Assembly (NCBI GenBank): GCA_002737275.1
Contig: NSIG01000026.1
Location: forward strand, 1-64,000
Origin: Opitutia bacterium
Lineage (GTDB): Bacteria; Verrucomicrobiota; Verrucomicrobiia; Opitutales; Opitutaceae
DNA length: 64,000 nt
Direction: 5' to 3'
The position numbers and the translations under genes are program-made. Below are positions 1-64,000 of this stretch, in pieces. Each line of letters starts with the position of its first letter. The first letter of the stretch is position 1. Below the pieces are notes generated by a model, which searched no databases, had not been told where the DNA came from, and saw nothing but the letters and a program-made list of their open reading frames with translations.

Positions 1-933
1 TATCGCGCCGAGGCCGCCCGCCAAGCAGAAAAAGGCATCGAGCAAACCTATCTTCAACTCGCCCGCGTCCCCAACGGTCCCCTCACCCTCGAGTTCAGCC
101 GGCTCCTTGCCGGCGGCGACGCCCGCTTCGGCCTCCCGCCTAAAGCCACCATGGCCCAGCGCACCCTCGCCGAGGTTCGCGCGTGGCTCGCACCCCAACT
201 CGCCACCGGCGCCATCGAACTCGCCGTCGTCGGTGATTTCGAACTCGAGCCCACCCTCGCTGCCATCGCCCAGACCTTCGGCGCCCTCCCACCCCGCGCC
301 CCCAAAGCCGACCTCGCCGCCCAACGCAAAATCACCATGCCCGCGGAGCCGTTGACCAAATCCTACACCGTAGAGACCGAAATCCCCAAAGGACTCATCG
401 GCCTTTACTGGCCCTCGACCGACGCCTTGGACGTCAAACGCAGCCGCCGGCTGAATATGCTGGCCGAGGTCCTGAGTGACCGTCTCCGCGTCAAAGTCCG
501 CGAGGAGCTCGGCGGCGCCTACAGCCCCGGCGCCGGCAGCTCGTCGAGCGACATCTATCCCGGCTACGGCTACCTCATCGCACAAGTCAGCGTCGATCCC
601 GCCAAGGCGCAGGAGATCGCCGATGTCGTCGTCGCGATCGCGGCCGACCTCGCCGCAAACGGTGTCACCGCCGAAGAGCTCAACCGCTCCAAGCAACCCA
701 TCCTCACCTCGAGCCGTGAAAATCTCCGCAACAACGGCTACTGGCTCGGCATGCTGAGCCGCGCCCAAGAACAACCCGAGCGCCTAGACTGGACCCGCAC
801 GCGCATCGCCGACCTCGAAGCGATGACTGCCGAGGAATTGTCCGCGTTGGCCAAGCAATACTTTCCCGCCACCCGCGTCTCCCGCGTCACCGTCCTTCCC
901 ATCGCGAAACCCACCGCCAAGCCTTCCGAGTAA
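1..933 (+). CDS. M16 (insulinase-like) peptidase family protein, C-terminal part, truncated by window start
   Basis: Frame of ORF 151..933 is open back to base 1 (YRAEAARQAEKGIEQTYLQLARVPNGPL...). Typical M16 C-terminal sequence: RLRVKVREELGGAYSPGAGSSSSDIYPGYGYL. Confidence 0.85.
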   Translation, partial: YRAEAARQAEKGIEQTYLQLARVPNGPLTLEFSRLLAGGDARFGLPPKATMAQRTLAEVRAWLAPQLATGAIELAVVGDFELEPTLAAIAQTFGALPPRAPKADLAAQRKITMPAEPLTKSYTVETEIPKGLIGLYWPSTDALDVKRSRRLNMLAEVLSDRLRVKVREELGGAYSPGAGSSSSDIYPGYGYLIAQVSVDPAKAQEIADVVVAIAADLAANGVTAEELNRSKQPILTSSRENLRNNGYWLGMLSRAQEQPERLDWTRTRIADLEAMTAEELSALAKQYFPATRVSRVTVLPIAKPTAKPSE

Positions 934-1306
934 AGCCGCCGGCGCGGGATTTCGCACGTCAGCGCAGGCAGCGCCCGACGCTCGGTGCACGGCGTTGCCC
1001 GCGCCTCCGTTCCTTATCCTGTCGGGCGAGCGGGCAAATTCTTCTCGACCCGATTCCGCGGTTTTGACCGTCCCATCCGGGCCTCTCTTCTGCCCCATGT
1101 TCGCCGCGCTTGCCCTTCGTGGCGGCCCCTCCGACCCAGATCCCACCGACCCTCGACGCCACGCTGCTGAGCGTTCTGGCGTAGTGTCCCCGCGAACGGC
1201 ACCGACACCAACCGATTCGCTCACCGGTTGAAAGCAATCCGTTGCCCGCCCCTTCCGTCTACGTTCAACTATTTGCCTCGCGCCCGCATCTTCGCTCACT
1301 CAACCG

Positions 1307-2260
1307 GTGCGCTGTTTTTACCATCAGGATTACACCTTTCCACTCCCGGCCGAGCACCCGTTCCCGATGGATAAATTCTGGCGCGCCGAAGCCCTCATCC
1401 GCGCCGCTTCCACTCCGCTTCCGCCCCAGTCCGTTTGTCATCCATTAGATGACAAACGTTTCAGCCCTTCCCTTTCGATCCATACCGTCGACCCTGCGCC
1501 GTTCGACCTTGTGCTCCGCGTCCACACGGCCGACTACCTCGAGCAGATTCGCACCGGCTCGCTCGACACTCGCGCGGCGCTAAAACTCGGCTTGCCCGCC
1601 TGCGAGGCGTTGCTCACCCGCTCTCGGCTCGAAGTCGCGGGCACTCTCGCCGCGACCTACGCTGCCCTCACCGACGGCCTCGCCTGCAACCTCGCCGGCG
1701 GCACGCATCACGCGTTCCCCGACCACGGCCAGGGCTACTGCGTCCTCAACGACGTCGCCATCACCATCCGCGAGCTGCACGTCACGCGCCCAGAGCTCCG
1801 CGTTTTCGTCCTCGATACTGATGCCCACCAGGGCAACGGCACCCACGCCATCTTCGCCGCTAATCCCCGCGTCTTCACCTACTCGATTCACGTCGGAAAA
1901 AACTACCCGGCCGTAAAAACTCCCGGCTCCCTCGACGTCGAGCTCCCCCGATACGTCGAAGGAGCCGACTACCTTGAGCAACTCGAAGCCACCTTCGCGC
2001 CGGCTTTTTCCGACTTTGCCCCCGACCTCGTTTTTTGGATCGCCGGCGCCGACCCCCACGAGAACGACCGCTTTGGCCAAATGAAACTCACCGACGCCGA
2101 CATCGCGGCCCGCGACGAGCACATTTTACAACTCGTCACGCGGACGCGAACTCCTACCGCGATCCTTTACGGCGGCGGCTACAACCGCGACCGAGCACAC
2201 ACCGCCCGCATCCATGCCGCCACCGTCCTCCGCGCCGCCGGGTACTTTCCGAAACGGTAG
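1307..2260 (+). CDS. Histone deacetylase family protein
   Basis: HDAC motifs GGTHHAFPDHGQGYCVLNDVAI, VFVLDTDAHQGNGT and YGGGYNRD. Confidence 0.9.
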   Translation: MRCFYHQDYTFPLPAEHPFPMDKFWRAEALIRAASTPLPPQSVCHPLDDKRFSPSLSIHTVDPAPFDLVLRVHTADYLEQIRTGSLDTRAALKLGLPACEALLTRSRLEVAGTLAATYAALTDGLACNLAGGTHHAFPDHGQGYCVLNDVAITIRELHVTRPELRVFVLDTDAHQGNGTHAIFAANPRVFTYSIHVGKNYPAVKTPGSLDVELPRYVEGADYLEQLEATFAPAFSDFAPDLVFWIAGADPHENDRFGQMKLTDADIAARDEHILQLVTRTRTPTAILYGGGYNRDRAHTARIHAATVLRAAGYFPKR

Positions 2261-2385
2261 AACCGGCCGCCGGTCGGTTTCACTCCAAGCGCTGAAGTTT
2301 TAAATCCTCCCCCCCCCATTTTTTTTCGCGCCCATCCGCGGCCATTCGCGGGCCAGCCGCTCTCCGCCTTTCGGGTATTTCGTGG

Positions 2386-2423
2386 TTAAGAGTCCGAGCG
2401 CTCTACCACTGCGCCATGCCTCA
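2386..2423 (-). pseudogene. Truncated tRNA-like sequence (5' half, anticodon-loop CTCTTAA, tRNA-Lys(CTT)-like)
   Basis: Reverse complement TGAGGCATGGCGCAGTGGTAGAGCGCTCGGACTCTTAA has an intact D-arm (GCGC-AGTGGTAGA-GCGC) and anticodon loop. No variable/T-arm follows; the sequence continues into the CCACGAAATACCCG repeat. Confidence 0.6.
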
Positions 2424-3107
2424 CCCGTTAAACCCGCCGACGCTCAAACTCCGCCCGTTGTCCTTCGCCCCGAGCTTCAAAATAAACGGCGCCGCCACTT
2501 CCGCCCATGCCTCCGCCTTCGGGTGATCGGCCGCGCCTTCGGCCCAGCACGCGCGCAACATGTCCGTATCGATCACACCGGGATTGAGCGGCACCGCCGC
2601 CATCCCGGCCGGCAACTCCTCCGCCAGCGCTTTCGTCAATCCCTCGATCGCCCACTTCGTCGCGCAATACGGCGCCACCTCCGGAGCCACGCCGCGCCCC
2701 CAGCCCGAACTCAAGTTCACGATCACGCCTTTCTTCTTCGCGACCATCGCCGGCACGAAATGCCGGATCACGTTGGCCACGCCGCGCACGTTCACATCGA
2801 CGACCTTAGTGAATTCCCGGTCGCTCTGCATCCACAACGGCCCGAGCGGATTCATCACGCCCGCATTGTTGATCAAAAAATCCGGCACCGCGTCGTGCTC
2901 TAGGACCTTCGCCGCCCAAAGCGCCACCTTCGCGTCCAGCGCCACATCGCACACCATGAAATCATGCGGCGCGCCATGGTCCATCCGCAGGTTAAAAATT
3001 TCCGTCCCGCTCCGGCCGCACCCGATCACCGTGTGCCCGAGCGCGATGAATTTCTTCGTCAACGCCCGACCCAGCCCGCGCGTGACTCCGGTGATGACGA
3101 TCTTCAT
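2421..3107 (-). CDS. SDR family NAD(P)-dependent oxidoreductase
   Basis: TGVTRGLGRALTKKF N-terminus, NNAGVMN, Y-x3-K (YCATKWA). Confidence 0.9.
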   Translation of the reverse strand: MKIVITGVTRGLGRALTKKFIALGHTVIGCGRSGTEIFNLRMDHGAPHDFMVCDVALDAKVALWAAKVLEHDAVPDFLINNAGVMNPLGPLWMQSDREFTKVVDVNVRGVANVIRHFVPAMVAKKKGVIVNLSSGWGRGVAPEVAPYCATKWAIEGLTKALAEELPAGMAAVPLNPGVIDTDMLRACWAEGAADHPKAEAWAEVAAPFILKLGAKDNGRSLSVGGFNG

Positions 3108-3159
3108 GCAACTTGGATAAGCGCTGGCCGACCGGCGATTCGACGTTCGTCCGCCGACT

Positions 3160-3558
3160 CTAGCGCGACTGCAAACTAAACTTGTTCAGTCCGCTCTTGC
3201 GGCACGCATCCATCACGAAAGCCAACTTCTTCAACTGCGTGGTTTCGTCGGCCTTGATCAGCACCGGGATGTCTTTGTCCACATTACGCACCTCGCGCAG
3301 CAAGGTGATTAGCTGCTCGTCGCTCACGACCTGGCCGTTGAACGTCACCGTACCCTCCTTGTCGATCGCGACCGTGACCTTGCCCTGGAAATCGTTCTTA
3401 CCCGCTGTGTCCACCTTCGGCAGCGTCAGGTTGAGCACCGCACCCGAGCGCGCCTGCATCGTCACGTAGGCGAAGAGCACGAGCATCACGAGCACGTCGA
3501 TCAACGGCACGAGCGGCAATTCCGGGCGCGGCCGCGGCCGCCGTTGCAACAGACTCAT
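3160..3558 (-). CDS. ExbD/TolR family biopolymer transport protein
   Basis: MSLLQRRPRPRPELPLVPLIDVLVMLVLFAYVTMQ: single TM with the ExbD-type PLIDV motif. Start placed at ATG 3558, inside ORF 3160..3696. Confidence 0.85.
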   Translation of the reverse strand: MSLLQRRPRPRPELPLVPLIDVLVMLVLFAYVTMQARSGAVLNLTLPKVDTAGKNDFQGKVTVAIDKEGTVTFNGQVVSDEQLITLLREVRNVDKDIPVLIKADETTQLKKLAFVMDACRKSGLNKFSLQSR

Positions 3559-4163
3559 GGCTGCTTGGTCGTCGGTTGTTCGGCCGAGCCTTGCTTGGCC
3601 AGCACCCGCTCCAGCAACACATCCAACTGCGCCGCATGTTTGCTGATCACGCGTTGCAGATGCCCGCTCCCGATCAACGCCGGCAGCGCGATGCAAAGCC
3701 CGAGAATCGTCGCTGACAGCGCGTAGCCCACGCTCTCGGTGAACTGCACGGGATCGGGCATCTTCGTCTGCGGATCCACCACGGAAAACGCCCCGAGCAA
3801 GCCCGTAACCGTGCCGATCAGCCCGATCAGCGGCGCCGCCGCGTAGATCGTATCGAGGTAGCTCACCCCGCGCTCCATCTTGATCACCTCAAGCCGCGCG
3901 TAGGCTTTCACGGCCTCGGCATCACCGGCATGCCGCGAGGCAAAATTCAGAATCCGGCCAAGGGCCGAGCGTTTGTCTCCCGTCGAAGCGCGACCCTCGA
4001 TCACCGACTCCGCCAAGTCCTCCGGGATAACCGCCGGCGTGCGCAGGGCGAAGAGGCGTTCTACAATGATGAAAGTCGCGATCAGCGAGCATAGGCCAAG
4101 CGGATAGATCAGCAAACCGGCTTCTTTGACGATTCGGGCCGCATCAATGGAGGCTAAAAACAT
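3555..4163 (-). CDS. MotA/TolQ/ExbB proton channel family protein
   Basis: APLIGLIGTVTGLLGAF and ALSATILGLCIALPALIG. Overlaps the exbD start by 4 bp. Confidence 0.88.
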   Translation of the reverse strand: MFLASIDAARIVKEAGLLIYPLGLCSLIATFIIVERLFALRTPAVIPEDLAESVIEGRASTGDKRSALGRILNFASRHAGDAEAVKAYARLEVIKMERGVSYLDTIYAAAPLIGLIGTVTGLLGAFSVVDPQTKMPDPVQFTESVGYALSATILGLCIALPALIGSGHLQRVISKHAAQLDVLLERVLAKQGSAEQPTTKQP

Positions 4164-4338
4164 AAAGGTGTGTGCAACAGGAGACGCCGGAGTCCGGCAA
4201 AGGTTCAGAAAAAGTGATGAAGTTCAGTTTTTCGTTTCCCGTCAAATCCGGGCTTTCGGCAGGAGCGGGACGGCCCGAGACCGAGGTGGAGCCCGATGTC
4301 CCCATCGGGCTTGGCTTCTTCCGCTGCTCAACAAAAAA

Positions 4339-4358
4339 GCCCGTTGAGGACAACGGGC
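4339..4358 (-). terminator. Rho-independent-like terminator downstream of leuD
   Basis: GCCCGTT-gaggac-AACGGGC followed on the minus strand by TTTTTT. Confidence 0.7.
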
Positions 4359-4367
4359 ACCACCTTC

Positions 4368-4988
4368 TCACAAATCCTCAACTCCTCCCGCCGCCAGATA
4401 AGGCAGCTTGGTCGCCGTGGCGCGCGCCGCCGGCAGGCCGTCAATCAGCTCCCCGATCGCGTCCCAGCGTCCGTTGACCAGCGCGTCGCGCGCCGATTCC
4501 CGAATCGCGCCTTTGACGGTCTGCCCGCCAAAACGCACTTCCTGCTTCGTCACGTCGATCGTGACCTCGAGGGTGGGATCGGCTTCGACCGCCGCCGCAA
4601 TCTTGGCGATGTCCTCGCGGGTCGCCGTCACGCACGGAATCCCGAGTGTGATGGAATTGCCGAAGAAAATCTCCGCGTAGCCCTCGGCGATCACCGCCCG
4701 GAAGCCGTATTTCTGGATCGCCTGCGGCGCGTGTTCACGCGACGAGCCGCACCCGAAATTGGCGCCAGAAAGCAAAATCGTCGCGCCATTGAAACGGGGC
4801 TCATTCAACGGGTGCGGCTTGAGCGTGCCGTCGAGCTGCTTGCGCACGTCGTTAAAAAGAAACTCGCCCAATCCGTCGAAGGTCACGCACTTCATGAAGC
4901 GCGCCGGGATGATGCGGTCGGTATCGATATCGTTGCCGGGCACCGCGACGGCGCGGCCGGTGAAGGAGGTGATTTTTGCGAGAGCCAT
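4368..4988 (-). CDS. leuD: 3-isopropylmalate dehydratase small subunit
   Basis: GNDIDTDRIIPARFMK and GANFGCGSSREHAPQAI motifs. Confidence 0.95.
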   Translation of the reverse strand: MALAKITSFTGRAVAVPGNDIDTDRIIPARFMKCVTFDGLGEFLFNDVRKQLDGTLKPHPLNEPRFNGATILLSGANFGCGSSREHAPQAIQKYGFRAVIAEGYAEIFFGNSITLGIPCVTATREDIAKIAAAVEADPTLEVTIDVTKQEVRFGGQTVKGAIRESARDALVNGRWDAIGELIDGLPAARATATKLPYLAAGGVEDL

Positions 4989-5005
4989 GAGATTGGTAGT
5001 AGCGG

Positions 5006-5084
5006 GTAGTGAGTAGTGGGTAGCGGGTAGAAAGTGGGCGGCGACCGGCGTGATGCTCGCTAATCGCTACCCACTGCTCGCTAC
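5006..5084. repeat. Intergenic inverted repeat between leuC and leuD
   Basis: Left arm GTAGTGAGTAGTGGGTAGCGGGTAG (5006-5030) pairs with right arm CTAATCGCTACCCACTGCTCGCTAC (5060-5084); about 21/25 complementary. Confidence 0.8.
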
Positions 5085-5091
5085 GTAACCA

Positions 5092-6510
5092 TTAGTTGTT
5101 CGAGACCGAAAAGACCTCGCGGGCATCCGCGATGTGACCAGTGACCGCGGCCGCCGCGACCATCACCGGGCTCATCAAGATCGTGCGCCCCGTGGTCGAG
5201 CCCTGGCGGCCCTTGAAATTGCGGTTCGACGACGACGCACAGAGCTGGTCGCCGATAAGTTTGTCCGGATTCATCGCGAGACACATCGAGCAACCGGCCG
5301 CGCGCCACTCGAAGCCCGCCTCGGCGAGGATCTTGTCGAGCCCGAGCTTTTCGCACTGGAGCGCGACGATCTGCGAGCCGGGCACCGCGATGGCCTTGAT
5401 GCCGGGTGCGACCTTGCGGCCCTTGATGTATTTGGCGACCTCTTGGAAATCCGAGAGCCGGCCATTGGTGCAGGAGCCGAGGAACGCGACGTGGATCGCC
5501 GTGCCCTTGATCGGTTTCCCCGGCGGCAGCTTCATGTAGGCCAGCGCCTCGATGATCCCCGCCCGATCATCGTCCGAGGTGGCCGTCTCAACGCTCGGAA
5601 TGTTCTCGTTGATCGCGATGCCTTGGCCGGGGTTGATGCCCCAGGTCACGGTCGGGGCGATCGTCGCCGCGTCGATCTTCACGACGTCGTCGTAGGTCGC
5701 GCCCGGATCAGAGGCGAAAGACTTCCAAGTCGCCACCGCCGCATCCCACGCCGCGCCTTGCGGCGAGTAGGGCCGGCCCTTGAGGTAGGCGAACGTCGTC
5801 TCGTCGGGATTTACGTAGCCGGCCCGAGCGCCGCCCTCGATCGACATATTGCACACCGTCATGCGCTCCTCCATCGAGAAGCTGTCGAAGGTCGAGCCCG
5901 CGTATTCGTAGGCGTAGCCCGTGCCGCCATTCACCCCGAGCGTGCGGATGATGTGCAAGATAACATCCTTCGCATACACGCCCGCCCGCAGCTTCCCGTT
6001 GACCTCGATGCGGCGCACCTTGAGCGCGCTGAGGGCCATCGTCTGCGTCGCCAGCACATCGCGCACCTGGCTGGTGCCGATGCCAAACGCGATCGCGCCG
6101 AATGCGCCGTGCGTGCTCGTATGCGAATCACCGCAAGCGATCGTCGTGCCCGGCTGGGTGATGCCCTGCTCCGGCCCCACGATGTGGACGATGCCTTGCT
6201 TGCCGCTCGCCCGGTCGAAAAACGTGATCCCAAACTGCGCGCAGTTTTTCCGCAGTTCGTCCATCATGGCCTGCGCCAACGGGTCGGAGTAAGGCTCAAC
6301 CAACTGATCGGTCGGCACGATGTGGTCGACCGTGGCAAACGTGCGGTGCGGAAACGCCACCGGCAGCCCGAGATCGCGCAACATGCCAAACGCCTGCGGG
6401 CTCGTCACCTCGTGAATAAGGTGCGTGCCAATGAGCAGCTGCGTCTGACCGTTGGCCAGTTGGCGGACGCTGTGAGCGTCCCAAACTTTTTCAAAAAGAG
6501 ATTTAGGCAT
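5092..6510 (-). CDS. leuC: 3-isopropylmalate dehydratase large subunit
   Basis: [48 protein letters not shown]: canonical LeuC 4Fe-4S motifs. Confidence 0.97.
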
Positions 6511-6798
6511 AGAAAAAAGGAGGGGAGATGGACGGGGACGATGTTTCGGTTTCTTCGGCTTCCAGGTTTCGAGTCATCGAACATCCCCGAGGTTCTGACA
6601 ACTCTGGAACTCGAAACCCCGCACCCGACTGCCTCCCCACTATAGCGCAGAATTGCCATGCCGAGAAATACTAATTTAGCCTTCCGTGATGCCTAAAAAG
6701 TATCAACTAATCCAAGCCCATCACGGCTTCTAACCGCCACTGCAATTGGGCCCCGGCCCGCCAAGCCCCCAACCTCGATCCCTGATCTTCGATCCCCT

Positions 6799-6871
6799 TT
6801 TCGCGTCTTTCGTGTCTTTCGTGGTAACCCTCCGAAATCCCCCTCCTCATTCGCGTCCATTCGCGGTTAAC
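6799..6871. repeat. 9-nt-periodic intergenic repeat (TTTCGTGTC family), two copies
   Basis: TTTCGCGTCTTTCGTGTCTTTCGTGGTAAC and ATTCGCGTCCATTCGCGGTTAAC. Confidence 0.8.
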
Positions 6872-6915
6872 GCATCTCGCCCCCACCATATCCATCCCCA
6901 TTCCCGCTCCCCTCC

Positions 6916-7818
6916 ATGCCCCGCGACTACCAATACCCCTTCGAACTCCGCCACCTCGTCTATTTCCGCGAGCTGGCCCGCCAGCTGCACTTTCGAAAAG
7001 CCGCCGAGACTCTCGCGGTCGCCCAGCCCGCGCTGAGCCGTGCCCTCGCGCAACTTGAGGCCGCGCTCGGTGCCGACCTCCTCAACCGCACCCGCCGCGG
7101 CGCCGAGCTCACCCCCGCCGGACGTCTCCTCCTCAATCGCATCGAACCCCTCCTGCGCGGCCTTGCCGCCCTGCCCTCCGACCTAAAGGCCCTCGCCGAC
7201 GGCGAGGTCGGCCATGTGCGCGTTGCCTTTACCGGCTTGGCCATGGCCACGGTCCTGCCGCCGATCATCCGCGAATTTCACCGCCGTCACCCCGGCATCC
7301 GGCTCGAGCTCAACGAATCTCCCACCTCGGCCCAACTCACCGCGTTGCAGTCCGGCGATCTCGCCTGCGGTTTTTTCCACCCCGACGCGCCCACTCCCGG
7401 CCTGCGCACGCACGTCTTGCTGCAGGAGAAAAACGGCGTGCTGCTCCCGGCCGACCATCCCCTCGCCCGCCGCCGCGAACTCCGCCTGATCGACCTCGCG
7501 ACGACCCAGTTCGTCCTTTTCCCCCGCACGCACAATCCCGGGTTTTACGACCGCGTGCTCGCGGCGTTTGCAGCGTCCGGCGTGACCCCGCGGATCGCCG
7601 AGGAAGTCTGGCCCCGCGCCAACGGCGTCGGCCTCGTCCGCGCTGGCGTGGGCGCGACCTTCATGTGCCCGAGCGAGGCCAAACACCTGCCGGCGGAAGT
7701 TCTCTTCCGCCCGCTCACCGGCCCCGCCCCCGAAAGTCGCCTAGTGGTCGGCTGGCGCACCAATCCCGCGCCCGATCCCGCCCTCGCCGCCTTCATCGCC
7801 GTCGCCGCGCCGTCCTGA
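6916..7818 (+). CDS. LysR family transcriptional regulator
   Basis: LRHLVYFRELARQLHFRKAAETLAVAQPALSRALAQLEAALGADLLNRTRRGAELTPAG is a classic LysR HTH. Divergent from leuC. Confidence 0.93.
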   Translation: MPRDYQYPFELRHLVYFRELARQLHFRKAAETLAVAQPALSRALAQLEAALGADLLNRTRRGAELTPAGRLLLNRIEPLLRGLAALPSDLKALADGEVGHVRVAFTGLAMATVLPPIIREFHRRHPGIRLELNESPTSAQLTALQSGDLACGFFHPDAPTPGLRTHVLLQEKNGVLLPADHPLARRRELRLIDLATTQFVLFPRTHNPGFYDRVLAAFAASGVTPRIAEEVWPRANGVGLVRAGVGATFMCPSEAKHLPAEVLFRPLTGPAPESRLVVGWRTNPAPDPALAAFIAVAAPS

Positions 7819-8276
7819 TCCGCCTCCCACGCTCCCGCCGGGCGATGGCTCCGGCGAAGGGCGCAATTGCGCGTGCCGGCATCAGAGCCCCCGCCGTGCC
7901 TTCAAAGTGCAATTTCTGCGTCGACCGGCGCATGAAGCCCAAGACGTCACAGGGCTTCGCGCTCGCTGGAGTTTCCTCCACACAATCCGCCACAAGGGCA
8001 CTCGGTTCATAGCTCAAATCTTCGGTGGGTAAAATGGCACGCCTCCGATTTTGGCTAAGTATGCGGCCACCCGTGCTCGATAGAGGGTAGCTGATCCAAA
8101 TCAGCGGTTTTAATTACGTCATCGTTCCGCTCGTCGCCGGCCGGCACGGCCCGCTCAGCGCCCGGCAAATCGTGCCCCGTTCAACTTGCGGCTGCGCCCG
8201 CGTCCCTCGGTTTGACCAAACTTTCGCTTCACTTCCCGCGGACTGCTGTGCAAATCTCGCTGTTCCTCTCGTTGCT

Positions 8277-9257
8277 ATGACCAAAATCCTCCTCACAACC
8301 ACTTCGTTCCAAGACACTCCGGGCGAACACCACCAACTTCTCGCCGACACCGGTTGGGAAATCATCCGCGCCCGCGGCCCCCTCAACGAAGCCGATACGC
8401 TCGCCCTCGTCGGCGACGTCGATGGTTACATTTGCGGCGACGACCTCATCACCCGCAAGGTCCTGGAAAAAGCCCTCCCGAAACTCAAAGTCATCAGCAA
8501 ATACGGCATCGGCGTCGACAAGATCGATGTGAAGTCCTGCACCGAGTTCGGCCTCCCGCTCCTCTTCACCCCCGGCGTCAACCACACCACCGTCGCCGAG
8601 CACACGTTGCTCCTGCTGCTCGCCCTCGAGAAGAACCTACTTTTCCACACCGACTCCACCCGCGCCAACGGTTGGAAACGCAAGACCGGCCACGAGCTGC
8701 TCGAGAAAACCATCGGCATCGTCGGCCTCGGCCGCATCGGCAAAGAGGTCGCCATCCGCGCCCGCGCGTTTGGCATGAACGTGATCGCGTTCGATGTTTA
8801 CTGGGACGAGAAATTCGCCGCCGCCCATAACGTCAAACGCGCCGCCTCGCTCGACGAGATTTACGCCGCCTCCGACTACATTTCGCTCCACACCAATCTC
8901 ACGCCGGAGACCCGCGACATGATCAGCGCGAAGTCTTTCCCGAAGATGAAAAAAGGTGTGCTCATTTTAAACTGCGCCCGCGGCGAGATCGTCCATACGG
9001 CCGACATGGTCGAAGCCCTCAAGTCCGGCCAAGTCGGCGGCTACGGCACCGACGTCCTCGACGAAGAGCCGCCAACCCCCGATCACCCCTTGCTCAAGTT
9101 GCCCAACGTCGTCGTCACCCCCCACGTCGGCTCGCGCACGTACGAGAGCGTCGTCCGCCAAGCCACCGCCGCCGTGAAGAATCTCATCCTCGCGATGCAC
9201 GGCGAAAAACCCCTCGCCCAGATCAACCCCGAAGTCGCCGTCAAGAAGGTGGTCTGA
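8277..9257 (+). CDS. D-2-hydroxyacid dehydrogenase (phosphoglycerate dehydrogenase-like)
   Basis: GIVGLGRIGKEVAIRA Rossmann motif, LNCARGEIVHTADM, DVLDEEPP, TPHVGSRT. Start chosen at ATG 8277. Confidence 0.92.
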   Translation: MTKILLTTTSFQDTPGEHHQLLADTGWEIIRARGPLNEADTLALVGDVDGYICGDDLITRKVLEKALPKLKVISKYGIGVDKIDVKSCTEFGLPLLFTPGVNHTTVAEHTLLLLLALEKNLLFHTDSTRANGWKRKTGHELLEKTIGIVGLGRIGKEVAIRARAFGMNVIAFDVYWDEKFAAAHNVKRAASLDEIYAASDYISLHTNLTPETRDMISAKSFPKMKKGVLILNCARGEIVHTADMVEALKSGQVGGYGTDVLDEEPPTPDHPLLKLPNVVVTPHVGSRTYESVVRQATAAVKNLILAMHGEKPLAQINPEVAVKKVV

Positions 9258-9267
9258 CGTCTCATTT

Positions 9268-9315
9268 GCAGGCGCCTGCTTGCAGGCGTTTCATCGCGCG
9301 CAAGCGCGCTCCTAC
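9268..9315. repeat. REP-like palindromic pair
   Basis: GCAGGCGCCTGCTTGCAGGCG followed by GCGCGCAAGCGCGCTCCTAC; reverse complement reads GTAGGAGCGCGCTTGCGCGC...CGCCTGCAAGCAGGCGCCTGC. Confidence 0.65.
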
Positions 9316-9349
9316 CTCCCTCCCTCAAATCTCAACTCACCCGAATCCC

Positions 9350-10447
9350 ATGCCTGAACTTTTCCACGTCGTCCCCGAGACCCAGCACAACGCCCTCGTC
9401 CAAGCCGCCTATCAGCACCGCGGCTTCCATGCCGACGAGTCCGCCGAAGGCGCGCGTTTCTGCGCCGAGGCTTCCCGCCACGGCATCCGCACCCACAACG
9501 GCCTCAAGGCTCTCCACCTGGACCACTTCCTCGGCTCCGGCTCAAAGGGCTGCGTCCCCGGCGCCCAGATCGAGGAAAAAACGTCCCGCTTCCCCGCGGC
9601 CAAGATCTGGAACGCCAATAAAAAACTCGGCCAGTCCACCGCCTTCCGCGCCATGGACGAAGCCATCCGCCTCGCCGACCAATACGGCGTCGGCACCGTC
9701 TCCGTCGACAACGCCTTCCACTACCTTTGGGGCGGCGGCTACGTGATGGACGCCGCGAAGAAGGGCTACATCGCCTACACGAACTGCACCGCCGCGCTCG
9801 CGGAGGTCGTCCCTTTCGGCGGTAAGTTCGCCACCCTCGGCACCAATCCGCACTCGTGGGGCTTCCCCACCACCGACGCCATCGGCTATCCCATCGTCAT
9901 CGATTGGGCCACGTCGGTCGTCGCCATGGGCCGCGTCCAACAACTGAAACGCGAAGGTAAACCCCTCCCGCCCCTCGCCGCCGTGGACAAAGAAGGCAAT
10001 CCCACCACCGACGCCAATCTCGCCGTCTCGCTCCTGCCGTTCGGCGCGCACAAGGGCTACGGTCTCTCGCTGATCAACGAAATCGTCGGCGGCTTCATCG
10101 GCGGTTCGCTTCCGACTCTCCGCAACCGCTGGGCCGAGGCAGAGGGCGACAAGGGCACGTGCTGCTTCTTCTTCCAGGTCATTCACCCCGACGCAATCAG
10201 CGGCGGCGCCTTCGCCAAGGGCCGCAATCAATCGGACAACGTGAAGGCCGTCATCGCCGATGTCCTCGGGCACGGTAACGAGAAATGCATGTTGCCCGGC
10301 CAACTCGAAGCCACTTGGGCGAAGCACGTCGCCGCCGCCGGCGGCCTGCTCTTCAGCACCGCCGAGGTCGCCGCCTTCCACGAAATCGCCGCCGAAGCGA
10401 AACAACCGACCTGGGACGTCACCTCCTTCAAAACCGTTACGATCTAA
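9350..10447 (+). CDS. Ldh2/malate-lactate dehydrogenase family oxidoreductase
   Basis: KIWNANKKLGQSTAFRAMDEAI, PFGGKFATLGTNPHSWGFPT, LLPFGAHKGYGLSLINEIVGG. Start at ATG 9350. Confidence 0.85.
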   Translation: MPELFHVVPETQHNALVQAAYQHRGFHADESAEGARFCAEASRHGIRTHNGLKALHLDHFLGSGSKGCVPGAQIEEKTSRFPAAKIWNANKKLGQSTAFRAMDEAIRLADQYGVGTVSVDNAFHYLWGGGYVMDAAKKGYIAYTNCTAALAEVVPFGGKFATLGTNPHSWGFPTTDAIGYPIVIDWATSVVAMGRVQQLKREGKPLPPLAAVDKEGNPTTDANLAVSLLPFGAHKGYGLSLINEIVGGFIGGSLPTLRNRWAEAEGDKGTCCFFFQVIHPDAISGGAFAKGRNQSDNVKAVIADVLGHGNEKCMLPGQLEATWAKHVAAAGGLLFSTAEVAAFHEIAAEAKQPTWDVTSFKTVTI

Positions 10448-10457
10448 ACCACTTTGC

Positions 10458-10537
10458 CCACGAAACACACGGAATACACGGAATACACGGAAACCAATCT
10501 TCAATTTTCTTCCGTGTATTCCGTGTGTTCCGTGGGC
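10458..10537. repeat. 9-nt-periodic intergenic repeat, inverted arrangement
   Basis: CCCACGAAACACACGGAATACACGGAATACACGG ... CTTCCGTGTATTCCGTGTGTTCCGTGGGC forms a long hairpin. Confidence 0.85.
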
Positions 10538-10595
10538 TCTATCCGACCTCCGTTCCTGATTTCCTGAGTTCCAGATAAAACCTTCCAACTCCACC

Positions 10596-11690
10596 ATGAG
10601 CCTCCAAATTAAGCCCGCCTCCTCCTGCGCCTTTGACCAAATCTCCCTTGGCGAAGTCATGCTTCGCCTCGATCCCGGCGAGGGCCGCATCCGCACCGCC
10701 CGCAATTTCCAAGTCTGGGAAGGCGGCGGCGAATACAACACCTCCCGCGGTCTCCGCAAATGCTTCGGGCTCAAAACCGCCGTCGTCACCGCGTTCGTTG
10801 ACAACGAGGTCGGCCACCTCGTCGCAGACTTCATCATGCAGGGCGGCGTCGACACGCAGTTCATTAAGTGGCGCGAGGACGATGGCATCGGCCGCACCGT
10901 CCGCAACGGCCTCAACTTCACCGAGCGCGGCTTCGGCATTCGCGGCGCCGTCGGCAATCCCGACCGCGGCAACACCGCCGCCTCGCAGATCAAAGTCGGC
11001 GACATCGATTGGGATCACATTTTCGGCAAACTCGGCGTCCGCTGGTTCCACACCGGCGGCATCTACGCCGCGCTCTCCGCGTCGACCGCCGAGGTTACCG
11101 TCGAGGCCGTCAAGGCCGCCAATAAATACGGCACCATCGTCTCGTACGACCTCAACTACCGTCCCTCGCTCTGGAAGACCATCGGCGGCCTCAAGAAGGC
11201 CCAAGAGGTCAACCGAGAGATCGCCAAATACGTCGATATCATGATCGGCAACGAGGAGGACTTCACCGCTTCGCTCGGTTTCGCCGTCAAGGGCGCCGAA
11301 GACCTCAAGCACATCGAGACCGACGCCTTCAAGGCCATGATCGAGACCGCCGTGCGAGATTTCCCGAACTTCAAGGTCGCCGCCACCACGCTGCGCCACG
11401 TCCACACCGCCACCAGCAACGACTGGTCCGCGATCCTCTGGCACGACGGCAAATTCCACGAGAGCAAGAAATACCCGAAGCTCGAGATCCTCGACCGCGT
11501 CGGCGGCGGCGATTCGTTCGCGTCCGGCCTGCAGTTCGGGTTCCTCGAGTTCAACGACGCCCAGAAAGCCGTCGAATACGGCGCCGCCCACGGCGCCCTC
11601 GCTTCGACGACCCCCGGCGACACGTCGATGGCCACCCGCAAAGAAGTCGAGAAGACCATCGGTGGCGGCGGCGCCCGCGTGGTCCGCTAA
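10596..11690 (+). CDS. PfkB family sugar kinase (2-keto-3-deoxygluconate kinase-like)
   Basis: FDQISLGEVMLRLDPGEGRI N-terminus and GGGDSFASGLQFG PfkB signature. Confidence 0.87.
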   Translation: MSLQIKPASSCAFDQISLGEVMLRLDPGEGRIRTARNFQVWEGGGEYNTSRGLRKCFGLKTAVVTAFVDNEVGHLVADFIMQGGVDTQFIKWREDDGIGRTVRNGLNFTERGFGIRGAVGNPDRGNTAASQIKVGDIDWDHIFGKLGVRWFHTGGIYAALSASTAEVTVEAVKAANKYGTIVSYDLNYRPSLWKTIGGLKKAQEVNREIAKYVDIMIGNEEDFTASLGFAVKGAEDLKHIETDAFKAMIETAVRDFPNFKVAATTLRHVHTATSNDWSAILWHDGKFHESKKYPKLEILDRVGGGDSFASGLQFGFLEFNDAQKAVEYGAAHGALASTTPGDTSMATRKEVEKTIGGGGARVVR

Positions 11691-11737
11691 AGAGGTGGGG
11701 CGCGTTATCCCTAACCGCGCCCCTTTATATCCTCCTC

Positions 11738-11765
11738 AGCCCGGGCCTCACCGCCCGGGCTTTTT
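11738..11765 (+). terminator. Rho-independent terminator after the PfkB kinase gene
   Basis: AGCCCGGGC-ctcacc-GCCCGGGCT followed by TTTT. Confidence 0.85.
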
Positions 11766-11819
11766 CCTGCCCACCCCCACGACTCTTTCTCTTTCCACTT
11801 TCTCCCCGCTCTCATGTTA

Positions 11820-11842
11820 CAGTGAGCTCGCTCGCAACTCCG
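11820..11842. repeat. REP-like GAGCTCGCTCGC element
   Basis: CAGTGAGCTCGCTCGCAACTCCG; related copies at 11966 and 13512. Confidence 0.55.
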
Positions 11843-11843
11843 T

Positions 11844-11920
11844 CCTTTCGCGTCCTTCGCGTGTTTAACACGCACCCTCTCCGTTTTCCCTTTCCGTGTA
11901 TTCCGTGTGTTCTGTGGGCC
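11844..11920. repeat. 9-nt-periodic intergenic repeat
   Basis: CCTTTCGCGTCCTTCGCGTGTTTAAC and CTTTCCGTGTATTCCGTGTGTTCTGTGGGCC. Confidence 0.75.
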
Positions 11921-11965
11921 TCCCTCTGAACCTCGTTCCCGTTTCCTCTTTTCCGCCTCCCCTTT

Positions 11966-11996
11966 GTGGGAACGAGCTCGCTCGCGACTCCGCCCG
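11966..11996. repeat. REP-like element
   Basis: GTGGGAACGAGCTCGCTCGCGACTCCGCCCG contains the palindrome GCGAGC..GCTCGC type. Confidence 0.6.
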
Positions 11997-11997
11997 T

Positions 11998-12024
11998 TAG
12001 CGTCTTTTCGCATATTTCGTGGGC
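11998..12024. repeat. Short 9-nt-periodic repeat copy
   Basis: TAGCGTCTTTTCGCATATTTCGTGGGC. Confidence 0.55.
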
Positions 12025-12093
12025 CCCCTTCCGGAAATCTTTCTCTTTCCTCTTTCTCTTACTCTTCCTCCCCTCCTCTCTTCTCCCATCCCC

Positions 12094-13467
12094 ATGCGTC
12101 CCACCCCGCTCCTCGCCCTGCTCACCCTCACCTTCGCCGGCTGCGCTACTCCGCCCCCCGCGCCCACGCCTCCGGCCAACCCGTCGCCCGCCGCTACCTC
12201 CCGCTTCGCCCTGCCCGCCTCCGATGACGGCCTTCCCGGCGCCGGCCCAATCCGCCGCTATCCTTGGTTTCAAAAACTCTGGACCGAGCGTCGTACCACG
12301 TGGGCCGACCAGATCGCCCAAGACCAGCGCGCCGTCGTCTTCCTCGGCGACTCCATTACGCAGGGCTGGAAGGAGTCTCTCGCGACTTCCTTCCCCGGCG
12401 TGAAAGTCGCCAACCGCGGCATCAGCGGCGACACCACCCGCGGCGTCCTCCTTCGTCTCCGCGAAGACGTGCTCTCGCTCAACCCGTCCGCCGTCGTCCT
12501 CCTCATCGGCACCAACGACCTCGAGGAAAAAGCCACGCCGTGGACCGTCGCCGCCAACCTCCGCCTCATCCTCGCCGCGCTCCACGCCCACGACCCCGCG
12601 CTCCCGGTCGTGCTCTGCGCCGTCATGCCCAGCTCCGCCACCAAGCAGCGTCCTGCCTTCCTCATCCGCCGCGTCAATCAGCTCTTCCTCGAAGCCACGC
12701 TCGACCAACCGCAGGTCACCTTTCTCGATACCTGGAAACTGTTCGCCGACGCGCAAAACGACGCCCAGCCCACCGAGTTTCCCGATCTGCTTCACCCCAA
12801 CGCCGCCGGCTACACGAAATTCGCCGCCGCCCTCCGGCCCGTCTTCGCCACGCTCGGCTTCACCGAACGCGAGCCCGACTCCTTCACGCCCGAGCCCGGC
12901 TTTGTGAGTCTCTTCAACGGCCGCGATCTCAGCGGCTGGGGCTACCGCCCCTCGACCGACGGCGACCTTGCCACCGTCCGCCGCATCCAGGCCGCCGATA
13001 TCGCCGCGCCCCACTGGCCGATCGTAAAGGACCCCGTCGCCTTCGACGGTCTCACCGCCAGCCCCGATGTCCGCTTCGTCGCCAAGCACGGTCGCCTCGT
13101 CGTCATGACTCCTCCCGGCGGCCGCCGCGTGCAACAGCTCTGGACCACTCGTGAGTTCTCCAAAAACTTCGTGTTGAAACTCGAGTTCCGGGCTACGCCC
13201 AATGCCGACAGCGGCATCTACGTGCGCGGCCCTCAGCTCCAATGTCGCGACTACCTCCTCGCCGGCCCCTATTCGAAACTCCAGCGCTACCGCGCGCGCG
13301 ATTGGAACGAGATCGTGATCACCGTCACCGACGGCGTCGCCGTGAGCACCTGCAACGGCGAGATCCTCGAGGCCGCGCAAAAAGTCCCCGCGACCGGCCC
13401 CATCGGCCTCGAAGGCGACCGCGGCCAAATGGAATACCGCCGCATCCGCCTCCAAGAACGTCCCTAA
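12094..13467 (+). CDS. Lipoprotein: GDSL/SGNH hydrolase fused to DUF1080 (3-keto-disaccharide hydrolase-like) domain
   Basis: Lipobox LTFAGC; SGNH blocks VVFLGDSITQGW, GISGDTTRGVLLRL, LLIGTNDL, DLLHPNAAGY; C-terminal FVSLFNGRDLSGWG and DSGIYVRGPQLQ of the DUF1080 type. Confidence 0.88.
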   Translation: MRPTPLLALLTLTFAGCATPPPAPTPPANPSPAATSRFALPASDDGLPGAGPIRRYPWFQKLWTERRTTWADQIAQDQRAVVFLGDSITQGWKESLATSFPGVKVANRGISGDTTRGVLLRLREDVLSLNPSAVVLLIGTNDLEEKATPWTVAANLRLILAALHAHDPALPVVLCAVMPSSATKQRPAFLIRRVNQLFLEATLDQPQVTFLDTWKLFADAQNDAQPTEFPDLLHPNAAGYTKFAAALRPVFATLGFTEREPDSFTPEPGFVSLFNGRDLSGWGYRPSTDGDLATVRRIQAADIAAPHWPIVKDPVAFDGLTASPDVRFVAKHGRLVVMTPPGGRRVQQLWTTREFSKNFVLKLEFRATPNADSGIYVRGPQLQCRDYLLAGPYSKLQRYRARDWNEIVITVTDGVAVSTCNGEILEAAQKVPATGPIGLEGDRGQMEYRRIRLQERP

Positions 13468-13511
13468 GAATCGTTCTCTTTCCTCTTAATCTTTCCTCTT
13501 TCTCCCTCCCC

Positions 13512-13539
13512 AGTGGGAGCGAGCCCGCACGCGACTTCC
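13512..13539. repeat. REP-like element
   Basis: CAGTGGGAGCGAGCCCGCACGCGACTTC. Confidence 0.5.
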
Positions 13540-13601
13540 GAGGTCTCCGTCCGCCCCATCCGATTGTAGGCGGGGTGACCCCACCCCGCATTCACCTCAA
13601 G

Positions 13602-13680
13602 CTTCCGTGTTTTCCGTGTGTTCCGTGGGTACGATTCTCTTTACCGCCTTTCGCGTCGATTCGCGTCTTTCGCGGGCAAC
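13602..13680. repeat. 9-nt-periodic intergenic repeat
   Basis: CTTCCGTGTTTTCCGTGTGTTCCGTGGG and CTTTCGCGTCGATTCGCGTCTTTCGCGGGCAAC. Confidence 0.8.
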
Positions 13681-13752
13681 CTCGGTTTTCGAGCGTCGGG
13701 CGTTCAACAGACTCGCCTCCGATTTCACACCGGCCAACGCTTTACCGACTGC

Positions 13753-14469
13753 ATGCCCTCCGCTCCCCCAACCACCGACTCCGTCTGCACCAAGCACGTC
13801 GGTAGTTTTCACGAACTCGCCAACACGCCTCTCACCCACGGCGTCAACGCGCTCTGCTGGGCGCGCTCTCTCCCCGGTGACTATGCCGAGGTCGTGCGCC
13901 TTCTCGGCGACGGCCACGGCGAACCGATTACCACGCTCGATGAGGCCGTACTGGCCGCCCTGCCGCTGAGCCCATCCGGCCGCGTCGCCGCCGATCACAT
14001 GCTCGCCGATCTGCGCCTCCTCCGCGACCACGACCTCGATCCCGTCCTCAACTGCATCCACGGCTACCCGCGCGACGAAGAACCCGGCCCGATCCAGACC
14101 GACGTTTTTTCCTACCACGCCGACAGCGCCCCCATCGAGGCCTACACTTGGCTCTGCACTTACTCCGGCCCGCCCAGCGAGGGCCTGCGTCCCGCCGACG
14201 CCCGCCGCAAGGTCGATGATCCCGCCCTCCGCCCCGAACTCCTCCAACTTTACGGCGGCCCCGACGACGCCGATTTTAAAACCTTCCTTAACGAGCACTG
14301 CTACGACCTCCACTACGCCCCGGCCCCCGGCGCCCAGCCTTACTCGTTCGGCCACTTCAAGCTCTGGCGCATCGCCACCGACTACCCCGGCAACCCCGTC
14401 CCACCCTGCGTCCACCGCGCCCCCGCCACCCACCCCGGCGACCCGGCCCGCCTCTTGCTCATCAGTTGA
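13753..14469 (+). CDS. Conserved hypothetical protein, possibly DUF1826-like
   Basis: Intact ORF from ATG 13753. FSYHADSAPIEAYTWLCTYSGPPSEGL and C-terminal PCVHRAPATHPGDPARLLL resemble DUF1826 from memory; not verified. Confidence 0.6.
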   Translation: MPSAPPTTDSVCTKHVGSFHELANTPLTHGVNALCWARSLPGDYAEVVRLLGDGHGEPITTLDEAVLAALPLSPSGRVAADHMLADLRLLRDHDLDPVLNCIHGYPRDEEPGPIQTDVFSYHADSAPIEAYTWLCTYSGPPSEGLRPADARRKVDDPALRPELLQLYGGPDDADFKTFLNEHCYDLHYAPAPGAQPYSFGHFKLWRIATDYPGNPVPPCVHRAPATHPGDPARLLLIS

Positions 14470-14520
14470 GATTCCTCTCACCTTTCTTTCCGCCCCGTTG
14501 AACTTTAGCCCCTTCAAAAA

Positions 14521-15918
14521 ATGACCCTGCTCAGCCGCCGCCACTTTCTCCGCCACACCGCTGCCGTCACCGCCGCCGCCACACTTTCGCCTTCGTTGCT
14601 TCAGGCCGCGAGCGCCGCCAGCGCTACCGGCCAACTCCGCCTCGCCCCATTTCGCTTCGACGTCACGCCGCCCGTCGGCCACTCGCTCTGCGGTGGCTGG
14701 ATCAAGCCTGTCGAAGCCGTCGATGATTCCCTCGAAGCCATCGGCCTCGTGCTCCTCGGCGCGGGTGCGCCCATCGTGCTCTGCGCGGTCGATTGGACCG
14801 GCATTCTCAACGCCTCCCACCTCGCGTGGCGTACCGCGCTCGCCGAGGCGGCCGGCACCACGCCCGACCGCGTCGCCCTGCACTGCGTCCACCAGCATAA
14901 CGCCTTGTTCGTCTGTGCAGCCACCGCGGCCCTCGTCGCAACGCAGCCCGATCTGCCGCCCACGTTTGATCCCGCTTTTTTTCAACGTTGCCTCGTCGCC
15001 GCCCGCGCCGCCGTCACCGCCGCCTTGCCCCGCGCCCGCCCAGTCACGCACGTCGCAAGCGGCACGGCGCTCATCGCCCAAGTCGCCTCCAATCGCCGCA
15101 TGGCCCGCGATGCCCAGGGCCGCGTCGGTAAAATGCGCGGCAGCAAGTGCGTGGACCCCGAACTGCTCGCGTTGCCCGAGGGCCCGATCGACCCGCTCCT
15201 GCGCACCGTCGCGTTCTACGACCGCACCGAGAAAATCGCCGCTCTCCACTACTACGCGACGCACCCGATGAGCTTTTACGGCGACGGCCGGGTGACCGCC
15301 GATTTTGTCGGCCTCGCCCGCAAGCAGCGCCAGCGCGAGGAGCCTGGATGCACGCACCTCTATTTCACCGGCTGCGCGGGCAACATCGCCCCGGGTAAAT
15401 ACAACGACGGCTCGCCCGCCACCCGCGTCCGCCTCACCGAGCGCATCTACCGTGGCATCGTCGCCGCCGACGCCACGCTTCGTCCGGTGCCGTTGAAAAA
15501 CGTCTCATGGCGCACCGCCCCTGTGCACGCCCGGCCCCACCCCGACCTCGACCCGGTCGCACTGCGCCGCCAACTCGCCGATGCCACCGCGCTCCCGGTT
15601 CGCCGCATCGTCCCCGCCTTTCGCCTCGCGCTGTTGGAGCGGTGCGCGCAACGCGTCCCGTTTCTCCTCAGCGCGCTGCATCTCGACGACATCGCCCTCC
15701 TGCACCTGCCCGCCGAGTCATTCCTTGAGTATCAACTCCACGCCCAATCCCTCCGTCCCGGCCGCCCCGTCGCGGTCGCCGCGTATGGCGACGGAGGCCC
15801 TTGGTATATTCCCACCCGCGCTGAGTTCCCCAACGGCGGCTATGAAGTCGAAGTCGCCTTCTGCGATCCTGATACCGAGACCCAGCTCCACACCGCCATC
15901 GCCCAACTGCTCGCCTAA
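14521..15918 (+). CDS. Tat-exported protein with neutral/alkaline ceramidase N-terminal-like domain
   Basis: Tat motif SRRHFLRHTAAVTAAA; RFDVTPPVGHSLCGGW, HCVHQHNA, HYYATHPMSFYGDGRVTADFVG. Confidence 0.82.
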   Translation: MTLLSRRHFLRHTAAVTAAATLSPSLLQAASAASATGQLRLAPFRFDVTPPVGHSLCGGWIKPVEAVDDSLEAIGLVLLGAGAPIVLCAVDWTGILNASHLAWRTALAEAAGTTPDRVALHCVHQHNALFVCAATAALVATQPDLPPTFDPAFFQRCLVAARAAVTAALPRARPVTHVASGTALIAQVASNRRMARDAQGRVGKMRGSKCVDPELLALPEGPIDPLLRTVAFYDRTEKIAALHYYATHPMSFYGDGRVTADFVGLARKQRQREEPGCTHLYFTGCAGNIAPGKYNDGSPATRVRLTERIYRGIVAADATLRPVPLKNVSWRTAPVHARPHPDLDPVALRRQLADATALPVRRIVPAFRLALLERCAQRVPFLLSALHLDDIALLHLPAESFLEYQLHAQSLRPGRPVAVAAYGDGGPWYIPTRAEFPNGGYEVEVAFCDPDTETQLHTAIAQLLA

Positions 15919-15928
15919 AAACCTGAAG

Positions 15929-15948
15929 CCGCGACGCCCCCGTCGCGG
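15929..15948. repeat. Perfect 8-bp stem-loop CCGCGACG-CCCC-CGTCGCGG
   Basis: Read directly in the 45-bp intergenic gap. Confidence 0.7.
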
Positions 15949-15963
15949 TCCTCGTCCGTTCCT

Positions 15964-16977
15964 ATGCGCCACCTCGCCGGCCTCCTCGCCCTGATGCTCA
16001 TCGCGCGCGCGGCCGACCCCGCGCCGCAACGTTTCCACCTCACCGCCCGCGCCCACGAAATCGACCCGCGCGCCCGCGAACATCCTCAAATCGGTTTCGT
16101 CTTCGCTGACAAAGCCGGCAAACCGCAGGACCTCCAGCACGCCGTCGTCGACACCCGCGTCACCCCGCGCGGCCAACTCGTGATCTGGCTCATGGATTAC
16201 AAAGCCCCGCTCTTTGACCGTCTCGGCGACTACGGCCTGCACGCGATCCAAGTCCACTACGCCAACAAATGGTTCGGCCTGATCCCCACCGCCGCCCGCG
16301 ACGACGGCACGACCCTCGGGAAGCTGCGCCTCGAGGCCACCACCGGCGAGGATTTCAGCCCGCTCTGCGCGATCCCCAGGCCCGACGGCATGAAGGAACG
16401 CGCGCTCCAATTCGTCCAGCACCTCGTGAAAACTCACCCCGCTGGCCGCTGGGAGCAATTCATCAACGCCGCCGGTGACGACCTGCTCTGGGAAAAAGTT
16501 ATCATGTCCGGTGCCTCCCACGGCGCGACCAGCGCCACGCGTTTTGCCGTCCACCAACGCGTCGCCCGCGTCGTCGCTTTCTGCGGCCCGCGTGACCAAC
16601 ACGAAAGCTGGCAGGGTTTTCTCTCGGCCACGCCGCCCCAGCGGATTTTTGGTTTTACCCACGTCCTCGACGACGGCTGGCCCGGCAATCATTACCCGCG
16701 CTCGTGGCTCATGCTAGGTCTCAACCGCTTCGGTCCGATAGTGGACGTCGATTCTACCACCCCGCCCTACGGCCACTCGCGCCGCCTCACTACCCGCTTC
16801 GACGTCAACGGCGACGTCAAACGCGCGCACAGCTCCATCACGCCCGGCCCTGCATCGGCCAAAGACGCCACCGGCAATTTCCTGCACGAAGCCGTATGGC
16901 GTTACCTCTTCACGTCGCCGGTCGGAAAATTGGGCGCACCGGTCCCGCCCGAGGCTCCGCCCATTGGTGCGCGGTGA
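15964..16977 (+). CDS. Secreted alpha/beta-hydrolase-like protein
   Basis: Signal peptide MRHLAGLLALMLIARAADP; nucleophile-elbow-like VIMSGASHGATSATRF. Confidence 0.65.
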   Translation: MRHLAGLLALMLIARAADPAPQRFHLTARAHEIDPRAREHPQIGFVFADKAGKPQDLQHAVVDTRVTPRGQLVIWLMDYKAPLFDRLGDYGLHAIQVHYANKWFGLIPTAARDDGTTLGKLRLEATTGEDFSPLCAIPRPDGMKERALQFVQHLVKTHPAGRWEQFINAAGDDLLWEKVIMSGASHGATSATRFAVHQRVARVVAFCGPRDQHESWQGFLSATPPQRIFGFTHVLDDGWPGNHYPRSWLMLGLNRFGPIVDVDSTTPPYGHSRRLTTRFDVNGDVKRAHSSITPGPASAKDATGNFLHEAVWRYLFTSPVGKLGAPVPPEAPPIGAR

Positions 16978-17170
16978 CCACGCGACCCATGTTTGCTCCG
17001 TCTCTTTCATCCCTCGTCCTCGCCCTCGTTATCGCCTTCGCCGCCGCCCTCCGCGCCCGTCAAGCCGCCACACCGACGACCGCCCCGCAAAAAAATAAGG
17101 CAGGGTCTCCGCCCCGCCCCCGCACAAGCCCCGCACCCCTGCGAGCGCAGCCAACCGCTCGCCCACAAAA

Positions 17171-17196
17171 AAACCGCGCCCGGTCGGGCGCGGTTT
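17171..17196 (-). terminator. Rho-independent terminator downstream of the Cys-rich protein gene
   Basis: AAACCGCGCCC-ggtc-GGGCGCGGTTT with a T-tract on the minus strand. Confidence 0.8.
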
Positions 17197-17222
17197 GAAA
17201 CTAATTCGAAGCTCGCAGTCGC

Positions 17223-17450
17223 TTACTTCTTAGCCTCTGCGACATTGGTGCCCTTGCACTTCTCGCAGTTTTTGCCGACTTTTGCGGCCTCGACGCAGCA
17301 CCCATGGCTGCAAGCGGCGCCGGCGCCTTCAGCTTTAACGCAGCAACCGGCTTTCTTGCCCGCGGGAGCGGCCGGTTTGGTATCAGCAGCAAATGCGAAG
17401 CCGGCACCCAGCAGCGCAATGATTACGAACAGTCTTTTTGAGGTCTTCAT
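17223..17450 (-). CDS. Small secreted Cys-rich protein (putative metal-binding), 75 aa
   Basis: Signal peptide MKTSKRLFVIIALLGAGFAFAA then GCCVKAEGAGAACSHGCCVEAAKVGKNCEKC; followed by a strong terminator. Confidence 0.75.
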   Translation of the reverse strand: MKTSKRLFVIIALLGAGFAFAADTKPAAPAGKKAGCCVKAEGAGAACSHGCCVEAAKVGKNCEKCKGTNVAEAKK

Positions 17451-17471
17451 CTTTTTATTTTGTTTTGGGAT

Positions 17472-17545
17472 TGGTGCGGGCGGCGGGAATCGAACCCGCT
17501 TCTCATGCTTGGGAAGCACACATAATACCGGTATACTACGCCCGC
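17472..17545 (-). tRNA. tRNA-Gly(CCC), CCA encoded
   Basis: Reverse complement GCGGGCGTAGTATACCGGTATTATGTGTGCTTCCCAAGCATGAGAAGCGGGTTCGATTCCCGCCGCCCGCACCA; 7-bp acceptor stem, T-arm GCGGGTTCGATTCCCGC, anticodon loop TTCCCAA. Confidence 0.93.
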
Positions 17546-17586
17546 ATCGAACCCCGGCATCGAAGCGGAAAAATTCCCCTCCGCAA

Positions 17587-18183
17587 TCACGAATAATTTC
17601 GCCGACCGTCTAACGCGCTCTTCAACGTCACCGAGTCGGCGTAAAGCACCCCGCCGCCGCTCGGCAAACCGAAGCCGATACGCGTGACCTTGACCCCTCG
17701 CTCCGGCGGTAATTGCTCGGTGAGATAATGACAGGTGGCCTCACCTTCGACATCGTTGGACAGCGCCAAAATCAACTCCGTCACCTCGCCCGCATCCACC
17801 CGGGCTCGGAGCGAAGCCAGGTTCAGCTGCTCAGGTCCGATGCCTTGAATCGGCGACAGCTTTCCATGCAACACATGGTAGGAGCCACGATACGCTCCGC
17901 TCCGCTCTAGCGCCACGAGGTCGGGCACATGCTCGACCACGCACACCACCGCCCGGTCACGCCGTTCATCCGCGCAGATCGCGCAGAGTTCACCTTCGGC
18001 AATATTCCCGCAGCGTTCGCAGCGGCGCACGCCGGCGGCCGCCGCTTCAAGGGCCTCGACGAGGGCCGGGAGTTGCGCCGGCTTTTCGACGAGCAAATGC
18101 AAAGCGATGCGTTCCGCCGAACGGTAACCGAGTCCGGGCAATTGTTTCAGCTGCCTTTGCAACCGCTCAAACGCAGGCGTCAT
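17587..18183 (-). CDS. recR: Recombination protein RecR
   Basis: QRQLKQLPGLGYRSAERIALHLL, C4 zinc motif CERCGNIAEGELCAIC, Toprim VVCVVEHVPDL, HVLHGKLSPIQGIGPEQL. Confidence 0.95.
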   Translation of the reverse strand: MTPAFERLQRQLKQLPGLGYRSAERIALHLLVEKPAQLPALVEALEAAAAGVRRCERCGNIAEGELCAICADERRDRAVVCVVEHVPDLVALERSGAYRGSYHVLHGKLSPIQGIGPEQLNLASLRARVDAGEVTELILALSNDVEGEATCHYLTEQLPPERGVKVTRIGFGLPSGGGVLYADSVTLKSALDGRRNYS

Positions 18184-18283
18184 AGGGATGCGCGATCTTG
18201 ATGCTCGAATCTCGACTTCGGAGCTTCCCGACCCCGCTGACTTTCTCGGGCACCGAAATTCGAGAATCCAAAATCGAAAGTCC

Positions 18284-18592
18284 TCACATCATGCCCGGCA
18301 TTTGAAACGCGGACGTCACCTTTTGCATTTCGGCATCGTTGAAGTCTTTCGCCTGCTTGGCGGCGTCCTGCACGGCGGCGAGCACGGTGTCGCTCACGAG
18401 CTTCGCATCTTCCTTCAAAAATTCCGGATCGAGCGCGAGCGAGGTAAACTGGCCCGCGCCGTTGACCTTGATCTTCACCGCACCGCCGCCGGCCGCGACG
18501 TCGATTTCCTTCGCCGCCAACTGGGTTTGGAGCGACTCGATCGAGCGCTGCATTTTCTGAGCTTGTTTGAGGAGTTTGCCTACGCCGGCCAT
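18284..18592 (-). CDS. YbaB/EbfC family nucleoid-associated protein
   Basis: MAGVGKLLKQAQKMQRSIESLQTQLA. Confidence 0.92.
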   Translation of the reverse strand: MAGVGKLLKQAQKMQRSIESLQTQLAAKEIDVAAGGGAVKIKVNGAGQFTSLALDPEFLKEDAKLVSDTVLAAVQDAAKQAKDFNDAEMQKVTSAFQMPGMM

Positions 18593-18653
18593 GGTGGGAA
18601 AAAATTAAGGGTGGAAGGTTTCGAACGTGAACTGTCGAGAGACGGCCCTGCGC

Positions 18654-19550
18654 CTAAAGTGACAAGATTTTTTCGTAGCCGTCCCGAAACGTCGGGCAAC
18701 CGGGCCGCCAGCCCAGCTCGGCCTTAAGACGGTCATTGGCGATAATTCGATCCGGTGTAACCGCCCTGCGTCCGCCTGCCGGCACCCCGGTAAAATGAGG
18801 CAAGCCCACGCCGAGCCGTGCCGCCAACCACGCCACCGCCTCGCCCTTGGTCGCCGCCCCGTCGTCGGCGACATTGTAAACCCTCGCGCCCGCCGGCGCC
18901 CGCCAAGCCGCCCACACTGCCGCCGCAATATCGTCCCGGTAAGCCAGATTGAGATGCGACTCCGCCCGTCCCGCCGCTTCGCCGGATTTTACCTGCTCCA
19001 GCAGGTGATGGCGCCCCGGCCCGTAAATCCCCGCGAGCCGCAGCACGACTCGCGTCACCGCAGCGTCTTCCGCCGCCAGCAGCGTGCGCTCAGTCGCCAA
19101 CAGCACCTCGGCCCGCTCGGTTCCGCCCGTCGTCGCCGACTCGTCGACCCGCACCCCGCCGTCCTGCGGATAGACCGAAGTGCTGCTGGTATAAACCACG
19201 GGGCTCACCGCCCGGGTGCCCCGGAGCCACGTCACCACGCTGTTCATGCCTTCAAGGTAGTTCCGTCGATAATCCTCAATTCCCCCGCCGCCCGAGCTCA
19301 CGCAATTCAAAACAAAGTCCGCTCCGCCCGCAATGCGCCCGTGCCAGTCATGCCGGGTGAGATCGGCGACGATCACCTGCGCCACGCCGTCGGCCTTAAG
19401 CGCGTCTGCCTTCGCTTGGTTTCGGGTCAGCGCGGTCACTTCCAACCCTTTCGCGACCGCCTGTTTCGCCACCCCCGCGCCCACATAGCCACAACCGAAA
19501 ATCACCAATCGCTTTCCTGCAAAAAATTTACCGTGGGCAACGCCGTCCAT
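18654..19550 (-). CDS. NAD-dependent epimerase/dehydratase-like SDR protein
   Basis: KRLVIFGCGYVGAGVAKQAVAKG, VYTSSTSVYPQ, LRLAGIYGPGR. ATG placed at 19550. Confidence 0.85.
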   Translation of the reverse strand: MDGVAHGKFFAGKRLVIFGCGYVGAGVAKQAVAKGLEVTALTRNQAKADALKADGVAQVIVADLTRHDWHGRIAGGADFVLNCVSSGGGGIEDYRRNYLEGMNSVVTWLRGTRAVSPVVYTSSTSVYPQDGGVRVDESATTGGTERAEVLLATERTLLAAEDAAVTRVVLRLAGIYGPGRHHLLEQVKSGEAAGRAESHLNLAYRDDIAAAVWAAWRAPAGARVYNVADDGAATKGEAVAWLAARLGVGLPHFTGVPAGGRRAVTPDRIIANDRLKAELGWRPGCPTFRDGYEKILSL

Positions 19551-19568
19551 GACCGCCAATCTTCTCTC

Positions 19569-20108
19569 ATGCCCACTGTCCTTGCAATCCTCGCCTAGGG
19601 TTTTGAAGAAATCGAAGCCGTCACCCCCATCGATTTGCTCCGCCGCGCCGGCGTGGAAGTCATTACCGCCGCGCTGGGCGCGCGCCTTCAAGTCACGGGC
19701 CGTAGCGCCCTCACCCTTCACGCCGACACCACACTTTCGAAGATCGCGGGCCGTGACTTCGACTGCATCTTTCTGCCCGGCGGGCCGGGCGTCGCCTTGC
19801 TGCGCGCCGACCCGCGAATCCGCGCGCTCGTCCTCGCCCAGCACGCGGCCAGCCGCTGGCTCGCCGCGATCTGCGCCGCGCCGGCCGTGTTGCACGACGC
19901 CGGCCTCCTCGCCGGGCGGCGTTACACGGCTCATTTTTCCGTCGCCGCCGAGTTGCCGGCGATTCTTTCGGATTATCGCACCGTCGCCGACGGCCGGTTG
20001 CTGACCGGCCGGGGAGCTGGCACCTCGCTCGACTTTGCGTTGCTCATGGTCGCGTCGCTGGTTTCGGCCGAAAAAGCGGCGATGATCTCAGCCGCAGTCG
20101 CGGCGTGA
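19569..20108 (+). pseudogene. DJ-1/PfpI family protein interrupted by in-frame TAG at codon 10 (19596-19598)
   Basis: Frame reads MPTVLAILA*GFEEIEAVTPIDLLRRAGVEVITAALG...AAICAAPAVLHDAGLLAGRRYT...SAAVAA; the stop falls inside the canonical ILAxGFEEIE motif and the rest is intact. Confidence 0.85.
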
Positions 20109-20281
20109 GACCGGCTGGGCGCAGGTCAATTACCCCGATGGAGCCGAGGTGGAGGCCCCCTTTGAAAACTTGAATACGACCTCTACTCACTCCGTCATTT
20201 TCAATTTCTGCTCGACGCCTCGTTCGTCTTACCGAGGATCCACGCTATGATTTTTAGCCTACGACTCTGAACTGTAAACCG

Positions 20282-21673
20282 ATGAAGTTTGACTATGATT
20301 TTGTGGCCATCGGCGGCGGCAGCGCCGGCTTCAACGCCGCCCGGGTTGCCGCGGATTCGGGCCTGAAGACTGCAATCGTGGACGGCGCCGAAGACTTGGG
20401 CGGTCTTTGTATTCTCAAGGGCTGTATGCCCTCGAAGACGCTGCTCTATATGGCCGAGGTGCTACACCTTGCCCAAAAGGCCAAGAGCTTTGGTCTGAAG
20501 ATCCCATCGGCCCGGGCCGACATGAAGGCGATCCACGCCCGCAAGAAACGGATTATCGATGAGTTTGCGTCCTATCGTCAGGCGGCGCTCAATTCCGGTA
20601 AGTTTGATCTGATCCGCGCGCACGCCCGCTTCACCGATCCTCATACGCTCGCGCTGAGCAACGGTCGCGCGCTTCGAGCTCGGCACTTTTTGATTGGGAC
20701 CGGTTCCAAAATCAGCCTGCCCGCCGTGCCCGGGCTGGCAGAGATCAAATTTTGGACCAGCGACGACGTGCTCGATCTCGATTTCATTCCTCCAAGCGTG
20801 ATCGTCCTCGGAGGTGGTATCGTCGCTTGCGAACTCACCCAGTTTCTCAACCGCATCGGTACCCGCGTTGTCCTGATTCAGCGCAGCGCGCACATTCTCC
20901 GGGACCACTCCGAAGCCGCAGCCAAAGTGGTGCAACAAGCACTCGTCGATGAGGGCGTCGAGCTGTTCGCCGGCACCCAAATTCAGTCACTTCGCCCTGA
21001 TGCAAGAGGCGTGGCCGCAACCTTCCTCCACGACGGAAAAATCCTGACCCGTCGGGCGGCCTTTCTCTTTAACGCGCTGGGCCGCGAGCCCAACACCGCA
21101 CCGCTCAATCTCGCCGCCGCCGGCGTCACCAGCCGGGCTGATGGCCAAATCGACATCAACCGCTGGCAACAGACCAGCGCTCCCCACATCTACGCGGCCG
21201 GCGATTGCTCGGGCCCCCACGAGATTGTGCACACCGCGATTTTACAAGGCGAGCTTGCCGCCCGTCATGCGGCGAAGGTCAAGGCATTGAAACCGGTTGA
21301 TTGGTCGTTGCTCCTGAACGTCGTTTTCACCGATCCACAACTGGCGACCATCGGGCGGCTCGAACGCGAGCTCGATGAGGCCGGGACCCCTTATCTGGTC
21401 GCGAGCTATCCGTTCAACGATCACGGAAAATCTATCCTGATGGAGGCCAACTATGGCTACGTGAAGGTGATTGCCGAACCGAAACGCGGTCGGATTCTCG
21501 GCGCGGAAATCGTCGGCAAAGATGCCGGTGAACTCATTCACGCGTTTAGTGGTCCATTAGCGATGAAAGCCACAGTCTTCGATTTATTACGCGCCCCCTG
21601 GTATCATCCCACTCTGGCTGAGATCGTGACGTACCCGCTCGAAGAACTCGCTGGGAGCATTTCTCCTTCTTGA
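20282..21673 (+). CDS. FAD-dependent NAD(P)-disulfide oxidoreductase (dihydrolipoyl dehydrogenase/mercuric reductase-like)
   Basis: FVAIGGGSAGFNAARVAADSG, GGLCILKGCMPSK redox-active cysteines, IYAAGDCSG. Confidence 0.9.
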   Translation: MKFDYDFVAIGGGSAGFNAARVAADSGLKTAIVDGAEDLGGLCILKGCMPSKTLLYMAEVLHLAQKAKSFGLKIPSARADMKAIHARKKRIIDEFASYRQAALNSGKFDLIRAHARFTDPHTLALSNGRALRARHFLIGTGSKISLPAVPGLAEIKFWTSDDVLDLDFIPPSVIVLGGGIVACELTQFLNRIGTRVVLIQRSAHILRDHSEAAAKVVQQALVDEGVELFAGTQIQSLRPDARGVAATFLHDGKILTRRAAFLFNALGREPNTAPLNLAAAGVTSRADGQIDINRWQQTSAPHIYAAGDCSGPHEIVHTAILQGELAARHAAKVKALKPVDWSLLLNVVFTDPQLATIGRLERELDEAGTPYLVASYPFNDHGKSILMEANYGYVKVIAEPKRGRILGAEIVGKDAGELIHAFSGPLAMKATVFDLLRAPWYHPTLAEIVTYPLEELAGSISPS

Positions 21674-21878
21674 GCCGACTGCGGTCCGGCTCATAGACCG
21701 TTTCCTCAGTAGAAGCCGCGCCTGTGCGACCTGCCCGTAGAGTAAAAGCAGGCATTGCGGCCCGCGCCCGTTGGATGCTCTACCCTTGGTCCTGCTGCTG
21801 GCGCGGCGAGTTTTTGAAGACGAGCTGCAACGTTAACTCATGGGGCGGGTAAACATCACCGGTTGGTGACGCTGGAAT

Positions 21879-22658
21879 TTGGGCGCCCAATACGGCCCCT
21901 ATCGCGTGGGCCTCGCCCGTCGCACCAGACCGACTGAACAGGTCGTCTCCTTCGAAGCGAATCCCGTCAGCTGGGCTCGCTTGGAACGGCACCGACGCAT
22001 AAACCGTGAAGCTGCAGCAGCCCAACCGTCCAAAATTATTAACCACGGATGCGCCCGAATTAACCCGGATAAAGACGGGGAACCGGCTTCACCTCAGGGG
22101 TGAGTCGTTCGCTGCTCCATCTGTTTGGTATCCGGGTCCATTCGGGTCTATCCATGGTTCAACTGCTGTTTTTAGGATGAACAACCTCAGCTGGATGAAA
22201 TCCATCGCCGCCGGGGTTCCGATGCGCCCGGAACCGCCGAATTTTACACCTACGGAGACCTCGAAAGCACAACCACTCATCTTCCCTGCGAGGGTCAGAC
22301 CCGAAACGACGATTGCGCGCCAGTCACCGTTCGACTGCTTCGACTCAATGACCTTGTCATGGCTGGCGAGATTCGAGCGCCCGATCTCGTCAAGGTTGAT
22401 ATCGAAGGACACGCGCACAAAGCCGGCCCCGGCGCCCGCGCCTCCCTAGCGGCCAGTCGCCCCATCGTCATCGTCGCATCACATTGCGCTGTGGACGCCG
22501 AAGGTGTTCACGCGATTCTCGATCCGCTTGGCTACTGCGCTACCCGGATTGTAGCCCGCCTTGGCAGAGCTACCGGGGCGATTGGCCACGACTTTATTTT
22601 CCGACCCGCTGGCGTTTCCCTGCTGCGAACGATCGGTTCAGTTCCGCCGCGCTGCTAG
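21879..22658 (+). pseudogene. FkbM family methyltransferase remnant, split by palindromic repeat
   Basis: N-half LGAQYGPYRVGLAR...VVSFEANPVSWARLERHRRIN and C-half GTAEFYTYGDLES...DLVKVDIEGH...LAASRPIVIVASHC...ILDPLGY are in the same reading frame, separated by the repeat at 22039-22162. Confidence 0.8.
22039..22162. repeat. Palindromic intergenic-type repeat inserted in FkbM gene
   Basis: TTAACCACGGATGCGCCCGAATTAACCCGGATAAAG ... GGTATCCGGGTCCATTCGGGTCTATCCATGGTTCAA; the arms are reverse complements with few mismatches. Confidence 0.85.
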
Positions 22659-23380
22659 CGGGCGATTTCCAGCAGATCCGGCAATTCAACGCGTTTCTCG
22701 TAAAGCGCCTTGCCGACGATCACCCCGTCCAAGTTTGCGTATCGGCGCGAAAGCTCCGCCAGTTTTACCACATCCTCCCGCCGGCTTACGCCCCCACTCG
22801 CGATCACGTTAAAATTTCCGGTATTCAACATCGCTTCTTGCGCCGCGAAATTCGGCCCAGTCAACATTCCATCGGTGCCGATATCCGTGTAAATGATCGT
22901 GCGCACGCCGAGCCCGTTCATCCGCTTCGCCATTTCCAGAGCCCCGGTGCCCGTCGTATCGACCCAACCCTTCACCGCAACTTTCCCGTCCTTCGCGTCG
23001 ATGCCCACCGCGATCTTCGCGCCGAACTGTTGCACCAACTCGCCGACGAAACGCTCGCTCTCCGCCGCCCGGGTGCCAATCACCACACGGCTAACACCAA
23101 AACCCAATACCCGCTCCACGGTCTCGCGCGAACGCATCCCGCCACCGAGTTCTACCTTCAAACCGGTCGCGACGATTCCTTGAACCGCCGCCAGGTTTTG
23201 CGGTTCGCCCGAGAACGCCCCGTCCAAATCGACCACGTGAACCCACGCGCTCCCAGCGGCCTTGAACTCCGCCGCCACCCCGGCCGGCTGCTCGGCATAC
23301 ACCGTCTCCTGATCAGCCCGCCCTTGCAGTAACCGCACGGCCCGTCCGCCTCGGATGTCGATCGCTGGATAGATAATCAT
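22655..23380 (-). CDS. hisA: 1-(5-phosphoribosyl)-5-[(5-phosphoribosylamino)methylideneamino]imidazole-4-carboxamide isomerase
   Basis: MIIYPAIDIRGGRAVRLLQGRADQETVYA, VELGGGMRS, IYTDIGTDGMLTGPN. Confidence 0.96.
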   Translation of the reverse strand: MIIYPAIDIRGGRAVRLLQGRADQETVYAEQPAGVAAEFKAAGSAWVHVVDLDGAFSGEPQNLAAVQGIVATGLKVELGGGMRSRETVERVLGFGVSRVVIGTRAAESERFVGELVQQFGAKIAVGIDAKDGKVAVKGWVDTTGTGALEMAKRMNGLGVRTIIYTDIGTDGMLTGPNFAAQEAMLNTGNFNVIASGGVSRREDVVKLAELSRRYANLDGVIVGKALYEKRVELPDLLEIAR

Positions 23381-23429
23381 GAAAGAAAAACGCTTTGCTC
23401 CCCGGCCCCACGGTGCGAGATTAAATCTT

Positions 23430-24497
23430 ATGTCGAACTACCAAGTCCCCGCTTTTCTCGCCGATCTTCTGCACGCTCGATCACCCTCCGGTTACGAGGG
23501 AGAGGCGCAGGCGGTCTTTGACCGCTACGTAAAACCTGCCGCCGACACCTATACGAACGACGCGTTGGGCAACCGCATCGCTACTCTAAATCCAAATGGC
23601 GATCCGGTGCTGATGCTTGCGGGCCACATGGACGAACTCGGACTCATCATCACTTACGTCAACAAAGACGGTTTTATCTATTTCGACACCATCGGCGGCC
23701 ACGATCGCACCGTGATTTCAGGACGCCGGGTCATCATTCAAACGGCCACCGGCCCCGTCAAAGGCGTCACCGGCAAACGTGCGATTCACCTCATGAATGA
23801 AGGGGATCGCAAGAAAGTCCCGGAGATCCACGAAATCTGGATCGATATCGGGGCCCGGTCTAAAAAAGAGGCCCTTGAACGCATCGCAATCGGAGACGCC
23901 GCGACTTACGACCATGAGCTTGAACTGATCCACGGTAGCATCGGCACCGCTCGCGCCTTCGACAATAAAGTCGGCGCTTACGTCGTAGGGGAAACCCTCA
24001 TCCGGCTGGCGAAAGCGAAGAAGAAAATTTTAGCCAAGGTCGTCAGCGTCGCGACCGCCCAGGAAGAAATCGGCGTCCGCGGAGCCACCACTGCCGCTTA
24101 CGCGGTGAACCCGCACATCGCGCTCGCCGTCGACGTCGGCCACGCCACCGACCACCCCGATTGCGACAATCGCAAATACGGCGAGACCAAACTCGGCGGC
24201 GGCCCGATCATTTGCCGCGGCGCAAATATCAATCCCAAGATTTTCGCCCGCTTGGTCGCCGCCGCAAAGAAACTAAAAATCCCCTACCAGATTGAAGCTG
24301 ACCCGCGACCGACGGGCACTGACGCCCGCGCAATTCAAATGGGCCGAGGAGGTATCGCCACCGGCTTGGTCAGCATTCCGCTGCGCTATATGCACACCCC
24401 AAGCGAAATCGTGGATCTCGAAGATGTGGAGCGTTGCGTGCAGCTCTTCGTAGAATTCGCCAAGGGGCTCGAACAAGGCGATTACGCCCACTGGTAA
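23430..24497 (+). CDS. M42 family metallopeptidase
   Basis: RSPSGYEGEAQAVF, LMLAGHMDELGLIITYV, ARAFDNKVGAYV, ATAQEEIGVRGA. Confidence 0.92.
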   Translation: MSNYQVPAFLADLLHARSPSGYEGEAQAVFDRYVKPAADTYTNDALGNRIATLNPNGDPVLMLAGHMDELGLIITYVNKDGFIYFDTIGGHDRTVISGRRVIIQTATGPVKGVTGKRAIHLMNEGDRKKVPEIHEIWIDIGARSKKEALERIAIGDAATYDHELELIHGSIGTARAFDNKVGAYVVGETLIRLAKAKKKILAKVVSVATAQEEIGVRGATTAAYAVNPHIALAVDVGHATDHPDCDNRKYGETKLGGGPIICRGANINPKIFARLVAAAKKLKIPYQIEADPRPTGTDARAIQMGRGGIATGLVSIPLRYMHTPSEIVDLEDVERCVQLFVEFAKGLEQGDYAHW

Positions 24498-24526
24498 GCT
24501 TCAGAACGGCGCCAGGATGCTGAGCC

Positions 24527-25819
24527 TCACGCCGCGTTCTCCGTCGGCTCACTTTTCGCCGCGCGTCTGAGCGTGGGTTTACGACGCCCGGCGACCACGG
24601 TCGCATCGATGATGACCTCCGTCACATCGTCTCGCTGGGGCAGCTCGTACATCACTTCCAGCATGATGTTCTCCATGATCGACCGCAGCGCTCGGGCTCC
24701 GGTCTTCAGCTCAATCGCCTTTTGCGCGATGGCTTTGACCGCATCCGAAGTGAAGCGCAGGCGCACCCCGTCCATCGCAAAGAGTTTCGCGTACTGCTTC
24801 ACCGTCGCGTTCTTGGTCTTCAACAGAATCTTCTCTAAATCCGCGACGGACAGTTGATCTAAAACTGACACGACGGGCAGGCGGCCGATGAATTCGGGGA
24901 TCATCCCGAAGCGCACCAAATCCTCCGGCGCGATTTTTTTCATCATCTCGTCCGGGGTGAGTTCGTGGTCGGCCACGTTGACGTGAAACCCAAGCGAACT
25001 GGAACCCAGTCGCTTCTTGATAATCTGATCGAGTCCCACGAAGGCACCGCCGCAAATAAAGAGGATATTGGCCGTATTGACCTGAATATACTCCTGATTC
25101 GGATGCTTCCGCCCTCCCTGCGGAGGGACGTTGCAAACCGTCCCTTCGAGGATCTTCAACAAGGCCTGCTGCACCCCTTCGCCCGAAACATCCCGGGTAA
25201 TCGAAACGTTTTCCGTCGTGCGCCGAATCTTGTCGATCTCGTCGATGTAAATAATCCCGCACTCGGCCCGTTTAACGTCGTAGTTGGCGGCCTGCAACAA
25301 TCGCAGCACCACGTTCTCAACGTCCTCCCCCACGTAGCCCGCTTCGGTCAGTGTCGTCGCATCGGAGATCGCAAAGGGCACATCCAAAATCCGCGCCAAG
25401 GTTCGCGCGAGCAGAGTTTTGCCGGAGCCAGTCGGACCGGAGAGCAAGATATTGCTCTTTTCCACCTCCACCTCGGTGAACTCCGGCGAAAGCGCGATCG
25501 ATTCCCGTGGTGACTGGCCGGAGTCGAACCGCAGTCGCTTGTAGTGGTTGTAAACCGCGACTGAGAGCACCTTCTTCGCGTGATCTTGCCCGATCACAAA
25601 ATCATCAAGCGTCCGCCGAATTTCCGCGGGCTTAATTAAGCGAATCATCGGTTTCGCGTCCGCTGTGGACGCGGGCTTGATCTCGCGGTCGATGATCGTC
25701 TTGCAGACGTTGACGCACGAGTCGCAAATATAGACGCCGGGCCCCGCGATAATCTTTTTAACCTCGGCCTGCGATTTTCCGCAGAACGAGCATAAGGTGA
25801 CGCGTGACGATTTGGCCAT
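24527..25819 (-). CDS. clpX: ATP-dependent Clp protease ATP-binding subunit ClpX
   Basis: Zinc-binding [52 protein letters not shown]. Confidence 0.97.
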
Positions 25820-25909
25820 GAGGAGCACGTTGCTCAGGCCAACATCTGAGTCCAGTGCGGAGTTCGCTTCAGCTGTTCCTCGCGCGCTCCCGTCCTGCTT
25901 GCCCTTAAA

Positions 25910-26536
25910 TCAAGCCGCGCTCGGCACCACGATCTTTTGAGCTTCGCGGGTCGAAGCGATCACGTGATCGACGATCCCGTAAGCTTTGGCCTCGTCCGCC
26001 GCCATGTAGTAATCGCGATCGGAGTTCGCTTCCACATCGGCTACAGGCTTGCCCGTGTGCTTCGCCAAAACCCCGTTGAGGGTCTCGCGCCAACGGATGA
26101 TTTCTCGGGCCGCGATGGCGATGTCCGCCGTTTGTCCGCCCGCGCCACCGCTGGGTTGGTGAATCATAACCCGGCTGTTCGGCAGCGCGAACCGCTTCCC
26201 CTTGGTCCCCGCGGCGAGCAGCACCGTGCTCATACTCGCAACCATGCCGATGCAATAGGTAACGACGTCGAATTGCATGAAATTCATCGTGTCGTAAATC
26301 GCCATGCCGGCGGTCACGCTGCCGCCCGGAGAGTTGATATAAACATGAACGTCTTTTTTTGCGTCCTCCATTTGGAGATACAGCATCTGGGCGATAACCA
26401 AGTTGGCGACCTGGTCATCAATGGGCGTGCCGATGAAAATAATTCTGTCCTTCAGCAGTCGCGAGTAGACGTCCATGGCCCGAGTCTCGCGGCCGTTACT
26501 GTCATAAATGGTGGGATTCGGCAGGTAATAGCTCAC
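25910..26536 (-). CDS. clpP: ATP-dependent Clp protease proteolytic subunit ClpP
   Basis: [65 protein letters not shown] start inferred at 26536. Confidence 0.95.
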
Positions 26537-26552
26537 GGTATTTTGGATTCGC

Positions 26553-27875
26553 TCAAATCTTTGGCGGAGTCGTTGAGACGCTAGCTTTCGAGACCAAGAA
26601 ATCAACCGCCTTGTCGAAAATGATGTTCTGCTGAATGGCGCGAAGTTGATCACGGTCCTTCGTCAAATCCTTCACGAGCTTATCGGGTTTTTGACTGGTG
26701 CGACTGGCCTCCCGGTAGATAAAATTGTCGATGTCGCGCTCGCTCACCGTGATTTTCTCCGCAACGGCAATCTTGGCGAGGATGAGTTGAACTTTGACCC
26801 GCTGGGCAGCTGCTTTTTGGGCACCGGCAAACAATTCCTTTTTGTCCTTCTCGAACTGATCCTGCGGCACGCCGCGGCGCATGTTTTCCTCAATAAACTG
26901 ACGCAGAACGCTCTGGGTCTCGGACTCGATCAAGCTTTGAGGAATAGGAAACTCGATCTTGCCCGCAATCGCCTCGGTCACTTGGCGACGCTGCGCCGAC
27001 TGATTCTCGTAGTCTTTGCGCAACTTCAAATTGTTTCGAACGCTGGCTTTGAGCGCGTCGAGACTGTCGACCTGTTGGGACTTGAAAAACTCCTCGTCCA
27101 ATTCGGGCAACATGCGCTCCCGGATTTCCAAAACCTCGATCGCATAACTCGCCGCTTTTCCCGCCAGCGCAGGAGCCGGTGCGAAGTCTGACGGAAATGT
27201 GATCGTCACCGTTTTTTTATCGCCAGTTCTTAGTCCGGCCAACTCCTTCCCCAAGCCCGGCAGCACCCCTTCGTTGGTGCCCTCAACTTCTTCCCAAGTC
27301 TGCGGGACTTTACCGTAGATCTGTTTTTCTGGGATAATCTCGGCCACCGGCTTTCCATCAAGCGTGCCCTCGTAGGACAACTTCACGTAATCGGTCTTTT
27401 GCGCGGCGCGATCCGCCACCTTGAAGTCGGCGCGTTCACCGCGAAGCCCCTCGATCACCGCCTCGACTTCAGAATCGGTCGCCTCAGTCGGCGCGATTTC
27501 GGTCGGCAAGCCGACGTAGTCGGGCAAAGTAAACTCTGGACTGACATCGACGGTCAACGTCACCGCCGCAGACAGCCCTGCTTCAATCGTCCCCTCCTCA
27601 AGGTTTACGACGTTCAACACTTCCAATTTTTCCTGATCGAGCGCGCTCTTATAGGCTTTAGACACGATCTTCTGCTTAAATTCACCCGCGATCTCCTTGG
27701 CGTAACGCTTTAAGATCATCGACGCCGGCGCCTTGCCCGGCCGAAAGCCCGGCAACTGCGCAAACTTCGAAAATTCGACCACCGTTGCCTGATGTTCGGC
27801 GTCGACCTCGCTTCTGTCCAAGGTGACGACGATACTTTTGCGCGTTTCGGAGACGTTATTGAGTTGGATGTTCAC
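26553..27875 (-). CDS. tig: Trigger factor
   Basis: [25 protein letters not shown]..., [27 protein letters not shown] start inferred. Confidence 0.93.
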
Positions 27876-28003
27876 AGTGAGATTCTTAGAGGTAATTTCG
27901 CTAAATGAATCGGGCAACCTACGAAGCAGCCCATTACGGTCAATGCCGGATTCCGCCGTGCTGAGCGCTTGCAGGGCAAGGTCTCGAATCATTTGTATGG
28001 GGT

Positions 28004-28651
28004 ATGCTTTGCCTCTCAAACTTGCGCCGGGATCACGCGCCTCTGCTGCTAATCGATGCCGCTTCTCGCAACGTCCAAGTGGGGGTTTTTGCAGCCGACG
28101 GCGTTTCCCGTTGGTCCACGCAGGAGGCCGAAGCGGGGGTCGCCATCTTTCGCTGCATTGAAAAACTCGGGGTCAATTTGGACCGTATTCGTGGCTTTGT
28201 GTTTTGCGAAGGCCCCGGTTCGACGCTCGGCATCCGGACTTCCGCGATGGCCATTCGCACTTGGCAGAATCTGGCGCCCCGTCCCGCCTTTGCATACGGC
28301 AGTCTGGCGTTGCTGGCTCACGCACTCGGCCGGCCAGACGTCACCATCATCGCCGATGCGCGGCGCAGTTCTTGGCACGCCCAAAAACTGGGTCATCCCC
28401 TCCGTCGGTTGCTTGCCGAAGAATTGAAAGGCCCGCTCGTAACCCCTAGGCACTTCCGCACATGGTCACCCGAACCGGCAGGCACGACCGTTCACGACTA
28501 CGCCGTGGAACACCTGATCGAGACAACCAAGGAGCTGTCGCTCTTTCGCCCAATCGAATCGCCCGACGCCTTTCTTCATCACGAGCCAAGCTTCGTGATG
28601 TGGTCTCCCACCATTCACCGGGCGCCGGTGAGTAGCACCCGGGAGGGTTGA
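28004..28651 (+). CDS. tsaB: TsaB-like protein (tRNA threonylcarbamoyladenosine biosynthesis)
   Basis: LLLIDAASRNVQVGVF and RIRGFVFCEGPGSTLGIRTSAMAIRTW. Confidence 0.8.
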   Translation: MLCLSNLRRDHAPLLLIDAASRNVQVGVFAADGVSRWSTQEAEAGVAIFRCIEKLGVNLDRIRGFVFCEGPGSTLGIRTSAMAIRTWQNLAPRPAFAYGSLALLAHALGRPDVTIIADARRSSWHAQKLGHPLRRLLAEELKGPLVTPRHFRTWSPEPAGTTVHDYAVEHLIETTKELSLFRPIESPDAFLHHEPSFVMWSPTIHRAPVSSTREG

Positions 28652-28716
28652 GAGCTTGCCTGAGTTATGCGAAGCGGCAGGGGCGAAAGGTATCGCGCTT
28701 TGCGGTGTAGTCTTAA

Positions 28717-28941
28717 ATTCGTTTATCACCGAACGAAGCTTACAATTATTTCCCGCAAGCGGTTAATTATATCGGAAATTATGACTTGGCCAATCAAACC
28801 GCGTGGCAGTCAAATGATCTCCAAATCGCGCCCGTTTCCGCGCCCGCGACTTGCGGCGCGATTTTCACGGGTGCCTGCTGCGTCGCCCTGATCTACTGGC
28901 GCCGGCGGCGATCATCTCTGCCGAAGCAAAAAAGGTTATCC
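28717..28941 (+). pseudogene. Possible remnant of a PEP-CTERM-type sorted protein tail
   Basis: Open frame ...NEAYNYFPQAVNYIGNYDLANQTAWQSNDLQIAPVSAPATCGAIFTGACCVALIYWRRRR: (SAPA)TCGAIF - hydrophobic - RRRR layout like VPEPATxGxL tails; no start or upstream gene body. Confidence 0.3.
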
Positions 28942-29859
28942 AGAAGTATTGATGCCCGGAAAATCGGCCCCAGCGTCGACCACCGAAACGGCCCGATGCG
29001 GAGGAACTTGAGTCCGGAACCACGTCCGTTGCTTCCGAACCAAGCCTTTCGTATTCTTGACGATCTCATCAACCAAGTCGCGTTCCGCGATCCGTCCATC
29101 GAACAACGCCAAAACTTCCCGGTAGCCGATCGCGCGCGCCGCGCTGGGATTTTGCTCAAGACCAGCGGCTCGTAGACGACGCACTTCGTCGACCAGCCCG
29201 GCTCGGATCATGGCTCTTACCCGGGCCTCAATTCGTTGGGCCAGCTCGTCGGCCGGGCGGGTAAGTTCCAGCAATTCGACGGGCCAATCGGCAAACGCGC
29301 CCGGCTTCGCCGAGAACTCCGCCTTCAACTGCTTCAGCGTTCGCCCCGTCGCCAAGCACCGCTCCAACGCCCTCGTTACCCGGCGCGGATTATCGAAATC
29401 CAGCGAACCCAAATCATTCGCATTCAGTTCGCGCAACTCGCCCACCAGCGCCGCAAGCCCAAGCTTTGCCCTGCGGGCTTCTACCTCCGCGCGCAGTTCT
29501 GCCGGCACCGTCACATCGTCGGCCACCGGCGCCAAAAACGATTTCAGGTAAAATCCGCTTCCACCCGTCACCAACACCGCCCGACCCCGCGCCTCGATCT
29601 GCTTCACCGCCTCCCGCGCCAATCCGATGTAGCGGGCCACATCCATCGCCTCGGACACCCCGCAGATGTCGATCAGGTGATGCGGCACCCTGGCCAACTC
29701 GTCGGCGCTGGGTTTCGCCGTGCCGATGTCCATGCCCCGGTAAAACAAAAGCGAGTCGCATGAAACTATCTCTGCCCCGTGGGACTCCGCCCAGCGCAGC
29801 GCCCACTCCGTCTTACCTACCGCCGTGCAGCCGGTGAGAACGTGAATCGTAGATTTCAT
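28936..29859 (-). CDS. miaA: tRNA dimethylallyltransferase
   Basis: VLTGCTAVGKTEWALRWAE, SCDSLLFYRGMDIGTAKPS, DFDNPRRVTRALE. Confidence 0.95.
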   Translation of the reverse strand: MKSTIHVLTGCTAVGKTEWALRWAESHGAEIVSCDSLLFYRGMDIGTAKPSADELARVPHHLIDICGVSEAMDVARYIGLAREAVKQIEARGRAVLVTGGSGFYLKSFLAPVADDVTVPAELRAEVEARRAKLGLAALVGELRELNANDLGSLDFDNPRRVTRALERCLATGRTLKQLKAEFSAKPGAFADWPVELLELTRPADELAQRIEARVRAMIRAGLVDEVRRLRAAGLEQNPSAARAIGYREVLALFDGRIAERDLVDEIVKNTKGLVRKQRTWFRTQVPPHRAVSVVDAGADFPGINTSG

Positions 29860-29868
29860 GCCATGAGC

Positions 29869-30141
29869 TCAATACTCTTTCAGGTGCCGGGCGAGCCGAA
29901 GGATCAGGTCTCGCAAACCCGCTCGGGCCGTTCCCGTTCGCTGCTTCTTAAACACTTCGGCCATTTCGGCGCGAGTCATCACTCGATTGCGTCCGCCGCC
30001 CTTGACCGCATCGAGCGAACGATCGGCCGCGACGCTCAACCGCCCGAGCCAAGACCCATCTTCGGGCAACACCGCCACTCCGCCGCTGATCGTCAGCCTC
30101 AACGCCACTCCGCTCTCGATCATCACCGGGTTGGCCGCCAC
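29869..30141 (-). pseudogene. GGDEF domain C-terminal fragment
   Basis: GVALRLTISGGVAVLPEDGSWLGRLSVAADRSLDAVKGGGRNRV matches the SGGVA...AD..L..AK..GRNRV end of GGDEF domains; the upstream catalytic half is missing. Confidence 0.6.
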
Positions 30142-30347
30142 AGCTGACCGTCTTCATCGGTCGACGCCTACTCGAGTAAGTAGAGCTCGCCCTGAAAGTT
30201 CGTAAAATTCGCCGGCGTGACCCGAAGCTGCCGCCGGTCAGCGTCAATCGTGAGGATCTTCCTACTAGACCGCCAGCGCACCGACCCGCACCCGCAGGGA
30301 AAATTTAAATCCCGCCCCACTTTTTTATCCAGTTTGGGCGCGTGAGC

Positions 30348-31148
30348 TTAGCGACGAGTCCCGGCGACCAAATCGACCGCCTTTTCCTCCATCATGGCCG
30401 CGATCCGCGCGGGTGTCGCCAAGTTATCCTTGATCACATTCACCAAGGCGCTGCCCACGACCACCCCGTCGGCAAGCGCCGCCACTTGGGCCACTTGGGC
30501 GCGGCTGCCGATCCCGAAACCCACGGCGATCGGCAAGCGTGTATGGATCCGAATGCGGGCCACCGCCTCCGCAATCCCGCCGGCCACATCCGAGCGCACC
30601 CCGGTCACGCCTTCGCGTGACACATAGTAAATAAAACCGGTGGTTGCCGCCGTGATTTTTTCGATTCGCGCCGCCGGGGTCGTAGGAGCCACGATGCACA
30701 CCGTATCCACTCCGTGTTGGGCGGCGGCCGCAGCGAATTCCGCGCCCTCCTCGGGCGGCAAATCGAGCACCAACATGCCGTCAGCCCCGGCCGCTTTCGC
30801 CGCTTTCACGTAGCCATCGATCCCATTCGAAAACACGAGATTGTAATAGGTGTAAAATACAACCGGCACCTCGCTAAACTCACGGATGCGCCGCACAAAC
30901 TCGAAGACTTTCGCCGCCGTCATGCCGCCTTCCAACGCCCGCTGCGCCGCCAGTTGGTTCGTAAGTCCATCCGCCAACGGGTCCGAAAACGGCACCCCCA
31001 GCTCCAACACGTCGATGCCGCTTTTGATCAAGGCCCGGCAGGCCTCCAATGAGATGTCGAAACTTGGGTCTCCCGCGCACAAGTAAGCAACGAAGGCGGC
31101 GCGGTTTTGTTCACCGGCACGGGAGAAAGCATGGGCGATACGGGACAT
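30348..31148 (-). CDS. trpA: Tryptophan synthase alpha chain
   Basis: MSRIAHAFSRAGEQNRAAFVAYLCAGDPSFD, LELGVPFSDPLADG, LDLPPEE, GFGIGSRAQV. Confidence 0.96.
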   Translation of the reverse strand: MSRIAHAFSRAGEQNRAAFVAYLCAGDPSFDISLEACRALIKSGIDVLELGVPFSDPLADGLTNQLAAQRALEGGMTAAKVFEFVRRIREFSEVPVVFYTYYNLVFSNGIDGYVKAAKAAGADGMLVLDLPPEEGAEFAAAAAQHGVDTVCIVAPTTPAARIEKITAATTGFIYYVSREGVTGVRSDVAGGIAEAVARIRIHTRLPIAVGFGIGSRAQVAQVAALADGVVVGSALVNVIKDNLATPARIAAMMEEKAVDLVAGTRR

Positions 31149-31316
31149 GTTGCCGTCCATCGGCGCAAAAACCCTTTCACGGAGCAAAGAGAAATTTTTT
31201 CGTCCCGGAAACTTAACCCGGCCTCGGGGTGTCGGAATCGTTACAATTCTCCGCCTGTTCCCGACCCGCTTGCGTGTAACGAATCGCTCCCTTTCCCTCA
31301 CTCTTCTCTGTTTCAA

Positions 31317-32318
31317 ATGCCCTCTATCCGCCCAAAACAAAAGTCGCCGTCTTCCACGAAGGTCCGCCGTCGGTCATCGCCGAAGCCTCAGCCATCGCAG
31401 TCATCATCACAGCGGGACCTGCTCTATCGACGAATCCGGCATGAGATCATCGACGACCTCGACGAAGAGGTGGAGATGGAGCGCGCCGACTGGGACCCGA
31501 AGGCCGCCCGCAATGCCTCGTCCGCTGCGGGCACCGCGACCGAACGTGCCCAGCGCGACTTCTACTTCAAGGAACTCTACCGCCTCCAGACGCAGCTTGT
31601 ATCGCTGCAGGACTGGGTGGTTCAGACCGGGCACCGGATGGTCATCGTCTGCGAAGGCCGGGATGCCGCAGGCAAGGGCGGCATCATCAAGCGGATCACC
31701 CAGCACCTGAATCCCCGAGTTTGCCGCGTGGCCGCCCTGCCTGCGCCCACCGACCGCGAAAAGACCCAATGGTATTTCCAACGCTACATCGCCCACTTGC
31801 CGGCGGCCGGCGAGATCGTGCTCTTCGACCGCAGTTGGTATAACCGAGCCGGGGTCGAGCGGGTGATGGGCTTTTGCAGCGATCCCGAATACGAGGAGTT
31901 TTTCCGCACGGTGCCCGAATTCGAAAAAATGCTGATCCGTTCCGGCATCCAAGTGGTGAAATATTGGTTCTCTATTTCGGACGAGGAACAGGAGTTTCGC
32001 TTCCGCGCCCGGATCAACGATCCCCTCAAACAGTGGAAACTCAGCCCCATGGATCTCGAATCCCGCAAGCGCTGGGAACTCTACACCAAGGCCAAAGAAA
32101 TCATGCTCCGGCGCACCCACATTCCTGAGGCGCCGTGGTGGGTCATCCCCGCCGTGGACAAAAAGAAGGCGCGCCTCAATTGCATCCGGCATCTTCTCTC
32201 CCAAGTAAACTACCGGGAGATCAAGCATCCCCGGATCGTTCTGCCAAAACGCGTCCACTCCCCCGACTACCTCCGGGTGCCGGTGCCCGAAGAGATTTTT
32301 ATTCCCCAGTTCTATTGA
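31317..32318 (+). CDS. Polyphosphate kinase 2 family protein
   Basis: VIVCEGRDAAGKGGIIKRITQHLNPR, FDRSWYNRAGVERVMGFC, YWFSISDEEQEFRFRAR. Confidence 0.95.
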   Translation: MPSIRPKQKSPSSTKVRRRSSPKPQPSQSSSQRDLLYRRIRHEIIDDLDEEVEMERADWDPKAARNASSAAGTATERAQRDFYFKELYRLQTQLVSLQDWVVQTGHRMVIVCEGRDAAGKGGIIKRITQHLNPRVCRVAALPAPTDREKTQWYFQRYIAHLPAAGEIVLFDRSWYNRAGVERVMGFCSDPEYEEFFRTVPEFEKMLIRSGIQVVKYWFSISDEEQEFRFRARINDPLKQWKLSPMDLESRKRWELYTKAKEIMLRRTHIPEAPWWVIPAVDKKKARLNCIRHLLSQVNYREIKHPRIVLPKRVHSPDYLRVPVPEEIFIPQFY

Positions 32319-32331
32319 GAAAAACGTCCCG

Positions 32332-32649
32332 TTGACCTCGGAGGGCAACCCGACCAATTCACCGGTCATGGAACTTCCCGTCGTCGACCAAGACTTTCTC
32401 CGCGAGCTCGTAAAGGTTTCCCGCCAAAAACACCATCACGTGAAATGGGTGGATCGCGACGGCACGGATCGCGTCACCACCGTGAGCCAAACCGAGGTGG
32501 TGCGTCTCAACGCGCTCGCCCAACGCCTTCGGATCGGCAAGACCGAACTCATGCGCCAAGCCGCCCACTTACCCGCGGCCCGAAAAATCTCGGCTGTTTC
32601 CAGCCACACAAAAATTGACAGCGCCGCAATCAGTGCGACCAATCTTTGA
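32332..32649 (+). CDS. Hypothetical protein
   Basis: 105-aa ORF directly downstream of ppk2 with plausible composition (DFLRELVKVSRQKHHHVKWVDRDGTDRVTTVSQTEVVRLNALAQRLRIGKTELMRQAA). Confidence 0.5.
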   Translation: MTSEGNPTNSPVMELPVVDQDFLRELVKVSRQKHHHVKWVDRDGTDRVTTVSQTEVVRLNALAQRLRIGKTELMRQAAHLPAARKISAVSSHTKIDSAAISATNL

Positions 32650-32704
32650 GCTGGGTGCCGCGTTTGGCATCCGTGCAAACATCAACGTCTCCGCTTCATC
32701 CCAA

Positions 32705-33073
32705 ATGAACAAAATCCTGCTCGCCCTCGTCACCGCCGGCCTCCTTGCGCTCGGCACCGTCAACGCCTCGGCTCAAACTGCGCCGAAGTCGGTCATCCAC
32801 GTCGTCACTGTTTCATGGAAAGAGGACGCCAAGCCTGAGCAGATCAAAGCCGCCCTCGACGGTGTCACCGCCATGCCGGCCAAGTTCAAGGGCATGACCC
32901 GCACCTGGGTGAAGGCCATCAAGGTTCAAGGCACCGCGACCCATGCGATCGTCATGGAATTTGCCGACGAAGCCGCGCTTAAGGCTTACTCCGGGAGCGA
33001 CGCCCAAAAAGACTGGTATAAAGCCTACCTGTCTATCCGCGGTAAGAGCACGACCTTCGACATCACCAACTGA
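32705..33073 (+). CDS. Dabb-family (stress-responsive alpha/beta barrel) protein with signal peptide
   Basis: MNKILLALVTAGLLALGTVNASAQ signal; VIHVVTVSWKEDAKPEQIKAALDGV Dabb-like. Confidence 0.8.
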   Translation: MNKILLALVTAGLLALGTVNASAQTAPKSVIHVVTVSWKEDAKPEQIKAALDGVTAMPAKFKGMTRTWVKAIKVQGTATHAIVMEFADEAALKAYSGSDAQKDWYKAYLSIRGKSTTFDITN

Positions 33074-33101
33074 GCCGACTGGCTCAGGTCAGTTTTAGCA
33101 G

Positions 33102-33129
33102 GAGCCGCCCCGCAGGCGGCTCTTTTTTT
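33102..33129 (+). terminator. Rho-independent terminator
   Basis: GAGCCGCC-ccgca-GGCGGCTC followed by TTTTTTT. Confidence 0.92.
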
Positions 33130-33147
33130 GCGCCCCGGTTCAGGAAC

Positions 33148-33813
33148 TCAACGCACGGTCTCCAGCAGTGCAACCACGTCGGCGTTCTTATACTCCTTCG
33201 CCAAATCCAGCGCCGTCACACCGGGCTTTGACCGCACCTTCGGATCCGTGCCGCGCTCGAGTAAGAGCTTCACCATCTCCACGCCGCCACCCGCCGCCGC
33301 CTCGTGCAACGGGGTGCCACCCAGCTCGCTCAACGCATTGGGCGGTGCGCCCCGATCCAAGATAATCCGCGCCAACTCCACCTGATTCTTCGCTGCGGCG
33401 TGGTGCAAGGGCGTCCAGCCAATCCGGTCGCGGCGCACCAGCTCAGCTTTACCGTCAAGCAGTGCGACCAGCACCGCCCGGTCGTTACGTTCCACCGCGA
33501 GATGCAACGGCGTTCGCGCCGCGTTATCGGGCGCGTTAATGTCCGCCCCGCGCTCGATCAGAAAAAGGGCGATGGCCGTCTTGCGCCGCAAAATCGCCTG
33601 ATGCAGCGGAGCGAGCTTCGTGCCCCCTTCCCCTTGAAGGATCTTGGGGTTGCTCTCGATAAATTTCTTCACGTCCTCCACGCCGCCCTTCGCGATCGCT
33701 TCATCAATGGTCGCGTAGCTCGCCGTCGCCGCCGGCGCGGCCGCGCTCAACCCGACCACCCCGCAACCCATCAGGGCCGCTCCCAATAAAACTAGCCAGG
33801 CCTTGGCGCTCAT
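33148..33813 (-). CDS. Ankyrin-repeat protein with signal peptide
   Basis: Repeats such as NAARTPLHLAVERNDRAVLVALLDGKAEL, IGWTPLHHAAAKNQVELARIILDRGAPPN, GGTPLHEAAAGGGVEMVKLLLERGTDP. Confidence 0.93.
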   Translation of the reverse strand: MSAKAWLVLLGAALMGCGVVGLSAAAPAATASYATIDEAIAKGGVEDVKKFIESNPKILQGEGGTKLAPLHQAILRRKTAIALFLIERGADINAPDNAARTPLHLAVERNDRAVLVALLDGKAELVRRDRIGWTPLHHAAAKNQVELARIILDRGAPPNALSELGGTPLHEAAAGGGVEMVKLLLERGTDPKVRSKPGVTALDLAKEYKNADVVALLETVR

Positions 33814-34844
33814 TTGACGACGGGCCTGAGCACCAGCTTACGATACGAAATCGAGCCATGGTCTCCCTGCAGAAAGATCGGTCCGGGACGAAACTCGTCC
33901 GACCACAGGGCCCCGCCGGTGCAGCCTTTGATCGGCTGATTGGTGATGATCGTCGTGCCGTTGAGCACCACCGTGAGATGACGATCGACCAACGTGATGT
34001 CCAAGGTCTGCCACTGCGACGCAGGCTTCTCCGCGGCCGCGCTTGGCGTGATCCGACTGTAGAGGGCGCCCATGTGGTGCGAATCGAGCGCCTTCCCGAA
34101 AGAATCGAAGACCTGGATCTCGTAGATTCCGCGCAGATAAATGCCGCTGTTGTTCTTTTCCGGTACGTTAACTTCGAGCGTGAGATTAAAGTCCTCGAAT
34201 TCGCGCTCCGTGCGCAGATTTCCAAATCGACGCACCGGCTGTCCCTCCACTTTTGGCGCCGGCCGATTTACCAACTCCCCATTCACCGCCGACCAGCCGT
34301 TCTCGGATTTTGCCTCGATCAGCCGCCAACCCGTGAGATCACGGCCATTGAACAACTCGACCGACGCACCGAATTTCACCTTCGCTAAATCGGGCGCGGA
34401 CGGTAGCGCCGGGATGCGTTTTCCGGTGAACTCCTCGCGCTCGATCTTGGTGCCCGCCGCATTGAACGCCGTTCGCGTCAGCTTGAGCACGTCGCCCTCC
34501 AACCGGCCTGAGATCGTCTCAGTCGCCTGCTGCGTGCGCACCACTTTTCCGGCCGGATCTTTGCGCGGCACCTCACGCACGCGGGTCACCGTCAACGCCC
34601 CGTCCACGATCGCGACGCTCGACAGCGGCACCACGCTGCCGCCACCCCAGAGGATCGAGCCGTCAAACCATCCGGCGTCACGCCGGACTTCCAGCCAACC
34701 GGCCCGGTCGCCGGGCAGCGAAAGCGCCCAACGGCCAAGCAAAGGATCGACGGGCGCCGCTGCCCGCAGTCCGATGACGGACAGGGCGATCAGCATCAAC
34801 CCGCGCTTTAAGTTCATTCCGGGAAGCGAAGGAAATTTTTTCAT
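33810..34844 (-). CDS. DUF1080 (3-keto-disaccharide hydrolase-like) protein
   Basis: VELFNGRDLTGWRLIEAKSENGWSAVNGEL, NSGIYLRGIYEIQVFDSFGK, FLQGDHGSISYRKLVLRPV. Confidence 0.88.
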   Translation of the reverse strand: MKKFPSLPGMNLKRGLMLIALSVIGLRAAAPVDPLLGRWALSLPGDRAGWLEVRRDAGWFDGSILWGGGSVVPLSSVAIVDGALTVTRVREVPRKDPAGKVVRTQQATETISGRLEGDVLKLTRTAFNAAGTKIEREEFTGKRIPALPSAPDLAKVKFGASVELFNGRDLTGWRLIEAKSENGWSAVNGELVNRPAPKVEGQPVRRFGNLRTEREFEDFNLTLEVNVPEKNNSGIYLRGIYEIQVFDSFGKALDSHHMGALYSRITPSAAAEKPASQWQTLDITLVDRHLTVVLNGTTIITNQPIKGCTGGALWSDEFRPGPIFLQGDHGSISYRKLVLRPVVK

Positions 34845-34895
34845 AGTGGAGCGCCCTCCATTCGAATCCCGCCTCGCCAAAATACCAGCTCGTTT

Positions 34896-35978
34896 TCAGC
34901 GCACGACCGCCAAAAGCCGGGGCACATCGAGGGCGAAATCCAACCGATTTGCCTTCGGATCACAGGCCAACGGCTCGGTGCCGACGGCCACCACCGCCCG
35001 ATATTCGAGTCTCCGCAGCGCAGCGATTTGCCAAAAGCAGTCGTTCACATGACTCCGGTTAAACCCTTCAACCACCCGGGTGCCCGGCGCACAAAAGGCC
35101 AGATTGGCCAAACCCGCCCCATGCGGAGCCACGATCACCTTCGCCCGCCGAAAGCAGGCCACCTGCTCCGCCCAACTCAGCTCCTCCGATCGCACCGCCT
35201 CAAATCCCATCGGCGCCAAGGCCGCAATCACCTCGGGCTCGTTGCTCACCCGCCGCCGCCGCGCCGCGGCTCTCGAAATAAAAAGCCGTTCCCCCTTCAG
35301 CCGCGGCTCTACGGCCGGCAGCCGTGCCGCGAATTCAACCACCAACTCAAGTTGCCGTCGCGTCGCCCTTCCGGTCCAACCCGGCAACAGCGGCACCAGC
35401 AACTGTTCGCACTGCCGGTGGGCCCTGCGCTTTGGCTCCAGCACCGCGCCGCTCCAACCCAAAAGTGCCAAAGCCGTCCGGCTACATTCCAACTCCGCAT
35501 GGGCGATCAACGTCGAACCCCGGGCCTCCCGTGGCAACGAAAGCAACCGCGGCAACTCGTCGAGTAACCAGTGGCAATACCCTTCGCCCAGCGCGCTCGC
35601 CACGACCGTCGTCACCCCGGGCACCCATTCCGGCGCCCGCATTTTCCCATCTCCGACCAGCCAGTGCCCCTCTTCCGCGCGCCCAAAATTCAACGACACA
35701 TCCCGCACCACGCTTTGCCCGTCCGGCGTCACCACGATCCCGTCGCCAAACACCCTGCCCCGATCTAGCCGCGCCACCCCCGCGTGCAACTCGGCCGTCG
35801 GCCGACCTCGCCGTTGCCATAACTCCCGCACGTCAGGGTCCACACCATCAGGCCCACCGATGTCATCCTCCGCCACCGGCGCACGGCTCAACCACGTCCC
35901 GTCAAAGCGGGCGACAGCCGTCGCGAGCGTTTCGCACGCGATCGGAGGCGGCACGTAGTCTGCGCGGGAATCCATCAA
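34896..35978 (-). CDS. Glycosyltransferase family 61-like protein
   Basis: GYCHWLLDELPRLL, ERLFISRAAARRRRVSNEPEV, VIVAPHGAGLANLAFCAPGTRVVE. Confidence 0.85.
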   Translation of the reverse strand: MMDSRADYVPPPIACETLATAVARFDGTWLSRAPVAEDDIGGPDGVDPDVRELWQRRGRPTAELHAGVARLDRGRVFGDGIVVTPDGQSVVRDVSLNFGRAEEGHWLVGDGKMRAPEWVPGVTTVVASALGEGYCHWLLDELPRLLSLPREARGSTLIAHAELECSRTALALLGWSGAVLEPKRRAHRQCEQLLVPLLPGWTGRATRRQLELVVEFAARLPAVEPRLKGERLFISRAAARRRRVSNEPEVIAALAPMGFEAVRSEELSWAEQVACFRRAKVIVAPHGAGLANLAFCAPGTRVVEGFNRSHVNDCFWQIAALRRLEYRAVVAVGTEPLACDPKANRLDFALDVPRLLAVVR

Positions 35979-36101
35979 CCCGTCTCACACTTCTGTTTTT
36001 GCGCGGGGCGACAACGGCCAAAATGGGCCCTCACCCCAAAAGTTCACGACCACATTTGTCTCTGCAAGCGGGGCCCGCTTCGATTGCATCACCCTCTGCC
36101 C

Positions 36102-36470
36102 ATGAAAAAGATCTTTCTGTTCACCGCACCCGGTCACGCGCCGGCCCGAGTTATTGAAGCCATTAAGCACGACGTGCGTAAATACGTGAAACGCGAACGC
36201 TCCAAGCCCGTGCCCGTCGACGGCGACTTTTGGGACTTCGCCTGCAAAATCGGCCCAGATTCCGCCGCCTCTGAAAGCAAGCACATCAAGGATCTCAACG
36301 CCGCCATCGACGCGGTCGCGCTCTCCGGTGCTCCCTCGGTTTACATCGAAATCGCGGCCATCGTCGCCAAGCACGTTCGCTACCCGGCCGCAGCCGACGC
36401 GACTCAGGCCGCGCCCTTGGCTACCGGCCTCGACGGATCCGCCACCCACTCGCTCCAGGACCCGGCGTAG
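36102..36470 (+). CDS. DUF6172-like conserved protein
   Basis: MKKIFLFTAPGHAPARVIEAIKHDVRKYVKRERSKPVPVDGDFWDFACKIG. Confidence 0.7.
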   Translation: MKKIFLFTAPGHAPARVIEAIKHDVRKYVKRERSKPVPVDGDFWDFACKIGPDSAASESKHIKDLNAAIDAVALSGAPSVYIEIAAIVAKHVRYPAAADATQAAPLATGLDGSATHSLQDPA

Positions 36471-37246
36471 AGTTTCGAGCCGGCCAGCCCGGCATACTCC
36501 ATCGCGAAGATATTCGCGCACGCCGTGATGCCGGAGCCGCATTGGTGGCCCACCCGCTCTGGCGCCCGACCGCCGACGAGCCCCTCAAACTCGCGCCGGA
36601 TCTCCTCTGCCGGGCGAAAGGTCAGGTCCGCGTTCAGATTCCCCTTATAAAAGCGGTTCAACGCACCCGGAATATGCCCGGCTACCGGGTCCATCGGTTC
36701 GATTTCACCCCGATAACGCTCGCCGGCCCTCGCATCGATCAACGCGCAGGTAGCGTCCGCCAACAGCCGCTGCACGTCCGCCGCGCTCCACACCTGCGCC
36801 GGTACCGCGCTCACATTCTCTACGGCGGTCGACGTCGCGCGGGGCACTTCCCGCGACACCGGCCGGCCCTCGCCGATCCACTTCGGCCAGCCGCCATCGA
36901 GCAAAACCACCCGCGCAAAACCGATCCAGCGCGCCAACCACCAAAGCCGAGCCGCGTAGAGCCCGCCGGCGTCATCGTAAGCGACCAGCCTCGACTCTCG
37001 GGTCACGCCGTGCCGCGCAAAAAACTCCGCGACCGCCGCCGGCTCAGGTAATGGATGGCGGCCGTTTTTCCCCGTCTTTGCTCCGGACATCGCGGTTTCG
37101 ACTGCCGCGAAATGCGCCCCGGGCACGTGGCCCTCGCGATAGAGTCGCTCGCCTTTCTCGTGGTCCACGAGATCGTGCCGACAGTCGAAAATGACCCACG
37201 CCGGATCGTTGAGGTGCGAAGCGAGATCGTCGGCGCGGAGCAGCAT
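36404..37246 (-). CDS. Sulfurtransferase (tandem rhodanese domains, thiosulfate/3-mercaptopyruvate type)
   Basis: IFDCRHDLVDHEKGERLYREGHVPGAHFA, LVAYDDAGGLYAARLWWLARW, active-site loop QCGSGITAC. Confidence 0.92.
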   Translation of the reverse strand: MLLRADDLASHLNDPAWVIFDCRHDLVDHEKGERLYREGHVPGAHFAAVETAMSGAKTGKNGRHPLPEPAAVAEFFARHGVTRESRLVAYDDAGGLYAARLWWLARWIGFARVVLLDGGWPKWIGEGRPVSREVPRATSTAVENVSAVPAQVWSAADVQRLLADATCALIDARAGERYRGEIEPMDPVAGHIPGALNRFYKGNLNADLTFRPAEEIRREFEGLVGGRAPERVGHQCGSGITACANIFAMEYAGLAGSKLYAGSWSEWVADPSRPVAKGAA

Positions 37247-37351
37247 GGTGGCGCGAGGTTGATTCGCACGCCGCCCCGCGTGAACCCCAAAATCACCCGC
37301 CCGACCGACCACTGGCCGGTTCCACCGCCGGACCGCCGCACCACCCGCGCC

Positions 37352-38011
37352 TTACTTGAATGAAAATCCCAGAGCCGAGAGTTCGTTCATGTTGAACGGC
37401 GCGCTGGCCAAGACTTCCTGCAATTTCTCAAACGCCGCCGCCACCGAGCCTACATCGCAAAACGCCATCCCGTCATCGCTGTCGTGGATATGCACCGACC
37501 ATGCGCTTCCGTCATCCACCCGCAGCTGCAGGGTCGAACCGTAAAGATAGTTCCCCGGCACACCGGGATGCGGTCCGGTTCCCGGTACCAGGAAGAGCGA
37601 GTGAATCGGATCGTGCGCCAAGATCTTCTGATCGCCGACGTGCTTTGCCCGATGATGCGCCGGCTTCCCCGCGACCAAAATCCTCATTCCTTCCGCGCGG
37701 GCCTGCTGCGCCGCGGGCAGCGAACCGACGTAGCGGCTGTAAATACTCGCGTTGGACTCCAGCGCAGTCGCCTCGATTTTCCCGGACAGAAACGCCTCGA
37801 GATTGTTTGCGTGAAACACCGGCCGAGCCGCCAGCGACCGCGCCGTCACATAGCCACCTTTGTGATCCGCGCTCGCATAGACTTGGTGCGCCGCAATCAG
37901 CCGCCGTAGTGTATCCATGTAGCTCGGCGTCGCCGGCACGGCTCCGATCGGGCTATGGTCGATCAAGTCGAGCAACATCTGATCTAAATGAGCATTGGGG
38001 TCGTGGGGCAT
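37352..38011 (-). CDS. Conserved hypothetical protein
   Basis: 219-aa ORF with normal composition, positioned between rsgA and a sulfurtransferase gene. Confidence 0.65.
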   Translation of the reverse strand: MPHDPNAHLDQMLLDLIDHSPIGAVPATPSYMDTLRRLIAAHQVYASADHKGGYVTARSLAARPVFHANNLEAFLSGKIEATALESNASIYSRYVGSLPAAQQARAEGMRILVAGKPAHHRAKHVGDQKILAHDPIHSLFLVPGTGPHPGVPGNYLYGSTLQLRVDDGSAWSVHIHDSDDGMAFCDVGSVAAAFEKLQEVLASAPFNMNELSALGFSFK

Positions 38012-38071
38012 ACCCAGAGAGTGACTCGCCCGATCCCGCCAACACGAGTTCCTTCTCGAACCCGCTCGACT

Positions 38072-39157
38072 TTACTCTTCGACGTGCTGCCGGTGGCGAA
38101 ACGGCGTCTTACCCTCGCTCTTCGTTTTCCAACCGGGCTTACTGGCCAGCGCACTCGGTTTTCGCAGGGCCGGCACGCTCGCGAGTTTCTCGGTTTTTAA
38201 CTTTTGGTAGCTGGCGAACCGCTCCGACGTCAGGCCGCCGCCGGCCAACGCCGACCGCACCGCACACCCCGGCTCGTTGCCATGACCACAGTTTCCAAAG
38301 CGGCACTTCGCCGCCAACTCCGCGATATCCGCAAACGCACTCTCTACGCCGTCCTCGATGCCCCAGAGTTGCAGCTCGCGCATGCCCGGTGTGTCGATCA
38401 CCAGCGCCCCCGTCGGCGTCTGCACGAGTTCACGCCGCGTCGTCGTATGGCGGCCCTTGCTGTCTTTTTCGCGCACCTCTGCCGTCGGCATCGCCTCGGG
38501 ATCACGCACCAGCGAATTGATCAGACTCGATTTCCCCACCCCCGAAGAACCGATGAACGCCAACGTCCGCCCCGGCTGCGCATACGTCGCCGCTAGAGCC
38601 TTCAGCCCTTTCCGCGTCGCCGTGCTCGTGATCAACACCGGGACCCCGGGGACGAGCACCTCGATCTCGCGCCGCACCGTTTCCGCATCCGTGCACACAT
38701 CGGATTTATTCAACACCACCACTGCCTCCGCCCCACTTTCCTTCGCTGCCACGAGAAACCGCTGGATGCGCTTCGGATTAAAATTCTGGTCAAGCCCGCT
38801 CACCAAAAATACCGTATCGATGTTCGCGGCAACGATCTGCTCGATCTCTTCCGAGCCCGAGGCCCTGCGGGAAAATTTCGTCCGCCGAGGCAACACCACG
38901 TGAATATCCGCCCTCGCCTCGCCCTCACGCCGTCGCACGCCGACCCAATCGCCCACCGCAGGAAACTGATCCGCCTTCTTCGCCACATGGAAAAATCCGC
39001 CACCGCACTCGCCGAGGACTTCGCCACCCGCCGTGTGCACCGCGTAAAAATTCCGCCGTAGCTCGCACACCACGCGCGCCGGCTCCAGCCCCGCCGCGGC
39101 ATGCGGGGCAAATGCGAGTTCGAGGGCGGGTTGCCAGCCCAGATCGGCGAGATTCAT
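38072..39157 (-). CDS. rsgA: Ribosome small subunit-dependent GTPase A
   Basis: FIGSSGVGKSSLINSLVRD, KGRHTTTRRELVQTPTGALVIDTPGMRELQLW, circularly permuted GTPase with NKSD; C-terminal Zn motif CRFGNCGHGNEPGC. Confidence 0.95.
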   Translation of the reverse strand: MNLADLGWQPALELAFAPHAAAGLEPARVVCELRRNFYAVHTAGGEVLGECGGGFFHVAKKADQFPAVGDWVGVRRREGEARADIHVVLPRRTKFSRRASGSEEIEQIVAANIDTVFLVSGLDQNFNPKRIQRFLVAAKESGAEAVVVLNKSDVCTDAETVRREIEVLVPGVPVLITSTATRKGLKALAATYAQPGRTLAFIGSSGVGKSSLINSLVRDPEAMPTAEVREKDSKGRHTTTRRELVQTPTGALVIDTPGMRELQLWGIEDGVESAFADIAELAAKCRFGNCGHGNEPGCAVRSALAGGGLTSERFASYQKLKTEKLASVPALRKPSALASKPGWKTKSEGKTPFRHRQHVEE

Positions 39158-39252
39158 ACCTACCACCCAACACGCCCCACGCGTCAGAAGCCAGCGCGCA
39201 ACGCGCCTGCTTGCGGCTTGAGCTTCCGCTTTTCCTTTTGTCCCTTCACCCA

Positions 39253-39984
39253 GTGCCCAACGTGTCCCGCGAAGTTCGTCCCAGCCAGAAGCCCAGCCAT
39301 GTCCTCAACGAACACGCCTCGCTCGAGCCCGTGCCCGCCGGCTGGTCCTTGCTTCCGCCCGGAGACGCCGCCCTCAGCCGGCGCGTCAAGACCGACGGTC
39401 CCTCCTGGACCATGATTGAACTTAAGGGTCGTAAGCGGTTCTCCCACGGCATTTGGGCTCCCACCGACCGCATCGCTGCCCTGCGCGCCGAACTCGAAAC
39501 CGAGCGCGCCGATCCCGCCTACGCCCGTCGCCTCAACGCCGGCCGCCAACGCCGCGCCGTCGCCGAGGCCGACTATGTCGAAGATTTCCGCGCCGCCGTG
39601 CTTACGTTCCTCGCGTTTCATCCCCGCTACACCACCGACGCCCAACTCCTCGCCGATCTGATCGCTGCCCAAGCGACACCCGTGGGCGGCGGCACCGTCG
39701 CCCGCACCGAACGCATCCCCATCGAGGACCGAGCCGAGGCCGCCACCATCGCCTGGCTCCGCCACCAGACAACCGGCTACGACCAGATGCGAATTCCTTT
39801 GGTCAAAGGCCGCCGCCGCGAAGTGCGCCGCCTGCTCGCCCAGCGTTCGCACGAGTTGCTCCGCCACTACCGCAAAGGACAGCCGCCCGAACCCGCTCAC
39901 TGCCCGTTGCAAGCCGCCCTGCTTCGCGCGCGGCCTCCAAGCCCGACGCCCGCACCGGTGCCGGCGCAAGGCGTCCTCTTATGA
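39253..39984 (+). CDS. DUF2293 domain-containing protein
   Basis: C-terminal ATIAWLRHQTTGYDQMRIPLVKGRRREVRRLLAQRSHELL. GTG start inferred. Confidence 0.75.
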   Translation: MPNVSREVRPSQKPSHVLNEHASLEPVPAGWSLLPPGDAALSRRVKTDGPSWTMIELKGRKRFSHGIWAPTDRIAALRAELETERADPAYARRLNAGRQRRAVAEADYVEDFRAAVLTFLAFHPRYTTDAQLLADLIAAQATPVGGGTVARTERIPIEDRAEAATIAWLRHQTTGYDQMRIPLVKGRRREVRRLLAQRSHELLRHYRKGQPPEPAHCPLQAALLRARPPSPTPAPVPAQGVLL

Positions 39985-40880
39985 AAACTCCCACTATGTC
40001 GACTCTCTCCACCATTCTCACCCATCCCGGCAGCGCGCACAAAGACGAGTTCCTGGCCTGTTGCGTTCTCCTGGCGGAACATCCCGTGCCCATCGAGCGC
40101 CGCGAGCCTCTGCCCAACGACCTCGCCGATCCCGCCGTTGCCGTCCTCGATGTCGGCCATCGCCACGAGCCGGCGCTCAATAATTTCGACCACCACCAGC
40201 TGCCCAAAGACCACCCGCCCACCTGCTCGCTTTCCCTAGTTTTGCAACACCTCGGCCTCTACGCCGACGCCCGCCAGTTTTGCGACTGGCTCGAACCCGC
40301 CGAGTGGTTCGATTGCCGAGGCCCCATCGCCACCGCCCAGTTCCTCGGCGTAGACCGCAACGCTCTCCCGAAGCTCAACTCCCCGATCGACATCACCCTG
40401 CTTCGCCGCTTCGCCCTCGCCACGCGTCTTGCGCCCAGCGATCCGCTGTGGGCGATCATGCACATGATCGGCGAAGATCTTTTGGACTATGTTCGCTCCC
40501 TCCGCGCCCGCCTCGATTTTATCGCCCGCCACGCCGAGGTCTGGACGCTCGACCTCGCCGACTCCCCCGCGAAAATTCTCTTCCTGCCCCGCACCGATCC
40601 GCTGCCCGAGGAGCCGTCCACGGGCATCGACCGCTACATCGAAGCCCAAGGTCTTGCCGCTGAAATCGTCGCAACCGTCGCCCCCGACCGCCGCAGCGCG
40701 GGCTACGGACTCGCTCGTTTTCAAGATCACCCGCGCCTCGACTTCTCGCGCCTCGCGCAAGCCCCGGGCGTGCACTTCGCCCATGCGCGCGGTTTCGTGG
40801 CGAAAACATCGCTCACCGCTCCCACCGACCTCCGCGCGCTGCTCCTGCTGGCCGCCAACTCGAGCTCGCTCCACGCCTGA
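39981..40880 (+). CDS. MYG1/UPF0160 family protein
   Basis: THPGSAHKDEFLACCVLLAEHPV, AVLDVGHRHEPALNNFDHHQL: DHH-like motifs. Start overlaps upstream stop (ATGA). Confidence 0.8.
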   Translation: MKTPTMSTLSTILTHPGSAHKDEFLACCVLLAEHPVPIERREPLPNDLADPAVAVLDVGHRHEPALNNFDHHQLPKDHPPTCSLSLVLQHLGLYADARQFCDWLEPAEWFDCRGPIATAQFLGVDRNALPKLNSPIDITLLRRFALATRLAPSDPLWAIMHMIGEDLLDYVRSLRARLDFIARHAEVWTLDLADSPAKILFLPRTDPLPEEPSTGIDRYIEAQGLAAEIVATVAPDRRSAGYGLARFQDHPRLDFSRLAQAPGVHFAHARGFVAKTSLTAPTDLRALLLLAANSSSLHA

Positions 40881-40902
40881 AATCACCCCTAGTTTTTCAA
40901 CC

Positions 40903-41331
40903 ATGAGCGAGCTCCCCGACTGCCAATACTGCCGCAAAGACCAACGCCTCGACGACCTCATGATCGAGATCGCGCCGATGCAGATCTCCACGCTCTACCT
41001 GTTCAAAGAGCAGACCTACCGTGGCCGTTGCGTCGTCGCCTACCGCCATCACATCAACGAGCTCTTCGAGCTTTCCGGCGCGGAGCGTGATCTCTTCATG
41101 CAAGACGTCGCCCGCGCCGCCAAAGCCATGCAGGCCGCATTCAACCCCGCCAAAATCAATTACGGCGCCTACTCCGACAAGCTCCCGCACCTGCACTTCC
41201 ATCTCGTGCCCAAGTATCGCGACGGCCCGAGCTGGGGTGCTCCCTTCACGATGATGCCCCAGCCCAAGCAACTCCTCGGCTCCGCCGACTACGCCGGACT
41301 GATCGCGGCGATCAAAGCCAAGCTCGGCTGA
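40903..41331 (+). CDS. HIT family protein
   Basis: NYGAYSDKLPHLHFHLVPKYRDGPSWG, HxHxH-type histidine triad. Confidence 0.88.
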   Translation: MSELPDCQYCRKDQRLDDLMIEIAPMQISTLYLFKEQTYRGRCVVAYRHHINELFELSGAERDLFMQDVARAAKAMQAAFNPAKINYGAYSDKLPHLHFHLVPKYRDGPSWGAPFTMMPQPKQLLGSADYAGLIAAIKAKLG

Positions 41332-41414
41332 CCCAGCGTAGGGGCGGCCTTCGTCGCCCCCTGATCTGCCACCACGCGCACGCTGCAACCACAGCGCGGC
41401 TCGCGGATGGGCGC

Positions 41415-42152
41415 TCAGCTTTTGCCGCCACCCTCAACCGGCCGCTCCGTTTCCGCGACCACCTTCGGCGCCGGCGGCACGATTTTGTCCGCAATATAGA
41501 TCATGTAGCTGGTACTCTTGGCCGTCGCGTGCTTCCGCACCGGCAACGCCTGCACTTTGAAGCCGCCGTTCGAGAGCCGGCTTTCAAACATCTTGTCCGC
41601 GCCCGATGACCAAATCACGACGCGCCCGCCCGGCTTCAGCGCCTGCGCGATCCGCTGAATGCCGCGCAGATCATAGACCTTGGCGTTGCCCGTCTGCACC
41701 ATCGCGGACGGCCCGTTGTCGATATCGAGAGCGATCGCATCGTAGGGCTGAGCCGCGGAACGGGCGACCACCGAGCGCACATCTTCGTTTAAAATTTTCA
41801 CGCGTGAATCCGTGAGCAACGCGCCGTTCAGGCCCGCGAGCAACGTGCGATTCCACTGCAGCACCGCTGGAATCAGCTCGGTCACGTGCACCGTCGCAGC
41901 CTTGCCCACCTTCGAAAGCACGCCCTGCAACGTGTAGCCGAACCCCAAGCCTCCGATCAGCACCCGCGGAGCCGCCGAAAGCGCCGCGCCCGCGACCGCA
42001 AACTCGCCCAAGGCCAACTCCGAAGCCGTCGCCGCCGAGTTCATGAGTTCCTTGCCGTTGACCCGAATGCTGAACCGTCCATCATGGGAGAAAAGAGAAA
42101 GCTTGGCCCCTTCCGGGGTCTTGGTTTCGGCGAGCAGCAATTGCGGTTTCAT
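41415..42152 (-). CDS. Spermidine synthase-like/SAM-dependent protein
   Basis: RVLIGGLGFGYTLQGVL, VHVTELIPAVLQWNRTLLAGLNGALLTDSRVKILNEDVRSVV, YDAIALDIDNGP. Confidence 0.82.
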   Translation of the reverse strand: MKPQLLLAETKTPEGAKLSLFSHDGRFSIRVNGKELMNSAATASELALGEFAVAGAALSAAPRVLIGGLGFGYTLQGVLSKVGKAATVHVTELIPAVLQWNRTLLAGLNGALLTDSRVKILNEDVRSVVARSAAQPYDAIALDIDNGPSAMVQTGNAKVYDLRGIQRIAQALKPGGRVVIWSSGADKMFESRLSNGGFKVQALPVRKHATAKSTSYMIYIADKIVPPAPKVVAETERPVEGGGKS

Positions 42153-42259
42153 GCGAGGACCGGCCACCATGGCAGCTTCCCTGACGGAAGCCACGCCGAA
42201 CCTTTGAAATTTTTCCGTGCGCCGGAGCCCGCCTCTCGTCTACGTCTTTCCTTTTCCCG

Positions 42260-43108
42260 ATGCCCGAATTCATCAATCTCGCCGGCTACCGCTTCGCTCC
42301 CCTCGGCGAGCTCCCGGAATTGCGTGATCGCCTGCTCCGCCAGACGAAGCTGCTCGACCTGCGCGGCACGATCTTGCTCAGCACCGAAGGCATCAATCTC
42401 GTGATCGCCGGCACGCACGCCGCCACAACGGAGATTCTCGCGACCCTCCGCGCCATCCCCGGCCTCGCCGACCTTACGCCAAAGGAGAGCAGCAGCGTCG
42501 AGCAGCCTTTTAACCGCATGCTCGTGAAAATAAAAAAAGAGATCATCGCCTTCGGGGTGGGCGGCATCAATCCGGCCCTGAGCCCCACCGCCAAACTCTC
42601 CGCCGCCACCCTCAAACAATGGCTCGACGAGGGTCGCCCAGTGACCCTGCTCGACACGCGCAACAACTACGAAATCCGCATGGGCACCTTTCGCGGCGCG
42701 CGGCCGGCCGGGATCAACCAGTTTCGCGATTTCCCCGCCGCCGTCGCGCAATTACCCGCGACCCTCAAAACCCAACCCGTCGTCATGTTTTGCACCGGCG
42801 GCATCCGTTGCGAAAAAGCCGGCCCGTTTTTGGAGCGCGAGGGCTTCACCGACGTCCACCAACTCGACGGCGGTATTTTGAAGTATTTCGAAGACTGCGG
42901 CGGCGCGCACTACGAGGGTGAATGCTTTGTCTTCGACCGCCGCGTCGGCGTGGACCCCCAACTCCGCGAAACGGGCTCCGTGATCTGCTTCAACTGCCAG
43001 ATGCCCCTCACCGTCGCCGAGCAGAAAGACCCCCGCTTCGTCCCCGGCAAAAGCTGCCCCCGCTGCATCGACGGCAAACCTTCGAAGGCGGCGAAAGCCG
43101 AGTTCTAG
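42260..43108 (+). CDS. trhO: tRNA uridine(34) hydroxylase / rhodanese-related sulfurtransferase (YceA family)
   Basis: [69 protein letters not shown]. Confidence 0.92.
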
Positions 43109-43117
43109 CCGCAAGGC

Positions 43118-44470
43118 TCACCGCACCCGCCTACCCGCCATCGGTCGCTGGGACCACGGGAAAAACTCTCTCGGCTCCTCCGCGACAAACGACGCGGACG
43201 CCAACGGCCACGCCACCGATGCAGGCCTTGCCAATTTTTGGCCGGCGGCTTCCCGCAACTTGTCCTTCTTACTCTTCCGTTTCCCTTTCATCCCACCGGT
43301 TCCCGAGACCAACGGCGGGGGCGGCGCGAGTTCCTCCGGTTCAAATCCCGCGATTTGCTCCCGCTCCAATCGGAGCGCGTGCTGCTTCTCGATCAGCTCA
43401 AAGTGCGCGTGAGTCTCGGCGCTGATAAAGCTCACAGCCACGCCGCTCGCACCGGCCCGTCCCGTCCGGCCGATGCGGTGCACATAGTCCACCGCCGAGC
43501 GCGGGAGGTCGTAGTTCACCACCGCCGCCAAGTCGTCGATGTCCAATCCCCGCGCCGCGAGATCCGTGGCCACAAGCACGCGCAGCCGGCCCGCCTTGAA
43601 CTGCGCCAGCGCTTCGGTCCGACCGCCCTGACTCAATTCACCGTGCAGCGCGCCGGCGTCGATCCTAGCCCGACGAAGTTTCTCCGCGACGTGCTCGGTG
43701 GCGTATTTGGTCGCGACAAAGACGAGGGTGCGGCTCCAGCCGTTTTCCTGCACCAAGTGCCGCAGCAACTGGGTTCGCCGCAAGGCATCCACCTCGATGG
43801 CACGTTCAACAATGGTTGACGGCTGCTGCACCGGAGGTGCCACGTCGATGACCTGGGGTTCGTGCAACAACCGGTCGGCCAACGCCGCGACCACCGGCGG
43901 AAAAGTCGCTGAAAAAAACAGGCTTTGGCGTTTGGCCGGAAGCAACGCTACGATCCGCTCCAGCTCATCGGTAAAGCCGAGGGCGAGTAACCGATCCGCT
44001 TCGTCAAGGACGAGCATGGAGACCGTCGAAAGCGACACCGCATTATGTCCGATCAAATCCAATAACCGGCCCGGCGTAGCCACCAATACGTCAACTCCGC
44101 CACCAAAAGCCATCATCTGGGGGTTGATCGAGACGCCGCCGTAAACCACCAGCGTCTTGATCGGCTCCGGCAAGAAACGCCCATAGCGCCGCACCCGTTC
44201 GCCGATCTGCGCGGCCAACTCCCGCGTGGGCACCAACACGAGCGCGCGGCAAAATCGCCCCGGCTCGCGCCGCCGCCTCGAAAGTTGCTCCAAAATCGGC
44301 AAGACAAAAGCCGCCGTCTTGCCCGAGCCGGTCTGCGCCGAAACCCGGATGTCGCCACCACCCAGCACCGCCGAAATGGCCGCCGACTGCACCGGCGTCG
44401 GAGCCACGTAATTTTCCTCCGCAACCGCACGGAGCAGCGGAGTTGAAAGACCAAGGGAGGAAAACGGCAT
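43118..44470 (-). CDS. DEAD/DEAH-box RNA helicase
   Basis: SAQTGSGKTAAFVLP, VLDEADRLLALGF, FSATFPP, ATDLAARGLDI, HRIGRTGRAG. Confidence 0.96.
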   Translation of the reverse strand: MPFSSLGLSTPLLRAVAEENYVAPTPVQSAAISAVLGGGDIRVSAQTGSGKTAAFVLPILEQLSRRRREPGRFCRALVLVPTRELAAQIGERVRRYGRFLPEPIKTLVVYGGVSINPQMMAFGGGVDVLVATPGRLLDLIGHNAVSLSTVSMLVLDEADRLLALGFTDELERIVALLPAKRQSLFFSATFPPVVAALADRLLHEPQVIDVAPPVQQPSTIVERAIEVDALRRTQLLRHLVQENGWSRTLVFVATKYATEHVAEKLRRARIDAGALHGELSQGGRTEALAQFKAGRLRVLVATDLAARGLDIDDLAAVVNYDLPRSAVDYVHRIGRTGRAGASGVAVSFISAETHAHFELIEKQHALRLEREQIAGFEPEELAPPPPLVSGTGGMKGKRKSKKDKLREAAGQKLARPASVAWPLASASFVAEEPREFFPWSQRPMAGRRVR

Positions 44471-44625
44471 CGCATGGAGATGACGCCGCCGTCTGGGTTT
44501 GGAAACGCTAATTCCGTCCCTCCGGTTCGCCGCCCGGCCCCGCACTTTTCAGTGCTACGACCCGGAGACGCAGCGCCCCCATCGCGGGCTACGCCAAGGT
44601 CCGCCAGCCATCACCTCACCCCCGC

Positions 44626-46857
44626 TCACGCCACCGCCTCGACCGCTAGCCGCTTGCACTCCTTCAGGTCCAGTTTTCCCGTGCCGAGCACCGGGATCTT
44701 CTCGACCCGATGGGTCACGCGCGGCACCCAAAGCGCCGTGACTCCGGCGCCGAGCAGGCGTTCCCGCACCTCGGCGAGGGTAAAGTCCCTCGTCGCCAAC
44801 AAGACCAAGGTCTCGCCTTTGACCACATCCGGCACGCCCATGACAACCGCCACGTAAGCTTCACTTTGGTCGAGATCGAAAAGCTCCACGAGCTTTTGCT
44901 CGATCGTGCCGTGGGGCACCATCTCGCCGCCAATTTTGGAGAACCGAGACAGCCGGCCTTCAATGAAAAGAAATCCGTCGTCGTCGAACCGGCCCAAGTC
45001 TCCCGTCACAAACCAGCCGTCGCGAAACGCCGCCGCGGTTTTCTCAGGATCGTCTAAATATCCCTCAAAAATATTTGCCCCGCGAAAGAGCACCATACCG
45101 GTCTGACCGTGGGGCAATTCCTGCCAAGAATCCGGATCGACGACCCGCGTCGTCATACCCGGCATCATGCGGCCAACCGCTGCCTTTCGTTTGCCCAATT
45201 GCGGCTCGTTCGTCGAGAAAACCACCGGCGGGTGCGGCTGATTGAGGCTACAGGCCGGGGTCGCCTCGGTGAGGCCGTAGCCTTCCAGAATATCGAGGTG
45301 AAATTGCTCCAAAAACCCACGCGCGAGGTCGTCGGGCAACTTCTCGGCCCCGGTCACAACCAGATCAAGGGAACGCAATTCACCCGGTTTAGCCTTCTTC
45401 AAAATCGGCCGGATAAATGTCGGGGCTCCGATCAGCACGGTCGCCTTCTCATCCCGGATGGCATCGATGATCTTCCGCGTGTCGAGCGCGCTCGGCACCG
45501 TCACCACCCGGGTCCCGCGCAACAGGGGATACCACAGTGTAACGGTAAATCCGAAGCTATGAAACACCGGCAAGCAGGCCAACAACGTGCAACTCTCCGG
45601 CAAGATCGAGAGCGACGAAATCTGGTCGCAGTTGGCTAGAATGTTGCGGTGGGTAAGGACTACGCCTTTCGGCTCCCCCGAACTTCCGCTCGTAAACAGC
45701 AGGCCGGCCTCCTCGCGGTCGCCGACTTTGGGCAGGCCGAGCAAACCCGCGCACCATTGGTTCGGCAGCAGCCACGCCGCCAGCAGCCACGGGAGCATCG
45801 CGCGTTTTCCACCGCAGGCCAAAATCTCGGTCTTCAGATCGAGCGTACGCTCGGGAAAAGGAAAATTCGGAATTTTCGCCCGCATCGCATCGGCGCTGAT
45901 GACGGTGGCGATTTTCCCCAGCTTCAGACTCGCCTCAAGGCTGTCCCGAGACGTCGTGAAATTCAAATTCACGGGGATCTTGCCCGCCGTCAGCACCGCG
46001 AGATTCGCGATAAACGCTCCGGCTCCGGGTGGTAAAACGATCCCCACGCGCTTTTCGGCAATCGTAGTCTTGATCCGGCGCGAGAGGGCCGCCGCTGCTG
46101 CGTAGATTTGGGCGTTGGTCAGCTCACGCCGCTCCGCCGTACGATCAATCACCTGCAAATGCTGGGGATGCTTCGTCAGTGCCCGCACACACTCGCGCCC
46201 GAGGTGGCGCTTGAGCACGGGCCGTTCTTCAAACGCCAGTCGGCCCAAATCGAGCAACTCCCGGCGGGCCCAGCTTGGGTTCACCGCCGCCGCCGCCGTC
46301 GGATGTCCAAACGCGATGAACACCGGTGTCGGTAACAAGCGCGGCGACTTCCAAAGATATTTGTTGCCCGCAAACGAGAACACCGAGCCCCACAGCCCGT
46401 CGACCGCCGCGGCCACGACCGGCACCTCGGCCTGCCTCGCCATCATCTCAAATCCCCGCTGGATCGCCATCAACTGGCCCGTGCGGGAGATGTGGCCTTC
46501 CGGGCACACACAGACGACCTCACCCGCCTTCAAAGCCGCGATCGCCGCCTTAATTCCCTGCCGCGGCGCCTCGGGAGAAATCGCAATCGACCCGCTGAGC
46601 TCAAAAACCCAATTGAAAAAGCTGTTCCGCCTCAGTCCTTGATAGCCAACGAAACGAATCGGCCGAGGACAGGCCAATTGAAGAACCACGACATCCACAT
46701 AGGAAATGTGATTCGCGATGAGCAGCACGCCGCCCGAGGTCGGCAGGTTCTCCGCGCCGTTGGTGCGCACGCGATAGAGGAATCGGGCGACCGTGCTGGC
46801 GATAAATTCGATGAAAAACGGGAGATGCGATCGCCGGGGCAACAAGGGGTTTGTCAT
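44626..46857 (-). CDS. Bifunctional acyltransferase / acyl-(ACP or CoA) synthetase (Aas-like fusion)
   Basis: N-terminal HISYVD (HX4D), CPEGHISRTG acyltransferase; C-terminal AMP-binding LLFTSGSSGEPKGVVLTHRN, GYGLTEATPACS, FVTGDLGRFDDDGFLFIEGR. Confidence 0.93.
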   Translation of the reverse strand: MTNPLLPRRSHLPFFIEFIASTVARFLYRVRTNGAENLPTSGGVLLIANHISYVDVVVLQLACPRPIRFVGYQGLRRNSFFNWVFELSGSIAISPEAPRQGIKAAIAALKAGEVVCVCPEGHISRTGQLMAIQRGFEMMARQAEVPVVAAAVDGLWGSVFSFAGNKYLWKSPRLLPTPVFIAFGHPTAAAAVNPSWARRELLDLGRLAFEERPVLKRHLGRECVRALTKHPQHLQVIDRTAERRELTNAQIYAAAAALSRRIKTTIAEKRVGIVLPPGAGAFIANLAVLTAGKIPVNLNFTTSRDSLEASLKLGKIATVISADAMRAKIPNFPFPERTLDLKTEILACGGKRAMLPWLLAAWLLPNQWCAGLLGLPKVGDREEAGLLFTSGSSGEPKGVVLTHRNILANCDQISSLSILPESCTLLACLPVFHSFGFTVTLWYPLLRGTRVVTVPSALDTRKIIDAIRDEKATVLIGAPTFIRPILKKAKPGELRSLDLVVTGAEKLPDDLARGFLEQFHLDILEGYGLTEATPACSLNQPHPPVVFSTNEPQLGKRKAAVGRMMPGMTTRVVDPDSWQELPHGQTGMVLFRGANIFEGYLDDPEKTAAAFRDGWFVTGDLGRFDDDGFLFIEGRLSRFSKIGGEMVPHGTIEQKLVELFDLDQSEAYVAVVMGVPDVVKGETLVLLATRDFTLAEVRERLLGAGVTALWVPRVTHRVEKIPVLGTGKLDLKECKRLAVEAVA

Positions 46858-46895
46858 AAACGCGGTATCGATATGGCGAAGAATTTAGCTCGAGT

Positions 46896-47142
46896 TCAAA
46901 GCTTTTTGTCGCGCCCGGCCACATCCTCGCCGCCGTAATCGGAAATCAGATGCCGAAAACGGTGGTAGAGAAAACCGACCCAAAGCAGCACCAAGCCTTA
47001 GACGAAGAACGCCCCCGGTCCGATAAAGCGTAGAGCCGATATCGACGATGAATAAGCAGGGGATGCACCGTTTCAGGCCCGCCAATTCCGCCAACTGGGC
47101 GGCTCGCTCTCGATCGGCAAAGCGGTCGGAGAGTTTCTCTAG
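46896..47142 (-). pseudogene. Decayed gene, putative small membrane protein
   Basis: Minus frames read EKLSDRFADRERAAQLAELAGLKRC then (shifted) ALRFIGPGAFFV*GLVLLWVGFLYHRFRHLISDYGGEDVAGRDKKL*: protein-like across a frameshift and an in-frame TAA (46998-47000). Confidence 0.5.
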
Positions 47143-47213
47143 ATGAAAATTTAGTCAAAATCGCCGCGATTTCTATCGCTACCAGACTGCTTGGTCTGGC
47201 AACCGGTGATCCA

Positions 47214-47855
47214 TCAACTGATTTCTGGAATCGGTTCCTGCAAATCTCGCAGCAACGCCGCGAAGCCCGGAAAATCGTATTCGAGGCGTCGCAAATCCCT
47301 TCGGTGCCGCTCCGCCTCGCGGACCGCGCACGCGATCTCGTACGGCAGACTCGGCCGCTCCGTTCGGTAAACCTTCAGCTTCAACTCGGCCCGGGTGTAG
47401 GGCAGAATTCCCCGGGCTTGGCCTTCAGTCCAGGCCGCTTCGTTGACCGAATCTTCGACGCCGCACAGCAACCATGCTTCGAGGGCGGGAACCGCGACAC
47501 CCACGACCCTTCGCACGCGCAAGCGGCCATGCGCCGCCGGAAAGCGTTTGCTAGTCTGGCGGAAAACCGCGCGGAGTTGGCACATCCGGCAGTGAGGGTG
47601 ATAATATTGCGGCGCATCGTGCGCCGCCGTGTGCACCGGGCTGTCGTCGGAATCGCCCGTCACGACCAGGGTATCGACATCGGTGTTGAAATGGAGGTGC
47701 CGGATGACCGCTGGTAGAACCTGCAGGACATTGGGCCAACCCCGAGCGCGATATCCCGCCGAAGCCACCGTCGGCTGCTCTTTCAGAGCTCCCTCAACCA
47801 AGACCCGCAATACCGCCTCGTCCGCCGGCGACTCGCTGAGGAACGCTATCTTCAT
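47214..47855 (-). CDS. TOPRIM-like / DUF4276-like protein (putative nuclease partner of AAA ATPase)
   Basis: FLSESPADEAVLRVLVEG (Toprim-like acidic motif), LVVTGDSDDSP (DxD), VGVAVPALEAWLL; plus HPHCRMC cluster. 4-bp overlap with upstream ATPase gene. Confidence 0.65.
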   Translation of the reverse strand: MKIAFLSESPADEAVLRVLVEGALKEQPTVASAGYRARGWPNVLQVLPAVIRHLHFNTDVDTLVVTGDSDDSPVHTAAHDAPQYYHPHCRMCQLRAVFRQTSKRFPAAHGRLRVRRVVGVAVPALEAWLLCGVEDSVNEAAWTEGQARGILPYTRAELKLKVYRTERPSLPYEIACAVREAERHRRDLRRLEYDFPGFAALLRDLQEPIPEIS

Positions 47856-48892
47856 GACTCCTCCGGCACGCCGCCAAGGATGCCGCTGAACCAGATATCG
47901 CCCAGCGAGCCCTCCCGTAGGAGCTCCGCCAGATCGGCGCGATCGGCCAACCGCTCGAAGTGCGCCTCGTGGCCGTGCTTCTGCGTGATGACGATCTCTT
48001 CCGGGTGCTCGCGAAAGAGATCCAGCAGGTAGGGCGAGTGCGTCGTCGCGATCACCTGCACGGGAGCGCGCGTTTCGCCCATCGCCGCCGGATAACTCAG
48101 TCGATACAACGCGTCCCGCACCGCGCGCAACATCCGCGGATGAATCCCACGATCAATCTCCTCAATACACACGACCGCTGGCGGCGCCGGATCAAACGAA
48201 AGCACCAAAATCCCCAACACATAAAACACCCCTTGCGAGAGATTGTCCGCCATCACGGGCCCTTCCGCGTCGCCGATCTTCAGGCCCAGTCGCACCACCC
48301 CGCCGGCGTCCTCCGGCACCACGATGCCCGTGAACTCGGGCAACCATCGCGTCAGTTCGGCCTGCAACTGGTCAAACGCCGCCGGAGTTTCACGCTGCCA
48401 CCGGGCCAACACCGCCGCCAAATTCGAACCGTCTCCCGCGAGCCTTGCGCCCGATTCACGCGGGGCCGGCGCCGCCATCGCCGCGTGGTCGAAGACGTAG
48501 CTGCGCATCGTCGCCAACCCGACTTTCACTTCCTCCCAGTCGGCCCGGTTGACCGACTCCACCCGTAACAGATCGCACACCGCATCATCGACACACCCCA
48601 GGCGCGCAATGACTCCGAGATGAGGCGCATCGAACGCAAAGGAAATCTCCGAACCACCGGCGCGCGTCACCGTAGCCGGGTCGCCAAGCGGAAGCTTGGC
48701 CAAGGCACGCAGCTGTTGCAGCGCTTGGATGAGACTGGTCTTGCCGCTCCCATTCGCCCCGATCACGAGATTGAACGGCGATAGTCGCAGGCTCGTGTTG
48801 CGCAGGGCCTTGAAGTTTCGGAAAGCAACGGAAGCGATCACGCAGAAACGTGCACCATGTGACGCCTCGCCGCCAGCCCCGAGATTTGTCAC
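47852..48892 (-). CDS. AAA family ATPase (OLD/RecF-like, AAA_21 type)
   Basis: FRNFKALRNTSLRLSPFNLVIGANGSGKTSLIQAL Walker A, DNLSQGVFYVLGILVLSF, AVVCIEEIDRGIHPRML Walker B, VQVIATTHSPYLLDLF. Start may be an internal GTG. Confidence 0.88.
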   Translation of the reverse strand: MTNLGAGGEASHGARFCVIASVAFRNFKALRNTSLRLSPFNLVIGANGSGKTSLIQALQQLRALAKLPLGDPATVTRAGGSEISFAFDAPHLGVIARLGCVDDAVCDLLRVESVNRADWEEVKVGLATMRSYVFDHAAMAAPAPRESGARLAGDGSNLAAVLARWQRETPAAFDQLQAELTRWLPEFTGIVVPEDAGGVVRLGLKIGDAEGPVMADNLSQGVFYVLGILVLSFDPAPPAVVCIEEIDRGIHPRMLRAVRDALYRLSYPAAMGETRAPVQVIATTHSPYLLDLFREHPEEIVITQKHGHEAHFERLADRADLAELLREGSLGDIWFSGILGGVPEES

Positions 48893-48947
48893 CCCATCGT
48901 CACGGGGCCGTCACTAAGCTGCCATATTTACGTGTTACCAATGTTTC

Positions 48948-50795
48948 ATGTCTCCCACTCGCCTCCTCCCTGCCCTACTGCTCTGCACCGGCGCGCTCGT
49001 CGCCCAGCCCGTGACCACCGTTACGGTCAACAACCAGACCTTCGTCAATCAAGGCCTTGTCGGTGTCGGTCGAATGCCCGCCGACCTCAGAGACAAATTC
49101 GGCGAGACCTTTGGCTCGTTCTCCGCCTTTACATTTCAACCCGGCTCCTGGCAGCGCAACGCCAATGGCTCCTACTCCGGCACGCTCTTCGCCCAACCCG
49201 ACCGCGGCTACAACGTCGCCGGCACGACCAACTATGTGCCGCGCTTTAACAAAATCACGGTCGCCTTCACCCCTGCGCCATCCGGCTCCACCGCGCAGAA
49301 TCAGGTCGCTCTCACGCTGGACGATACGATCAAATTCACCGAAAGCGACGGCACCCCGATGACGTCGCTCGATCCCACGTCGGCCGGCACCGGCACCCGG
49401 GCGGGACTCCCTACGATGCCTCAAGCTTTCAACGGCCGTCTGTCGCTCGACGCCGAGGGTATCGTCGTCAACGCCGACGGTTCGATCTGGGTGAGCGACG
49501 AATACGGTCCCTATATCTTCCGCTTTACGGCCGACGGCCGCCTTACCTCCGCCATTCGGCCACCCGAGGCGATCACACCCAAGCGCGGCGGAGCCTATTC
49601 GTTCGCCTCCAATAATCCCGGCCCCGGCCAAGCTGCCCCCGTGCCCGCCGATCCCACCACCGGCCGCCAAAACAACCAAGGTCTCGAAGGCCTCTCCGTC
49701 TCGCCCGACGGCCGCACCCTCTTCGCCCTGCTGCAATCCGCCGCGCGCCAAGATGGCGGCACCGGTGGCACCGGCCCACGTCGCCACACCCGCCTGCTCG
49801 CTTACGATCTCACCGTCGCAGGGAACCCCACCCTCAAAGGCGAATACGTTGTCGCGTTACCCACCTTCCTGCTCGGCACCGCGACCCGCGTGCCGGCGCA
49901 GAGCGAGATGCTCGCGATCAACAACACCCAATTCCTCGTGCTCGCGCGCGACGGCAACGGCCGCGGCGTCGCCAATCCCACTTCCCTTTATCGCTCGATC
50001 TTGGTCTACGACATCAGCAGCGCCACCGACATCGCTGGCACCGCCTACGACACGCCGACGACCCCAGTCGCACCCGGCGGAGTGCTTGCCGCCGGCATCG
50101 TGCCCGCCACCTCGGCAGTGCTCGTTGATCTGAACAACAACGCCCAGCTCGCGAAATTCGGCCTCAACAACGGCCCCGTGGACAACGTCAACACCCTGTC
50201 CGAAAAGTGGGAGGCCCTCGCGCTCGTCCCCGCCTTTGATCCCGGCGCACCCAACGATTGGTTTCTCTTCGTCGGCAACGACAACGACTTCATCACGACC
50301 AACGGTTTTCAAGACGGCGCGCCTTACGCCGCCGCCCTCGACAACGACAACATGGTGCTCGTCTACCGCGTCGCCATCCCAACGCGCCTCGCAAATGTCG
50401 CCAGCCGCGCCCTGACCGGCCCCGGCCAGAGCGCCCATGTGCTTGGCTTTGTCGTCAGCGGCGCCCGGCCCAAAGCGATGCTGGTCCGTGGCGTCGGCCC
50501 GGCGCTCACGCCGTTTGGTATCACCAACGCCCTGCCCGATCCTTCGCTCACGATCTTCAACGCTGCCGGCCAAGCCGTATTCACCAACAATGACTGGAGC
50601 GCATCGGTCGCCGGCGCCGCCACGGCCGCCGAACTTGCCACCGCCGCCACGCGAGCCGGCGCCTTCGCGCTCTCGGCCAATAGCCGCGATGCTGCGCTGC
50701 TCGTCCAACTTGATCCAGGTGCTTATACGGCCGTGGTCAGCGACGCGTCAGGCGCGACGGGCGTCAGCCTCGTCGAGGTTCATGAGGTGCCGTGA
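48948..50795 (+). CDS. Secreted esterase-like/phytase-family protein with C-terminal beta domain
   Basis: Signal peptide; DAEGIVVNADGSIWVSDEYGPYIFRFTADGRL, NQGLEGLSVSPDGRTLFALLQSA; C-terminal SAHVLGFVVSGARPKAMLVRGVGPALTPFGITNALPDPSLTIFNAAGQ. Confidence 0.85.
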   Translation: MSPTRLLPALLLCTGALVAQPVTTVTVNNQTFVNQGLVGVGRMPADLRDKFGETFGSFSAFTFQPGSWQRNANGSYSGTLFAQPDRGYNVAGTTNYVPRFNKITVAFTPAPSGSTAQNQVALTLDDTIKFTESDGTPMTSLDPTSAGTGTRAGLPTMPQAFNGRLSLDAEGIVVNADGSIWVSDEYGPYIFRFTADGRLTSAIRPPEAITPKRGGAYSFASNNPGPGQAAPVPADPTTGRQNNQGLEGLSVSPDGRTLFALLQSAARQDGGTGGTGPRRHTRLLAYDLTVAGNPTLKGEYVVALPTFLLGTATRVPAQSEMLAINNTQFLVLARDGNGRGVANPTSLYRSILVYDISSATDIAGTAYDTPTTPVAPGGVLAAGIVPATSAVLVDLNNNAQLAKFGLNNGPVDNVNTLSEKWEALALVPAFDPGAPNDWFLFVGNDNDFITTNGFQDGAPYAAALDNDNMVLVYRVAIPTRLANVASRALTGPGQSAHVLGFVVSGARPKAMLVRGVGPALTPFGITNALPDPSLTIFNAAGQAVFTNNDWSASVAGAATAAELATAATRAGAFALSANSRDAALLVQLDPGAYTAVVSDASGATGVSLVEVHEVP

Positions 50796-50835
50796 ACGGG
50801 TCCGGTTATTCCTTCGAAGCAACCCAAAGCCGCCC

Positions 50836-53800
50836 TTATTTGCCTCCGAGAAAGCGGTTCAGCAAGTCACCCGCGCCGCTCTTCTCGTAGGCTAACTTCA
50901 CGAGCGCCGATTGCAGCTCCGAGGTGTCCGGCTGGCCAAGCGAGCCGGTCACCCGCAAGGGCAGGTTGCTGCGAAAATAGCCGAGCTCATCCGGTTTTTC
51001 CGTTTCAAGGGCGGCGAGACTCTTAAGCAGTTTCCCCATCGTCCCGCGCGCCCCGAGCTTGAATTCCATCACGAGGGGCTGGGCGGCGAGTTCGAGCCCG
51101 ACCTTGGCGGCTATGCGGCCGGTACCCGCAAGCCGCAGCTCGGGCGCGATCAGCGTAAAATCCTTGAGCGTCAGGTTCAGCGCCGCGTCACGGGTGAACA
51201 CGACGTTGAGCTGATCATACTCAATCGCAGAGATCATTTTCGACAACGACGCCACCGCTTCGACTTTGCTCGCCGCATCGCTGATGTCCTTACGCCCCGT
51301 GAGCGCACCGGCCAAGTTACCGAGGGTCGCCAAGGTGGAGGCGGTTTTGGTCGTGGTCGCCACTTTCGAGGAGACGTCCGCCGCCAGGGCGCGAAACACG
51401 CCGCCCTTGCTCGTCAGCGCAAAATCACCCGCCGCACGTTGGCCGATTTCACCGAGATTGCGGGCGTTGCCCGTGACTTTGCTGGCGACGGTAAACTTTC
51501 CCTCCACCGTGGGCGGCTGGCCCGGATTCAGCGCTCGCAGAACCGGAGCCGGATCAAAATTGGTCACATCGAGATCAAGCGCGACGCCGTAAGGTTCCGG
51601 CGCGGTCGGCGTAAACGTGAGCCCGCCCTTCAGCTTGATTTCGCTGCCCTCGCCCAAACCGGCGCGCACGCCGACCAATTTGACCGCTCCGGCATCGATG
51701 CGGATCGTGCCGCCGATGTCGGCGACCTCAAATTTTTGAGCGTAAACGACTTTCTTGAGCGAAAGTGCGAGCTGCCCGCTCACCCCGCTCCAGACGGGTG
51801 CTGCGTCGCGACGGGCGGCCTGGGCCGCCGCAGCAGAATTTGCGGACGCCCCACCGGCAAACGGGGCCGCGAGGAGTTGGACGTCTTCGACGAAGACTTG
51901 GCTGCTCGTCAGTCGAGCGTCGATGGTCAGGCCGGCCGGCTTGGTCTGGAGCAGCGAACCGGCCAAAGTGAAATCGGATTGGCGGCCGTCGCGGGTGAGA
52001 AGCAGGGGCACGTTAAGGGCGATCTTGCCGTCAGCCCCGATGTCGGCGCGGACCTGAACGGAGATCGCCGGAATTTTTTCGCGACTGAGCTTCGGATCAG
52101 CCAGGAGGTCAGTGAGCGCGAGCGTGAGCTCGACCGAAGTCGCCGCTGCGACCGTGGCCACGAAACCACCCGACGCGTTACCGCTGACGATCCCCGCCAG
52201 GTTGGCCGCAGCGGGTTGGGCCAGAAGCGCGGGGAGACTGGAACTCCACTCGCCCGCCGTCTTGATCGGTTGATCCTTGCCCGTCAGTTGACCGGCCTTG
52301 GCTTTCAGCGCGAAGAGCTTGGTGCCGGCGCTTTGTACGGTGAGCGAAGTGACCTCGGCTTGCCAACCGGCTGGCGCGTAATCGGCCGACACATTTAACG
52401 CGAGATCGACCGCCTCCAACAGCGGTTCGCCGGCCTGCGCAAGCGTCAGCCCGCTGATCGAAAGCGGGACGCGGGGCCGGAGCGCCATGCCACCGTTGTT
52501 GGCCGTCGCTGCGAATTCACCTCGAAGATCACTGCCGGTGAGCGTAAGCCCCGGCAAAAACGGTTGTGCCCAAGCGAGCGGCAGTCCGTGCAGCGTGATC
52601 GCCACGAGTTCCCGTGCGGGATCGGCGACCTTCAGCTCGCCGGTCTTGGCGTTAAACTCGAAAGCTTGCAGAGACTGGATGGCCGCAACGGGTCGGGCGC
52701 CGGATAGTTCGGCCTTCAGTCGATCGATCCGAGTCGAGTCGCCACGTTGCGCGAGATCGAACTCCGCGAGCGCCCGGATCGCACCGATGGCGGCGAGCTC
52801 CGGCTTTAAAACCCCGAGCTGGTCAGCCTTCACGTCGAGCTGGCCGTGGGCGCGGATCTCGGCGAATGCGGTATCGGTCGAGAAGGTACCTTCGCCGGTG
52901 GCAGCAAACAGCGGGAGGGTGTGGCCCAAAGCAAACGGCGCGAGATCGGCCGAGCGCAGATCAATTTTCCACGAGCCGCCGAGGGTGCGGCTCGCGGCCG
53001 CAAGGTCGGCGGTGAGGGAGACAAGTGGTTGGGCTGGATTCGCGAACGTCAGGGTGTAGCTCTCACCACCGGGTGTGCGGGTGGCCGATATCACCGCGGA
53101 GAGAGTCACGCCCGCCGGAAACTGCGGTCCAACGGCCATCGCTTTTGGCTCAGCCGAAAAGCGGCTGAGCGTGCGGGCGGAATCCATCGTCACGACGAGC
53201 GTTGATTGCAGCATCACGTGGTTCATCGCAAAGTTTTCGCCGGTGAAAGAGGCGTTGAGGTCGAGTTTGAATCGCCCCTCTTGGCCGACGCCAAGACCGC
53301 CGCCCGCCAAGATCACCCGCGCCCGCGCGGCCGGTCCGCCGCCGGGCGCGGGCGGGAGAATCACTTCGCCTTCGAGATCTACGCCGTCCAACGCCAAATC
53401 GACCGGAAGCCGCAACTGCCCGAGCACGCCAGCAAACGCCCGCGCTACGGCCGCTTGATTTGCCGCGACCACCGAATTTGGCGTCGCAGGCAGCGGCGTC
53501 GCAGCTCCGCCGGGTGCTGGTGCGAGGTGGGTCGGAGACGTGCGCGCCGAGAGTGGCGCCGCGGTTTTGCTGAGATCAATGGTCCAACCTCGGGCGGTCA
53601 GTTTACCGACGCTTACTTTTTGCGAGAAACCTGCGGCGATGATCGGGAACTCGACCGACAGTGAAGGAACCGTCAGGACCGCGCCGTTGATCTCGGCGCG
53701 CAATGCTTTGACCTCGGCCCGGTCAAGTCCGATCGCAACGGACGCCCACGTCGCCTTTACCGACGGTTGGCCGGCAAGAATTTTTCTAGCGGCCCAAGTC

Positions 53801-53892
53801 TGCACCCCGGAATTGAAGGCGAGCCCGATAGTCACCAGCGTGAGGACCGTGGAGACACCGAGAGAAATTAGCAGGATACGAGCCGGCTTCAT
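50836..53892 (-). CDS. AsmA-like/DUF748-type large membrane-anchored protein
   Basis: Single N-terminal TM, ~1018 aa, repetitive beta-rich sequence, C-terminal LKDFTLIAPELRLAGTGRIAAKVGLELAAQPLVMEFKLGARG. Confidence 0.75.
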   Translation of the reverse strand: MKPARILLISLGVSTVLTLVTIGLAFNSGVQTWAARKILAGQPSVKATWASVAIGLDRAEVKALRAEINGAVLTVPSLSVEFPIIAAGFSQKVSVGKLTARGWTIDLSKTAAPLSARTSPTHLAPAPGGAATPLPATPNSVVAANQAAVARAFAGVLGQLRLPVDLALDGVDLEGEVILPPAPGGGPAARARVILAGGGLGVGQEGRFKLDLNASFTGENFAMNHVMLQSTLVVTMDSARTLSRFSAEPKAMAVGPQFPAGVTLSAVISATRTPGGESYTLTFANPAQPLVSLTADLAAASRTLGGSWKIDLRSADLAPFALGHTLPLFAATGEGTFSTDTAFAEIRAHGQLDVKADQLGVLKPELAAIGAIRALAEFDLAQRGDSTRIDRLKAELSGARPVAAIQSLQAFEFNAKTGELKVADPARELVAITLHGLPLAWAQPFLPGLTLTGSDLRGEFAATANNGGMALRPRVPLSISGLTLAQAGEPLLEAVDLALNVSADYAPAGWQAEVTSLTVQSAGTKLFALKAKAGQLTGKDQPIKTAGEWSSSLPALLAQPAAANLAGIVSGNASGGFVATVAAATSVELTLALTDLLADPKLSREKIPAISVQVRADIGADGKIALNVPLLLTRDGRQSDFTLAGSLLQTKPAGLTIDARLTSSQVFVEDVQLLAAPFAGGASANSAAAAQAARRDAAPVWSGVSGQLALSLKKVVYAQKFEVADIGGTIRIDAGAVKLVGVRAGLGEGSEIKLKGGLTFTPTAPEPYGVALDLDVTNFDPAPVLRALNPGQPPTVEGKFTVASKVTGNARNLGEIGQRAAGDFALTSKGGVFRALAADVSSKVATTTKTASTLATLGNLAGALTGRKDISDAASKVEAVASLSKMISAIEYDQLNVVFTRDAALNLTLKDFTLIAPELRLAGTGRIAAKVGLELAAQPLVMEFKLGARGTMGKLLKSLAALETEKPDELGYFRSNLPLRVTGSLGQPDTSELQSALVKLAYEKSGAGDLLNRFLGGK

Positions 53893-54031
53893 GGGATAGA
53901 GGAAGAACCCGGGGGCCGATCAGGAGTTGCAAGCCGCCGGAAGTTTGAGGAGCAAAATGTGCTAGATTATCGCGGCACGGAGACAAACTGCGGGGCCATC
54001 AAGGCGAGGTGAGACCGGCGCCTCGCGCCGC

Positions 54032-55354
54032 TTAGTTGGCCAACAGCGCATCGGGCAAACCGACGGCTTTGCGGACTTGGGCGACCGCGACATTGTAGCT
54101 GTAGAATGATTGAATTTGGTTGGTGCGGGCCGTGGTGAGATCGACCTGAGATTGAAGCACATCGAGCTGGGTCGCCGTGCCCGCACCATAGCGGGCATTG
54201 GCCAGCCGGAGACTTTCCTCGGCCTGCGCCACTACTTTCTGTGAGGCCTCGGCCAGCTCCGTGGCCTCTTGCAACGACGAGAGCGCACGGCGGACTTCAA
54301 CGTCGATCGCGAAGGACTGCTCGTTGAGCCCGAGGCGGGATTGCTCAACGGCTGAGCGGGCTTGGGCGACGCGGCCGTTGGTGGCAGCGCCGTCGAAGAT
54401 ATTCCACTGCGACTGCACGCCCACGAGCCAGCCGTCCCTGGAATCGCCCAAGGCATCGGTCGTGCCTTTGCGCAATTGCCAGCCGCCATAGGCGGAAACT
54501 CCTGGGTAGCGGTTGGCTTTCGCCGTCGTCACCGAGGTTTCTCGAGCGTCAACGAGCTTGGCGAGCCGGGCGAGTTCGGGGCGACTGGCACGCGCGGCGT
54601 CGAGTGAGGCCTGAAGCTCAAACGTCACGGGGACAAAATCGAGCGTGCCGGCAAACTCCGGGACCTTGCGGAGCGTTTCGGAGGTGCTGGTGACAAAGCC
54701 GAGCGCTTGGCGCAGCGCCTCGATCGCGAGGCGGTGGGTGTTGCGCGCGGTGATGAGCGGCACTTGGGCGTTCGCGAGAGCGACCTCGGCGCGAAGTTTC
54801 TCGAAGGCCGAAACGGCGCCGGCGTCAAAGCGGTCGGTGGCGTTCTTGAGCTGCTGGCGGAGCAATTCGGCGTTGGACTCCTGGACCTTGATTTTCTCCT
54901 TGGCCAAAAGGATGTCGTAGAATTTAACCCGGACATTGAGGAGCGCGTCGTTGATCACGGCTTTGAGTTCGAGGAGGGCAGCCTCGCGGGAGAGCTCCGA
55001 GCTCTTGACCGCCGAGCGGACGCCGCCGCCGGAGAAGAGCGTCTGGCTCGCAGTGATGCTGAGATTCCACGCGCGATCAGAAGTCGGAAAGGTCTGGGAC
55101 AGCGTCTCGTCGTTGAGCTGATAGCTGCCGGCGGCTGAGACGTTGGGAATGGCGCGGGCCCTCACTTCGACGACGACGCCCTCCTGTTGCTTGATGCGCT
55201 CACGCGCTTGGCGAATTGAGAAGTTATTTTCGACGGCGAAGCGCAACGCCGTCGGGAGGTCGAGCGTCTCGGGGATACCCTGCATCGGAGCCGGCTGGGC
55301 CGAAACCAATGCGGTCGCAAATAACAGAGTGGTGATAGAACGGAGCGTTTTCAT
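54032..55354 (-). CDS. TolC family outer membrane protein
   Basis: ALRFAVENNFSIRQARERIKQQEGVVVEVRARAIPNVSAAGSY; ARYGAGTATQLDVLQSQVDLTTARTNQIQSFYSYNVA. Confidence 0.93.
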   Translation of the reverse strand: MKTLRSITTLLFATALVSAQPAPMQGIPETLDLPTALRFAVENNFSIRQARERIKQQEGVVVEVRARAIPNVSAAGSYQLNDETLSQTFPTSDRAWNLSITASQTLFSGGGVRSAVKSSELSREAALLELKAVINDALLNVRVKFYDILLAKEKIKVQESNAELLRQQLKNATDRFDAGAVSAFEKLRAEVALANAQVPLITARNTHRLAIEALRQALGFVTSTSETLRKVPEFAGTLDFVPVTFELQASLDAARASRPELARLAKLVDARETSVTTAKANRYPGVSAYGGWQLRKGTTDALGDSRDGWLVGVQSQWNIFDGAATNGRVAQARSAVEQSRLGLNEQSFAIDVEVRRALSSLQEATELAEASQKVVAQAEESLRLANARYGAGTATQLDVLQSQVDLTTARTNQIQSFYSYNVAVAQVRKAVGLPDALLAN

Positions 55355-55366
55355 AGCTACAGAAGA

Positions 55367-58300
55367 TTAGTTCGCGTGAACCGGAGTGGCCGCAACCTCG
55401 GGAGCGTGAATGCGCTCCTTGGCGCGGTCGCGGGCGATTAACATGTAAAAGGCTGGCACCACGTAGAGGGTGAAGACCGTGCCGACCGCCATCCCCACGA
55501 CCAGCACCCAGCCGATGCTGTTACGGGCCGCCGCACCGGGGCCCGTCACGAAAATCAGCATAAGGTGACCGAAAACGGTCGCCGCCGATGTCATCAACAC
55601 CGGGCGAAGACGGGTGGCCGCGGCCCGGCGAATCGCGACAATCTTAGCGACCCCTTCTGCTTGCAGGCCGTTGGCAAACTCAACGATGAGAATGCCGTTC
55701 TTCGCGATCAAGCCGACGAGGGTGATCAGACCGATCTGCGAGTAGATGTTGAGCGTAGTTTTCCAAAGGAAGATCGGCAACATTGCCCCGACGATCGCGA
55801 GCGGCACCGACCCGAGCAAAATAATGAAAGGATCGCGGAAGCTGTTAAATTGGGCCGCGAGCACGAGGAAGATGAGCAGGCCTGCCATCGCGAACGCCTT
55901 CCACAGGGCATCGCCCTCGGTGCGGAGTTGCCGCGACTGCCCACCATAGTCGATCGAGTAACCGGACGGGAGAATTTCGGCGGCCTTGGCCTCGAGCTTC
56001 TTGAGTGCGAGGTCGATGCTCGGACCGACCCCGGTGATCTTGACGGCGTTGAGCTGCTGAAACCGGTTCAGCGTGCGCGGCTGCACGGTGTGGTTGAGGG
56101 TGGCCAAAGTATCGAGACTGACCAGTTGGCCGTTGGGTCCACGCAGCTGATAGTCGAGCAATTGCTCGGCGTTGAGTCGCTCTCCGCGCTCGACCTGGGG
56201 TATCACCCGGTAACTGCGGCCATCGTTGACGAAACGATTCGCGTAGCCGCCACCCAACATGGAACCGAGATCGCGGGCCACGTCGGTGAGATTTAGGCCC
56301 ATCGAGGCAACCTTGTCCTTGTCGATCTCGACCGAAACCTGGGGTAGGTCGAACTTAAGATCGCTGTCGGCGAAATAGAACGTCGGGGCTGCGTTGGGGG
56401 CGTTGGCTTCCGTATTGGCGTAGAGGACCAACTGGTCGGCATACTCCATCATTTCTTTGTGGTCCGCCGTGGAGCGCAGGACGAATTCAATCGGGAATTG
56501 ACCGCCGGCCGGCAACGGCTCGGGTGTGGTCACGATGACATTCATGCCGACGATGGAGGCCGCCGGCCCCTGCAGGGATTCCTGAATTTGAATCGAGGAA
56601 CGCGTGCGTTCCGACCAAGGCTTCAAGATTACGCCCGAGAAACCGAAATTGGCGCCGGTAATCTGGAACGAGTTCTCATACTCAGGGAAACTGGTGAACA
56701 TTTTCTGCACCTCTCCCGCAAACATCACGTTTTGATCGATCGTCGAAGTGGGCGATGGCAGCAAAATACTGAAGACCACGCCTTGGTCCTCCTTTGGCGC
56801 GAGTTCACGTTGGGCGAACATCAGAAACGGAACGAGCAAGAGCGTGAGCAAAATCGCCGCAGTGATAGTCACAGGCACCCAGCCGAGACTCGCGCCGATC
56901 ATCCGTTCGTAGCGATCGCGCACCCGCTCAAACAGCCGGTTGATCGCGCCGCCCAACCCGCCCTGATGGCCCGAGGCTTGGGGTTTCAATAAATAAGCGC
57001 TCATCATCGGCGAGAGCGTGAGGGCGACGAAACCCGAGACGGTCACCGCGCCGGCGAGGGTCATCGCAAACTCGCGGAAGAGTGCCCCCGTCAAACCGCC
57101 TTGGAACGCGATCGGCGCGTAAACGGCAGCGAGCGTGATCGTCATGGAGATAACGGGACCGACGAGCTCGCGGGCACCGAGGATCGCCGCGTCCACCGGA
57201 GACTTCCCTTCGGCGATGTGGCGCTCGATATTTTCAACGACGACGATCGCGTCGTCGACGACGATCCCGACCGCCAAAACGATCGCGAGGAGCGTGAGCA
57301 GGTTGATCGAAAACCCAAACGCATGCATGAGCGCCATCGCACCGACCAACGAAAGCGGCATGGCGACGATCGGAATCAACACCGAGCGGAACGAACCCAT
57401 GAACAGGAAAATCACGATCATCACAATGATCAGCGTCTCGATCAGCGTCGTAAGAATCTCCTTCAACGCGTCGTCGATGTATTTGCTGGCGTCGTACGCG
57501 ATCTTAACGTTCAGACCGGCCGGCAGGGCGCGCTCGATCTCGGGCACGACGGCGCGGACGCTTTTGATCACTTCAACCGTGCTGTCGGTCGGCAAGACCC
57601 AGATGCCCATGAACGTCGCGGCCTGGCCGCCGAACCGGACCTCCGTGTTGTAGTCTTCGGCACCGAGCACGACCTCGGCGATGTCGGAGAGGCGGATGAT
57701 CGTGCCGTTACGCTCAGCGACGACGAGTTTCTTGAAGTCGTCCACATTCTTGAGGTCGGTGTTGGCGACGAGGCTCATGCTGAGCATCGAGCCTTTGGTC
57801 GAACCGACCGCGGCGAGCGCGTTGTTATTTTGCAGGGCGACGCGGACCTCGGCCGGGCTGATACCACGGGCGGCAAGTTCGGCCGGCTTCAACCAGACGC
57901 GCATCGCGAATACCCGGCCGCCGAGCACGTCGGCGCGTTGCACGCCTTTGACCGAGGAGAGCCTTGGCTGCACCATGCGGTTCAAATAATCGGTGATCTG
58001 GTTCTGATCGAGCGTGTCAGAGTAGAAACTCAGGTAAGCGGAGGCGAATTGGCTGTCGGCGGTCTCGACGTTGATCGTCGGCGTCTCGGCTCCCGCAGGC
58101 AGTTCGCTGCGGACCTGGTTGATCTTGGCGCTGACCTGGGCCAGCGCCGCGTTGGTGTCGTAGTTGAGCCGGAGAAAAACTTTGATCGTGCTGATGCCGG
58201 CGCCGCTCGTGGATTCGATGTAGTCGATGCCATCGGCGCTGGAGATGACGCGCTCAAGCTGCGTGGTGATGTAGCCGCGCACGGTATCAGCGCTGGCACC

Positions 58301-58465
58301 GTAGTAGATCGTGGTGACATTGACCACCGCGCTGTCGCTGCGCGGATACTGGCGGGTGTTCAGCTTGGTGTAGGCGGCGATGCCGATGACTAAGATGACA
58401 ATGTTCACCACCAGCGCGATGACCGGCTTGCGGATGAACAGATCGGTGAAACTTTTGTTAAGCAT
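55367..58465 (-). CDS. Efflux RND transporter permease (AcrB/MexB-like)
   Basis: LFIRKPVIALVVNIVILVIGIAAYTKLNTRQYP, AIVLAVGIVVDDAIVVVENIERH, GLIAKNGILIVEFAN. Confidence 0.96.
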   Translation of the reverse strand: MLNKSFTDLFIRKPVIALVVNIVILVIGIAAYTKLNTRQYPRSDSAVVNVTTIYYGASADTVRGYITTQLERVISSADGIDYIESTSGAGISTIKVFLRLNYDTNAALAQVSAKINQVRSELPAGAETPTINVETADSQFASAYLSFYSDTLDQNQITDYLNRMVQPRLSSVKGVQRADVLGGRVFAMRVWLKPAELAARGISPAEVRVALQNNNALAAVGSTKGSMLSMSLVANTDLKNVDDFKKLVVAERNGTIIRLSDIAEVVLGAEDYNTEVRFGGQAATFMGIWVLPTDSTVEVIKSVRAVVPEIERALPAGLNVKIAYDASKYIDDALKEILTTLIETLIIVMIVIFLFMGSFRSVLIPIVAMPLSLVGAMALMHAFGFSINLLTLLAIVLAVGIVVDDAIVVVENIERHIAEGKSPVDAAILGARELVGPVISMTITLAAVYAPIAFQGGLTGALFREFAMTLAGAVTVSGFVALTLSPMMSAYLLKPQASGHQGGLGGAINRLFERVRDRYERMIGASLGWVPVTITAAILLTLLLVPFLMFAQRELAPKEDQGVVFSILLPSPTSTIDQNVMFAGEVQKMFTSFPEYENSFQITGANFGFSGVILKPWSERTRSSIQIQESLQGPAASIVGMNVIVTTPEPLPAGGQFPIEFVLRSTADHKEMMEYADQLVLYANTEANAPNAAPTFYFADSDLKFDLPQVSVEIDKDKVASMGLNLTDVARDLGSMLGGGYANRFVNDGRSYRVIPQVERGERLNAEQLLDYQLRGPNGQLVSLDTLATLNHTVQPRTLNRFQQLNAVKITGVGPSIDLALKKLEAKAAEILPSGYSIDYGGQSRQLRTEGDALWKAFAMAGLLIFLVLAAQFNSFRDPFIILLGSVPLAIVGAMLPIFLWKTTLNIYSQIGLITLVGLIAKNGILIVEFANGLQAEGVAKIVAIRRAAATRLRPVLMTSAATVFGHLMLIFVTGPGAAARNSIGWVLVVGMAVGTVFTLYVVPAFYMLIARDRAKERIHAPEVAATPVHAN

Positions 58466-58493
58466 GACGGGGAGGCGAGAGAACGGACGCCGA

Positions 58494-59612
58494 TCAGGTG
58501 TTGGCGGGCTTCGGCGTCGCGGAGGCGGAGGGCTGGGCCGCGTTATTGACCTGCACATGTGAGCCGTTGCGAAGTTTGAAAACTCCCGCAGAGACGACCT
58601 GCTCGCCGGGCTTGACCCCGCCCTCGATGGCCACGAGGTCACCGCGAGTAGCGCCGAGCTTCACGACCTGTTGACGCACCCCGAGATACTCTTTTCCGCC
58701 GGCGTCTTTCATTTTCTCGATCACGTAAACGGAGTTTCCGTAGGGAGCGTAGGCGATGGCCGTGGCCGGCAACACGACTTGCGGCTCCCCCACCGGCAGC
58801 TCGACCTCGACTTGGACAAACATGCCGGAACGCAGGCGTTCGCCGGGATTGGCCAGAAGAGCCTGCACCCCGATATTGCGTGTGCTCGGATCGACCTCGG
58901 AGTTGATCGCCACGACTTTGCCGGGGTAAGGAGCCGGGAAGGAATCAACCTTGGCCATCACGTTCTGGCCGACGCTGAGCGAGGCAAGGTGGCGCTGCGG
59001 AATCGTGAAATTCACATAGATCGGATCGAGCTTCTGCAGCGGAACTAGCAGGCGCCCACGCGCGACGTGTTGACCGAGGTTGACCTGCCGGATGCCGACG
59101 CGGCCGTCGAACGGAGCGCGGATGAACTTCCGTTCGATCGAGGCCTTCAACGCCGCCACATCGGCATTGGACTGGGCGAGCTGGGCCGCCGCCGTATCGA
59201 ACTCGGCTTTGCTGATCGTGTTCTTGGAAATTAGCTCGGCGGTGCGTTCGCTTTGGATTTTCGCCAGCGCCGCGCGCGCCTCCAGCGAGACGAGCTGGGC
59301 CGCCTCGACGGTGGTATCGATTTCAAAAAGCAAATCGCCTGCCTTGACCGAAGTTCCGTTTTCGGTCGCAACCCGGACGATGATACCCTCGGCGTCCGCG
59401 GCGATCGTGACACCCTCCACCGGGGCGAGCGTTCCGATGATGCCGATGACCGGTTGCCAAGCCACGGCCTTCGCCTCGTAGGAGCTCACCGAGCTTGGCG
59501 GTTGCTCGTGCGACATCCCGGACTTGGCTTTGATCTGGGAAACTTTGACCGCACCCAGGGCGAGCGCGACGACGGCGAAGCCGCCAATGGCGATGATGAA
59601 TTTCTTAATCAT
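58494..59612 (-). CDS. Efflux RND transporter periplasmic adaptor subunit
   Basis: VKAGDLLFEIDTTVEAAQLVSLEARAALAKIQ, IRAPFDGRVGIRQVNLGQHVARG. Confidence 0.94.
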   Translation of the reverse strand: MIKKFIIAIGGFAVVALALGAVKVSQIKAKSGMSHEQPPSSVSSYEAKAVAWQPVIGIIGTLAPVEGVTIAADAEGIIVRVATENGTSVKAGDLLFEIDTTVEAAQLVSLEARAALAKIQSERTAELISKNTISKAEFDTAAAQLAQSNADVAALKASIERKFIRAPFDGRVGIRQVNLGQHVARGRLLVPLQKLDPIYVNFTIPQRHLASLSVGQNVMAKVDSFPAPYPGKVVAINSEVDPSTRNIGVQALLANPGERLRSGMFVQVEVELPVGEPQVVLPATAIAYAPYGNSVYVIEKMKDAGGKEYLGVRQQVVKLGATRGDLVAIEGGVKPGEQVVSAGVFKLRNGSHVQVNNAAQPSASATPKPANT

Positions 59613-59652
59613 AATAAATAGGAGTCGATTGAAGGGAGTTGGGTAAGTTGGC

Positions 59653-60246
59653 TCAGCAGATGACAGGCGGACCGCGCGCCGGCTCGGTTGCCGGGACGGA
59701 AATCTCACTCGCATTTTCGAGGACCTTAGTCAGCAAACGAACGAGCGTCTTTCGCTCGCTCTCCGAGAGTGGGGCCATGATCCGCGTCATCAGTTTAAAG
59801 TGGTCTGGTAAGATACCGACCAGAAAACGCTCGGCTTTCCCGGTGAGCAGCACCGACATCATTCGTCGGTCCGTCGGATTTGGTTCACGGCGAACGAATC
59901 CGTCCCGTTCGAGGGTATCAATCAGCCCCGTCATCGTGGCCCGGGCCACACCCGCCGCATCGGCTAATTCGGCCGGCGTTCGCGGACCGTTCGAACAATC
60001 GCCGCCGCCGTGGGCCGCGTCAATCCGGCGTTGAGCCGGATTCCACAGCAGCATCAGCACGCCAAAGCGGCCATGGGAGATGCCGCGCACTGCGAGATCG
60101 TTCTCTACCAGGGAAAACACCTCGTCGCTCGTCCGCAGCAAATGCAAAAACGCCTCGCAGGCCGAGGGATCCAAATCAGGAAATTCCTTAGCCCCTTCCA
60201 GCAGACACTCGTAGCGCGGCAAGTCCTTTAATAACAGGAGCGGCAT
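59653..60246 (-). CDS. MarR family transcriptional regulator
   Basis: RTPAELADAAGVARATMTGLIDTLERDGFVRREPNPTDRRMMSVLLTGKAE. Confidence 0.92.
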   Translation of the reverse strand: MPLLLLKDLPRYECLLEGAKEFPDLDPSACEAFLHLLRTSDEVFSLVENDLAVRGISHGRFGVLMLLWNPAQRRIDAAHGGGDCSNGPRTPAELADAAGVARATMTGLIDTLERDGFVRREPNPTDRRMMSVLLTGKAERFLVGILPDHFKLMTRIMAPLSESERKTLVRLLTKVLENASEISVPATEPARGPPVIC

Positions 60247-60386
60247 AGAGAATGTGGGCCGGGAAGAACCATGAAGCGGAGGATGGTTAGGAGGCTAACT
60301 ATAAAAGCAAGCGCCCGATGTAGAAAGAAACGGAAACCCCGAAACAGCGCGAGCTACCCGGGCCTAGGCCGCGCCAAAAACGAAAG

Positions 60387-60414
60387 GCCCCTCTCGATCT
60401 CCCGAGAGAGGGGC
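60387..60414 (-). terminator. Terminator-like hairpin after transketolase
   Basis: GGCCCCTCTCGATCTCCCGAGAGAGGGGC; T-rich on the minus strand downstream (CCTTTCGTTTTT). Confidence 0.65.
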
Positions 60415-60443
60415 GGTCGTCCGCTAAAAAACCTGCGCGAGAA

Positions 60444-62435
60444 TCAGAGACTCCGTGCGGCCACCACCACTGCTTCGGCTGTTATACCCAACTCTTTGTA
60501 GACTTGGGGCGCCGGAGCGCTGATGCCGAAGCGGTCAATCCCGACCACTTTACCATCGAGCCCGACATACTTGCGCCAAAGTCCGCTCACGCCCGCTTCG
60601 ACCGCTACGCGCTTGCGGCAAGAGGGTGGAATGATGCTGTCCCGATACTCCGAGGACTGGCGCTCAAAGCGTTCGAACGACGGCAGCGAGACCACGCGCG
60701 TTCCAGCTCCGAGCTCCTTGGCCGCAGCCAGAGCAAGGTGCAGTTCGCTGCCCGTCGAGAGAAGTAAATGAGTCAGGGGCGCCGTCTCTTGAACCGCAAC
60801 GTAGCCGCCCTTCAACACGCCCGCGCGCCGAGTGTGCGGCGGAATCTCGTTGAGCACCGGCACCGCCTGCCGCGAAAGCGCAATCAAGGTCGGGCCATCG
60901 GCACGCTCCAGCGCCGCCGCGTAGGCGCCGGCCGTTTCCTCGGGATCCGCCGGCCGGATCACGTCGAGATTCGGAATCAAACGCAGCGACGAAATGGTCT
61001 CGACGGGCTGATGGGTCGGCCCGTCCTCGCCTACGCCGATCGAATCGTGGGTGTAGATATAAATGACCGGCAACTTCGACAACGCCGCGATCCGCATCGA
61101 AGGGCGCGAGTAGTCGGCAAACACAAGAAACGTCGCGATACTGGGGCGGAACAATCCGTCGTAGGCCATGCCGTTGGCGATCGCCGCCATCCCATGCTCT
61201 CGAATGCCGAAGCGGATGTTGCGTCCACCGCGGTTAGCCGGATCGCAGTCGGCAACGCCGTTGATGAGATTCAAAGTCGAGCCATAGAGATCAGCACTTC
61301 CCCCCACCAGCAGGGGGAGCTCAGCCGCCAACGGTTGCAGCACGTCTCTGCCGGCGGCGCGGGTGCCGCCCAATTTCACATCCGGAGCAAACAGCGGAAT
61401 CTTTTCGAGCAAGTGAGCCGCGCTGGGCTGCGCGGTCGCCGAGTCCAGCAAGACTGACTTCTCGGGATTGGCCACGCGCCACGCCTTTAGGGTCTTATGC
61501 CACTTGTTTGAACTCCGAATGAGCCGTGCCTTGTGCCCGGCAAAGTAAGCGCGCACGTCGTCACTCACAAAAAAATGCTCCGTCGCAGGCAGTCCGAGCG
61601 AAACCCGCGCCGCCTCGGAGAACTTCGCGCCGCCTTCGCCATGACCCCTTGCTGTCCCCTGCACCTCGGCAATGCCCTTGCCGATGATCGTTTTGGCGAT
61701 GATCAACTGAGGTTTCCCCGACTTGGACTTCTTGGCCTTATTGAAGGCCTTCAGGATCGTCGCGAGATCGTGCCCGTCGATGGTCTGCACCTCCCACCCA
61801 ATCGCCTTAAAACGGAGCGCCGAACTCTCGCTTTGGGTGCGGTCTGCCATGGCGTCGAGCGTGACTTCGTTTGAGTCGTAAATCAAAATTAGATTATCGA
61901 GCTTCTGGTGGCCAGCAAAGGCGACAGACTCCATCGCGACGCCTTCCTGCATGCAACCGTCGCCGGCTAAGCAGACGACATGGTAGTCAAAAATGGTGTG
62001 CTCAGCGGTATTAAAACGAGCCGCTGCCATCTGCCCGGCGAGCGCCATACCCACGGCATTCCCGATCCCCTGCCCCAGCGGACCGGTCGTGCACTCTACG
62101 CCGGGAGTTTCGTGAAACTCCGGATGGCCGGGAGTTGTGCTATGCAACGCCCGGAACTTCTTCACCTGCTCCAGGGGCAAATCATAGCCGCTCAAGTGCA
62201 ACCAACCGTAAAGAAACATCGAACCATGACCGGCCGATAAGATGAAACGGTCTCGATTCAACCAACGAGGACGCTCGGGATTATGTACCAGCGCATGTCC
62301 GTAAAGAACCGCTCCGATTTCGGCCGCTCCGAGGGGTAGTCCGAGATGCCCGGAAGAACAGGCATGGACCGCGTCGATCGCGAGGCCGCGTGCTTGATTG
62401 GCCGCTTTGGCCAGAAGATGAGTTTGGAGCGTCAT
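60444..62435 (-). CDS. tkt: Transketolase
   Basis: [74 protein letters not shown]. Confidence 0.95.
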
Positions 62436-62498
62436 ACGAAATAAAGGATAGAACTAATCTGAAAAAAAGACTGAACACATGATTTTCCGGACACAAAA

Positions 62499-62524
62499 AA
62501 AGCGAGCCCCGAAAGGCTCGCTTT
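62499..62524 (-). terminator. Rho-independent terminator after rplS
   Basis: AAAGCGAGCC-ccgaaa-GGCTCGCTTT with T-tract on the minus strand. Confidence 0.9.
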
Positions 62525-62557
62525 AGCTGAAAAATCGCATCGTCCAGATGAACGATT

Positions 62558-62974
62558 TTAGCTGGCCGCAACGGGCGCTTGCGCAGGAGCGGAAGCAACC
62601 ACCGACGCCGGCGCGGCCACCGTGCGGACTTCCCGTTCCTTGACCGCAACCGCAGCCTTACCCGTGCGATTACGCAGGTAATAGAGCCGGGCGCGCATCA
62701 CCTCGGACTCGCGATCAACTTCAACTTTATCGATATTGGGCGAATTCACGGGGAATACGCGCTCAACGCCCTCGCCGTAGCTGATGCGACGGACTGTGAA
62801 CGTCTCGTGGATGCCGGCGCCTTTTCGGGCGATGACAATTCCGGCATAAATCTGGATGCGCTCTTTGTCGCCCTCACGGACCTTCGTGTGGACTCGCACA
62901 CCGTCACCGACTTTGAACGGTGTGATGTCTTTTTTCACCTGAGCGGCGGTGATTTGGCTGATGATCGGATGCAT
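62558..62974 (-). CDS. rplS: 50S ribosomal protein L19 with Ala-rich C-terminal extension
   Basis: [73 protein letters not shown]. Confidence 0.95.
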
Positions 62975-62982
62975 GCTATGGA

Positions 62983-63654
62983 TTATTTAAGTAAATCAGG
63001 TCTGACGGATAAGGTTTTTGCCACTTGTCGCGCGTGCCGCCACTTTTCGATTTCAGCATGGTTCCCAGAGAGAAGAACCTCTGGAACGGACATACTCCTG
63101 AATTCGGCGGGACGCGTGTATTGAGGAAAGTCGAGCAACATGTTGGTGAAGGATTCGTGCGTCAACGACTTTTCCTCGCCTAGCACGCCCGGTATGAATC
63201 GGGCCAACGCATCGAGCACAACCGCCGCAGCCAAGGTGCCGTTGGTCAGAACGTAATCCCCGATGCTGATCTCTTGGTCGATCATCCGATCGCGAATCCG
63301 CTGATCTATGCCCTCGTAATGGCCGCTCAGCAGAACCAAGTGCCGCTCACGCGACAGGTCCAGCGCGAGCGCCGGCGATAACGGTGTGCCGTCGGGAGTA
63401 AGATAGATGCGGCGACAGCCCGGCGTCTGCAATTGCTCGATCGCCGCAAAGACTGGCTCGGGTTTCAAAACCATTCCGGCTCCGCCTCCAAACGGACGGT
63501 CATCGGCCGTGCGATGCTTGTCCGAGGTCCACCGCCGTAGATCATGCACTTCGACCTGCAAGTATCCGGCCTCGATGCCACGACCCAAAATGCTCTCGCC
63601 CAAAAATCCGTCCAACATGCGCGGAAATAAGGTAACGATATCGATGCGAAGCAT
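62983..63654 (-). CDS. trmD: tRNA (guanine-N1-)-methyltransferase
   Basis: [78 protein letters not shown]. Confidence 0.96.
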
Positions 63655-63676
63655 AGAAATTTGGGTAAAAACAAAA

Positions 63677-63703
63677 ATCGCCCGAACCTTTCGGTCGGGC
63701 GAT
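63677..63703 (-). terminator. Hairpin between rpsP and trmD
   Basis: ATCGCCCGA-acctttcgg-TCGGGCGAT with TTTTTGTTTTT on the minus strand. Confidence 0.75.
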
Positions 63704-63728
63704 CAAAGAATGTCGGGTTTCCTCGTCC

Positions 63729-64000
63729 TCAGACTGCAACCGGTGCCGCCGCTTCGGCTGCGGGCGCGGCCCGGCGGGCGCGCTTGATCATCGCATGCAA
63801 AGTATCGGTCGGGAGAGCACCTTTGCTCATCCAGTAATCAACCCGTTCCAGGTTGACCTTGAATCCGTTGGCCTTGGCCCGTGGGTCATAAGAACCGATC
63901 GTTTCAACCGGAGCGCCGTCGCGTCGGGAACGTGCTTCGGCGATGACCACACGGTAATGGGGTTGATGAAGAGCGCCGATGCGGGTGAGGCGAATTTTGA
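63729..64000 (-). CDS. rpsP: 30S ribosomal protein S16, 5' end cut by window end
   Basis: Minus frame KIRLTRIGALHQPHYRVVIAEARSRRDGAPVETIGSYDPRAK... is open to the window edge. Confidence 0.95.
   Translation of the reverse strand, partial: KIRLTRIGALHQPHYRVVIAEARSRRDGAPVETIGSYDPRAKANGFKVNLERVDYWMSKGALPTDTLHAMIKRARRAAPAAEAAAPVAV

Follow-up and report, generated by a model that had tools for sequence, protein, structure and literature searches.

A family-resident, split OLD-like ATPase/TOPRIM-like gene pair related to HEC-01 in Opitutaceae

Is an OLD-type ATPase gene with a TOPRIM-like partner, a combination that defence finders label as immune by resemblance, a mobile anti-phage cassette or a resident part of the genome that carries it? 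The question is raised by two adjacent genes, here called A and B, in the window, which is the whole 64,000-nucleotide stretch of Opitutaceae DNA that was analysed. The pair was found to behave as a resident family gene: it is present in a single copy, mostly at the same site, is under purifying selection, has its own promoter and has been lost cleanly. Our verdict is that it is a split pair of OLD-like ATPase and TOPRIM-like genes that is related to HEC-01 and resident in the family. The Opitutaceae, of which cultured members exist, thus offer a testable case for asking whether machines of defence type are co-opted for housekeeping or retained as built-in immunity.

A preliminary description of this DNA had reported a minus-strand ATPase and a 213-aa partner, and both genes lie where it had placed them, with GANGSGKTS, CIEEIDRGIHP and ATTHSPYLLD in A and ESPADE, VVTGDSDD and VPALEAWLL in B (Table 1). 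The reported 4-bp overlap is likewise seen, as ATGA. The start of A, however, had to be moved. It had been set at 48892, the first position of a 346-aa open reading frame, whereas homology in the relatives begins at residue 17–18 of that frame, equivalent to the GTG at 48841. As the conserved promoter is also anchored at this codon, GTG 48841 is the true start and 48842–48892 is non-coding. Gene A lies directly upstream of B in all 41 loci compared, with the −4 overlap in 22 of them and a largest A–B gap of 253 bp, and the ATGA arrangement may couple the translation of the two genes. That both are real genes follows from the co-occurrence of A with B in 97 of the 98 B-bearing family genomes, motifs that are invariant across ∼40 relatives and a dN/dS of ∼0.1. 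Their G+C content (0.639 for A, 0.628 for B) and third-position G+C (0.767 and 0.720, respectively) are equal to those of their neighbours.

Table 1. Positions of the gene pair, its sequence features and its surroundings in the window.
Feature	Position	Strand	Description
Aas-type acyltransferase/AMP-ligase	44626..46857	-	Downstream locus marker
Gene B	47214..47855	-	TOPRIM-like protein, 213 aa; SESPADE, D68/D70/D71, PAxEAWxLCG, RARGWP; putative TOPRIM fold
Zn-ligand-like segment of B	47579..47633	-	Residues 75–92, H75-x3-H79-x6-H86-P-x-C89-R-x-C92, after DxDD
A stop/B start overlap	47852..47855	-	4 bp, ATGA
Gene A	47852..48841	-	OLD/Rad50-type ABC ATPase, 329 aa from GTG at 48841
Gene A motifs			Walker A GANGSGKTS; SQG signature; CIEEIDRGIHPR Walker B/D-loop region; TTHSP
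Gene A C-terminus			Conserved LGDxWxSGxLGGxP
Core promoter of A	48842..48876	-	+1 = G of GTG; family consensus TTG at -35..-33, A-11, T-7, C-1
AsmA-like protein	50836..53892	-	1018 aa; upstream locus marker; putative name, no Pfam match
Operon ahead of AsmA-like gene	TolC 54032-55354; AcrB 55367-58642; HlyD 58494-59714		HlyD-AcrB-TolC RND-efflux

Gene A is an OLD/Rad50-type ABC ATPase, on the combined strength of its profile, motif, fold-model and PDB-sequence matches. It matches the Pfam families AAA_21 (5.5e-25) and AAA_15 (2.9e-18), and its best PADLOC match is HEC-01A (2.4e-38, 130 bits), with the best non-HEC family 30 bits below; PDC-M07A, AriA (3.2e-26), mad3 (6e-18) and PtuA (3e-13) follow. 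Invariant across 40 relatives, in the numbering of the 346-aa frame, are the Walker A residues G45 and G48-S49-G50-K51, the signature residues S219/G221, E244, R248-G249-x-H251-P252-R253 and T283-H285-S286-P287. The AlphaFold model (pLDDT 90.7) matches PtuA (from Septu and retron Ec78), Rad50 and SMC heads at E ∼1e-12, and the top match in a profile search of PDB sequences was an OLD-family nuclease (7.5e-11).

The partner had been described as TOPRIM/DUF4276-like. The first half of that label stands, on invariant residues and weak profile matches with no significant fold match, while the second does not, as B has no Pfam match and its profile-profile comparison with DUF4276 (PF14103) by hhalign gave an E of 0.22. 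Nor did B have a significant match among PDB sequences. Its AlphaFold model is confident (pLDDT 88.9), but searching this fold against PDB and viral libraries yielded no hit at E ≤ 0.001; the TOPRIM domain of the Xanthomonas OLD protein XccOLD (6njv) ranked third, below significance (E 0.09, TM 0.32). Across ∼41 relatives, E8, D12 and E13 within SESPADE, R36-A-R-G-W-P41, D68, D70, D71, P87, R90, P123, A124, E126 and W128 are invariant.

It is with the PADLOC family HEC-01B that B can best be compared. The window's B matches it weakly (0.0038, over residues 1–76), as do 11 of 23 B relatives (best 9e-6), and the HEC-01B model PDLC04202 found no match in the genomes of Opitutaceae at 1e-3. B and the HEC-01B relatives nonetheless align over their full length, with a pairwise hhalign E of 1.2e-4 but a probability of 55%. 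These relatives, from other Verrucomicrobiota, have in common one early Glu, a DxD and an ExW, mostly behind an ATPase-like gene, and their invariant residues align with E8, D68, D70 and E126-x-W128 of B. By this alignment, E8, D68 and D70 would be the catalytic Glu and DxD of a TOPRIM domain, and B is probably a divergent TOPRIM nuclease. Between its DxDD and ExW, B also carries H75, H79, H86, C89 and C92, each kept in at least 97.5% of 41 homologues and absent as a set from the HEC-01B relatives aligned; the arrangement looks like a zinc loop. At eight loci of other Verrucomicrobiota, a HEC-01B-like or DUF4276-like gene immediately follows one that resembles an ATPase gene, and these look like ordinary, sporadic versions of the same design.

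The resemblance to defence families noted in the preliminary description was borne out (the best-matching family is HEC-01A in the case of A and HEC-01B in that of B), as was the general design that it had proposed, of an OLD/ABC-type ATPase with a TOPRIM-like partner. Of the named systems, the PADLOC candidate HEC-01 is the closest relative, clearly so for A and weakly for B. Both consist of two adjacent genes with the ATPase first, and the alignment of B with HEC-01B relatives runs from end to end and shows the E, DxD and ExW in both. The Opitutaceae pair differs, however, in the extra Cys/His loop of B and in its mostly vertical inheritance at one locus. Furthermore, the HEC candidates were originally found inside Hma defence clusters (PMC12988326, PMC11411939), whereas this pair lies outside Hma or other recognised defence clusters, as judged from a non-exhaustive scan of its flanks with defence models. 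With its OLD/Rad50-type ABC ATPase domain in A and invariant E8 and D68/D70 in B, the pair resembles a split OLD of class 4, such as PARIS (AriA/AriB), which likewise has separate ATPase and TOPRIM genes and whose AriA profile A matches. It is not PARIS, as B has no AriB/DUF4435 profile match and the pair's locus is not on a mobile element. Gabija requires a fused ATPase-TOPRIM protein, GajA, and a UvrD-like GajB, whereas here the genes are separate and no such helicase adjoins them. The ATPase head fold modelled for A is that of PtuA from Septu and retrons; Septu was rejected because the partner is the TOPRIM-like B rather than the HNH protein PtuB, with no HNH found, and no retron was recognised. 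As for MADS, A matches mad3 and 2 of 23 B relatives match mad4 (best 0.0076), but A scores 81 against NCBIfam MAD3, for which the cut-off is 420, and no scanned neighbour resembles another MADS gene.

The distribution of the pair is that of a family gene. B was found in 98 of 150 Opitutaceae genomes (80 of the 119 good genomes, 36 of 49 genera), always in single copy, and comparison of the two lists showed a strongly scoring A in 97 of these genomes and in none without B. The B profile matched 28 of 37 family genomes versus 0 of ∼351 genomes of other Verrucomicrobiota. In a profile search of public contigs, the best 80 of 164 relatives were nearly all titled Opitutaceae/Opitutae/Opitutus or Verrucomicrobia, and the titles among the matches listed included the Opitutaceae genera Opitutus, Lacunisphaera, Ereboglobus, Didemnitutus and Cephaloticoccus; given this scope, remoter relatives may exist in other phyla. 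No match to the pair was found in phages, plasmids or IMG/VR viral contigs. Its absence from about one third of family genomes shows that the pair is dispensable.

The locus is largely fixed as well. Of 41 loci, 34 have the Aas gene directly downstream of the pair and in the same orientation, and 21 have the AsmA-like gene upstream, again in the same orientation; five loci, of which two lie on short contigs, are without the usual neighbours. The non-exhaustive scan recognised no defence genes among the flanks, which hold efflux, lipid, transporter and membrane genes instead. In relatives that do not carry the pair, eight genomes among them, AsmA and Aas are adjacent, often ∼70–630 bp apart, and no remnant of A or B was detected at the empty sites at E 0.01; in some other pairless relatives a different gene occupies the gap.

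Inheritance was assessed on an rpoB tree of 48 genomes, with an all-absent basal group of eight as the outgroup. Presence and absence of the pair require eight changes on this tree. Although change counts alone do not separate gain from loss, together with the all-absent outgroup they are read as one gain and seven losses, and the best reading is a single ancient acquisition near the base of the main Opitutaceae clade followed by ∼7 losses. Forcing the A+B alignment onto the rpoB topology cost 168 lnL, versus 1330–1680 for random trees, and the corresponding costs for Aas were 452 and ∼2450. Both A+B and Aas have 8 of 24 splits in common with rpoB (chance for A+B, 0.2), and the A and B trees have only 7 of 24 in common with each other. 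The strict rpoB topology was rejected for A+B and likewise for Aas, which leaves room for some exchange between family members, but the pair is inherited at least as vertically as the gene beside it. Purifying selection on A and B is similar to that on neighbouring genes, with dN/dS values against the nearest relative of 0.115 for A, 0.087 for B, 0.133 for Aas and 0.151 for a DEAD helicase.

Gene A is also preceded by a conserved promoter pattern. When 40 loci were anchored at its start codon, GTG was found in 37, T-35 in 25, G-33 in 27, A-11 in 28, T-7 in 36 and C-1 in 32; the copy in the window fits the consensus in part, at T-34, G-33, T-7 and C-1 only. The combined pattern is absent at the starts of B, Aas, AsmA and TolC. 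Because its spacing is sigma70-like when the G of the GTG is taken as +1, a leaderless mRNA is predicted, and the pattern points to transcription of A from a sigma70-like promoter kept family-wide. A LexA-type box has the form TGTTC-N4-GAACA, and no site of this kind stands out upstream of A, which speaks weakly against LexA control.

On this evidence we favour, with modest confidence, the reading that the pair is a two-subunit OLD-type machine and a resident family module, most likely employed in nucleic-acid surveillance as built-in immunity. In the mechanism that we propose, an ABC ATPase dimer of A would sense or hold nucleic acid, and the ATP-bound dimer would engage B and either restrain or activate its metal-dependent cleavage. 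B would be a metal-dependent, TOPRIM-like nuclease that carries a zinc-binding loop in addition. The two would be transcribed from their own promoter, presumably as a leaderless mRNA, and the target of such innate immunity could be phage or plasmid DNA or RNA. Among bacteria, those OLD-type proteins that have been characterised act as defence effectors (PMC10568477, PMC12839542). In Corynebacterium, MksBEFG pairs an SMC-like ATPase with a nuclease of the TOPRIM type and protects the cell from plasmids (PMC10123090). Together with the repeated losses of the pair, these precedents make resident immunity likelier than a maintenance function, although not by much.

A genome-maintenance module, in which an OLD-type ATPase/TOPRIM pair has been turned to DNA repair, replication nicking or chromosome processing, is a serious rival, if a less probable one, because the vertical pattern seen here is the same that led to Cran1. 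Cran1 is a vertically inherited archaeal OLD clade (class 5) with a role in the cell cycle, first recognised by its conservation pattern (PMC12796447), and its likeness to the pair, as an OLD-type machine following the species tree in one lineage, argues against ordinary defence. The mostly vertical inheritance, neighbour-like purifying selection, conserved promoter and lack of recognised defence neighbours all agree with maintenance, as does retention of the pair in the reduced 2.1–2.4 Mb genomes identified here with Cephaloticoccus. Against it, the ∼7 clean losses mean that the pair is non-essential, the closest sequence families are defence or candidate defence families, and no LexA-type box stands out. 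Cran1 itself differs in being fused, archaeal and refractory to deletion, whereas the Opitutaceae pair is split, bacterial and repeatedly lost. We raise only tentatively the idea that the pair is a split bacterial counterpart of Cran1, one that left the arms race and became a lineage-specific genome-maintenance machine whose TOPRIM has a zinc loop and whose leaderless promoter is retained family-wide.

Within the preferred reading of resident immunity, a special case, whose probability overlaps with that of defence in general, is a toxin-antitoxin-like abortive pair, in which A would restrain B and B, once triggered, would cut host tRNA as in AriA/AriB. AriB is a TOPRIM two-metal endoribonuclease that is dead as an E26A mutant (PMC12409363); E8 of B would correspond to E26, and the early Glu and DxD of B to those of AriB, while A matches the AriA profile as given above. 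We consider this version rather unlikely, given that B has no AriB/DUF4435 match and carries the conserved extra Cys/His loop, and that nothing here points to an RNA target.

The weakest reading, a mobile anti-phage cassette recently inserted, has in its favour the resemblance of its components to HEC-01, PARIS and mad3/mad4 and the differing extra genes at the AsmA/Aas junction, but is very improbable, since the pair is single-copy at one locus in most of the family, is as concordant with rpoB as Aas, has no foreign composition and was not found in phages, plasmids or viral contigs; the fixed locus, together with the comparison of trees, rules out recent mobility. The preliminary description had taken the pair for a mobile accessory insertion, and had named conservation at one family locus without defence neighbours as what would speak against a defence-type system; the pair proved to be conserved through the family, in most cases at a single locus surrounded by efflux and lipid genes, without recognised defence neighbours. 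Before a match to a candidate profile, HEC-01A for example, is scored as mobile defence, the inheritance of the genes should be checked.

The "gene debris" beside the pair, previously read as a sign of insertion, lies in the B–Aas spacer, which measures 360 bp here and 358 and 354 bp in two same-genus relatives; this similarity means that the spacer is no evidence of recent insertion. The spacer (46858–47213) has a lower G+C of 0.537 and contains two overlapping minus-strand open reading frames of ∼70 aa in different frames. The AsmA/Aas junction (48948–50795 in the window) holds phytase-like, ABC transporter, EF-G or MarR-DUF2157-GDYXXLXY genes depending on the genome, with or without A and B, and this variety of extra genes indicates a site permissive for inserts.
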